Below are positions 1-38,693 of a stretch of 38,693 bases of DNA, one piece after another. Numbering within the stretch: position 1 is the first letter of the stretch; every line of letters starts with the position of its first letter. A model generated the notes under the pieces. That model was not told the DNA's origin. It saw only the letters and a program-made list of their open reading frames with translations, and made no database searches. The translations under genes were made by a program, and so were the position numbers. This DNA comes from [Candidatus Thermochlorobacteriaceae] bacterium GBChlB (GTDB lineage: Bacteria; Bacteroidota; Chlorobiia; Chlorobiales; Thermochlorobacteraceae), in assembly GCA_000724175.1 (NCBI GenBank), contig JPGV01000022.1, positions 547 through 39,239 of the forward strand. Direction: 5' to 3'.

Positions 1-155
1 TCAAACGCGCCTTGTTCGTTGATGAAAGGACCAGCGGCGATGAACATTCCTTTCGGGATATTTTCCAACATCCATTTGATATGTGCGCCCGCGTGAATCA
101 TCACATCTTGGGCGCGACCTTCGTTGCACGTCATTTGAACGACAAAGTATTTCAT
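1..155 (-). CDS. YCII-like small protein, 3' end outside window
   Basis: The first 51 codons are visible and then the gene leaves the window. The protein begins MKYFVVQMTCNEGR and continues with a stretch containing HAGAHIKWMLENIPKG and FIAAGPF. This resembles the start of YCII-related proteins: a short beta strand, a region ending in a His-containing helix, then a strand with A-G-P. Such proteins are small ferredoxin-like-fold dimers, mostly of unknown role. It starts 13 bases after the stop of the UbiA-family gene upstream, so it is probably the last visible gene of the operon that begins near 3580. The assignment rests on overall pattern only. Confidence 0.6.
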   Translation of the reverse strand, partial: MKYFVVQMTCNEGRAQDVMIHAGAHIKWMLENIPKGMFIAAGPFINEQGAF

Positions 156-168
156 GTGTTGAAGTGAG

Positions 169-1116
169 TTAAAAGGTGATGAAAATTCCAACAATTAAAC
201 CAACAATCATGAGCGCGCCGAACTGCGCGTGTAATTGCGCCGCACGAGCAACAATCATTGGGTCGACATTCGGTTGCTCGAGGGCTTGAACTTCTTTGGA
301 AAGTTTAATCGCCGCAGGAAGCGAGAGAAGCGCGAGCAACGCAAACGGTGTCAGTTGCGCGAAAGCCACAAGCAACACAAGCGTGAGGTATGCGCCAAAC
401 GAAAGCACATAGTGAAACTTCTTTGCGCCGTTTTCGCCGAGCCAAATGGCAAGTGTAGAGATGTTCGCTTTTTTATCGGCGGGAATGTCGCGCAAATTGT
501 TGATGTGCAAAATGTCATCGACAAGCAACCCGATTGGAATCGAGTAGAGAATCGGAAGCCATGAGAATGTTTTGGTTTGCACGAAGTATGCGCCGAAGAC
601 CATGAGCGTAGCGAAAGAAAGAATCACTTGCAAGTCGCCAAGTCCGCGATATTTCAAGGAGAGCGGCGGAGCGGTGTAGAAGTAGGCAGAGAGCGCGCCG
701 AAAAGCACAAGGTAAATCAAGACATTAGCGTTTTCTTTGGCATCGATGATGAAATACGCACCAATCGCAACGGCGACCAGAAATGCCACGAGCGCACCCA
801 TTGCTACTTGCTTCGGCGTGAGCGCACCTTGAACGAGAATGTTCAGCGCACCGAAGTTGTCTTTGTTATCCAACCCTGTTTTGTAATCAAAGTAATCATT
901 GACAAGATTGGTAACGATGTGAATCGCCACGCACCCCAAAATGCACAAGACGAAATTGAGAACGCTGAACTCGAAACTGACGAGTCCTTGTGCGCGCATT
1001 GTAAGCGCAATCACGCCGCCCATGACGGCGGGAATCACTGATGCGGTGAATGAATACGGACGAAACGCAATCCACCACGTTTGTGCGGACGGTTTCGGTT
1101 GAACAGCAACTTCCAT
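169..1116 (-). CDS. UbiA-family prenyltransferase (paralogue 1, MenA-like)
   Basis: A 315-residue integral membrane protein of the UbiA superfamily, which transfers an isoprenoid chain onto an aromatic or other acceptor in the membrane. The first Mg-diphosphate motif is intact at about residues 73-86 (NDYFDYKTGLDNKD). The second is intact at about 206-227, with D210 and D214 in NNLRDIPADKKAN followed by STLAIWLG. About eight hydrophobic segments surround them. The ATG at 1116 is preferred because a strong GGAGG site (1122-1126) lies five bases before it; a TTG at 1128 in the same frame overlaps that site. The layout resembles MenA (dihydroxynaphthoate prenyltransferase), but with two paralogues alongside the substrate cannot be fixed from sequence. 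It is the fourth gene of the operon. Confidence 0.88.
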   Translation of the reverse strand: MEVAVQPKPSAQTWWIAFRPYSFTASVIPAVMGGVIALTMRAQGLVSFEFSVLNFVLCILGCVAIHIVTNLVNDYFDYKTGLDNKDNFGALNILVQGALTPKQVAMGALVAFLVAVAIGAYFIIDAKENANVLIYLVLFGALSAYFYTAPPLSLKYRGLGDLQVILSFATLMVFGAYFVQTKTFSWLPILYSIPIGLLVDDILHINNLRDIPADKKANISTLAIWLGENGAKKFHYVLSFGAYLTLVLLVAFAQLTPFALLALLSLPAAIKLSKEVQALEQPNVDPMIVARAAQLHAQFGALMIVGLIVGIFITF

Positions 1117-1120
1117 TGTA

Positions 1121-1126
1121 ACCTCC
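1121..1126 (-). promoter_or_regulatory. Strong ribosome binding site
   Basis: On the minus strand GGAGGT lies just before the ATG at 1116. It is the clearest Shine-Dalgarno site in the window, where most genes have weak ones, and it decides the start of the UbiA-family gene. Confidence 0.75.
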
Positions 1127-1131
1127 AAATG

Positions 1132-1155
1132 GTTAAGCGTTAATTGTTAAGCGTT
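1132..1155. repeat. Direct repeat of a 10-mer, 14-bp period
   Basis: GTTAAGCGTT occurs at 1132-1141 and again at 1146-1155 with AATT between. The second copy overlaps the last codons of the PPOX-type gene. It could be a regulatory direct repeat or a small slippage duplication. No function can be assigned. Confidence 0.4.
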
Positions 1156-1587
1156 GATAAGAGATGTTTCTAAAACTTTTGCGGGAAACCATTGTCGCGC
1201 GAGCGAACTGACGAACCACTTCGAAACATCAAGTCGAACCGGTGCGCAAGGCGTGTAGGTTTGATACCAAGGCATTTTCGCAACGAGCATTTTTCGAACT
1301 CTATCTTCATCGGAATCGGGCAGAAGGGCGGCTTCAAATTGTGCTTGAAGAAAATCTTTCATCGCATCGTTTTGAGAAATCATCAGTGCGCCTTTGGGAT
1401 TCTGCTTCAAGTTCGCAAGCGTTTTGCCTGACTTTTCAAGCAAGAGATAAATCGTGAGGTCGTCGGAAGCGAAGTATGCGCCCAATATCCAAGGCGAGTA
1501 TTCGCCGCCCGTTGTAGCAAGGCTGATGGCGTTGTTTTCTGAAAGGATATTCAGAATCGCAGATTTGATTTCAGTTTCAGGAGTCAT
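1147..1587 (-). CDS. Pyridoxamine 5'-phosphate oxidase-family (FMN split-barrel) protein
   Basis: A 146-residue protein with the PPOX-like split-barrel pattern. An N-terminal helix is followed by a strand around residues 22-33 (SLATTGGEYSPW). A second strand carries the flavin-site signature around 47-71, with EKSGKTLANLKQNPKG, and a C-terminal tail contains LDVSKWF. Members bind FMN, F420 or haem and act as small reductases or oxidases; the cofactor cannot be read from sequence. It sits between two UbiA-family genes, 64 bases after the second and 30 before the first, in the same direction, so it is probably co-transcribed. A redox step on the prenylated product is one plausible inference. 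AAGGA lies upstream of the ATG at a rather long spacing. Confidence 0.75.
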   Translation of the reverse strand: MTPETEIKSAILNILSENNAISLATTGGEYSPWILGAYFASDDLTIYLLLEKSGKTLANLKQNPKGALMISQNDAMKDFLQAQFEAALLPDSDEDRVRKMLVAKMPWYQTYTPCAPVRLDVSKWFVSSLARQWFPAKVLETSLINA

Positions 1588-1651
1588 AATGCTTTAAGTC
1601 CTTTCGATGTTGAAGGTTGTGTTAAAAAAATTGCAAGAAATCTAAACCCGA

Positions 1652-2578
1652 TTAGTTGAACACGATTGAGAGCGCGTATCCAATCACAAGCGACAGCCCA
1701 CCAAGCGTTGCGACACCGATAGCTTGCGACATTGCAGGTTGATAAAGAGAGAGGTCTTTGTAATTACGTGTAAGTGAAACCATCTTGTATGACATTGGCG
1801 CGGTTATCAAAGCGAGCAATGACCAAACAGGAAGCGTGCCAGTGATTACACCTGCGATAAGAAACAAGTAAGCAAACAGTGTAACCGTCGTTAAGAACTT
1901 CACCGCTGTTGCTCGACCTAACTTCACAGGCAAGGTGATTTTGCCATTTTTCACATCGTCATCGTGGTCAAAGATGTTGCTCACGATTCCGACGTTCATC
2001 ACGAAGATGCCAATCGGAATAGAGGCAAGAATTGGCGACCAGTTGAAGGATTGCGTCAGCACAAAATAGACACCGAAAACAACCATCGGACCGAACGCCA
2101 AAAAGATGGAGGTTTCTCCCAAGCCGCGAAAATTCAGGCGAATCGGGGGAGAGGTGTAGAAGAACACGACAAACGCACCCAACAGCGTGAGAATCAGCAC
2201 GGGCATTCCGACGGAAAGCAAGATGTAGATGCCCGATGCCAATGCCAGCACCATACAAATCCAAAATGCGACCATCACTTGCTCCGCTGTGATGATGCCA
2301 CGCACGAGCGGGCTATCGTGAAACTGCTGGTCTTTATTGGCGAAGTTGCCGTTTTTGTAGTCGAAGTAATCGTCGATAAAATCGGCGGCAGAGTGCGCGG
2401 CAATGATGCCGAAAAACGCGAGAAGAAATATCGTCCAATCAAATGAGCCGTGAGCAAAGGCAATAATGCCGCCCAAAATTGCAGGAATCGCGCTGGTTAC
2501 GAGAAAAGGAGCGCGCGCGGCTTTAATCCATATCCCGATGTGTTCGCCTATCGTCAAGGGCTTTGATGCTGCGTTCAT
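1652..2578 (-). CDS. UbiA-family prenyltransferase (paralogue 2)
   Basis: A 308-residue membrane protein of the UbiA superfamily. The first Asp-rich motif is at about residues 69-76 (DDYFDYKN), with Asp where Asn is usual. The second is at about 200-221, SNIFDHDDDVKNGK followed by TLPVKLG, so both metal-binding sites look functional. With paralogue 1 it shares the central signature of a GLG loop followed by FG-x-YFV and W-x-PIL-x-SIPIG, which points to duplication inside this operon. The unusual FDHDDD second motif sets it apart and may mean a different acceptor. It begins 21 bases after the stop of paralogue 3. Substrate unknown. Confidence 0.86.
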   Translation of the reverse strand: MNAASKPLTIGEHIGIWIKAARAPFLVTSAIPAILGGIIAFAHGSFDWTIFLLAFFGIIAAHSAADFIDDYFDYKNGNFANKDQQFHDSPLVRGIITAEQVMVAFWICMVLALASGIYILLSVGMPVLILTLLGAFVVFFYTSPPIRLNFRGLGETSIFLAFGPMVVFGVYFVLTQSFNWSPILASIPIGIFVMNVGIVSNIFDHDDDVKNGKITLPVKLGRATAVKFLTTVTLFAYLFLIAGVITGTLPVWSLLALITAPMSYKMVSLTRNYKDLSLYQPAMSQAIGVATLGGLSLVIGYALSIVFN

Positions 2579-2599
2579 AAGTCGATTTGAGTTTAGAGG

Positions 2600-3580
2600 T
2601 TAAGAGAAAATCAGTCCAATGCTTACCAACACGCCGAAGGAGATTAAGACGGCAATCGAGCGAACGGTTGCCCAAAGGTATTCATGCACTTCGCTGCGAT
2701 TGGCTTCAACCGTTTTGACCACAGAAATCGCAAATGGAATCGAGAGCAAACCGAGAAGTGTGAGTACAGGAAGAACTTGGAAGACAACGCCGAGTATCAA
2801 ACTGATATACCCAGCAATGAGCAACGACTTGATAATCGTATTATTGAGTTTGATAACAAACGTGTTTCCCGCCTCTTGTCGAATTTCGTAGCGCGCACCT
2901 TTGAGATACGCCACAACGGTTACGAAGCAAGCAATGGGAATCGACATCGCGAGCGTAGTCATATCAGCCGTCGGATTGAGCGCGTAATAAGCACCCATCA
3001 TGGAGAGCGGTCCGAAGGTGATAAAGATGACGACTTCCTTGTAGCCGCGTAGCATCAAGGGCGTGAAGAAAATTGCCACAAGCCCACCTAACAGCGCAAA
3101 CAGGAGAATTTCATAACCAACCTTGAACACGAAATACCCGCCGATGAGTGCGTCAATTGCGAGGCATAGTATGCCTGCAAGCAAGGTTTTTTCGTCCTTG
3201 AAAAGCCTATCGGCGAAGAACGGTCGCCATCCAGCAAAAATTTTGGTATGCGCATCGCGCTGGTCGGTGTGGAAGTTGGTGCCATAGTAGTAGAGGTAAT
3301 CGCCACCGGCTTGTCCGATAAAAAGCCCAAGCGCAACAAGCGCAAACGCAAATGCATCAAAATAGCCTTGATGAAACACGATTGCGCCTGTAACCATCGC
3401 AGGAATAATCGACGCGCTAAACAGCAAGACTTTTATGACACGAATGGCGCGCTCGCGTTCAGGCGAGAGTGCAACAGGTGCAGACGGAGCATTTACAGTA
3501 GAATTGCTGAGGGGCAGAGAAGCAGACAAAGGCATACGGCTATCTAAAACCGTATCGGTCGTGTTACGAGATACTGACAT
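2600..3580 (-). CDS. Divergent UbiA-family protein (paralogue 3) with altered Asp motifs
   Basis: A 326-residue membrane protein that aligns over most of its length with the two paralogues downstream, for example FTPLMLRGYKEVVIF and FGPLSMMGAYYA against their loop and FG-x-YFV segments. The catalytic motifs have changed. The first reads GGDYLYYYGTNFHTDQRD at about residues 93-109, so only the first Asp is kept and the second is Tyr. The second motif region, about 228-246, has YEIRQEAGN with two Glu and no Asp. It also has a roughly 45-residue polar Ser/Pro/Ala-rich N-terminal extension, so a start at Met16 is possible. It is the first gene of the operon, directly below the palindrome at 3611-3626. 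It may be a non-catalytic partner or an enzyme with altered chemistry. Confidence 0.78.
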   Translation of the reverse strand: MSVSRNTTDTVLDSRMPLSASLPLSNSTVNAPSAPVALSPERERAIRVIKVLLFSASIIPAMVTGAIVFHQGYFDAFAFALVALGLFIGQAGGDYLYYYGTNFHTDQRDAHTKIFAGWRPFFADRLFKDEKTLLAGILCLAIDALIGGYFVFKVGYEILLFALLGGLVAIFFTPLMLRGYKEVVIFITFGPLSMMGAYYALNPTADMTTLAMSIPIACFVTVVAYLKGARYEIRQEAGNTFVIKLNNTIIKSLLIAGYISLILGVVFQVLPVLTLLGLLSIPFAISVVKTVEANRSEVHEYLWATVRSIAVLISFGVLVSIGLIFS

Positions 3581-3610
3581 ATTGGCTCAAACTTGAAGTT
3601 GATAAGAAAT

Positions 3611-3626
3611 GACCGACTCGTCGGTC
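3611..3626. promoter_or_regulatory. Perfect 16-bp palindrome, candidate TetR-family operator
   Basis: GACCGAC-TC-GTCGGTC has two perfect 7-base arms around a 2-base centre. Its core ACCGAC/GTCGGT resembles known TetR-family operators that use ACCGAC or ACCGACCG half-sites. It lies 31 bases upstream of the first UbiA-family gene and about 180 upstream of the divergent PepSY-like gene. That placement fits repression of the UbiA operon by a regulator encoded elsewhere. Confidence 0.6.
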
Positions 3627-3718
3627 GGTTATTTGAATCGGCAGCATTAACCCGACAGCGATGCATTACGTTCAACGGTGTGTATCTTTTTTCTGAATCC
3701 CGTTCTTCATCTAAATGC

Positions 3719-3750
3719 GTCCGAACGAGAAACTTTGGGCTTTTTCGGAC
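3719..3750. promoter_or_regulatory. Inverted repeat upstream of PepSY-like gene
   Basis: GTCCGAA (3719-3725) is matched exactly by TTCGGAC (3744-3750) across 18 bases, ending about 58 bases before the ATG of the PepSY-like gene. It could be an operator or a leader hairpin. Only the symmetry is seen. Confidence 0.35.
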
Positions 3751-3808
3751 CGTTAAAACGAGGTAATTTCAACCAAGTTTTTGCTCTTCTAACACAAACT
3801 GTTTGCCA

Positions 3809-4975
3809 ATGACTACATCTCGTTCTCTGGTTGCTGCTGTTGTTCTTTTGGTTGCCTTCTGCTCTGCCGCGCTTGCTCAAGAAGGGCGCACGCTGAAAAA
3901 GAAATCCGAACCTGTCAAGGTTGAGTCGTCCAAAGCTGCTGTGAAAATCGAGTTGCCCAAAAAAGTTCAGGAATCTTTTGAGCGTGACTACCCAAATGCG
4001 GTCGTTACAGGCATTTCCGAAACTGTCAGGAAGTCCGACAAGCTCGTCAAAGTCGAGAGCATTGATGGCGATGTCAGCCGAGTGATTCTCTACACGCTTA
4101 CGGGTCAGCCAGTTGAGATTACCGAGTCGATTGCGGTACTTGACTTGCCGGAACTTGTTAAGGAAGCTGTGAAAACAGAAACTCCTAACGCTGAAATTTC
4201 GTCCGCGAAGAAAATCATCAGCGCAGCGCCGACGCTTTACGAAGTCGTCCTACTTGCTCATGGCGAAAAAGAAACGGCGCTTTTTGATAGCAAAGGAAAC
4301 TTGGTCAAAAAAGTAGATGCCCTGCCCAGCGCGGTGGCGCGCGCGTTCCAAAAAATGTTTCCCGACGCGGAAATCGTCGAGTATCGCAAACTCACGAGCG
4401 ATGGCTATATCAAATACGCCGTTGAAAGCCGCGACGGACAAATTGCCCGCGAGGTCATCTTTTCCGAAGAGGGCGATGCTGTGAAAATCACGGAAACCAT
4501 GTCGCCGCTTGCCTTGCCTGAATCGGTCAAGCAAACCTTAGCAGATACTTATGCTGATGAGAAAATCGCCGTTGCCAAAAAGGTTGTAACGATTGAATAT
4601 CAAATTGGCGTTGGAGATAGCGGCAAAACGATTGTCTCGCTTGATGCGTCAGGAAATCTTTTAGGCATAGATGACCCGACCGCGTCTGCGCCGCCCGCGT
4701 TGCGAGCCGAAGAGGTCAAGCCGGCTGATGTGAAAACCATGCTATTGAATCCGCTTCCGCCGCCTGCAGTCACTGCGCTTGTCGCGCCCGTTGCACCGCT
4801 TGATACAAACACACTTGCAGGTCGCCGCTCAATGATTGCAAGCATGGATTCCATTGAGGCAAAAGCAAAACGCCGCGTCATCATCATCAATCGTTATCAT
4901 CAGCCGACGATTGCATGGCTGCCGCCCTTGGTGCGGTTTAGAACTTGGGGATGGCGTCGCGGATTTTGGTGGTAA
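3809..4975 (+). CDS. Secreted protein with four PepSY-like repeats
   Basis: A 388-residue exported protein. The ATG at 3809 is preferred over an in-frame TTG two codons earlier because the signal peptide starts there; cleavage is likely after ALA-23. The body holds four related units of about 60 residues at roughly 49-110, 113-171, 172-235 and 236-290. Each opens with LP-x2-V followed by a helix, a P-[ND]-A segment and then paired strands. This is the pattern of the PepSY-like (putative beta-lactamase-inhibitor-like) family common in Bacteroidota. A Pro/Ala-rich stretch follows. The last 35 residues are very basic and aromatic, with RRVIIINRYHQP and FRTWGWRRGFWW. Such proteins are periplasmic or surface proteins of unknown function. 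It stands alone, divergent from the UbiA operon. Confidence 0.75.
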   Translation: MTTSRSLVAAVVLLVAFCSAALAQEGRTLKKKSEPVKVESSKAAVKIELPKKVQESFERDYPNAVVTGISETVRKSDKLVKVESIDGDVSRVILYTLTGQPVEITESIAVLDLPELVKEAVKTETPNAEISSAKKIISAAPTLYEVVLLAHGEKETALFDSKGNLVKKVDALPSAVARAFQKMFPDAEIVEYRKLTSDGYIKYAVESRDGQIAREVIFSEEGDAVKITETMSPLALPESVKQTLADTYADEKIAVAKKVVTIEYQIGVGDSGKTIVSLDASGNLLGIDDPTASAPPALRAEEVKPADVKTMLLNPLPPPAVTALVAPVAPLDTNTLAGRRSMIASMDSIEAKAKRRVIIINRYHQPTIAWLPPLVRFRTWGWRRGFWW

Positions 4976-5224
4976 AAACGACGTGCATGGCTGATGCGCC
5001 GCATAAATTTAACAAGAGACAGATGGCGACTACCGCCACAAAAGCCGACTATCCGGCAATCTATACCGTTCAAGACTACTTCGCGTTGGAGGCTGCGGTC
5101 GCCGACGCGAAGGGAAAAAATCGAGTTGCGCTCGCTTGGAATCATGCTCTTGATGAAGGAAATTTACCGCGACATTGCTTTTCCGAATCCGAAAAAGAAA
5201 CCGATAAAAACGCTGTTGAGGTAA
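4976..5224 (+). other. Gap with possible Uma2-like N-terminal fragment
   Basis: No convincing complete gene lies here. A frame opening at ATG 5023 reads MATTATKADYPAIYTVQDYF and then ALEAAVADAKGKN. The YTV-x-[DE]-YFALE portion resembles the start of Uma2-family (DUF820) nuclease-like proteins. The resemblance fades within about 50 codons, and the frame then runs into miaE in another frame. It may be a degraded remnant or chance. Confidence 0.2.
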
Positions 5225-5827
5225 ATGCGCCAGACATTCCCGCTTGTCTATCAAACGCCTGCCCTTTGGGCGACAACTGTTCTCGCCGAACCGATGGCGC
5301 TGCTCTCCGACCATGCTTACTTGGAGCGCAAAGCGGCGTCCAATGCACTCGACTTACTGAACCGTTGGGCGGAGCCGACGTGTCCCGACACTTGGGTGCA
5401 GACACTTGCACACGTGGCACAGGACGAAACAGCGCATCTTTACAGCGTCTCGCGGCTCATTGCCAAACGCGGCGGCGTGCTCCCACGCTCGCATAAAAAT
5501 CAATATGCCAACGACATGCGCGGCTTAGTGCGCGTCGGCAGAGGCAAGCTCGATATTCTCGACCGCTTGCTGGTCTCTGCCCTGATTGAAGTTCGATCGT
5601 GCGAGCGATTTTTGATACTGGCAGAAACAGCAGAAGATGCGGAACTTGCGCACCTTTACAAAAGCCTCTTTGCATCGGAAGCGGGACACTACAAAACCTT
5701 TCTCAGCCTTGCCGAAACTGTAACAGACGCCGACGTCGTCGCCGCGCGTTGGTCGGAACTCTTGGAACGCGAAGCAGAGATAATTCAAGCGCAACCCAAA
5801 GGCGCAAGGCTACATAGCGGTTTCTGA
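5225..5827 (+). CDS. miaE: tRNA 2-methylthio-N6-isopentenyladenosine(37) hydroxylase
   Basis: A 200-residue ferritin-like non-haem di-iron monooxygenase of the MiaE family. It hydroxylates the isopentenyl group of ms2i6A at tRNA position 37. Candidate iron ligands follow the family pattern: E34 (in SDHAYLERKAASNAL), E68-x2-H71 (QDETAHL), E122 (EVRSCERF) and E152-x2-H155 (SEAGHYKTF). The N-terminal FPLVYQTPALW matches the usual start, which supports the ATG at 5225; GAGG ends only three bases before it, an unusually tight spacing. MtaB, which also modifies position 37 but on t6A tRNAs, is encoded nearby on the opposite strand. MiaB and MiaA, which would supply the substrate, are not in the window. 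Confidence 0.88.
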   Translation: MRQTFPLVYQTPALWATTVLAEPMALLSDHAYLERKAASNALDLLNRWAEPTCPDTWVQTLAHVAQDETAHLYSVSRLIAKRGGVLPRSHKNQYANDMRGLVRVGRGKLDILDRLLVSALIEVRSCERFLILAETAEDAELAHLYKSLFASEAGHYKTFLSLAETVTDADVVAARWSELLEREAEIIQAQPKGARLHSGF

Positions 5828-5899
5828 ATTCGCCTGTATTTTCAATGGAGTTCCCTTTCACGAGAGCGACATTGGCGGCGTGATGAGCCACTGTTGTAG

Positions 5900-6010
5900 T
5901 TACTTCAATTTATCTTTGAACCACTGCGTCAGGTGTGTGTTAGGTCCGACAGCAAAAATAATCCCGACGCCAATCAGCAGCATCACGATAATGATGATGA
6001 TTTCTTCCAT
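5900..6010 (-). CDS. 36-residue single-span membrane protein
   Basis: A small open frame coding MEEIIIIIVMLLIGVGIIFA followed by VGPNTHLTQWFKDKLK. It has an acidic N-terminus, one hydrophobic helix of about 18 residues and a short amphipathic cationic tail. The start lies 12 bases after the stop of mtaB in the same direction, with CAGG just upstream, so the two are probably co-transcribed. The regular composition and tight spacing support a real gene. No family is recognised. It could be a small membrane-complex subunit or a membrane-active peptide; the tail WFKDKLK would lie on the side opposite the N-terminus. Confidence 0.6.
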   Translation of the reverse strand: MEEIIIIIVMLLIGVGIIFAVGPNTHLTQWFKDKLK

Positions 6011-6022
6011 AGCCTGGTCAAT

Positions 6023-7399
6023 TTAATTCGTTAGTGCGCCAATGGCGTTCAGGTCGCTATCAATGCTCATCAATCGCACCTGCCTGAGTTGCCCGACAAG
6101 CGTTTCTCGCGCCCATTCCTTTGATGGCACTTCAATGCCGACGCGCACATAATTCGCCGAATGCCCGTAGACACACAGTTTTTCAGTGGGTTGTAGCCCG
6201 TCGCTGATGTCGGCGTCGTCGGAAAACTCGTTCTCGAACAAAACCTCGACCGTTTCACCCAAGAAGCGAGAGACAAAGGCTTTCTTTTTGAAATACGATA
6301 GCTCATGCAGTTTTTGATTTCTCGCTTTTTTGACGATAGCAGGAACTGCTGTAAGTGTGGCACTCGCAAGAAGGTCGGCGGCGTGCGTGTTCGGTCGCTC
6401 TGAAAACGTGAAGATGTGCAAGTAGGAAATCGGCAGCGATTGAATAAACTCGTAAGTTTCTTCGAACTGCTCGTCGGTCTCGCTTGGAAAGCCGACAATC
6501 ACATCTGCGCCGATACAGACATGGGGAATTTTCGAGACGACTTCCAAGACGCGCTCGCGGTAAAGATCTTTGTTATATCGTCGGCGCATCAGTTTTAGAA
6601 TTTCCGCCGAACCGGATTGCATTGGCAAATGAAAATGCGGCACAATGCGCGTCGATGCGGCGATAAAATCAATCATCTCGCTCGTAAGCAAATTCGGCTC
6701 AATGGAACTGATGCGCAGGCGCGGAATTGGCAGGTCATTGAGCGCTTGAAGTAATTCAAAAAACGACGCGCCAAATTTAACGCCATAGTCGCCGATATTG
6801 ACGCCGGTCAGCACAATTTCCTGATAGCCTGCGTCAATAAGCAATCGCGCCTGCATGACGGTTTTTTCAATCGATTCAGAGCGCGACGCGCCGCGCGCCA
6901 GTGGAATTGTGCAATACGAACAGTTGTAATCGCAGCCGTCTTGAACTTTCAGGTAAGCGCGCGTTTGGTCGTGTTGTCGGTCGAGCAAGATAGAATGACC
7001 GAACCCAAATGTATCAACGGTTGAAATGTCGCTGACAAAAATGCGTGCCTCGCCCGTTTTTTGAAAGTCGTTCAAGAGCGACGTCATTTCAAATTTTTCT
7101 TTCGCGCCCAAGACGGCATCGACGCCCTCAATCGAGGCGAGCGTTTCGGGTTCAAGTTGCGCGTAGCATCCGACGACTGCGATGTAGCTTTCAGGCGAGT
7201 GTTTGAGCGCCTTTCGAACCGCGTTGCGGCACTTTGCGTCGGCGTGTTCGGTAACGCTGCACGTGTTGATAATCGTCAGGTCGGTTTCTTCGCCAAATGG
7301 AACGAGCTTATAGCCTTGTTTCAAAAACGCCTGCGCAAGTGCAGAGGACTCGGCGACATTGAGCTTGCAGCCGAGCGTGTATGTAGAAATGCGTTTCAT
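6023..7399 (-). CDS. mtaB: tRNA (N6-threonylcarbamoyladenosine(37)-C2)-methylthiotransferase MtaB
   Basis: A 458-residue radical-SAM methylthiotransferase. The N-terminal UPF0004 domain has its three cluster cysteines at C11 (in TLGCKLN, the MtaB-type variant), C47 (INTCSVT) and C78 (VVGCYAQ). The radical-SAM motif C156-x3-C160-x2-C163 (CDYNCSYC) follows. The C-terminal region is TRAM-like. It inserts a methylthio group at C2 of t6A37 in tRNAs reading ANN codons, using two iron-sulfur clusters and two SAM. The length is normal for the family. It is divergent from the tryptophan dioxygenase gene across 86 bases and is followed by the 36-residue membrane protein. Confidence 0.93.
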   Translation of the reverse strand: MKRISTYTLGCKLNVAESSALAQAFLKQGYKLVPFGEETDLTIINTCSVTEHADAKCRNAVRKALKHSPESYIAVVGCYAQLEPETLASIEGVDAVLGAKEKFEMTSLLNDFQKTGEARIFVSDISTVDTFGFGHSILLDRQHDQTRAYLKVQDGCDYNCSYCTIPLARGASRSESIEKTVMQARLLIDAGYQEIVLTGVNIGDYGVKFGASFFELLQALNDLPIPRLRISSIEPNLLTSEMIDFIAASTRIVPHFHLPMQSGSAEILKLMRRRYNKDLYRERVLEVVSKIPHVCIGADVIVGFPSETDEQFEETYEFIQSLPISYLHIFTFSERPNTHAADLLASATLTAVPAIVKKARNQKLHELSYFKKKAFVSRFLGETVEVLFENEFSDDADISDGLQPTEKLCVYGHSANYVRVGIEVPSKEWARETLVGQLRQVRLMSIDSDLNAIGALTN

Positions 7400-7485
7400 T
7401 AGATAAAAAATTTACCAAAGATAACGCAAAAAGAGCGTAGTTTGGTTTATTGCTGAACTGCAAAACCGATTGAGTGAAACTCTGT

Positions 7486-8580
7486 ATGATGAAGCCGTAT
7501 CCACCCGCATACTACGCCGACTATTTGCACTTGGAAAAAGTACTCGATGCCCAAATGCCGCGCAGCGCGCAGTTCGGCAAGCCCGCGCACGACGAGATGC
7601 TGTTCATTACCGTCCATCAAGCCTTCGAGATTTGGTTCAAACAAATTTTGCACGAACTCGATTCCGTGCGCGCACTGTTCGAGAGCGACTTCGTCGATGA
7701 GACGCGCGTTGGCGTTGCGGTCTCGCGGCTTTCGCGCATTGCCGAAATTCAAAAAGTGATGATTGACCAATTCCGAATTTTGGAAACGATGACGCCGCTC
7801 GACTTTTTAGAGTTCCGCGATTTTCTCTCGCCCGCATCGGGCTTTCAAAGCGTGCAGTTTCGGCTCATCGAAAATAAACTCGGCTTGAAGCGCGCCCAAC
7901 GCGTTGACTTTAACCGAACCTCTTACGAAAAACGCCTCTCCGACGAGCATCAGCGCTTGCTCTTGCAATCAGAGTCTGAGCCATCGCTCTTCGAGCTGCT
8001 TGAAAAATGGTTGGAGCGCACGCCGTTTCTCTCATTTGGAAAGTTCGATTTTTGGAAGCTCTACGAGCGCGCTGTGTCGGAAATGCTTGCTGCTGACCGA
8101 CAAACGATTCAAACCAACGCAACGCTTTCCGACGCTGAAAAAACCAAAGAACTCGACGGCATTGCCCGAATCGAGCAAGGCTTTGCGGCAATCTTTGACG
8201 AAGGGAAACATCAAGCCGCGATTGACAAGGGCGAGCGTCGGCTCTCTTACAAAGCCACGCAAGCCGCGCTGCTCATCTTGCTGTATCGAGACGAGCCGAT
8301 TTTGCATTTGCCCTTTCGACTGCTCTCCGTCCTCATTGACATCGACGAACTTTTTACAACATGGCGGTATCGGCACTCGATGATGGTTCAAAAAATGATT
8401 GGCGTGAAAATCGGCACGGGCGGGTCGTCGGGACATCAGTATCTCAAACAAACCGTTGACGCCCATCGCGTGTTTTTGGATTTGTTTAATCTCTCGACAT
8501 TTTTAATTCCACGCTCGGCGCTGCCCACATTGCCCGACGCGGTTCGGCGCGAATTAGGCTTTCACTACGGCAATCATTGA
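7486..8580 (+). CDS. kynA: Tryptophan 2,3-dioxygenase
   Basis: A 364-residue haem enzyme that opens the indole ring of L-tryptophan to give N-formylkynurenine. Family segments are present: HDEMLFITVHQAFEIWFKQ with H44 at the active site, DFRDFLSPASGFQS-type sequence near residue 110, FRLIENKLG, and WRYRHSMMVQKMIG with H297 as the likely axial haem ligand, followed by GTGGSSGHQYL that binds the substrate carboxylate. The ATG at 7486 is chosen; a GTG four codons earlier is in frame. It opens a three-gene run, with the next start six bases after its stop, so catabolic or biosynthetic tryptophan conversion is likely. No kynurenine formamidase or 3-monooxygenase gene is in the window. Confidence 0.94.
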   Translation: MMKPYPPAYYADYLHLEKVLDAQMPRSAQFGKPAHDEMLFITVHQAFEIWFKQILHELDSVRALFESDFVDETRVGVAVSRLSRIAEIQKVMIDQFRILETMTPLDFLEFRDFLSPASGFQSVQFRLIENKLGLKRAQRVDFNRTSYEKRLSDEHQRLLLQSESEPSLFELLEKWLERTPFLSFGKFDFWKLYERAVSEMLAADRQTIQTNATLSDAEKTKELDGIARIEQGFAAIFDEGKHQAAIDKGERRLSYKATQAALLILLYRDEPILHLPFRLLSVLIDIDELFTTWRYRHSMMVQKMIGVKIGTGGSSGHQYLKQTVDAHRVFLDLFNLSTFLIPRSALPTLPDAVRRELGFHYGNH

Positions 8581-8586
8581 TGTGCT

Positions 8587-9168
8587 ATGACAAAACGGCT
8601 ATGGGACGCGGAGGCAAGATTTTACAGGGGTTTACGGCGCAACGCGATGTCAGCCAGAATTTTATCCGAAGAAAATGCCGCCGCAAAAAGACTACTTGCT
8701 CGACTGGATTTTTCAAACATTCATCGAGTGTTGGACATTGGCACAGGCGTAGGTAACGCCCTCTCCTTGATTGAGCATCGGGCGATGCATGTGAGCGCCA
8801 TTGATGCCTCTGCTGAAATGCTCCGCGAAGCAAGCCTGCAATTTCCAAACGTGAAGTTTTACTGCGCCGACGCCTGCGCAATGCCATTTGACGATGCCGC
8901 GTTTGAATTAGTGTTGTGCGTCGGCGTCTCGGAATATGTAAGCGACATGTCGCTGCTCTTTCAAGAAATTTACCGCGTGCTTGCGCCGTCGGGCTACGCA
9001 CTGCTCACAGCGGCAAGCGCATCGCCGTTCAATCTGCTGCGCTATGTGCTTGGTCATCGGTTATTTTTGCGCAGAAGGCTTGACGGCGTTGCCGTTCAAA
9101 GTGGCTTCGACATCCTCGCTGCCTCGAGAACGCTGCTGCAAATTCAATACTTGTTGCAAAAATCCTAA
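8587..9168 (+). CDS. Class I SAM-dependent methyltransferase
   Basis: A 193-residue protein with a Rossmann methyltransferase core. Motif I is VLDIGTGVGN at 48-57, the acidic residue binding the SAM ribose is D73 in SAIDAS, motif II is near MPFDDAAFELVLCVGVSEYV (about 99-118), and motif III is near VLAPSGYALL. It resembles UbiE/Methyltransf_11-type small-molecule methyltransferases. It lies six bases after kynA and 11 before the kynureninase-like gene, which strongly suggests a shared pathway. In 4-methyl-3-hydroxyanthranilate biosynthesis a methyltransferase acts between tryptophan dioxygenase and kynureninase; the arrangement here is similar, but the acceptor is unknown. The C-terminal segment after residue 150 is basic and short. 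Confidence 0.82.
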   Translation: MTKRLWDAEARFYRGLRRNAMSARILSEENAAAKRLLARLDFSNIHRVLDIGTGVGNALSLIEHRAMHVSAIDASAEMLREASLQFPNVKFYCADACAMPFDDAAFELVLCVGVSEYVSDMSLLFQEIYRVLAPSGYALLTAASASPFNLLRYVLGHRLFLRRRLDGVAVQSGFDILAASRTLLQIQYLLQKS

Positions 9169-9179
9169 CAGTGTAAGGT

Positions 9180-10355
9180 ATGTATCAATCCCACTACTCG
9201 AAGTTTCTGGCAGCTAACCCAAATCGGCTGCACTTTGCCGCGCACAGCCATCATCTCTGGCTTGATGTAACGCGAGAGGCGCAGCTTCAGTATTGGGACG
9301 ATTCCGCCGCATACGTTGATAAAAAATGGGCGCATATTTTCTCTGAGGTTGTGCCGAAGGCGCAGCAGCACATCGCCGCCGCCTTGCAGCTATCGTTTCC
9401 CGAACAAATCGTCTTTGCGCCCAACACGCACGAGTTCGTCGCGCGGTTGCTCTCGTGTTTGGATTGGACGAAGCCTGTAACGATTCTCACAACGGATTCA
9501 GAGTTTTACAGCTTCACGCGCCAACTGCAACGGCTGGAAGAATTGCCAGAACTCAAACAACGCCTCTGCGTAAGGCGCATTGCCGCCGAACCCTTCGAGA
9601 CATTTGAATCGCGCTTCATTGAGGCAATCGAGCAAGAAAGTGTCGAGTTGATTTTTTTTAGCCATGTCTTTTTTAATTCAGGGTTTGCCATTGCCGATGT
9701 GGAGCGCATTGTCAAGTCCGTGCAATCAAAACAAACGATGATTGTTATTGACGGCTATCACGGCTTTATGGCGATGCCGACGTCGCTCTCTGCCATAGAA
9801 TCGCGCGTGTTTTACCTGTCAGGCGGATACAAATATGCACAAGCAGGCGAAGGCGTGTGTTTTTTAGCTGTTCCGAAAGGCTCACCGCACCGACCGATTT
9901 ACACAGGTTGGTTCGCTGAATTTGGAAAACTCGCCGACCGACAAAGCGACGCCGTTCCATACAGCGACGACGGATTTCGTTTCGCTGGCGCAACACTTGA
10001 CCCAAGCGGACTCTATCGTTTCAACGCGGCAATGGATTGGCTTGCGGCGCATCTGCTCACGGTCGATAAAATTCACGCGTATGTGCAGCACTTACAACAA
10101 ACGTTTTTTCACTGTCTTGATGCGTCGCGGTTGTCGTGTCTTTCAAGCGAGTCGCTTGTGCCACCAAAGGCGTTTATGCAGCGCGGGCATTTTCTCACAT
10201 TTAATTTACCCAATGCGGCGACGCTCGAAGCAACCTTGTTGAAACGCGACATCGTCGTCGACCGGCGCGGTGAGCGGTTGCGGTTCGGGTTTGGATTGTA
10301 TCAAACGGAGGCGGACATTGAGGAGTTGTTTAAACGCATGAAAGACATTGAGTAA
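9180..10355 (+). CDS. Kynureninase-like PLP-dependent enzyme (aminotransferase class V fold)
   Basis: A 391-residue fold-type I PLP enzyme. The N-terminal NPNRLHFAAHSHHLWLD resembles the kynureninase opening. D191 and H194 in VIDGYHGF would contact the PLP pyridine, and K218 in YLSGGYKYAQAGEG is the likely Schiff-base lysine. A YTGWFAEF-type segment follows. Kynureninase cleaves kynurenine or 3-hydroxykynurenine to an anthranilate and alanine. The position directly behind kynA supports that activity, but the sequence is divergent enough that a related lyase is possible. The stop codon ends at 10355, the base before the dnaX tau stop on the other strand begins, so the two converging genes have no spacer. 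Confidence 0.8.
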   Translation: MYQSHYSKFLAANPNRLHFAAHSHHLWLDVTREAQLQYWDDSAAYVDKKWAHIFSEVVPKAQQHIAAALQLSFPEQIVFAPNTHEFVARLLSCLDWTKPVTILTTDSEFYSFTRQLQRLEELPELKQRLCVRRIAAEPFETFESRFIEAIEQESVELIFFSHVFFNSGFAIADVERIVKSVQSKQTMIVIDGYHGFMAMPTSLSAIESRVFYLSGGYKYAQAGEGVCFLAVPKGSPHRPIYTGWFAEFGKLADRQSDAVPYSDDGFRFAGATLDPSGLYRFNAAMDWLAAHLLTVDKIHAYVQHLQQTFFHCLDASRLSCLSSESLVPPKAFMQRGHFLTFNLPNAATLEATLLKRDIVVDRRGERLRFGFGLYQTEADIEELFKRMKDIE

Positions 10356-10967
10356 TCAATATGACAATTCCGCGCCGAAGTGCTCAATCAAGTATTTAAT
10401 CAAGTCGCTTTTTTCGGCAAGTTCTTTGAACTGTTCCTGCGGCGTTTTGCCTTGCTTTGCCGCGACGGTTTTATCAAGCACCACATCGAACTGAATACGA
10501 GAGCCGTAGAATTTTTCGGCGGCGTCGGCAAGTAGATGCAACTCGTCGAGCAGTATCTCGGAGGTGGTTTTGCTGCTGCACCTCAATTTAACCGTTTGGT
10601 TGTTGAACGACTCTATATTGCAGAGCTGTAAGTGAGAGACCAAGACCGATTTCCCGTCCGCATCGAGTCGCTCAATAAACGCGCTCCATCGGTCGCGCAC
10701 GACAAGGTCAGTCAAAGTGGCGGGGCGAGCAGGCACGTCTGAATCAGGCGATGCGTTTGGCGTCGGACTCGCCGTAGATGTAGATTTGACAAGGCTTTTC
10801 GGGCGGTAAGGTGTCTCGAAAACGAACTTGGCGAATTTAGTTTTCCATTCGGGCGCAATGGACAGAATCGGCAACGGGGTATCTTCGTGGCGCGGCACAG
10901 CGCGGCTATCGCCAAAACTTTCCAGCGCGGCCGTGGCGGCAAGTGAGTCTATGCTTTCGCTAAAGTC
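10356..10967 (-). CDS. dnaX: DnaX tau-specific C-terminal region, reached by -1 frameshift
   Basis: This 203-codon frame lies in -1 phase to the gamma-length dnaX frame and is open back through the A9 run at 10968-10976. It has no ATG of its own at the junction; a GTG at 10898 is the only nearby internal start. Joined at the slippery site it gives a tau of about 602 residues, a normal DnaX length, whose junction reads DIKKK|DFSESIDSL. It contains a Ser/Pro/Ala-rich linker, then a domain with RDRWSAFIERLDADGKSVLVS and a DnaX domain V-like ending. Tau domains IV-V bind DnaB and the polymerase alpha subunit. Without the shift these parts would not be made. A homopolymer error in the assembly is the main alternative. 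Confidence 0.8.
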   Translation of the reverse strand, partial: DFSESIDSLAATAALESFGDSRAVPRHEDTPLPILSIAPEWKTKFAKFVFETPYRPKSLVKSTSTASPTPNASPDSDVPARPATLTDLVVRDRWSAFIERLDADGKSVLVSHLQLCNIESFNNQTVKLRCSSKTTSEILLDELHLLADAAEKFYGSRIQFDVVLDKTVAAKQGKTPQEQFKELAEKSDLIKYLIEHFGAELSY

Positions 10968-12163
10968 TTTTTTTTTATGTCGTGTTGCAAGGCTTTGACG
11001 GCGGCTTCAAGTGCGTCTAAGCGTTTCGCCACGCCGCCAAGTTCGTTCAACTCAATGAGTTTCAAGAGCAGCAGTTCCAACTTCAACTGTGGCTCGCGGA
11101 AAAATTTGATGTCTTTCTCCACCTCTATCGTCGCTGAGACGAGCTGCATAAGCGACTCTACCGTAAACCGCTCTGCCTCTTGTTCGTAGCGTTTTTTCAA
11201 GTGGTCGGTTGTTTCAATGAGACGGCTGGAACGGACATGCTTGACGACGAGGAAATTTCGAAAATGCCCAACGAGCTTCTGCAAAAAGTCGGAGATGTCA
11301 AATCCGTTCTCGTAAATAAACTGCGAGACCGCAAGCATTTTCGTCGAGTCTTTTTGAACAATTGCATCGGTAACATCGAAGAATTTTTCGTCGTCGATAA
11401 CGTTGAGAAGTTCGGAGACAGCGGCATAGTTGATGTCGCGCACGCCATCTTGGGTGCAGAACGAAATGACTTGGTCGAGCAGGCTTTGCGCGTCGCGCAT
11501 AGCGCCGTCGGCTTTACGGGCAATGAGGTTCAGCGAGTCGTCATCAATGGCGATGTTTTCGGCGGCGCAAATTTCTTTGAGCCGAGCGGCAATGTCGGGA
11601 ACAGCGATACGCTTGTAAATGAACTTTTGGCAGCGCGAGGAAATCGTTGCGGGAACTTTGTGGAGTTCAGTCGTTGCGAAAATAAAGACAGCGTGCGGCG
11701 GCGGCTCTTCCAACGTTTTCAAGAACGCATTGAACGCCGCCGTCGAGAGCATGTGGAACTCATCAATGATGTAGATTTTGTAGCGACCTTTCTGCGGTCC
11801 GTAGCGCACATTGTCGCGCAGAACCCGCACATCATCGACGCTGTTGTTCGAAGCGGCATCGAATTCGTAAATGTTCAGACTTTGGTTGTTATCGAAGTCG
11901 CGGCAGCTGTCGCAGACGCCGCAAGGTTCGGCGACATCGCGTCGATAGGCGTCGTCGGTCAACACTTTTTCGCAGTTGAGCGCCTTTGCTAAAATTCGCG
12001 CCGATGTTGTTTTCCCGACGCCGCGACTGCCCGAAAAAATATAGCCGTGCGCGATGCGCCCGGTGCGAATAGCGTTTTGCAGCGTGCGCGTAATGTGTTC
12101 CTGCGCCGTGATGTCGGAAAATTTCTGCGGACGATACTTTCGGGCGATAACTGTGTAATTCAT
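10949..12163 (-). CDS. dnaX: DNA polymerase III gamma subunit (zero-frame dnaX product)
   Basis: A 404-residue clamp-loader ATPase. It starts MNYTVIARKYRPQKF, the canonical DnaX opening, so the ATG at 12163 is used and not an in-frame start 32 codons upstream. Walker A is GSRGVGKT at 45-52. Zinc-binding cysteines are C64, C81, C84 and C87. Walker B is IIDEFHML at about 132-139, followed by AFNAFLKTLEEPP with the SRC arginine-finger segment after it. Domain III ends near LNELGGVAKRLDALEAAV. Translation then reads the slippery codons and stops at TAG 10949-10951, giving a gamma-like product. The zero frame therefore encodes the short form and the -1 frame the long one, opposite to E. coli. Confidence 0.92.
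   Translation of the reverse strand: MNYTVIARKYRPQKFSDITAQEHITRTLQNAIRTGRIAHGYIFSGSRGVGKTTSARILAKALNCEKVLTDDAYRRDVAEPCGVCDSCRDFDNNQSLNIYEFDAASNNSVDDVRVLRDNVRYGPQKGRYKIYIIDEFHMLSTAAFNAFLKTLEEPPPHAVFIFATTELHKVPATISSRCQKFIYKRIAVPDIAARLKEICAAENIAIDDDSLNLIARKADGAMRDAQSLLDQVISFCTQDGVRDINYAAVSELLNVIDDEKFFDVTDAIVQKDSTKMLAVSQFIYENGFDISDFLQKLVGHFRNFLVVKHVRSSRLIETTDHLKKRYEQEAERFTVESLMQLVSATIEVEKDIKFFREPQLKLELLLLKLIELNELGGVAKRLDALEAAVKALQHDIKKKTLAKA
10967..10976 (-). promoter_or_regulatory. dnaX slippery site (A9, heptamer A AAA AAG in phase)
   Basis: On the minus strand the zero frame reads ATA AAA AAA AAG ACT. The last seven bases of the run (10973-10967) form A AAA AAG in the same phase as the E. coli dnaX frameshift heptamer. 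Nine As in a row could also promote transcriptional slippage, as in Thermus dnaX. A -1 shift moves reading from a stop six codons on into the 203-codon tau extension. A short GCCG-CCA-CGGC hairpin lies about 30 bases downstream as a possible stimulator. Confidence 0.72.
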
Positions 12164-12291
12164 CTCGAAGCGTTTTGACGCCGTAAAATTTTGAAGAGCC
12201 AAATTTAGAACAAAATGTTTCAGCGATGCAACGTGGTGGCGCAAATTTTCGCCCGACAAATTCTCGACGCGCCGTCGCCGTTCAGCGTGTT

Positions 12292-12909
12292 TTATTTTTT
12301 GACGCGCGCGAAAAATTCCTTGACCGCATTCTCTCGTTCAGCCTCCGATACTTCGGCGTTGCCGCCCGAAAAAATATAGAGTGCCGTAAACCGACTGTCT
12401 TGCAACCCGATGCCCATCGACCGAGTTTCGTTTCCCCAACTGACGGGAGGCTTGAGCGATGGCGAAACACGATTTTCTGCGGGACGATATGCGTCGCGTA
12501 AAATCACATAATTGCGGTCGGAGATGGTCATGTTTTTCCCGAAGGGAAAAGCCACGCTCGGCTCTTCCGCAAGTGTGTCGTCAAGCGTATAGGCGATGAT
12601 AAAAATCCGCGATGAATTGGCGGAAGCGTCTATGATGAACTCGCGCCAGTCGTAGCTATACCACAGCGTCAGACTGCCAAGCAGTAGCACCTCTGCCACC
12701 GAGAGCAACACGAGCGGCACAAGACCTGCAAGCCAACGGTCAAGTCCCCAAAGCGCGGCGGCAACGGCAACCGCAATCAACACATATACGCCGCCAATCG
12801 CTGAGACCGAATCGCGTGTCAAAAGGTAAAGCGAATACGGCAGTCCAACCGCTATCAAGAGCGGACAGAGAACGGAAAACACGGTGACTTTTTGAAACAG
12901 AGCCGTCAT
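12292..12909 (-). CDS. Membrane protein of unknown function
   Basis: A 205-residue protein starting MTALFQKVTVFSV. Three hydrophobic segments lie at about residues 8-30, 36-58 and 60-84. A polar C-terminal domain of about 120 residues follows, containing WREFIIDASANSSRIFIIAY and DRNYVILRDAYRPAE. A start 22 codons upstream is possible, but it would place a polar His/Asn-rich stretch before the first span. No family is recognised. It precedes dnaX by 128 bases in the same direction and is divergent from the TonB-dependent receptor gene, so its link to either is unclear. Confidence 0.65.
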   Translation of the reverse strand: MTALFQKVTVFSVLCPLLIAVGLPYSLYLLTRDSVSAIGGVYVLIAVAVAAALWGLDRWLAGLVPLVLLSVAEVLLLGSLTLWYSYDWREFIIDASANSSRIFIIAYTLDDTLAEEPSVAFPFGKNMTISDRNYVILRDAYRPAENRVSPSLKPPVSWGNETRSMGIGLQDSRFTALYIFSGGNAEVSEAERENAVKEFFARVKK

Positions 12910-13076
12910 TTGGTCATCGATTTTGTTGTGAATGTGATTTGGTTGAATAACGACAAAATGAACATCGGCATTCACTTGGGCAACTTGTATTCTTCGGCGC
13001 GTTGTGTGGTAGCAGCGTTTTTGTGGAACGACTTTTGTATCTTTGTCGCGCTCAAAAATGCTCTATCAAAAAATCA

Positions 13077-15251
13077 ATGAAACGCACTGCTGCACCCTAT
13101 CTTTTTATCGCGTTGCTATGTCTTCCGCAGTTTCTCTACGCACAACAAGATACAACCTCGCTGAAAGACGTCTTTTCGCAGTTCTCGCTACGCGACTTGC
13201 TCAATGTCTCGATTGTAACGGTGTCGAAACAGGAAGAAAAGATTTTCGACGCGCCGCTTGCCTCAAGCGTTTTGACCGGCGATGAAATCAAAGCCGCAGG
13301 TGCAACCAGCCTTATGGAAGCACTCCGGCTGATGCCCGGTATCATCGTGCGCGAACAGACGCCAGGCAATTACGACATTCACATTCGCGGTTTCGATGCC
13401 ATCGACCCCTTTGCCAACATCGTCAATGCGAACAATACTGTTACACTGGTGATGATTAACAACCGCATCGTCTATAACGACCAGAACGGCGGGACATTTT
13501 GGGACGCTTTACAAATCGGCATTGACGATATTGACCGTATTGAAGCGGTGCGCGGTGCGGCATCGGCACTCTACGGCGCGAATGCAGCAACAGGTGTCAT
13601 CAACATCATCACCAAAAAACCAGCCTACAAAAAAGGCTTCTATGCCAGTGCGTATTCGCAAGCGGGCAATTTCAACACCGCGCTCCTGAACGGCGCTGTT
13701 GGCTATTCGGACGAGAGTGGCTTTGGATTTCGAGTGAGCGGCAACTTTGACAACCGCAGCCGACATCAAATTGATTACTTTCGCTATGCGGTGGCAAACC
13801 CGTTGGACAACGACATCATCTTAGTGCAAGGCGGCTTTCGGTCAAGACCCGACTCGATTACGCGCGTTCAGCTGATTCCATTTGCCTTACTCAGCACATT
13901 TGATTCTGTCAGCGCGCTGCGCTTTCCCAATATTGAGCGTGCGATGAACCGGTATTCGTTCAACGGGCAGTTGAGCTACCAACAGAGCGACGTAAAGCTA
14001 AACCTGTTCGGCGGCTATGCGTCATCGCGCATTCAGCGCACCTATCAATCGCCGGGCAGTTTCTCGATGAACAGCGAAGAAAATACGGCGGGCTTCGGAC
14101 AATTTTTCGGCAGTTGGCAAAACCTGACATTCAACATTGATGCGTCAGGCGGTTTGACGCGCCAGTTCGGCATCGTCGAGTTTAATTTTCTCAATGCAAA
14201 CCTCAACGCCGACTACAATATTGCCGTGAACGATAACTTCAGCATCAAGCCGGGCATGGCATATCGCTTTGTGCTATTCACCGACCCCGTCGGACAAGTG
14301 TCCGCCGCGAACCCATCTTCGCAGAACTACACGGCATCGCTGTTTGCGCGCGCGGAGTATTTCACGGAAAAATGGCGATATGTTCTTGGACTTCGGTATG
14401 ATTTTTTCCGCGTTCCGGGTCGCGGATTTTTCAGCCCGCAGGCGATTGTAACATTTAAACCTAACGATGATGTATTGTTGCGCGGCTCTTACGGACGCTC
14501 GGCGCGCTCGCCGTTTATAACCAGCATTTTCGGCGACATTGAACCGACGCCCGAGCTGCCGTTTCAGATTCGCAAGAACGACAACTACCAATTTTTAACC
14601 TTCGATGCGTTTGAAGCCGGCGCGCGGTTCAATTTATCGCAAGTCGCATCGCTCGATGTAGAGGGCTTCTACACGCTGGCGCAAAACTTTGAGGCGCTTG
14701 CTTTCAAAGGGCTGATTGCAGACCCACGCTTTGGAACCATCGGCAGCGTCAAGTTTGAAAACACGGAACAGCGTGTCTCGCAACTTGGCGCGACGCTGGC
14801 GCTGACGGTGGTGCCGTCATCGCAAGTGCGCGTGCAGGGATTTGTTACCGTTCAGCAAACGCGCTCGACGGATTTCAGCTATGCAAATCCAACGCCACTT
14901 GGCACATCGTTCCGCGACAGTTCCTTTACCAATGGGGCGACGCCGACAGCTTACGGTGGCCTGATTGTCAATTACCGGCCTGTGCCGCGCCTGAACCTAA
15001 ACGTGAGTTCATATTTTTATAGCGCGCAGACGCTCTCACTGACCAGCACGGGCGTTACTGATAATGCCAGCCTTAATCAATTTACCATTGATGCCAATGT
15101 GCTTGTCAATGCGGCGGTTTCGTATGAGGCGCTTTCGGGTGTCAGAGTGTTTCTCAACGGGCGAAATCTTTTGGGCGGCGGACGGCGGCAGTTTGGCTTT
15201 GCCGACGTAATTCAAACGCAAGTTTTGGGCGGCATCAATCTATTGTTGTAG
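13077..15251 (+). CDS. TonB-dependent outer membrane receptor
   Basis: A 724-residue receptor. The start MKRTAAPYLF gives a proper signal peptide with cleavage near YA-22; an upstream non-ATG start would bury it. The plug domain occupies about residues 40-180, with APLASSVLTGDEIKAAGATS, ALRLMPGIIVRE and the plug-end segment IEAVRGAASALYGANAATGV. The remainder is a 22-strand-type barrel rich in alternating aromatic strands, with RGSYGRSARSPF near the middle and a barrel-closing end. A TonB box is not obvious. Such receptors import siderophores, cobalamin or oligomers, but this substrate is unknown. It opens the run of five co-directional genes that includes YfiR-like, TonB-like, sensor kinase and response regulator proteins. 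Confidence 0.92.
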   Translation: MKRTAAPYLFIALLCLPQFLYAQQDTTSLKDVFSQFSLRDLLNVSIVTVSKQEEKIFDAPLASSVLTGDEIKAAGATSLMEALRLMPGIIVREQTPGNYDIHIRGFDAIDPFANIVNANNTVTLVMINNRIVYNDQNGGTFWDALQIGIDDIDRIEAVRGAASALYGANAATGVINIITKKPAYKKGFYASAYSQAGNFNTALLNGAVGYSDESGFGFRVSGNFDNRSRHQIDYFRYAVANPLDNDIILVQGGFRSRPDSITRVQLIPFALLSTFDSVSALRFPNIERAMNRYSFNGQLSYQQSDVKLNLFGGYASSRIQRTYQSPGSFSMNSEENTAGFGQFFGSWQNLTFNIDASGGLTRQFGIVEFNFLNANLNADYNIAVNDNFSIKPGMAYRFVLFTDPVGQVSAANPSSQNYTASLFARAEYFTEKWRYVLGLRYDFFRVPGRGFFSPQAIVTFKPNDDVLLRGSYGRSARSPFITSIFGDIEPTPELPFQIRKNDNYQFLTFDAFEAGARFNLSQVASLDVEGFYTLAQNFEALAFKGLIADPRFGTIGSVKFENTEQRVSQLGATLALTVVPSSQVRVQGFVTVQQTRSTDFSYANPTPLGTSFRDSSFTNGATPTAYGGLIVNYRPVPRLNLNVSSYFYSAQTLSLTSTGVTDNASLNQFTIDANVLVNAAVSYEALSGVRVFLNGRNLLGGGRRQFGFADVIQTQVLGGINLLL

Positions 15252-15350
15252 AGCGTTGCGCGTCGGTTCAAAAACGTTTGCAAATCCCCGTGAAGCACGT
15301 AACTTTGAGCAATAAATCCTTTGCCCGAAAACACCTGTTTTTTTGAATGA

Positions 15351-15872
15351 ATGAGGAATGGCATTGTCGCTTTTAGTTTGTTTGTTGTAAGTTTATCGGC
15401 AGTCGCGCAGGAAAATACGGCGTCGCTCTCGCTGCAAGTGGCCATCTGCAAACAAATCTTTCGTTACGACCGCACGCTCACGAAAAAAGATACAGTTAAG
15501 GTCGCCGTCGTCTACGGCAGCGCGGCCGACATCCAAGCCGTCGACAAATTAATCACGGAATTTCAGTCGAGCGAACCGATGACGATATTATGCAAAGCTG
15601 TTGCCGAATCCGACTTGCGCGACGTCGTCTTTACTCAGGACGCCGTGTATTTTTTCAAACTTCAGCAGACGCAATTAGCGCACGACTGGACGACGCGCTC
15701 TGCCGCGCTGTCTTTGACTGACTCTGAGGGTGTGGTCAAATCAGGACAAGCGACAGTATGCGTTACGCTGGCCAGTGGCAAGCCGCTGATACTCATCAAC
15801 CGCACGTCGATGAAACGGGAAAAGCATGAATTTTTCGGCGAAATTTTATCGCTCGCCAAACTGATTGACTAA
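15351..15872 (+). CDS. YfiR-like (DUF4154) periplasmic protein
   Basis: A 173-residue exported protein with a signal peptide cleaved near AVA-19. The order of elements matches the YfiR/DUF4154 fold: VAICKQIF, a strand KVAVVYG, an internal region, and a C-terminal segment ILINRTSMKREKHEFFGEIL that corresponds to the family's conserved N-x3-A/S-x2-GF-type ending. Cysteines at 33, 81 and 137 could form a regulatory disulfide. In Pseudomonas YfiR is a periplasmic repressor of the membrane diguanylate cyclase YfiN. No such cyclase is present here, so it may act on the neighbouring kinase. It follows the receptor by 99 bases and precedes the TonB-like gene by 11. Confidence 0.7.
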   Translation: MRNGIVAFSLFVVSLSAVAQENTASLSLQVAICKQIFRYDRTLTKKDTVKVAVVYGSAADIQAVDKLITEFQSSEPMTILCKAVAESDLRDVVFTQDAVYFFKLQQTQLAHDWTTRSAALSLTDSEGVVKSGQATVCVTLASGKPLILINRTSMKREKHEFFGEILSLAKLID

Positions 15873-15883
15873 GTTACGACACC

Positions 15884-16804
15884 ATGAAGATAAGATGCTG
15901 CTTCAAGTTCGCTTTGGGAATGCTCCTTGCTGCATCGGTAGCGTCGGCGCAAGGACGTTTGCTCGGTCGAGTGACGGATGCAGATGGCGCGCCGCTCGTC
16001 GCCGCTGTTGTCTCAATCAACGGCAGTAAAACCGGCGCAGTGGTTACCAATGGTCAGGGCTACTACACGTTTTTAGGATTGCCAGAAGGCTCTTACACGG
16101 TGCGCGTCTCGAAGCGCGGTTTGAACACGCGCGAATCGGGCGTAACGCTTGCGGCGAATTCAACCGTGATGCTGAATGTGAAATTGATGTCGGAATCTGC
16201 GCCGACGCTCGCGGAAAATGTGGCGGTCAAAGACGAGGTCAAAGAATCTGCCGCGCGTGTTGAACGCCGTCGAGAAAGACCGGTTGAAAAGCCTAAACCT
16301 GCGCCGAAAATCACGGCGGCGGAAAAAGAGCCAGAGAAAAAAGACGCCGAGAAACCTGTGCTGGTTGATGCTCCTGCGGCAGCAACGCCAGCGATGCCAA
16401 AGGCGGACAGCCTTGCCGATGCGCCCACAGCCGTTGCCCTTGTGGGAAAAATTGAAGACGTTGGTCTACAAAAAGCCATTGCCGACGCCGAAGTTACCGA
16501 GAAAATTAGCCGAAAAGTTGTTGAGAAAAGCGCCTCGGTGGTTGGCGGCATAGAAGCGATTTACAAGAACTTGCAATATCCGCCGTCCGCGCGAAATACA
16601 GCTCGTGAAGTCAATGTGGTTGCGAAGATCTTTGTCGATGAAAACGGCAAGGTCATCAAGGTCGATATGATAAAAACGGCTGCGCCCGCGTTCAACGAAG
16701 AAGTCTATCGTGTCTTGACCGAAGACACACAATTCACGCCCGCTGAAGTAGACTCTAAGCCGACGGCTGGTGTGGTAACCATTGTGGTTAATTTCAAGCC
16801 GTAA
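15884..16804 (+). CDS. TonB-like protein with N-terminal CarboxypepD_reg-like domain
   Basis: A 306-residue protein. A signal peptide (residues 1-22, ending ASA) is followed by a CarboxypepD_reg-like beta-sandwich at about 24-105 (RVTDADGAPLVAAVVSINGS, GYYTFLGLPEGSYTVRVSKR). A Lys/Glu/Pro/Ala-rich linker spans about 115-190. A TonB C-terminal domain lies at about 225-306, with YPPSARNTAREVNVVAKIFV, DENGKVIKVDM and a VVNFKP ending. Classical TonB is held in the inner membrane by an uncleaved N-terminal helix; here the start looks cleavable and no other span is visible. The protein may therefore be free in the periplasm or attached through partners. It lies 11 bases after the YfiR-like gene and 8 before the kinase gene. 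Confidence 0.82.
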   Translation: MKIRCCFKFALGMLLAASVASAQGRLLGRVTDADGAPLVAAVVSINGSKTGAVVTNGQGYYTFLGLPEGSYTVRVSKRGLNTRESGVTLAANSTVMLNVKLMSESAPTLAENVAVKDEVKESAARVERRRERPVEKPKPAPKITAAEKEPEKKDAEKPVLVDAPAAATPAMPKADSLADAPTAVALVGKIEDVGLQKAIADAEVTEKISRKVVEKSASVVGGIEAIYKNLQYPPSARNTAREVNVVAKIFVDENGKVIKVDMIKTAAPAFNEEVYRVLTEDTQFTPAEVDSKPTAGVVTIVVNFKP

Positions 16805-16812
16805 CAGTCATT

Positions 16813-18462
16813 ATGCCCGAGTCCAACGCACCTCAACTCACTGCAACCGCCCCTGCTCGACAGTATGGTGAGTTGATTCTCTACGCAGTTCTCTTTTTCG
16901 CGCTGGTTGCATCGGTCTTCGTGTTGAACATTATTCTTTCAACCCAAAGCCAAAAAGACGCGACGCAAATTTTCTGCGCGACGCGCCAACAGCGTGCTTG
17001 GCAGAAAGCCCGCAAGAGTCTTGAAAATGCGCAAATCGCGGTTGCTGCTGGTGCGCCTGTTGCCGCTGCACTTGCCGAGTTCAACGGCGCGATAAAAAAT
17101 TTTGACGCAGTAACGCGCGCCTTACACACTGGCGGAACGCTCACGCTCGACGCCACCACGATAACGCTGGAACGCATTGAAGACGCCCGCGCTGCCCACA
17201 TCATTGATACGCTCTATGCCATTTGGTCAAAAGGGCGCGAGCCACTGTTGCAGTTGGCGACGGGCGCGGCGCTGCGCGATAAAACCATCAATGATTCTTT
17301 GGCGGCAATCGGGTCGGCCGCAGAATTTGTCGTCGGCAATGACGATGCGGTGTTCAACGGCACACAGGAATTTATCGTTAAACTGGGCCAGCTTTCGACG
17401 GAGCGAACCGCGCGACTGCAAACGCTGCAAGTCGTCTCGCTCGTCTCCAGCATTCTTGTGTTTTTGTTTATGGTGTTTCGCGTCTCGTTTTCGCTTCGAA
17501 AGCAGGACGGGATTATCAGCGAGCGCACAGAGGAAATTATCGCACAGCGCGACACAATCGCCCAAGAAAAGGTCTTTATTGAGAAACTCCTGAGCGACCT
17601 GAAAGAGACACAAACGCAGCTTATTCAATCGGAGAAAATGGCGTCGCTCGGTCAAATGGTCGCAGGTCTGGCGCACGAAGTCAATACGCCGCTCGGCTTC
17701 GTCAAAAACAACATTCAAGTAACGGAGCGCAACCATGCCATCATTTCCGATGCGCTCGACGCCTACATGAAACTGGGCGACACGATTGAAAGCGGCGAAC
17801 TCGAGCACTTGGAAAAAGTCCTGCTCAATGCCAAAGCGGCAGCGGAAAAAATTCGCACGTTTGATTTAATCAGCAAGACAAAAAAAATTCTGGCCTCGTC
17901 TGTCGTCGGCGCAGAGAGAATCCAAGAGTTGATTTCCAACCTGAAAAATTTTTCACGGCTCGATGAAACCAGCGTCAAGAACGCCGACATCAACGCAGGC
18001 ATTGATTCCGCCCTAATGATTGCCGAAAATGTGATTAAGCAAAAAGCCGACGTGGTGAAGCACTATGCGCCGAGCGTTACAGCAGAGTGCTATCCGGCAC
18101 AGCTCAATCAAGTGTTTTTGAACCTCCTGACGAATGCAGCGCAGGCGATTCCCGACGGCACGCGCGGCACGATTACCATCACAACGCGGCTTGATAATAC
18201 CAACGTAATTCTTAACTTCGCTGATACGGGCAAAGGCATTGCCCCTGAAAATTTGAAGAAAATTTTCGAACCGTTTTTTACAACAAAACCAATTGGACAA
18301 GGCACAGGGCTTGGCTTGTCCATTGTCTACAAAATTATTGAACGGCATCAAGGCAGTATTGAGGTGAAAAGCGACGTTGGCAAAGGCACAGAGTTTGAGA
18401 TTCGTATCCCGCGAAAACTTTCCGCTAATGCCCAACTGCAAAGCCGCGCCGCGCTGGCGTGA
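16813..18462 (+). CDS. Membrane sensor histidine kinase
   Basis: A 549-residue kinase. Transmembrane segments lie at about residues 20-43 and 207-226, enclosing a helical periplasmic domain of about 160 residues. The start of that domain (DATQIFCATRQQRAWQKARK) faintly recalls PilJ/NarX-type ligand domains. A coiled coil leads to the HisKA box with H288 in GLAHEVNTPLGF. The ATPase domain has N437/N441 (NLLTNAAQA), ADTGKGIAPENL and FFTTKPIGQGTGLGLSIV. It has no receiver. The gene starts 8 bases after the TonB-like gene and ends 24 before the response regulator, its likely partner. It probably reads the state of the receptor/YfiR pair in the periplasm. Confidence 0.9.
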   Translation: MPESNAPQLTATAPARQYGELILYAVLFFALVASVFVLNIILSTQSQKDATQIFCATRQQRAWQKARKSLENAQIAVAAGAPVAAALAEFNGAIKNFDAVTRALHTGGTLTLDATTITLERIEDARAAHIIDTLYAIWSKGREPLLQLATGAALRDKTINDSLAAIGSAAEFVVGNDDAVFNGTQEFIVKLGQLSTERTARLQTLQVVSLVSSILVFLFMVFRVSFSLRKQDGIISERTEEIIAQRDTIAQEKVFIEKLLSDLKETQTQLIQSEKMASLGQMVAGLAHEVNTPLGFVKNNIQVTERNHAIISDALDAYMKLGDTIESGELEHLEKVLLNAKAAAEKIRTFDLISKTKKILASSVVGAERIQELISNLKNFSRLDETSVKNADINAGIDSALMIAENVIKQKADVVKHYAPSVTAECYPAQLNQVFLNLLTNAAQAIPDGTRGTITITTRLDNTNVILNFADTGKGIAPENLKKIFEPFFTTKPIGQGTGLGLSIVYKIIERHQGSIEVKSDVGKGTEFEIRIPRKLSANAQLQSRAALA

Positions 18463-18486
18463 ATGTGCCCTTAATGATAATCTACT

Positions 18487-19470
18487 ATGAAAGAGTTATC
18501 TCAGGTTTTACTCGTTGATGACGAGCCGATGATATTAGAATCACTCTCCAACTTACTGGAATTTGATTACAAAGTTCACTCCGCCACCGACGGTTACATT
18601 GCCCTCGAGCTGCTCAAAAAGCACCCGATTAAGGTCATCATGAGCGACCAGCGTATGCCCAAAATGTTCGGACATGAGCTGCTGCGCGAGGCGAAAAAAA
18701 TCAGCCCGAACACCATTCGCGTTCTGCTCACTGGCTACTCCGATTTGGAATCGATAATGCAGTCGGTCAACGCGGGCGAAATTTTCCGATACATCAATAA
18801 GCCGTGGAATCCCGATAACATTATGAACGTCTTTAAACTGGGCGTTCAACTGCACGATAAGTTGGTCGGTCTGACTGCGCAGCACAAGGCAATGCAAGCC
18901 GCCGCGCCTGCCGCCGTAAGCGTCGCCCCGTCGCCCCAGCGCAACATTCACATTGAGGTCGAGGAGAAAAACGGCAACGTATTGTTCGTCGGCTATAAAA
19001 GCGCTGAAGTTACGGAGTTCGTCAGGCAGTTGGAGCGCCGCTACGAAGTAACATCTGTCGCCTCAATTGATGAAGCCTTCAAAGAAGTAGCTAAAAGACC
19101 CGTGTCTGTTATCGTTAGCGATGTGCGATTCGACGAAATCGACGGCGTTGAATTTCTCAACACCATCAAGACCGAATATCCACATGTGGTAACCGTCATT
19201 TTGACAGAGGTGATGGATGCCTCGTTAGCGATTCGCTCGATTAACGAATTGAACGTGTTCAAGTATCTCGTCAAGCCCGTTCAGAAACAGGAGTTTGAGC
19301 AGGTCATCAACGATGCGACAACGAAGAGCAGCGCTTACAAAAACGCCCCTCAAACGAACCTGCATCTCTCGTCGCAGCAACTGTCGCCCTCCTCCCGAGC
19401 GGCGGAAGACAGTGCCCTTCGATTGAAACTGCGCGCCGCGCAAGCTGCCTTGCTCAAAGGGAAATCGTAA
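18487..19470 (+). CDS. Response regulator with two receiver domains, second degenerate
   Basis: A 327-residue protein without a DNA-binding or enzymatic output domain. Receiver 1 (residues 5-125) has the full set: D11/D12, phospho-acceptor D54 in SDQRMP, T82 and K105 in YINKPW. An Ala/Pro linker follows. Receiver 2 (about 160-290) keeps D212 (SDVRFD), T in VILTEV and K263 (LVKPV), but the acidic pair is replaced by FVGYKS, so metal binding and phosphorylation are doubtful. A Ser/Gln-rich tail ends the protein. The SDQRMP form is common in regulators linked to cyclic-di-GMP and stress signalling. Output is probably by protein interaction. It is the natural partner of the preceding kinase. Confidence 0.85.
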   Translation: MKELSQVLLVDDEPMILESLSNLLEFDYKVHSATDGYIALELLKKHPIKVIMSDQRMPKMFGHELLREAKKISPNTIRVLLTGYSDLESIMQSVNAGEIFRYINKPWNPDNIMNVFKLGVQLHDKLVGLTAQHKAMQAAAPAAVSVAPSPQRNIHIEVEEKNGNVLFVGYKSAEVTEFVRQLERRYEVTSVASIDEAFKEVAKRPVSVIVSDVRFDEIDGVEFLNTIKTEYPHVVTVILTEVMDASLAIRSINELNVFKYLVKPVQKQEFEQVINDATTKSSAYKNAPQTNLHLSSQQLSPSSRAAEDSALRLKLRAAQAALLKGKS

Positions 19471-19474
19471 GGAC

Positions 19475-19491
19475 ATGCACGCTCCGTGCAT
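19475..19491. terminator. Hairpin between converging genes
   Basis: ATGCACG-CTC-CGTGCAT has two perfect 7-base arms. It sits 4 bases after the response-regulator stop and 16 before the recQ stop on the other strand. No T tract follows on either side, so a terminator role is only suggested by placement. Confidence 0.4.
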
Positions 19492-19507
19492 ACGGCTGTG
19501 CCGCCTA

Positions 19508-21295
19508 TTAGCGATGTCGCCCCAAACAGTTATCGCAGATGCCGCACCGCTCGGTGTATCGCGCTTCGCCGAAGTAATCGAGGATAAAATTTCGTCGACA
19601 CTGAGAGAACTGCGCATATCGCTCGACGCTCTGAAATTTCCTCAGCGCATTCTCGCGCCGCCGCGCCAACAGTTTCCAATCAATCGGCAGTCGATTCGGC
19701 GGATACCATTCCACTTGCAGCGACAAGAGTTCTTCAGAGACAAGTTCCGCCATGCCCGCTTGATGCCAGCGTTGTAAAACAGACAGCGTCTGCAACGGTG
19801 TCAGCATCGCCTTTTCCGAAAAGGAGTGTAATCGAAACGATTCCTTTCTGCCGAAACACGCTGAGCCAAACGAGCGCAGAATCTGCTCATAGACTTTGAG
19901 TTCCAATTCGTCTTTCGTTGAACTGACGTGCGATTCCAAGTTGTCTCGGCTGATGAGGATTTCTATCGTCTCGTCGTCAGCGTCGTCGACGAGTTTTCGA
20001 ACGACCTGATGTTTGGTCAGCACGCTCAATGCTGCATCGAGTGTCATGGAGTTGAACCGCGTATCGCTGGTCGCCGATAGTTTTTTAAGCAGGGCTTCCC
20101 GCGCCAACACAAGCGTCTGCGATGACCTGCTCGAGTCGACGAGTGTTTTGTAGAGAAATTTAACGTCGCTTTCCGTCGGAAAGTTATTATCGAGCAGATA
20201 GCGGCGCTTCTCAATGTCGGAGGGCGACCAGAGTAAGACCGCGTAGCTTTTTTTTCCGTCGCGCCCGGCGCGCCCGGCTTCTTGGTAATAGGCTTCCAAA
20301 GTTTCGGGCAACTCCAAATGAACAACGACGCGCACGTCGGGTTTATTGATGCCCATGCCAAACGCGCTCGTTGCGCAAATGACGCGGTAATGATTGGCGA
20401 AGTAATCTTCCTGAATTTCGTTGCGCTCGTGGTCGGAAAGTCCCGCGTGATAAAATGTCGCGTCAATGCCTTTTTGGCGGAGAAGTTTCGCGGTTTCTTC
20501 TGCCAGCGCTCGACTCATGGTATAAACCATTGCCGCGCCCTCGACCTTCGAGAGCACGTCCAATAATTTTTGTCGTTTGTTCTCGACTTGAAAGCACGAC
20601 AGGCTCACATTGGTTCGTTCAAATCCGCCGATGTAAAGATGGGGCTCGCGCAAGTTGAGAAAGCGTTTGATGTCGGACAAGACCTCGTCGGTAGCGGTCG
20701 CGGTGAGCGCCAGCACGGTTGGCTTTGTGGGCGTCAGGTTGGAAATGCCGTCGCTAATTTTTTGATAGCTTGGTCGAAAGTCGTATCCCCATTCTGAGAT
20801 GCAATGCGCTTCATCGACAGCGACGAGGCTTATCGGGACGCGCTGCATCGCGACAATGAAATTTTTATTCGCCAAGCGTTCTGGGGAAACAAAGAGCAAT
20901 TTCAACTTATGCTGATAGAGCTCGAGGAAAATTTTTTGTGCCGCGCCAAGGCTGGTTTGGCTGCTGAGCATATCGGCGGGCAAGCCCAATTTTTTCAGCG
21001 AATCAACTTGGTCTTTCATCAGTGCAATGAGCGGGGAAATCACCAGCGTTAGTCCGGGCAACATCAAGGCGGGGATTTGATAACAGAGCGATTTGCCTTG
21101 TCCCGTTGGCATGACGCCGAGCGTGTCGCGTCCGCTCAGGAGCGCAAGAATCACCGACTCTTGTCCGCCGCGAAATGACTCGTAGCCGAACACAGATTTC
21201 AAGACACTGCGCGCTTTTTGAAGAAGCGCATCGCTGCTCTGTCCGATAGGTTGCATAAGTGATGGGGTTTGATGCACTGTTTCACTGTTTATCAC
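19508..21295 (-). CDS. recQ: ATP-dependent DNA helicase, RecQ family
   Basis: A 595-residue SF2 helicase. Motif 0 is FRGGQ with Q45, Walker A is MPTGQGKS (63-70), the DEAH box is D161-E-A-H164 and the aromatic loop is [10 protein letters not shown]. The second RecA domain carries [11 protein letters not shown] winged-helix-like region follows, and the zinc cysteines C566, C584, C587 and C590 lie at the extreme C-terminus (YFGEARY, CGICDNC). In E. coli RecQ the zinc site precedes the winged helix and an HRDC domain ends the protein; here HRDC is absent. This shorter form is typical of a RecQ class common in Bacteroidota. The start is GTG; an ATG at 21256 is an alternative. It acts in recombination and fork repair. 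Confidence 0.92.
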
Positions 21296-21367
21296 GTTGT
21301 GCTGCGCTATTCACACAGGCGATAAAAATAGGCAATCGTTTTAGGTTGTCAATCGTCGGCGACAGAG

Positions 21368-22984
21368 TTACTTCATGTGTTTCTTCAACGGCTCTGCTCG
21401 GTTGCTAACCTCCCAGCCCACAGCGAAGGCGAGTTTGACAATGCGCGACATTTTTTCAAAGTTGATTTTCTCGACGTCGTCTGTTGGTTCGTGGTAATCG
21501 TCGTGTGTCCCGTTAAAAAAGAACACGACTGGAATGCCGTTCTTGGCAAAGTTGTAGTGGTCGCTGCGGTAGTAAAATCGATTCGGGTCGTTGTCGTCGT
21601 TGTAAGTATAATCCAGCGTTAGGTTCACGCTGGCTTTGTTTTGCTCGCTAACGATGCGGTCGAGGTCTTTGGAAATTTTATCCGCGCCAATCACATAGAT
21701 GTAGTTCGGATTGTTCAGCGCGGCATATTTTTTATCGACGCGCCCAATCATATCGATATTGACATTGGCGACGATTTTCTCGAGCGGAAATGTCGGAAAC
21801 AGCGTGAAGTGTTTTGAGCCGAGCAATCCTTTTTCTTCGCCAGAGACGGTCATAAAAATGACGCTGCGTTTCGGTCGAAGGGTGTTTTTGACGAAGGCTT
21901 CGGCGAGCGCGAGAATGCCCGATGTTCCTGAACCGTCGTCGTCCGCGCCGTTGTAAATGGCGCCGCTTGCACCAATTCCGACATGGTCGTAGTGTGCCGA
22001 ATAAACCATCGCTTCATTTTTCAACAGCGGGTCGCTGCCCTCGAGTATTGCGCATACGTTCTCGCTTGGCAATACCTCTTCGGCGACATCGAGCGCTATG
22101 GACATTGTCGCGCCTTTGATAGCAAACGAGGTCGGCTTTCGAGTGTCGTCAATACGTTTTTTCAGCGACTGGACGGTGCTGCCCGACGCGGTCAAAATAT
22201 GATTCGCAATCCCGCTGCTGATAAAAACAAGCGGCGTTTGCGTTACGGGCTTGCGTTGGACAGGTCTTTCATCGGATGAAACGAGTTCCATTTGGCTGTT
22301 CGCCAGCCTGTCCATAAAGTCTTTCGTTTGGGCTTTGAGCGAGAGCGAATCAAGGTCGGCAACAATCAAGACGGCGGCTGCTTTTTTCGATGTCGCAATG
22401 AAGTATTTGATGCGCTCGTCGCTCCAGCGCGTCGGCTTGCCGTCCTTGGATAGCTTTTTCGGCTCGCCGCCGAGCATCAAGATAATTTTACCGTTTGGGT
22501 CAATGCCTGTGTAATCCGAGTAGCCAAAGGTTTTTTCATCATCGACGCCGTAGCCGACGAATACCACGCTCTCTTGCACTTCGGCGATAGGCGCGTAGCT
22601 GCGTGGGTTGAAGTAAAAATCGTCGAACATCTTATCCCAGACTTTGACATCGGGCTTCGGCGAGTGGATCGTTACGGCAATTTTACTGCTTGAACCGAGC
22701 CGCTTTTCGCGCACCCAGAATTTTTGAAAAAATGTGCCACTGTCGCCAAGCGGTTTCAAGCCCAGCCGCTCGAACTGCGCCGCGATATAGCGTGCAGCGA
22801 GACGCTGACCGCGTTTAGCGGTTTCGCGCCCCTCTAACTCGTCGCTGGCTAAAAAATTTAAATGTGCCTGCAAGAGCGTGGGCGTAATGAGCTGATACCC
22901 TGCTTGCTGCGACGCGGGCGGCGGGTCGGGCGCAGCAGATAAAGACAGCAGGGAAATGATAATAAGCGCGACTCGGTTGAGCAT
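21368..22984 (-). CDS. Secreted M28-family metallopeptidase
   Basis: A 538-residue exported zinc peptidase. The ATG at 22984 gives a signal peptide (MLNRVALIIISLLSLSAAPD); the frame is open further upstream but would overlap the kinase gene. A PA-like insert (VVFVGYGVDDEKTFGYSDY) lies about residues 140-290. Zinc and catalytic residues follow M28 order: H in SAHYDHVG, D in NGADDDGSGT, EE in SGEEKGLLGS, D in NIDMIGR and H in DDYHEPTDD. It probably trims peptides in the periplasm or outside the cell. It lies 23 bases after the large hybrid kinase gene in the same direction, so the two may be co-transcribed. Confidence 0.92.
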   Translation of the reverse strand: MLNRVALIIISLLSLSAAPDPPPASQQAGYQLITPTLLQAHLNFLASDELEGRETAKRGQRLAARYIAAQFERLGLKPLGDSGTFFQKFWVREKRLGSSSKIAVTIHSPKPDVKVWDKMFDDFYFNPRSYAPIAEVQESVVFVGYGVDDEKTFGYSDYTGIDPNGKIILMLGGEPKKLSKDGKPTRWSDERIKYFIATSKKAAAVLIVADLDSLSLKAQTKDFMDRLANSQMELVSSDERPVQRKPVTQTPLVFISSGIANHILTASGSTVQSLKKRIDDTRKPTSFAIKGATMSIALDVAEEVLPSENVCAILEGSDPLLKNEAMVYSAHYDHVGIGASGAIYNGADDDGSGTSGILALAEAFVKNTLRPKRSVIFMTVSGEEKGLLGSKHFTLFPTFPLEKIVANVNIDMIGRVDKKYAALNNPNYIYVIGADKISKDLDRIVSEQNKASVNLTLDYTYNDDNDPNRFYYRSDHYNFAKNGIPVVFFFNGTHDDYHEPTDDVEKINFEKMSRIVKLAFAVGWEVSNRAEPLKKHMK

Positions 22985-23007
22985 AAGTTTAATCGTTTGG
23001 AAAAAAG

Positions 23008-26000
23008 TTATTTTTTGATGACCGATAACAGCGTTGCGCCGAGGTCGTCGAAATCGTAAGGCTTCATGATGATATGCGCTGCCCCCTCTTCTCTTAGGCA
23101 TTGAGCGGTGCTATCTGGCACGAACCCTGTGGTGATAACGACAGGCACAGCGGGATTGATTTTTCTTAGCTCTCGCAATGCGCTCTCGCCGCCCAAGCCG
23201 GGCATATTTAAATCCAGCACAACGACATTAATTGTCTGATGATGTTCTAAAAAAATGTTCACGCCGCTGCGCCCGTCGGCGGCATGAAGAACGGTAAATC
23301 CTTGTTCCGCCAGAACATCGCACATCATCTCTCGCAAAAGTTCTTCGTCGTCGATGACCAGCACAACTTGATTGTTCGGCGAAAGAGAAGGCGCAAGCGT
23401 TTTAACCGGCGCAGCTCGCGGAGGCTCAAGGGTTGTCTCGATGGGCAAGAGCAAATGAAATGTCGTTCCCTTGCCTTGCTCGCTCTCGAAGAACACTGCG
23501 CCCGCGTGATTTTTGATAATACCGTAGACCATTGCCAGACCAAGCCCGGTGCCTTTGCCGACGCCTTTGGTCGTGAAAAACGGTTCAAAAATTTTAGCCT
23601 GAACTGCTTCGGGAATGCCAGCACCATCATCCGCTACGGTAATATGCAAGTAGCGTTTTTTGGCATTCACGCCAAGCCGCTCGGCGGATTCTGACGGCAG
23701 CACATCGATAAAGGCGCCAAAGGTAATTTTCCCGCTGCCCTTGACCTCAATGGTTTCCAAAATGGCGTCCTTAGCGTTGATGGCAAGGTTCAAAAAGACC
23801 TGCTCTAATTGATTGCGGTCGCCGATGACAGAGGGCAAATTTGGCTCGAGGGTAATGAAAAAGGAAATACGCTTGTCGATGGTATGCGACAGAATGTCAA
23901 TCACATTGGCGACGCATTCTGGAATAAAAACAGGTTCCGACTCTATCTTTCCTTTTCGCGCAAAGCCCAAGAGCTTGCTTGTCATACTGGCTGCCCGCTC
24001 TGCGCCAGCCGCAATGCGTTCAAGCGGCACAGTGAGTTTCTCGTCTTGCGGCAAGCGGTTCTTTAAGAGCCGAATGTTCCCTGTGATGCCATTAAGCAGG
24101 TTATTAAAGTCGTGCGCAATGCCGCCCGTGAGCGTGCCGATGGCTTCCATTTTTTGCGCCTGACGTAGCTCTGCTTCGGCTTGTTTCAGACGCTCCTGCG
24201 CAACTTTCTGTTCGGTGATGTTTCGATTCAGGGTGATGGCGCCGATGGGCTTGCCATACTCGTCGCGAATTAGTGTAGCGGAAGCAAAGATGTGAACAAG
24301 GGCGCCGTCTTTACAGCTCTGCAATACTTCGCCTGTCCAGCGTCCGGTTTTGAGTAACACGCGCCGCGCCTCCACTGCCCAAGCTGCGCGCCCAATGCCT
24401 GAAAAAACATCGTCGACTCGACGCCCAATCACTTCTTCTGCCTGCCAGCCATAGAGTTCTTCTGCAGCCGCGTTCCAGCTTTTGATGACAAATTTCATAT
24501 CTGTCGAGATAATCGCGTCGGTTACATTTTCTAAGACATTGGCTTGATAGCGTAACATCTCTTCCGCGCGCTTGAGGTCGGAGATGTCAATACCGACGAA
24601 GACGGCGGCTTTGCTGTCGTTATATTTCTGCGCCGCCATTAAGTAGGTGCGCTCCTCGCCCGTGATTGAAAGCGTTACTTCGTGCCGGTCGCTGCGCGTA
24701 TCGCTCTCAAAGAAATCATGCACGAATTTCCCGAACTCTCTGTCGTAACGCCCGACTTTCTGTCCAACATACTCATCTGCCGACTTGCCCGTGGCGCTTG
24801 CCAATTGGTCGTTAAGCCCGAGATAATTGAAGTCGTGGCTTATCCAAGAGACGAAGCCCGGAATGGCGTTCAAGACGGCACGCAGTTGGTCGTTTTTAGC
24901 GCGCATTTGTTCGGTGGCATGCTTGCGCTCGGTAATATCGCTGACGCGCACCAAGTATTTGCGTGTCCCGCCTATGTTAATTGCTTTGAACGATAAACTG
25001 CCCCAGAATAGCCGCCCCTTCAATCCGCGATATTCCACTTCAATATCGGCTGAGACGCCTTGCGCTCTGCCTTCTGTAATCAACGCGAGTTCGGCGGCGC
25101 TTGGAGGCGATTTATGAAACTCAAATCCTGTTTTGCCAATCAAGTCGGCTTTGGTGCTTGCCTCAAACATATCAAGGGCGCGCTGATTGCAGTCGATAAT
25201 GATGCTCTCCGCATTAGTGATAAACTTGGCGTCGCCAGACTGGTCAAAAACGGCTTTGAACAGCTCTTCCGATTCGCGCAGTTTAAGTTCGCTCCGTTTA
25301 CGCTCGGTAATGTTGATGCTGCTGACGCTGATGAACTCAATCGCACCGCTCGCCGATTTAATCGGGCTAAAGACATTTTCAAAGTAAGTGATGTCGTTTG
25401 GGTCGGAGGCGTCGTGCGTTTCAATCACGACGGTTTCGCCAGCGAAGGCACGGTCGCAGAAGGCTTTCCATTTCGCAACGCCGCGCTTGACATAGCCGAG
25501 CATAGAGTCGCCAAGTGTTGGCTCTACGCCGAATTCTATTTTGATGCCGTTGCGCACCATCTCGTTCATCACGCTGAAGCGATACTCGCGGTCAATGACC
25601 GCAATCCAATCTTTGTTGCTGGCGACGGCGGCAGCAAGGATGTCCTGTCGTTGTCGCAGCGCGATTTCCATGTCTTTGCGCTCGGTAACATCAATCACGG
25701 TGCCATGTAGTTTAACGACGCGTCCATCGCTGTTGCGCGTTGGGCTTGCAAGCAAGTGAATATGCCGTAGCGCATGGTCGCTCTGACGAAAAATACGTTG
25801 TTCAAGTTCGTAAGGCGTGCCGTCAGCTATTGCTGCATTTACCGCTTGATGAAGTGTCGGCAAATCGTCGGGGTGAACACGATTGTAATACTCTTCGGGA
25901 TTGATGACGGGCTTTTTCTCCATGCCGAAGATAGTGAAGAGTTCATCCGACCATCGGGCGGTGCCTGTGGGAAGGTCAAACTCCCAGCTACCGATATGCG

Positions 26001-27309
26001 CCTGATGCTGCGACTGTGCCAGCATCGCTTCGCTGCGTGCCAGTTCAGATTGCGCAGCTTTGAGCGCTCTGATGTCGCGCATCATCGTCGAAAGAAAAAG
26101 CGGCTTGCCATCGGCGTCTTTATGACAAATGATGGTTTGCAGCACAGGAATTTCATTGCCGTCTTTATCCAACACAGCGCTTTCGCCTTGCCACGACCCG
26201 ACGGCAAGCGCCGTGGGAATGCCAACATCGTTTACTTTCTGCTCTGCCCAACTGGGTTGGACTTGGGCGAGTTTGTCGTGAGTGTCTGTTCCGACAAGTG
26301 CTTTGAACGCTTTGTTGTTGTAGAGAATCTTGCCGTCAATGCTGGTGAACCCAACATAGTCGGGCGTTTCTTCAAGCATCATGGCAAGCCTGAGGGCTTG
26401 CGCGTCGCGTTCCTTGCGCTCAGTGATGTCGGTTGCCGCCGTCATTGCTCGCCAACAATCTGCTGCATCGTCGCGCCAAGCTATCAAGACGGCGGACATC
26501 CAGCGAAGTGCGCCGTTCTTATGACGAAATCGATATTCAAACGTCAGCGCGCGCTCGGCGAAGATGTTTTCATAGTTCGGCAAAATGACGCGCTCAATGT
26601 CCTCTGCCAGAATGCGTGATTGCCACAGTTCTTTATCGGCGAGAAATTCATCGGGGGCGTAGCCGAACACGGCAAGACACCCGTCGGAGAACGATTCCCA
26701 TTCCCATGTTCGGTCGGCAGTGACTCTGAATCGAATAACCGCAGCTCTGGCGTGCGTGGTGATGGCGTTCAGATATGTGTCGGAAGCGTTCAGGTCGCGC
26801 TCCAACTTCTTTCGCTGCGAAATGTCGCGCGCCACAAGCGAGAAGCCTTTGACGTTGCCCTTCCGATTGATGTGCGCTGTAAAAACAGCGATAACATAAA
26901 CTCGATGACCGTCTTTGTGAATCAACTCCCATTCGCACTCAACGACGCCGTCGTCGGTCGCTGTCTTTAAGTGCTGCAGAAGGCGGTCGCGGTTGGGAAA
27001 GAATCGAGCGATTGGGTTTCCGATGGCGTCTGCAGCGGTGTATCCCGTTAGCTGTTCTGCACCTTTGTTCCAACTGCGAACAATATGTTTTTTGTCAATA
27101 ATAATTGCGGCGATGGTTGGCAGCACTTGCAGAACCTCTTCGGCGGCAACTGTCGGTCGAGCCTTGTCTTTACGGGCGTTGGCGGATAGGCGTGCCTGTT
27201 TTTTTGGCGCTCTGTTACTGGACGCGAGCTTTTTATTGCCCGGCTGCTTTCTCGATCGAGTCGGGTTTGGCGTCGCAGTGGCTTTTAGTTGAACAGTCTC
27301 TTTTTTCAT
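23008..27309 (-). CDS. Hybrid histidine kinase with about eight PAS domains
   Basis: A 1433-residue protein with no clear transmembrane segment. The first 55 residues are Lys/Arg/Pro-rich and look disordered. About eight PAS domains follow at intervals of 115-130 residues to about 1045, most ending in a D-I-[ST]-[ED]-[RK]-type linker such as DITERK. The HisKA box has H1066 (GGIAHDFNNLLNG). The ATPase domain has NLAINAKDA, DDGAGIPE and TTKGVGKGTGLGLAMVYG. A receiver at the C-terminus has D1366 in LDLNMPG and K in MKPYD. It should be a cytoplasmic multi-input sensor, with ligands such as haem, flavin or small molecules unknown. No separate output regulator lies beside it; the M28 peptidase gene follows. 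Confidence 0.92.
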   Translation of the reverse strand: MKKETVQLKATATPNPTRSRKQPGNKKLASSNRAPKKQARLSANARKDKARPTVAAEEVLQVLPTIAAIIIDKKHIVRSWNKGAEQLTGYTAADAIGNPIARFFPNRDRLLQHLKTATDDGVVECEWELIHKDGHRVYVIAVFTAHINRKGNVKGFSLVARDISQRKKLERDLNASDTYLNAITTHARAAVIRFRVTADRTWEWESFSDGCLAVFGYAPDEFLADKELWQSRILAEDIERVILPNYENIFAERALTFEYRFRHKNGALRWMSAVLIAWRDDAADCWRAMTAATDITERKERDAQALRLAMMLEETPDYVGFTSIDGKILYNNKAFKALVGTDTHDKLAQVQPSWAEQKVNDVGIPTALAVGSWQGESAVLDKDGNEIPVLQTIICHKDADGKPLFLSTMMRDIRALKAAQSELARSEAMLAQSQHQAHIGSWEFDLPTGTARWSDELFTIFGMEKKPVINPEEYYNRVHPDDLPTLHQAVNAAIADGTPYELEQRIFRQSDHALRHIHLLASPTRNSDGRVVKLHGTVIDVTERKDMEIALRQRQDILAAAVASNKDWIAVIDREYRFSVMNEMVRNGIKIEFGVEPTLGDSMLGYVKRGVAKWKAFCDRAFAGETVVIETHDASDPNDITYFENVFSPIKSASGAIEFISVSSINITERKRSELKLRESEELFKAVFDQSGDAKFITNAESIIIDCNQRALDMFEASTKADLIGKTGFEFHKSPPSAAELALITEGRAQGVSADIEVEYRGLKGRLFWGSLSFKAINIGGTRKYLVRVSDITERKHATEQMRAKNDQLRAVLNAIPGFVSWISHDFNYLGLNDQLASATGKSADEYVGQKVGRYDREFGKFVHDFFESDTRSDRHEVTLSITGEERTYLMAAQKYNDSKAAVFVGIDISDLKRAEEMLRYQANVLENVTDAIISTDMKFVIKSWNAAAEELYGWQAEEVIGRRVDDVFSGIGRAAWAVEARRVLLKTGRWTGEVLQSCKDGALVHIFASATLIRDEYGKPIGAITLNRNITEQKVAQERLKQAEAELRQAQKMEAIGTLTGGIAHDFNNLLNGITGNIRLLKNRLPQDEKLTVPLERIAAGAERAASMTSKLLGFARKGKIESEPVFIPECVANVIDILSHTIDKRISFFITLEPNLPSVIGDRNQLEQVFLNLAINAKDAILETIEVKGSGKITFGAFIDVLPSESAERLGVNAKKRYLHITVADDGAGIPEAVQAKIFEPFFTTKGVGKGTGLGLAMVYGIIKNHAGAVFFESEQGKGTTFHLLLPIETTLEPPRAAPVKTLAPSLSPNNQVVLVIDDEELLREMMCDVLAEQGFTVLHAADGRSGVNIFLEHHQTINVVVLDLNMPGLGGESALRELRKINPAVPVVITTGFVPDSTAQCLREEGAAHIIMKPYDFDDLGATLLSVIKK

Positions 27310-27453
27310 GGTATCAATGTCGCTCAGTCATTTGAAGCATATCGAGACGATGAGGTATGTTCGGACTGTGAGCTGTTTTCGTCGACCGCGAGACGAATTT
27401 GTTATACTTTATGCTTAAAATAGCAAAGTCAGTAACCCAAGCAAACAGATTTT

Positions 27454-28908
27454 ATGACGCACGCAGTAAAATTTCCATTGGTCTATCAACTCAATACGCG
27501 CGTTTGGTTGCACGAACTCTCGCGCAAAGTTCATCGCACGCTGACACTCGAGGGCGTTCCCGATTCGGAATTTCAAAAATGGCGAGACTTGCACATCGAC
27601 GCGCTTTGGCTGATGGGCGTTTGGCAAGAAAGCAACAAAGGACGTTTGGTCGCTCAAACGCATCCAGGGTTACAGCACGCCTACAAACATGCCCTGCCCG
27701 ACTTCACCGACGACGATGTGGTGTCATCGCCCTACTCCATTGCGGATTACCACGTCTCCGACTCACTCGGCGGCAATGCGGCGTTACAGCGTTTTCGGCA
27801 ACGGCTGTGGGACGCGGGCATCAAGCTCATTCTGGACTTTGTGCCGAACCATGTGGCGCTCGACCACGCATGGCTTCAAACGCATCCTGAGTTCTTTATT
27901 GCTGCGACGGACGGCGCGTATCATGCCTCGCCTGAATCGTTCTATGAACATTCCAATCAACGCTTTGCGTGCGGACGAGACCCGTATTTTCCTGCATGGA
28001 CGGATACGCTTCAACTCAACTATGCCAATCCTGCGCTGCACGACGCGATGATTGCCACGCTGAAAACCATTGCCACGCTCTGCGACGGTGTGCGCTGCGA
28101 TATGTCGATGCTCGTTCTGCCCGAGGTGTTCAACCGAACTTGGGCGCACTTGGGCGTGGTCATGACCAGCGACTTCTGGGGCAAAGCGATTGAACAGGTC
28201 AAACATTCCTTCCCAGCATTTCTCTTCATCGCCGAAGCTTATTGGGACACTGAATGGACGCTGCAACAGCGCGGCTTCGATTTCATCTACGATAAGCGGC
28301 TCTACGACCGCATTGCCATGCGCGATGTGGCTGGTGTCAAAGCGCACTTAGCTGGCGGCGACTTGGCGTTCCAACAAAAACTCATGCGCTTTACCGAAAA
28401 TCACGATGAAGAGCGCGCCCGCGAAAAATTCGGCGACAACCACAAAGCCGCAGCCTTGCTCTCGCTCTGCGCGCTTGGCGCGCGGCTCATTCACGAAGGA
28501 CAGCTTGAAGGCTGGCGCGTCAAGTTGCCCGTTCAGCTCATTCGTCGTCCCGAAGAGCCCACAGACGCCGACACCGCGCGTTTCTACCACAAGCTCATAC
28601 GCGTGCTGCAAAATTCCGCCGTTACATGCGGCGACTTTCGCTTGCTTCACAACGAAGGCGACCAACGCATCATCGCATTTGAACGCGCAAGCGGCGGCAA
28701 GACAGGTCATATTTTTCTTTGCTGTAATCTCACCGAGTCGACAGCGGAGTCATTTTTCTTCACCGATGCGTTTGAATCAGTCGAGAGTTACGAGCATCTG
28801 GACATTGTCAGCACTGAGCAGTTTCGTAGCCCACAGATCGAGATTTGGCAAAGCGGCGTTACAGTCCGCTTGCGTCCGCACGAAGGAATTGTATGTGTGC
28901 TGCGATGA
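27454..28908 (+). CDS. GH13 (alpha-amylase family) glycosidase or transglycosidase
   Basis: A 484-residue cytoplasmic-looking TIM-barrel enzyme; no signal peptide is seen. Family regions appear in order: PYSIADYHVSD, LDFVPNHVALDH (127-138), nucleophile D216 in GVRCDMSM, acid/base E261 in FIAEAYWDTEW, and H317-D318 in TENHDEERA. The C-terminal part forms a short beta domain ending in VTVRLRPHEGIVCVL. It should act on alpha-glucans, but hydrolase and transferase types cannot be separated here. It is divergent from the PAS-rich kinase across 144 bases and converges on tRNA-Pro. Confidence 0.88.
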   Translation: MTHAVKFPLVYQLNTRVWLHELSRKVHRTLTLEGVPDSEFQKWRDLHIDALWLMGVWQESNKGRLVAQTHPGLQHAYKHALPDFTDDDVVSSPYSIADYHVSDSLGGNAALQRFRQRLWDAGIKLILDFVPNHVALDHAWLQTHPEFFIAATDGAYHASPESFYEHSNQRFACGRDPYFPAWTDTLQLNYANPALHDAMIATLKTIATLCDGVRCDMSMLVLPEVFNRTWAHLGVVMTSDFWGKAIEQVKHSFPAFLFIAEAYWDTEWTLQQRGFDFIYDKRLYDRIAMRDVAGVKAHLAGGDLAFQQKLMRFTENHDEERAREKFGDNHKAAALLSLCALGARLIHEGQLEGWRVKLPVQLIRRPEEPTDADTARFYHKLIRVLQNSAVTCGDFRLLHNEGDQRIIAFERASGGKTGHIFLCCNLTESTAESFFFTDAFESVESYEHLDIVSTEQFRSPQIEIWQSGVTVRLRPHEGIVCVLR

Positions 28909-28917
28909 GCGGGAGGC

Positions 28918-28994
28918 TGGTCGGCGTGGCGGGATTTGAACCCACGACCCCTACTACCCCAAAGTAGTGCGCTACCGGGCTGCGCTACACGCCG
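28918..28994 (-). tRNA. tRNA-Pro (anticodon UGG), CCA encoded
   Basis: The minus strand folds as a cloverleaf. The acceptor arm CGGCGTG pairs with CACGCCG. The anticodon stem ACTAC/GTAGT encloses the loop TTTGGGG with anticodon TGG. The T arm contains GGTTCAAATCC. The discriminator is A and CCA is encoded at 28920-28918. It lies 10 bases past the GH13 stop codon, on the opposite strand. Confidence 0.95.
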
Positions 28995-29108
28995 AAGTGT
29001 TTGAAAGGGCTGCAAAAATACGCTTTTTCAGTCGACTTGCAATTCGCTCGACAATTTTCTTTGTCCTTTCTCTGCATTGATTATATTTCTCTAACAAACC
29101 AAGTCGCT

Positions 29109-30857
29109 ATGAACCACATCGAGCCGACATCGCCTCCCGCGCATACGGAACTCATGTTTCAAGGCATTGGTGTGTCCAAAGGCATTGCGGTCGGCGCGGC
29201 GTTTGTCTTCAACCGCGACACAGTGTTGGTCGAAGACGCGCCTGTGTCGGAAGATGATGTGGAGTCTGAACTGGCGCGATTTCATCTCGCGATTGAGCGT
29301 TCCGAAAAAGAACTGGCAAAAATCGCTACGGTTACGGAGCAGAAAATTGGACATGTCTATTCTGACATTTTCACGGCGCAAATCATGATACTGCACGACC
29401 GTTATTTGCTCGACACCGTCGAGCGGCGCATCAGAGCAGAGCATAAGCGCGCGGGCGCAATCGTCGGCGAAGAAATTTCGCGCTATCAACAGTTAATGCT
29501 TGCCTCCAACGAATCGCTGTTTCGAGAACGCGCCGACGACATTCAAGACCTCAAAGAGCGCATCATTCGAAATTTGAGCGATGGGCAACTGCTCTCACGC
29601 ATTCCAGAAAACGCAGTGGTTGTCTCGAAAATGCTCACGCCCGCCGACGTGATTTTATTCAGCCGACAAAATATGCTGGGCTGCGCGACCGAAAGCGGCG
29701 GACTGACCTCGCATGCTGCATTGATATGCCAATCGCTCGGAATCCCGATGGTGGTAGGCGTGCGTAATGTAGAGGAAAAAATTTCGTCGGGCGACCGCGT
29801 CGCGCTCGATGGATATGTGGGGCGGTTAATTCTCAACCCATCTCCGTCGACGCTGCAACAAGTCGAGCGCAAACTCAAACGCCGCCGCTCTGCCGCCGCC
29901 GCAACTGAGAAACTCGTCGGCAAAGTTACCCGAACTCGATGTGGCAAACGCATTTACACATTCTCGAACATTGACTTCAAGGAAGAGCTCCCGATGTGCG
30001 AAAAGTCAGGCTCCGACGGCGTTGGGCTGTTTCGAAGCGAAATGCTGTTCATCGCGCACGGTAAGCTCCCCGACGAAGACGAGCAGTTTGAGTATTACAT
30101 GGAACTCGCCCATACGCTGGCGCCAAAACCACTCACGGTTCGGCTGTTCGATGTGGGCGGCGATAAGCTCTTGTATTCGTCTTACAAAGAACAGAACCCA
30201 AACTTAGGCTGGCGTGGCGTGCGCATTTTGCTCGATGTGCCGGAAATTTTGGAGCAGCAACTTCGTGCGCTCATCCGCGCTAACATTCACGGCAACATTG
30301 AACTGATGCTGCCGATGATTTCATCAATGGAGGAAATCCGCGCCGTCAAAAAAACAATTCATCGATTGAAAACCGACCTGCGCAAGGAAAAAGCCTTGCC
30401 GTCGGAAAGCCTCACGCTCGGCGTGATGATTGAAGTGCCGTCCGCCGTCGAACTCATCGACGACATTGCCAAAGAGGTCGATTTCGTCAGCATCGGAACA
30501 AACGACCTGATTCAATATACACTCGCCGTCGACCGCAATAACGACGTGGTGCAAAATCTCTACAACAAATTTCATCCAGCGGTGGTGCGTATGGTGGCGC
30601 GCGTGGTGAAGTCGGTCAAAAAACACAAGCGGCGCGTGGCAATGTGCGGCGAAATGGCAAGCGACCCGCTCGCCGTGCCATTGCTCTTAGGCTTAGGCTT
30701 AGAAGAACTGAGCATGACCTCCGCCAGCCTCTTGGACATCAAAAAAACCATCGCCTCAACGCGCCTTGCCGATGCCCGCATGCTTGCAAAAGAGTGCCTA
30801 TCGCGCTCGACCGCCAGCGAAATCGAACATCTGCTCAAGCACTTTCACTCGGACTGA
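29109..30857 (+). CDS. ptsI: Phosphoenolpyruvate-protein phosphotransferase (PTS enzyme I)
   Basis: A 582-residue protein. The start MNHIEPTSPP fits the family better than an in-frame upstream start that would add a hydrophobic stretch. The swivelling domain carries active H202 in GGLTSHAALICQSLGIP. The PEP-binding barrel has LFRSEMLF, DVGGDKL, GVMIEVPSAV, SIGTNDLIQY and C513 in AMCGEMASDP. Enzyme I moves phosphate from PEP to HPr to start sugar uptake or regulatory phosphorelay. No HPr or enzyme II genes are nearby, so the system is either split across the genome or regulatory (PTS-Ntr-like, though the GAF domain of EI-Ntr is absent). It is divergent from tRNA-Pro. Confidence 0.93.
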   Translation: MNHIEPTSPPAHTELMFQGIGVSKGIAVGAAFVFNRDTVLVEDAPVSEDDVESELARFHLAIERSEKELAKIATVTEQKIGHVYSDIFTAQIMILHDRYLLDTVERRIRAEHKRAGAIVGEEISRYQQLMLASNESLFRERADDIQDLKERIIRNLSDGQLLSRIPENAVVVSKMLTPADVILFSRQNMLGCATESGGLTSHAALICQSLGIPMVVGVRNVEEKISSGDRVALDGYVGRLILNPSPSTLQQVERKLKRRRSAAAATEKLVGKVTRTRCGKRIYTFSNIDFKEELPMCEKSGSDGVGLFRSEMLFIAHGKLPDEDEQFEYYMELAHTLAPKPLTVRLFDVGGDKLLYSSYKEQNPNLGWRGVRILLDVPEILEQQLRALIRANIHGNIELMLPMISSMEEIRAVKKTIHRLKTDLRKEKALPSESLTLGVMIEVPSAVELIDDIAKEVDFVSIGTNDLIQYTLAVDRNNDVVQNLYNKFHPAVVRMVARVVKSVKKHKRRVAMCGEMASDPLAVPLLLGLGLEELSMTSASLLDIKKTIASTRLADARMLAKECLSRSTASEIEHLLKHFHSD

Positions 30858-31028
30858 ATGCTCGCCCAACACTGTGCCGCTATGAGCGTGATGCGGGTTG
30901 CTCTTAGCTTAACCCACTCGCGGTCGCGGTCGTCAGAGTTACGACAACTGCTTAGGTAGAGATTTTAACCGATGCGTTGTTTCTGTTTCAAACATTCTTA
31001 TTTTTACGCCCTAATTGATTTGACGACA

Positions 31029-31421
31029 ATGAGGCTGTTTTTACTTAAATCGAAAATTCATCGTGCGACCGTAACGCATGCCGACCTCTATTACGAAGGC
31101 AGTATCACGCTGGATATGAATTTGGTCGATGCGGCAGATATGATTCCAAACGAAAAAGTGCAAGTCGTCAATAACAACAACGGCGCGCGGTTCGAGACCT
31201 ACATCATTGCGGGCGAGCGCGGCAGCGGCGTGGTGCAACTCAACGGCGCGTGTGCAAGGCTTGCCGCCGTCGGCGACGAGATCATCATCATGACTTACGC
31301 CGATATGGAACCCGACGAAGCCAAAACCTATCAGCCACTTGTCGTCATTGCCGATAAAGAAAACCGCGTCGCTAAGCAGTATCGGCTGGGCGAAAATAAA
31401 CCCGAACTCCTACACATCTAA
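31029..31421 (+). CDS. panD: Aspartate 1-decarboxylase
   Basis: A 130-residue pyruvoyl enzyme that makes beta-alanine for pantothenate and coenzyme A. It starts [20 protein letters not shown], and the self-cleavage site is G24-S25 in YEGSIT, which yields the pyruvoyl group. The ending [20 protein letters not shown] fits PanD. An in-frame upstream start would add 19 residues rich in aromatics and is not favoured. It lies 171 bases after ptsI and 51 before the GlmU-type gene. Confidence 0.95.
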
Positions 31422-31472
31422 CCCGTCAATGAACCTTGTTTCAAGAACACGCCTCCAACTTTTCTTCTGCAA

Positions 31473-32228
31473 ATGAATGCAACGACACCAACGGCTGCCG
31501 TGGTGATTATGGCGGCGGGCAAAGGCACACGCATGAAATCCGACTTGGCGAAAGTCCTGCACCCGCTCTGCGGTCGCCCGATGATTATGCACGTCATTGA
31601 AACATCGCAGCAGCTTCGACCATCGAAAATCGTGTTAATCGTCGGACATCAAGCCGATGCAGTCAAAGAAGCGACGCGCTCGCTGGCAGTCGAGTATGCG
31701 TTGCAATCGCCGCAGTTGGGAACCGGGCATGCCGTGATGCAAGCCGAATCGTCTTTGCATGAGTTCGACGGCGATGTGGTGGTGCTTTCTGGCGACGCGC
31801 CGCTTATTACGGTCAAGACGCTCAACCGATTGCTGGAACTGCATCGCCAGAAAGCCGCCATAGCCACCGTGCTCACTGCGCTGCTTGAAAATCCCACAGG
31901 CTACGGGCGCATTATTCGCGATACAGAGGGAGGCGCGATTATCAAAATGGTGGAGCAAAAAGATGCGTCGCCCAATGAACTCGCCGTGAAAGAAATCAAC
32001 TCCGGCATCTATGTGTTTCGCAAACAGGCGCTCTTCGATGCGCTCAAACGCATCACGAACCATAACGCACAACAAGAATACTACTTGCCCGACGTGTTCA
32101 ACATCTTTTTCGCCGAATCGAAGCCCGTCGCCGCGCTCGTCGCCGAATCGTTTGATGAAATCCGAGGCGTCAATACGCCTGAACAACTCGCCGAAGCCGA
32201 AGCCGTGCTGAGCCGCCGCACAACATAA
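31473..32228 (+). CDS. GlmU-type UDP-GlcNAc pyrophosphorylase, uridylyltransferase domain only
   Basis: A 251-residue nucleotidyltransferase. The GlmU signature is at residues 13-30 (MAAGKGTRMKSDLAKVLH), followed by QLGTGHAVMQAE, VVLSGDAPLI, NPTGYGRIIRD, VEQKDAS and EINSGIYVF, then NAQQEYYLPDVF. These match the uridylyltransferase half of GlmU, which joins GlcNAc-1-phosphate and UTP. The left-handed beta-helix acetyltransferase half is absent, so glucosamine-1-phosphate acetylation must be done by another protein. This single-domain form is frequent in Bacteroidota and relatives. It lies downstream of panD. Confidence 0.88.
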   Translation: MNATTPTAAVVIMAAGKGTRMKSDLAKVLHPLCGRPMIMHVIETSQQLRPSKIVLIVGHQADAVKEATRSLAVEYALQSPQLGTGHAVMQAESSLHEFDGDVVVLSGDAPLITVKTLNRLLELHRQKAAIATVLTALLENPTGYGRIIRDTEGGAIIKMVEQKDASPNELAVKEINSGIYVFRKQALFDALKRITNHNAQQEYYLPDVFNIFFAESKPVAALVAESFDEIRGVNTPEQLAEAEAVLSRRTT

Positions 32229-32379
32229 AACACTCGCCCCGCGCAGACCATAAACTTTCCCCAAAGCGTCGCTGCTTTGAAGGCTGTGGTAAAACGCTAA
32301 AAGAAACGTATTTTCCGCAAAGGTTTACCAGACCGTGTCCCTGCTTTTTTGCCCTGATTTTTGTTAGGGAAAGCGCGCA

Positions 32380-32793
32380 ATGAATCGGCTTTTTTCTATG
32401 AAGACATTTGAGGCGAAGAAACTTTACTATTCCATCGGCGAAGTAAGCAAAATCACGGCGCTGCCCGCCTATCTATTGCGGCACTGGGAGAACGATTTTC
32501 CTGAACTCTCGCCCGCACGCAACCCGAAAGGCAACCGAATTTATACGCACAAAGACATCGCCGTCGCGCTCGCCATCAAGAAGCTCGTCTATGAACAAGG
32601 CTATACAATCGAAAAAGCCAAAGCCTTGATGCAGGGACAGACAATTTCAACCGACGATGTCAAGGAAACCGAGACGCTGCTCAAAGCGCATCAGCCGCCC
32701 GCGAAACTTCACCACAAACAGGACGAACAGCGCAAGGCGCTCTTGCTCGAAGCCAAAGACATCATCGAAGACCTCTTGGCGCGCCTGAAATAA
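32380..32793 (+). CDS. MerR-family transcriptional regulator
   Basis: A 137-residue protein. The winged-helix region spans about 15-80, with YYSIGEVSKITALPAYLLRH, WENDFPELSPAR and NRIYTHKDIAVALAIKKLVY. Unlike most MerR proteins it ends soon after in a Lys/Glu/Leu-rich coiled coil (ALLLEAKDIIEDLLARLK) with no cysteine or effector domain, like the short MerR proteins common in Chlorobi and Bacteroidota. AGGGA nine bases before the ATG at 32380 supports this start; the ATG at 32398 is an alternative. Two palindromes lie just downstream at 32804-32830. Its target is unknown. Confidence 0.85.
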   Translation: MNRLFSMKTFEAKKLYYSIGEVSKITALPAYLLRHWENDFPELSPARNPKGNRIYTHKDIAVALAIKKLVYEQGYTIEKAKALMQGQTISTDDVKETETLLKAHQPPAKLHHKQDEQRKALLLEAKDIIEDLLARLK

Positions 32794-32803
32794 CCCTCCT
32801 AAA

Positions 32804-32830
32804 TGTTAAGTCGCTTAACAGTTACGTAAC
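32804..32830. promoter_or_regulatory. Two adjoining palindromes, candidate operator
   Basis: TGTTAAG-TCG-CTTAACA (32804-32820) is a perfect dyad and is followed directly by the palindrome GTTACGTAAC (32821-32830). Together they hold four GTTA/TAAC half-sites. TTAACA could serve as a -35 element and TTTAAT (32836-32841) as a -10 at 15 bases, placing the second palindrome between them. The site lies upstream of the secreted protein gene at 32939 and just after the MerR gene. Confidence 0.45.
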
Positions 32831-32938
32831 CATAATTTAATTTCCCGCTGCCCGCCGAATCGCGTAGCTTTGCGCCACATCCGTTGCTGCGCAGTTCGAC
32901 TTAATTTTGTATTCACCGTAATTCAATCACACCGAACT

Positions 32939-35929
32939 ATGAGAAAACTCTTTCTCGCATTCACATTCTTGGTATTCGCTAATGCTGTTGGTGCACAAGT
33001 AATACTTACAGCTACAGGCGATACTGTATCTCAAAATTTCAATACGCTGTCGGCGACCAATCCGACCACGACACCGCCATTCAATCCGTGGAGCGACAAC
33101 ACAACTCTCGTGGGTTGGTACGCGGCTTGGAGTGGAGGAAGCGGAACATTCCCTAACGAATACAGAGCAGACGCTGGTGGAACCAACTCAGGAGCTTTAT
33201 ATAGCTACGGCACAGGAACAGCAACAGAGCGCGCCTTAGGCACGGTATCATCGGGAACTTCCGGGACTTCCATCATTGGTGTGCGGATAAAAAATAACAC
33301 GGGTAGCGCAATCACCTCTCTATTCATCAGGTTTACTGGTGAACAGTGGCGCAATGGCGGTAGGACAGACGATGACTCACTTCACTGTTCATACCAAATT
33401 GGAGCAACTGTGACGAGTTTGACAGCGGGAACTTGGACGAATGCAACTGCACTTGATTTTATTGGGCCGATCAAAGCTGCTTCAGGCTCGGCTCTTGACG
33501 GAAATGCAGCAGCGAATAGAACAATCATCTCCACAGTGCTATCAGTCTCTATTCCAGTTGGCGAAGAAATCATGATTCGATGGCTGAATTTTAATTCGCC
33601 CGGTAGTGACCACGGACTTGCAGTAGACGATTTTTCAGTTGTGGCAGGAGCCGCCCCCGTTACGCCCACACGCCTTGCAGTAACCGCCATCAATCCGGCG
33701 ACACCGACCGCCACACAAGCCTTCAGCGTAACCGTTCAGGCGCAGGACGGAAGCGGGACGCCGGGTAATGTAACGGCGGCAACGGCTTTCACACTCTCCA
33801 ATACGGGCGGCGGCACCATTGGCGGCACAACAACAGGCACAATTCCCGCAGGACAAAACAGTTTTACCGTCTCAGGCGTAACGCTCAGCGCGGCGGGAAC
33901 GGGCGTAACGATTACTGCCACGCGCACGTCGGGCGATAACTTGACCGCCGGCACCAGCGCGCCCTTCAATGTTTCTGCTGCACCACCGCCGTTCAGCGCA
34001 TTCACCGAACCCTTTAGCGGCACAGGCAATTTGAGCGGCTCCAACGGCTGGGCAACGCATAGCGGCACGGCAAATCAGATTCAATACCTGACGACGGCAA
34101 GCGACGCAGGCAACAGCCTTTCCTATCCAAATTTGGCGTCGTCGACAGGGAATCGGGTGGCAATTGCGCGCACAGGCAGCGAAGATGTCAATCGTGCATT
34201 TAGCGGCGCAATTACCTCTGGCACGGCGTATTACTCGGTCTTGGTAAAAGCCATTGACACCGTGGGCATCGGCAGTGAGTATTTCCTTCACTTTGTGGAA
34301 AATTCAGGCGCGAGCGTGTCGGGCTTCTTTGCACGTCTGTATGTGCGTCGTGGCTCGGCTAACAACACCGTCAATTTTGGCATTTTGAACAACTCTGGCG
34401 GCACGGTAACGCCGACATTCAACACGACCAACCTGCCTGTTGGTCAAACGCATTTTCTGGTGGTCAAGCACGACTTGGGGACTAATACATCGAGCTTGTG
34501 GGTAAATCCGACGACCAACTTTGGCGGCAGTGAACCGGGCGGTTCGGTCTCAAATAACGCTGGAACGAACAATGAAACTCGTGCGGCTGGCATTGCGATT
34601 CGTCAAGGCGGCACATCAAGCTCCGGCACAGGCAACCTTGAAATCGACGAGATTCGCGTCGGCACCACTTGGGCATCGGTAACGCCTGCTGCCGCGCCTG
34701 CCACGCGGCTCTTTTTTGCAACTGTCCCGACCGCAGGCACGGCGACCGTTCCGCTCTCCCGCGTTACGGTTCAAGCGCGCCGCGCCGATAACAGTGTTGC
34801 AACCAACTTCACGGGCAGCGTTACGCTCACCCGAGGCGGAAGCGGCACAGGCACACTCGGCGGCACGGTTACGCGCAATGCGGTGGCAGGCATCGTCAAT
34901 TTTGACAGCCTTACTTTCAGTGCAGCAGGAACTTACACGCTCATTGCTTCTGCCACAGGGCTAACAAACGCAACAAGCGCGAACATCACGATTCTCGCGC
35001 GTGCCTCGCAACTGGCATTCGTAAATGCCCCAACATCAGGCAGGGCTGGCGCATTTTTGCCCGTGTTTCGTGTGGAAGCCCGTCGTCCCGATGGCACGGT
35101 GGATACCTCGTTCCGCGCTCCAATTACGATTGGCTTCCGAGCGCCCAGCGTTGCCGCCGACGAGATGAGCCTCTCGAGTGTCAATAGCTTGTCTGGGGTT
35201 TTGACGAAAAATGCAGTCGCGGGCGTTGCAACCTTCGACAGCGTGCGCGTGGATGTCAGCGGCTCATTTGTGCTGACGGCGTCGACAACCATTTCGGGCA
35301 TTACGGCTGGCTCGTCGGCGCCTGTGCCTGTAACATTTGCGGCAACGCGGCTGGCATTGGTCGGCGTCGTGGCGTCGGGTCGGCAAAACATCGCCCTGCC
35401 CGCATTTACCGTGGAAGCGCGAGTTGCCTCTGGAGCCGTTGATACCGCATTTACCGGGAGCATTACGCTCGCCCTTATTGGCACGGGAACGCTTCAAGGC
35501 ACAAATCCTCGCAACGCGGTGCGCGGCGTCGCCCGATTCGACGACATTCGCCTCTTGGAGGCAGGCAACTTCCGCTTGGTCGCCACTGCAACAGGTCTCG
35601 CCAACGACACAAGCGGCACGGTCGGCGTTTTGAACGTGCGCCGCGACGAGCTTTCCGGCGTCCCGACTGTCTTTGAATTGCAGCAAAATTATCCCAACCC
35701 GTTCAACCCAAGCACCGTTATTCGCTACGGACTGCCGTCGGCGGAACAGGTCTCGCTAAAAGTCTATGATATGCTCGGTCGTCAGGTCGCCACGCTTGTC
35801 AATGCGCGGCAGGCAGCAGGACGCTACGAAGCCACCTTCAACGCGGCGGGTCTCTCGAGCGGCATCTATATCTACCGCATGCAGGCAGGCAGTTTCTCGC
35901 AAACCAGCAAAATGATGCTGGTCAAATAG
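32939..35929 (+). CDS. Large secreted beta-rich protein with type IX secretion sorting domain
   Basis: A 996-residue surface protein. The signal peptide MRKLFLAFTFLVFANAVGAQ is cleaved near GA-19, which supports the ATG at 32939. An N-terminal jelly-roll-like region extends to about residue 235 and contains the WYAAWSGGSGTFPNEYRA region. An Ig-like repeat (LAVTAINPATPTATQAFSVT) follows at about 240-345. A second jelly-roll-like domain runs to about 580. Three more Ig-like repeats follow, each ending near G-T-L and a V-A-x-F-D or FDSLTF strand. The C-terminal 80 residues are a T9SS sorting domain (FELQQNYPNPFNPSTVIRYG, SGIYIYRMQAG). The protein is probably exported and attached to the surface as an adhesin or scaffold; no catalytic motif is seen. 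Confidence 0.88.
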   Translation: MRKLFLAFTFLVFANAVGAQVILTATGDTVSQNFNTLSATNPTTTPPFNPWSDNTTLVGWYAAWSGGSGTFPNEYRADAGGTNSGALYSYGTGTATERALGTVSSGTSGTSIIGVRIKNNTGSAITSLFIRFTGEQWRNGGRTDDDSLHCSYQIGATVTSLTAGTWTNATALDFIGPIKAASGSALDGNAAANRTIISTVLSVSIPVGEEIMIRWLNFNSPGSDHGLAVDDFSVVAGAAPVTPTRLAVTAINPATPTATQAFSVTVQAQDGSGTPGNVTAATAFTLSNTGGGTIGGTTTGTIPAGQNSFTVSGVTLSAAGTGVTITATRTSGDNLTAGTSAPFNVSAAPPPFSAFTEPFSGTGNLSGSNGWATHSGTANQIQYLTTASDAGNSLSYPNLASSTGNRVAIARTGSEDVNRAFSGAITSGTAYYSVLVKAIDTVGIGSEYFLHFVENSGASVSGFFARLYVRRGSANNTVNFGILNNSGGTVTPTFNTTNLPVGQTHFLVVKHDLGTNTSSLWVNPTTNFGGSEPGGSVSNNAGTNNETRAAGIAIRQGGTSSSGTGNLEIDEIRVGTTWASVTPAAAPATRLFFATVPTAGTATVPLSRVTVQARRADNSVATNFTGSVTLTRGGSGTGTLGGTVTRNAVAGIVNFDSLTFSAAGTYTLIASATGLTNATSANITILARASQLAFVNAPTSGRAGAFLPVFRVEARRPDGTVDTSFRAPITIGFRAPSVAADEMSLSSVNSLSGVLTKNAVAGVATFDSVRVDVSGSFVLTASTTISGITAGSSAPVPVTFAATRLALVGVVASGRQNIALPAFTVEARVASGAVDTAFTGSITLALIGTGTLQGTNPRNAVRGVARFDDIRLLEAGNFRLVATATGLANDTSGTVGVLNVRRDELSGVPTVFELQQNYPNPFNPSTVIRYGLPSAEQVSLKVYDMLGRQVATLVNARQAAGRYEATFNAAGLSSGIYIYRMQAGSFSQTSKMMLVK

Positions 35930-35963
35930 CGCACAGAAACGACAAACCATTTCTTAAACTACA

Positions 35964-35998
35964 AAAAGGCGTTCATGCACGAGAAGTGAGCGCCTTTT
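35964..35998 (+). terminator. Rho-independent-type terminator
   Basis: A 12-bp stem with one G-U pair (35964-35975 with 35987-35998; core AAAAGGCG/CGCCTTTT) encloses an 11-base loop. It starts 34 bases after the stop of the secreted protein gene. The T-rich right arm completes the terminator form and separates the two secreted-protein genes. Confidence 0.75.
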
Positions 35999-36042
35999 CG
36001 CTTTTCAGCTAATTAAAACCGACAAAACCGACCGATACTGCA

Positions 36043-38693
36043 ATGAAACAGTTTTTAACACTCGCGCTCCTGTTGCTTTTTTCAAGCGCTGCCGTTGGGC
36101 AGACCGTCATTGCACGGCAGGACTTTGAGACAACGCCTGCCACGCCAACGCTGAATTTTACTGGCGTTACGCCCACCAGCGGCACAAATGCGTCGGGCGG
36201 TCGACCTGCCTCCGCAAACTTTGCGGCTGAGGGCAGCCGTGCGTGGTCGTTCAGCGGGTCGGCGACGCAGACTGCCACGTTTGATAATGTGAGCCTGTCG
36301 GGCTTTCGCGATGTCGTTGCCCAATTTCGGCTTGCCGCGTTTTCCGCCACAAGCGGCAACGGCATGGAAGTGGAGGACGTCGTTCTTGTAGAGATAAGCA
36401 CGGACAACGGCACAACCTATTCGCAGGAGTTGCGCGTTACCGGCTTTGGAAGCGGATCGACGGCAGGCAACGTGGTTTGGAATTATGACGCAACCGGCAT
36501 CGCCGAAACTACCTTCGACGGCTTGAACGACCCTGTCATTTTTGCGCCCGCCGGCAGTGGAATTCGCACGACCGACGGGTTCAGCACCGTGCGCCTGCTC
36601 ATTCCCGATGGCACAAGCCAAATTCGGTTGCGCATTACGGCAAACTGCAACAGCAGTAATGAGCGGTGGTGCGTCGACGACGTCCGCATTACGGGAACGC
36701 CGACCGTCTCGCAACCGCCGACAAAGCTCGTCATCGCGTCCATTTCGCCTGCATCTCCAACCGTTGGTCAGCCGTTCAGCATTACGGTTCAAGCGCAGGA
36801 CAACACAGATGCGCCGCAGGCAGTTACCTCCACTACCACGATTTCCTTAGCAAGGCTTGCAGGCACAGGAACATTGGGCGGCACAACGACGGGCAGCATT
36901 CCAAACGGTCAAACATCAACGGTCATTTCAGGCTTGACTTACAGCGTTGCCGAATCGGGCGTTACACTCCAAGCCTCCGCCACAAGCGGTATGAGCCTCG
37001 CGGCGGGAACCAGTGCAGCATTTACCGTTTCGACGGTTGTCTTGCCGACGCGGTTGGTTGTTACGGTGGTTTCGCCTGCATCGCCCGTTCTCAATCAGCC
37101 GTTTAGCGTTACGGTTGAGGCGCAAGACGGCGGCGGCACCGCCAGACCCGTCAATCAAGCCACAACGATAACGCTCACGCGCGCGAGCGGCACAGGAACA
37201 TTGGGCGGCACAACGACGGGCAGCATTCCAAACGGTCAAACATCAACGGTCATTTCAGGCTTGACCTACAACACGGCGCAAACAGGTGTTACGCTTACTG
37301 CCACTGCAATAAGCGGTATGAGCCTGTCCTCTGGTACAAGTGCAAGTTTTAATGTCGTCAGCATGGGCAGCGTGCCACAAATTGTCATTGAGCCAACGCT
37401 GAACGGCGCTGGACTGCGTAGCGCCTTGGTAACACAATACAGACCATCGTCGGTGCTAAGCTACAACGGCGCGCGCGACCAGATGTATGCCAACATTTAC
37501 AATGTGAACAACAAACTGCGGTGCGTCTATACTGGTTTTGAAATCACGCTTAATCGGAGCAGCACAACGCCACGAAGCGATGCCAACGCGGGCGGCATTA
37601 ATTGCGAACACACATGGCCTCAATCGCTCGGCGCAACAGGACAAGCACAGAGCGATATGCACCACTTGTTCCCAACACGCATTGACGCCAACAGCGAGCG
37701 CGGCAACTTGCGCTTCAACGACATTCCCGACGCCTCGACCAATCTCTGGCGCAGACTCGCCCAAACGCTGACAACAATTCCAACCTCAAACATAGACGAA
37801 TACAGCGAGCTACGCACAGGCATTGAGTATGAGCCGCGCGAAGACCACAAAGGCAATGTGGCACGGGCAATATTTTACTTCTACACAATGTATGAATCAC
37901 AAGCCGACGATGCGTTCTTCACCGCGCAGCGCGACGTGCTTTATCGATGGCACTACCAAGACCCCGTCGATTCGGCAGAATATGCGCGCACATTTGCTAT
38001 CGCAGGGTTTCAAAGCAATCGACCAAACCCATTTGTCTTGGACAGCACGCTCATTCGTCGTGCATACTTTCCGAGCATCGCGACGGCAAACTTTACTGGT
38101 GGCGGCACAATTCCCGCCGGCACTTACGATAACATCACCATTACCAGCAACGCGACGCTGGGCGGCAATGTCAGCGCAATCGGAACTGTGCAGTTCAACG
38201 GCGGCAACCTAAATACAAGCGGCTTTACGCTTAACTTGAGCACATCAGGACAACTTGCCAGCGAGAACACGGTGCCGGGACAATACCTCATCGGCACGGT
38301 CTCGGCGCAACGCCCGTTGAGCGGGTCGACGCCCATCAATGTCGGCGGTTTAGGCGTGGTCATCAATCCTCTTGGAAACAATTTGGGCAGTGTCTCGGTA
38401 ACGCGGGTGAGCGGCACGGCAGGCATTGTAACCGTTGGCTCACAGAGCGGCATTGCGCGGCGTTGGAACATTTCGCCGCAGTTTCAGCCCAGTTCAAATG
38501 TCAATGTCCAACTCCTCTGGAACAGCGCCGATAACAACGGCAAAACAGGCATCTTGGCACTTTGGAAGAGCAATAATGGCGGGCTGTCTTGGCAGCAAGT
38601 CTCTGGCGCAGATGTTCGGGCGTCATTCGAAGCTGAATTCATGACCAATTCATTTTCCGACTTCACTGTTACCGATGCCGATAACCCGCTTCC
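36043..38693 (+). CDS. Secreted endonuclease I-family nuclease with Ig-like repeats, 3' end outside window
   Basis: 883 codons are visible and the gene continues beyond the window. The signal peptide MKQFLTLALLLLFSSAAVGQ is followed by a jelly-roll-like domain to about residue 220. Two Ig-like repeats start at about 227 and 336. The nuclease domain lies at about 440-660. Its Endonuclease_1 (EndA/NucM) motifs are NCEHTWPQS (520-528) with general base H523, SDMHHLFPTRIDANSERGN (537-555), and EPREDHKGNVARAIFYF (597-613). Metal binding would involve E522 and N555-type residues. A beta-rich region follows, where a T9SS tail may be expected past the edge. It probably degrades extracellular DNA or RNA. 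The repeats contain an exact 77-bp duplication. Confidence 0.88.
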   Translation, partial: MKQFLTLALLLLFSSAAVGQTVIARQDFETTPATPTLNFTGVTPTSGTNASGGRPASANFAAEGSRAWSFSGSATQTATFDNVSLSGFRDVVAQFRLAAFSATSGNGMEVEDVVLVEISTDNGTTYSQELRVTGFGSGSTAGNVVWNYDATGIAETTFDGLNDPVIFAPAGSGIRTTDGFSTVRLLIPDGTSQIRLRITANCNSSNERWCVDDVRITGTPTVSQPPTKLVIASISPASPTVGQPFSITVQAQDNTDAPQAVTSTTTISLARLAGTGTLGGTTTGSIPNGQTSTVISGLTYSVAESGVTLQASATSGMSLAAGTSAAFTVSTVVLPTRLVVTVVSPASPVLNQPFSVTVEAQDGGGTARPVNQATTITLTRASGTGTLGGTTTGSIPNGQTSTVISGLTYNTAQTGVTLTATAISGMSLSSGTSASFNVVSMGSVPQIVIEPTLNGAGLRSALVTQYRPSSVLSYNGARDQMYANIYNVNNKLRCVYTGFEITLNRSSTTPRSDANAGGINCEHTWPQSLGATGQAQSDMHHLFPTRIDANSERGNLRFNDIPDASTNLWRRLAQTLTTIPTSNIDEYSELRTGIEYEPREDHKGNVARAIFYFYTMYESQADDAFFTAQRDVLYRWHYQDPVDSAEYARTFAIAGFQSNRPNPFVLDSTLIRRAYFPSIATANFTGGGTIPAGTYDNITITSNATLGGNVSAIGTVQFNGGNLNTSGFTLNLSTSGQLASENTVPGQYLIGTVSAQRPLSGSTPINVGGLGVVINPLGNNLGSVSVTRVSGTAGIVTVGSQSGIARRWNISPQFQPSSNVNVQLLWNSADNNGKTGILALWKSNNGGLSWQQVSGADVRASFEAEFMTNSFSDFTVTDADNPL
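36862..36938 (+). repeat. 77-bp exact direct repeat, copy 1
   Basis: These bases are identical to 37189-37265, in the same frame and 327 bp (109 codons) apart, matching the period of the Ig-like repeats. The protein segment starts GTGTLGGTTTGSIPNGQTST. Flanking repeat sequence is much more diverged, so the identity looks recent (gene conversion or duplication). Confidence 0.9.
37189..37265 (+). repeat. 77-bp exact direct repeat, copy 2
   Basis: Second copy of the segment at 36862-36938. The next base differs (C against T), and the base before also differs, so the identical tract is bounded on both sides. Confidence 0.9.

Follow-up and report, generated by a model that had tools for sequence, protein, structure and literature searches.

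The nearest curated models for two of the proteins described here, A and B, are the 1,4-dihydroxy-2-naphthoate prenyltransferases of the MenA (PRK06080) type, which have the same fold. For a third protein, C, the closest solved structure is UBIAD1 (8djk), which consists of one UbiA chain, has both Asp motifs and was solved in complex with HMGCR, not with a UbiA paralogue. Among pairs of membrane-bound enzymes, both hop partners, HlPT1L and HlPT2, are regarded as carrying catalytic motifs, unlike the C-B pair that is the subject of this study. This plant system joins two aromatic prenyltransferases, both membrane-bound, in a heteromer, according to the title of Li et al. 2015, as cited in PMC8430942. 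In HexA/HexB and Nus1/Rer2, one subunit has the catalytic motifs and the other lacks them or has a supporting role (PMC7839719); these enzymes have folds unrelated to C-B and build prenyl chains rather than prenylating acceptors. A search of the open-access literature (subscription papers being outside its scope) yielded no bacterial heteromeric UbiA enzyme by title or abstract, and nothing on Thermochlorobacter UbiA, on UbiA pseudoenzymes or on the UbiA superfamily and menA in Anaerolineae. Of the papers on Leptolinea quinones and Thermochlorobacter menaquinone, none was about these genes by title.

Results

Three UbiA-like genes in a row in a Thermochlorobacteriaceae genome

The window, i.e. 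the whole stretch of DNA analyzed (38,693 nucleotides, bases 547-39239 of contig 22), comes from a member of the Candidatus Thermochlorobacteriaceae (Chlorobiota) with a genome of 3.05 Mb that is complete by its markers. Five genes lie in a row on its minus strand: gene C, encoding a UbiA-fold membrane protein (3580-2600, 326 aa); gene B, encoding a UbiA-superfamily prenyltransferase (2578-1652, 308 aa); a gene for a PNPOx-like FMN-binding split-barrel protein, a possible flavoprotein (1587-1147, 146 aa); gene A, the third UbiA paralogue (1116-169, 315 aa); and the 5′ part of a YCII-related gene, which runs from its start codon at 155 to position 1 and on beyond the window into an N gap. The gaps between them are 21, 64, 30 and 13 bases, respectively, and the description of the locus made from its letters alone, five co-directional genes separated by 13-64 bases with a split-barrel gene between two UbiA genes and a YCII-like gene last, was borne out. 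The Pfam UbiA model matches A with 109.7 bits and B with 125.0 bits (cut-off 34.2), while the PNPOx_N match of the split-barrel protein is only just above threshold (31.5 vs. 28.1 bits). The YCII copy is truncated by the window edge and the N gap; a full-length orthologue (L050:7527-7904) matches Pfam YCII. Gene A has an in-frame TTG at 1128; the GGAGG, however, stands before the ATG at 1116. Beyond the N gap, and on the operon's strand, is a TetR-family gene. The N run (L011:410-546) separates it from the YCII gene and the contig begins just past it; part of the operon may be absent from the assembly at this point.

Of the ten places in the genome that match Pfam UbiA, A and B account for two and C for none. 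The remaining ones include a haem O synthase, two proteins of the BchG/ChlG type, BchK, a DGGGP-synthase-like protein, a MenA (L007, above the NCBIfam cut-off) and two of unclear type. With its own MenA, haem O synthase and chlorophyll synthases of the BchG and BchK types encoded elsewhere, A, B and C are not the housekeeping copies. Two UbiA-family proteins of the genome (L009:1342-2358 and L010:1423-2307) have no NCBIfam match at E 1e-30.

Elsewhere in the window, genes for a tryptophan 2,3-dioxygenase, a methyltransferase and a class-V aminotransferase with a kynureninase C-terminal domain stand in a row (7474-10355, plus strand), which suggests kynurenine-type tryptophan breakdown. A tRNA hydroxylase of the MiaE type (5225-5827, plus strand), which does not reach the length of the NCBIfam model, adjoins an MtaB-type methylthiotransferase (6023-7399, minus strand); both types of protein have position 37 of tRNA as their target. 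An endonuclease I domain is encoded in a plus-strand frame (36043-38691) that stays open for at least 883 aa and runs past the window end.

B keeps both Asp-rich motifs and C has neither

Protein B has the profile and the all-helical fold of the UbiA superfamily. In an alignment of 16 orthologues its motifs read DDYxD...GNxxNKxxQFHDSPL and VSNxxDxxDD, with D70, D73, D204 and D208 invariant, so that both Asp-rich motifs are kept. The first departs from the NDxxDxxxD form, D69 standing in for N and the final Asp being absent, and is followed by an invariant stretch, NxxNKxxQFHDSPL. The AlphaFold model of B (mean pLDDT 82.0) finds archaeal UbiA structures and UBIAD1 in Foldseek (6m31, 8djk and 4od4), and UBIAD1 is also its best sequence match, as it is for C.

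The window copy of C has no match at all in the Pfam search, and its NCBIfam matches are weak and of the MenA type only. Its place in the UbiA superfamily comes from fold and sequence relationship: it is sister to B, its profile match is UBIAD1 (E 1.8e-08), and its AlphaFold (AF2) model (mean pLDDT 81.8; both models are of single chains) has UBIAD1 (8djk) as its top Foldseek match (E 2.1e-04). The count of three UbiA-like proteins thus stands, A and B by Pfam and C by profile search and fold comparison. Since Pfam misses C here, such pairs have likely been overlooked, or split, in annotation.

Neither of the two Asp-rich Mg2+/diphosphate-binding motifs is present in the 16 aligned sequences of C. 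The conserved motifs of C are instead QxxGDYxYxYxTxxH...D(A/S)HTKIFAGW and VAYxKxA: at the first site, the N, D and D of MenA are replaced by Y, Y (or F) and T, and at the second, the NNxRDxxxD region has become VAYxKxA(R/K), with both Asp lost in all 16 orthologues. The run HTKIFAGW is invariant and peculiar to C. Strong purifying selection acts on the gene (dN/dS = 0.05-0.14), which, together with the invariant residues that C has of its own at the former motif sites, argues that C is not decaying.

To see how B and C compare site by site, we can consider the 285 alignment columns that they share, over which conservation is correlated (rho 0.47). Columns conserved at 93% or more number 84 in B and 63 in C, 38 of them in both, and at 23 of these 38 the residue differs between B and C. 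This suggests that the same sites matter in the two proteins, for different work.

C and B derive from one duplication and are distinct from MenA

In a mixture-model tree, B and C together form one clade (100/98), each having a support of 100 alone. It follows that the two genes come from one old duplication, after which the pair travelled together. MenA, A, B and C each have a fully supported clade of their own, A being set apart from MenA at 100/100; this tree leaves out the genome's full set of UbiA proteins and replaces one that included them and had long branches. The copies are hence not strain-specific duplicates of one MenA. Like enzymes of the MenA type, A and B keep Asp motifs, NDYFD and DxxxD in the case of A. 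Unlike them, A, B and C belong to clades of their own, C is without both motifs, and B, with its invariant NxxNKxxQFHDSPL, has the N of NDxxD replaced by D.

The C-B pair is conserved across phyla without its neighbours

Used as query against GTDB genome contigs, C gave 18 loci, which belong to Chlorobiota, Bacteroidota (Saprospiraceae, Salinivirgaceae and others), Chloroflexota (Leptolinea and other Anaerolineae) and one Acidobacteriota metagenome-assembled genome (MAG); a plasmid search with C gave zero matches. Whole-genome searches added three genomes (G001, G004 and G764), for a total of 22 including the window's own. In 22/22 of them, C is followed directly by B on the same strand, and the pair spans at least three bacterial phyla. 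In some loci (L054, L057 and L061, in the last of which B runs off the contig), the stop codon of C overlaps the start codon of B. Most of these loci and genomes are MAGs, and frames and start codons in the high-GC loci were set by the nearest ATG. In G764, on contig 45 (L100), B is in pieces spread across several frames, next to a C that is itself partial, reflecting either sequencing error or decay. The locus from Acidobacteriota, on a MAG contig of 13.6 kb, may be misbinned; its copies cluster with those of a Bacteroidota MAG in both the B and C halves of the tree, which may be due to joint transfer or to misbinning.

Co-occurrence was sampled in two groups. Among 394 Bacteroidota genomes, a phylum within which GTDB counts the Chlorobiota, C (>400 bits) and B (>480 bits) were found in the same 9, the next match to B scoring 189 bits. 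Among 147 Leptolinea-family genomes, both were found in the same 6. The pair is rare and patchy: it occurs in 2/150 genomes of the Saprospiraceae family sample, and two of the eight other Thermochlorobacteriaceae genomes lack it, one of these two having a completeness of just 84%. Other Chloroflexota have B-like matches (L088-L093) that do not belong to the B+C clade and that no C adjoins.

An all-against-all comparison of neighbours within the fetched flanks found no gene beyond C and B that recurs beside the pair across lineages, apart from one weak transporter similarity several kilobases off and frames that overlap, or are antisense to, B and C. Squalene-type genes, recognized by eye, adjoin the pair in L056 and are not common to other lineages. 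Of the gene order read from the window, it is therefore the C-B part that is conserved, and the five-gene order is not conserved as a unit.

The remaining genes have a narrower distribution. Gene A was found in six Thermochlorobacteriaceae genomes and in G010, which belongs to another family of the order, and the PNPOx-like gene adjoins A in L050, L052 and L026 as well. The order in genus g3 is PNPOx-A-YCII-C-B-TetR-TonB receptor-MFS (L050 and L052); in Thermochlorobacter aerophilum (L051), it is C-B-A, with PNPOx and YCII missing nearby; and in G010 (L026), PNPOx-A occurs without C or B. The existence of C-B without A or PNPOx/YCII in other lineages, and of PNPOx-A without C-B in G010, indicates that at least two units, C-B and PNPOx-A, have been joined. 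Taken together, the comparisons argue that the core of the operon is the C-B pair and that A, PNPOx and YCII are local additions, and they do not support the suggestion of a dedicated pathway encoded by all five genes as a unit.

Discussion

We propose that C and B together make up one membrane-bound UbiA prenyltransferase of two subunits, with B as the catalytic subunit and C as a repurposed partner, and give this proposal an even chance of being right. B would bind a prenyl diphosphate via Mg2+ held by its two Asp-rich motifs and pass the prenyl chain on to an acceptor. C, the other paralogue to come out of the ancestral duplication, with its metal site replaced, would pair with B and shape or bind the acceptor or the chain, in the manner of the non-catalytic subunits of soluble heteromeric prenyltransferases. 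In Thermochlorobacteriaceae, the third UbiA enzyme, A, would have been recruited beside the pair, as would PNPOx-like, YCII, TetR, TonB-dependent receptor and MFS transporter genes in some genera. What the comparisons establish is the duplication, the motif loss and invariant replacement residues of C, the purifying selection on C, and the strict adjacency and co-occurrence of the two genes; from this genetic and structural evidence we infer the physical complex, the catalysis by B and the role of C. The fixed order and overlapping genes fit the subunits of one stoichiometric complex better than separate enzymes. Overlapping stop and start codons are usual for subunits of one complex. Of the two interpretations offered by the sequence-only reading, a pathway and a multi-subunit prenyltransferase, the latter is the better, for C and B and not for all three UbiA genes.

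Adjacency and co-occurrence would also be compatible with two enzymes acting in sequence, and the invariant polar residues at the active-site positions of C exceed the needs of a mere scaffold. The main rival explanation, possible if rather unlikely in our view, is that of two separate enzymes of one short pathway, in which B is the prenyltransferase and C performs another step on the same lipid, e.g. metal-free phosphate binding or cyclization, via a rebuilt site with invariant His, Asp, Lys and Arg-like residues. The residues of C that are highly conserved exactly at the UbiA active site, in letters unlike those of B, and the purifying selection on the gene speak for this reading, and UbiA-fold proteins with altered chemistry, the terpene cyclases, do exist. 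However, characterized UbiA enzymes use the Asp motifs (PMC7839719), of which C has neither, and a fixed order with overlapping genes is better suited to a stoichiometric complex. A bolder version of our proposal, in which C-B is the first bacterial heteromeric UbiA enzyme and the metal-free site of C acts directly in a reaction new to the superfamily, we regard as unlikely.

A broader pathway, in which all of the genes make a prenylated, possibly quinone-like compound in Thermochlorobacteriaceae and the TonB receptor and MFS transporter move the product, would account for the gene order in genus g3 and for the presence of A beside C-B in Thermochlorobacter even though PNPOx and YCII are missing there. 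It becomes distinctly improbable in view of the presence of C-B without A, PNPOx and YCII in all other lineages and of PNPOx-A without C-B in G010, a distribution suggesting that the core function does not need A, PNPOx or YCII. Least probable of all, and very much so, is that the copies serve as additional MenA enzymes in making quinones of the menaquinone type. The best NCBIfam models for A and B are indeed of the MenA type and A passes the TIGR00751 menA cut-off (137.8 vs. 102.15), the only MenA cut-off that it does pass; but A (188 bits) and B (146 bits) fall short of the equivalog cut-off of 277, B and C are under every MenA cut-off, none of the three is in the MenA clade, and the genome has a separate MenA. 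Furthermore, the six Chloroflexota carriers have no match in a MenB-family search, and in the MqnA/D-family search four of the six have none and two have marginal ones (E 1.0e-6 in G400 and 6.8e-4 in G407), making menaquinone synthesis unlikely.

Among chain-building enzymes, heteromeric prenyltransferases in which one partner is non-catalytic are already known; as a two-subunit enzyme, C-B would be a two-part bacterial enzyme of the UbiA kind, of which we found none described. That phototrophic Chlorobiota and fermentative Chloroflexota should have this two-gene module in common with Bacteroidota, and no further neighbouring gene, points to a prenylated lipid or cofactor not yet described.
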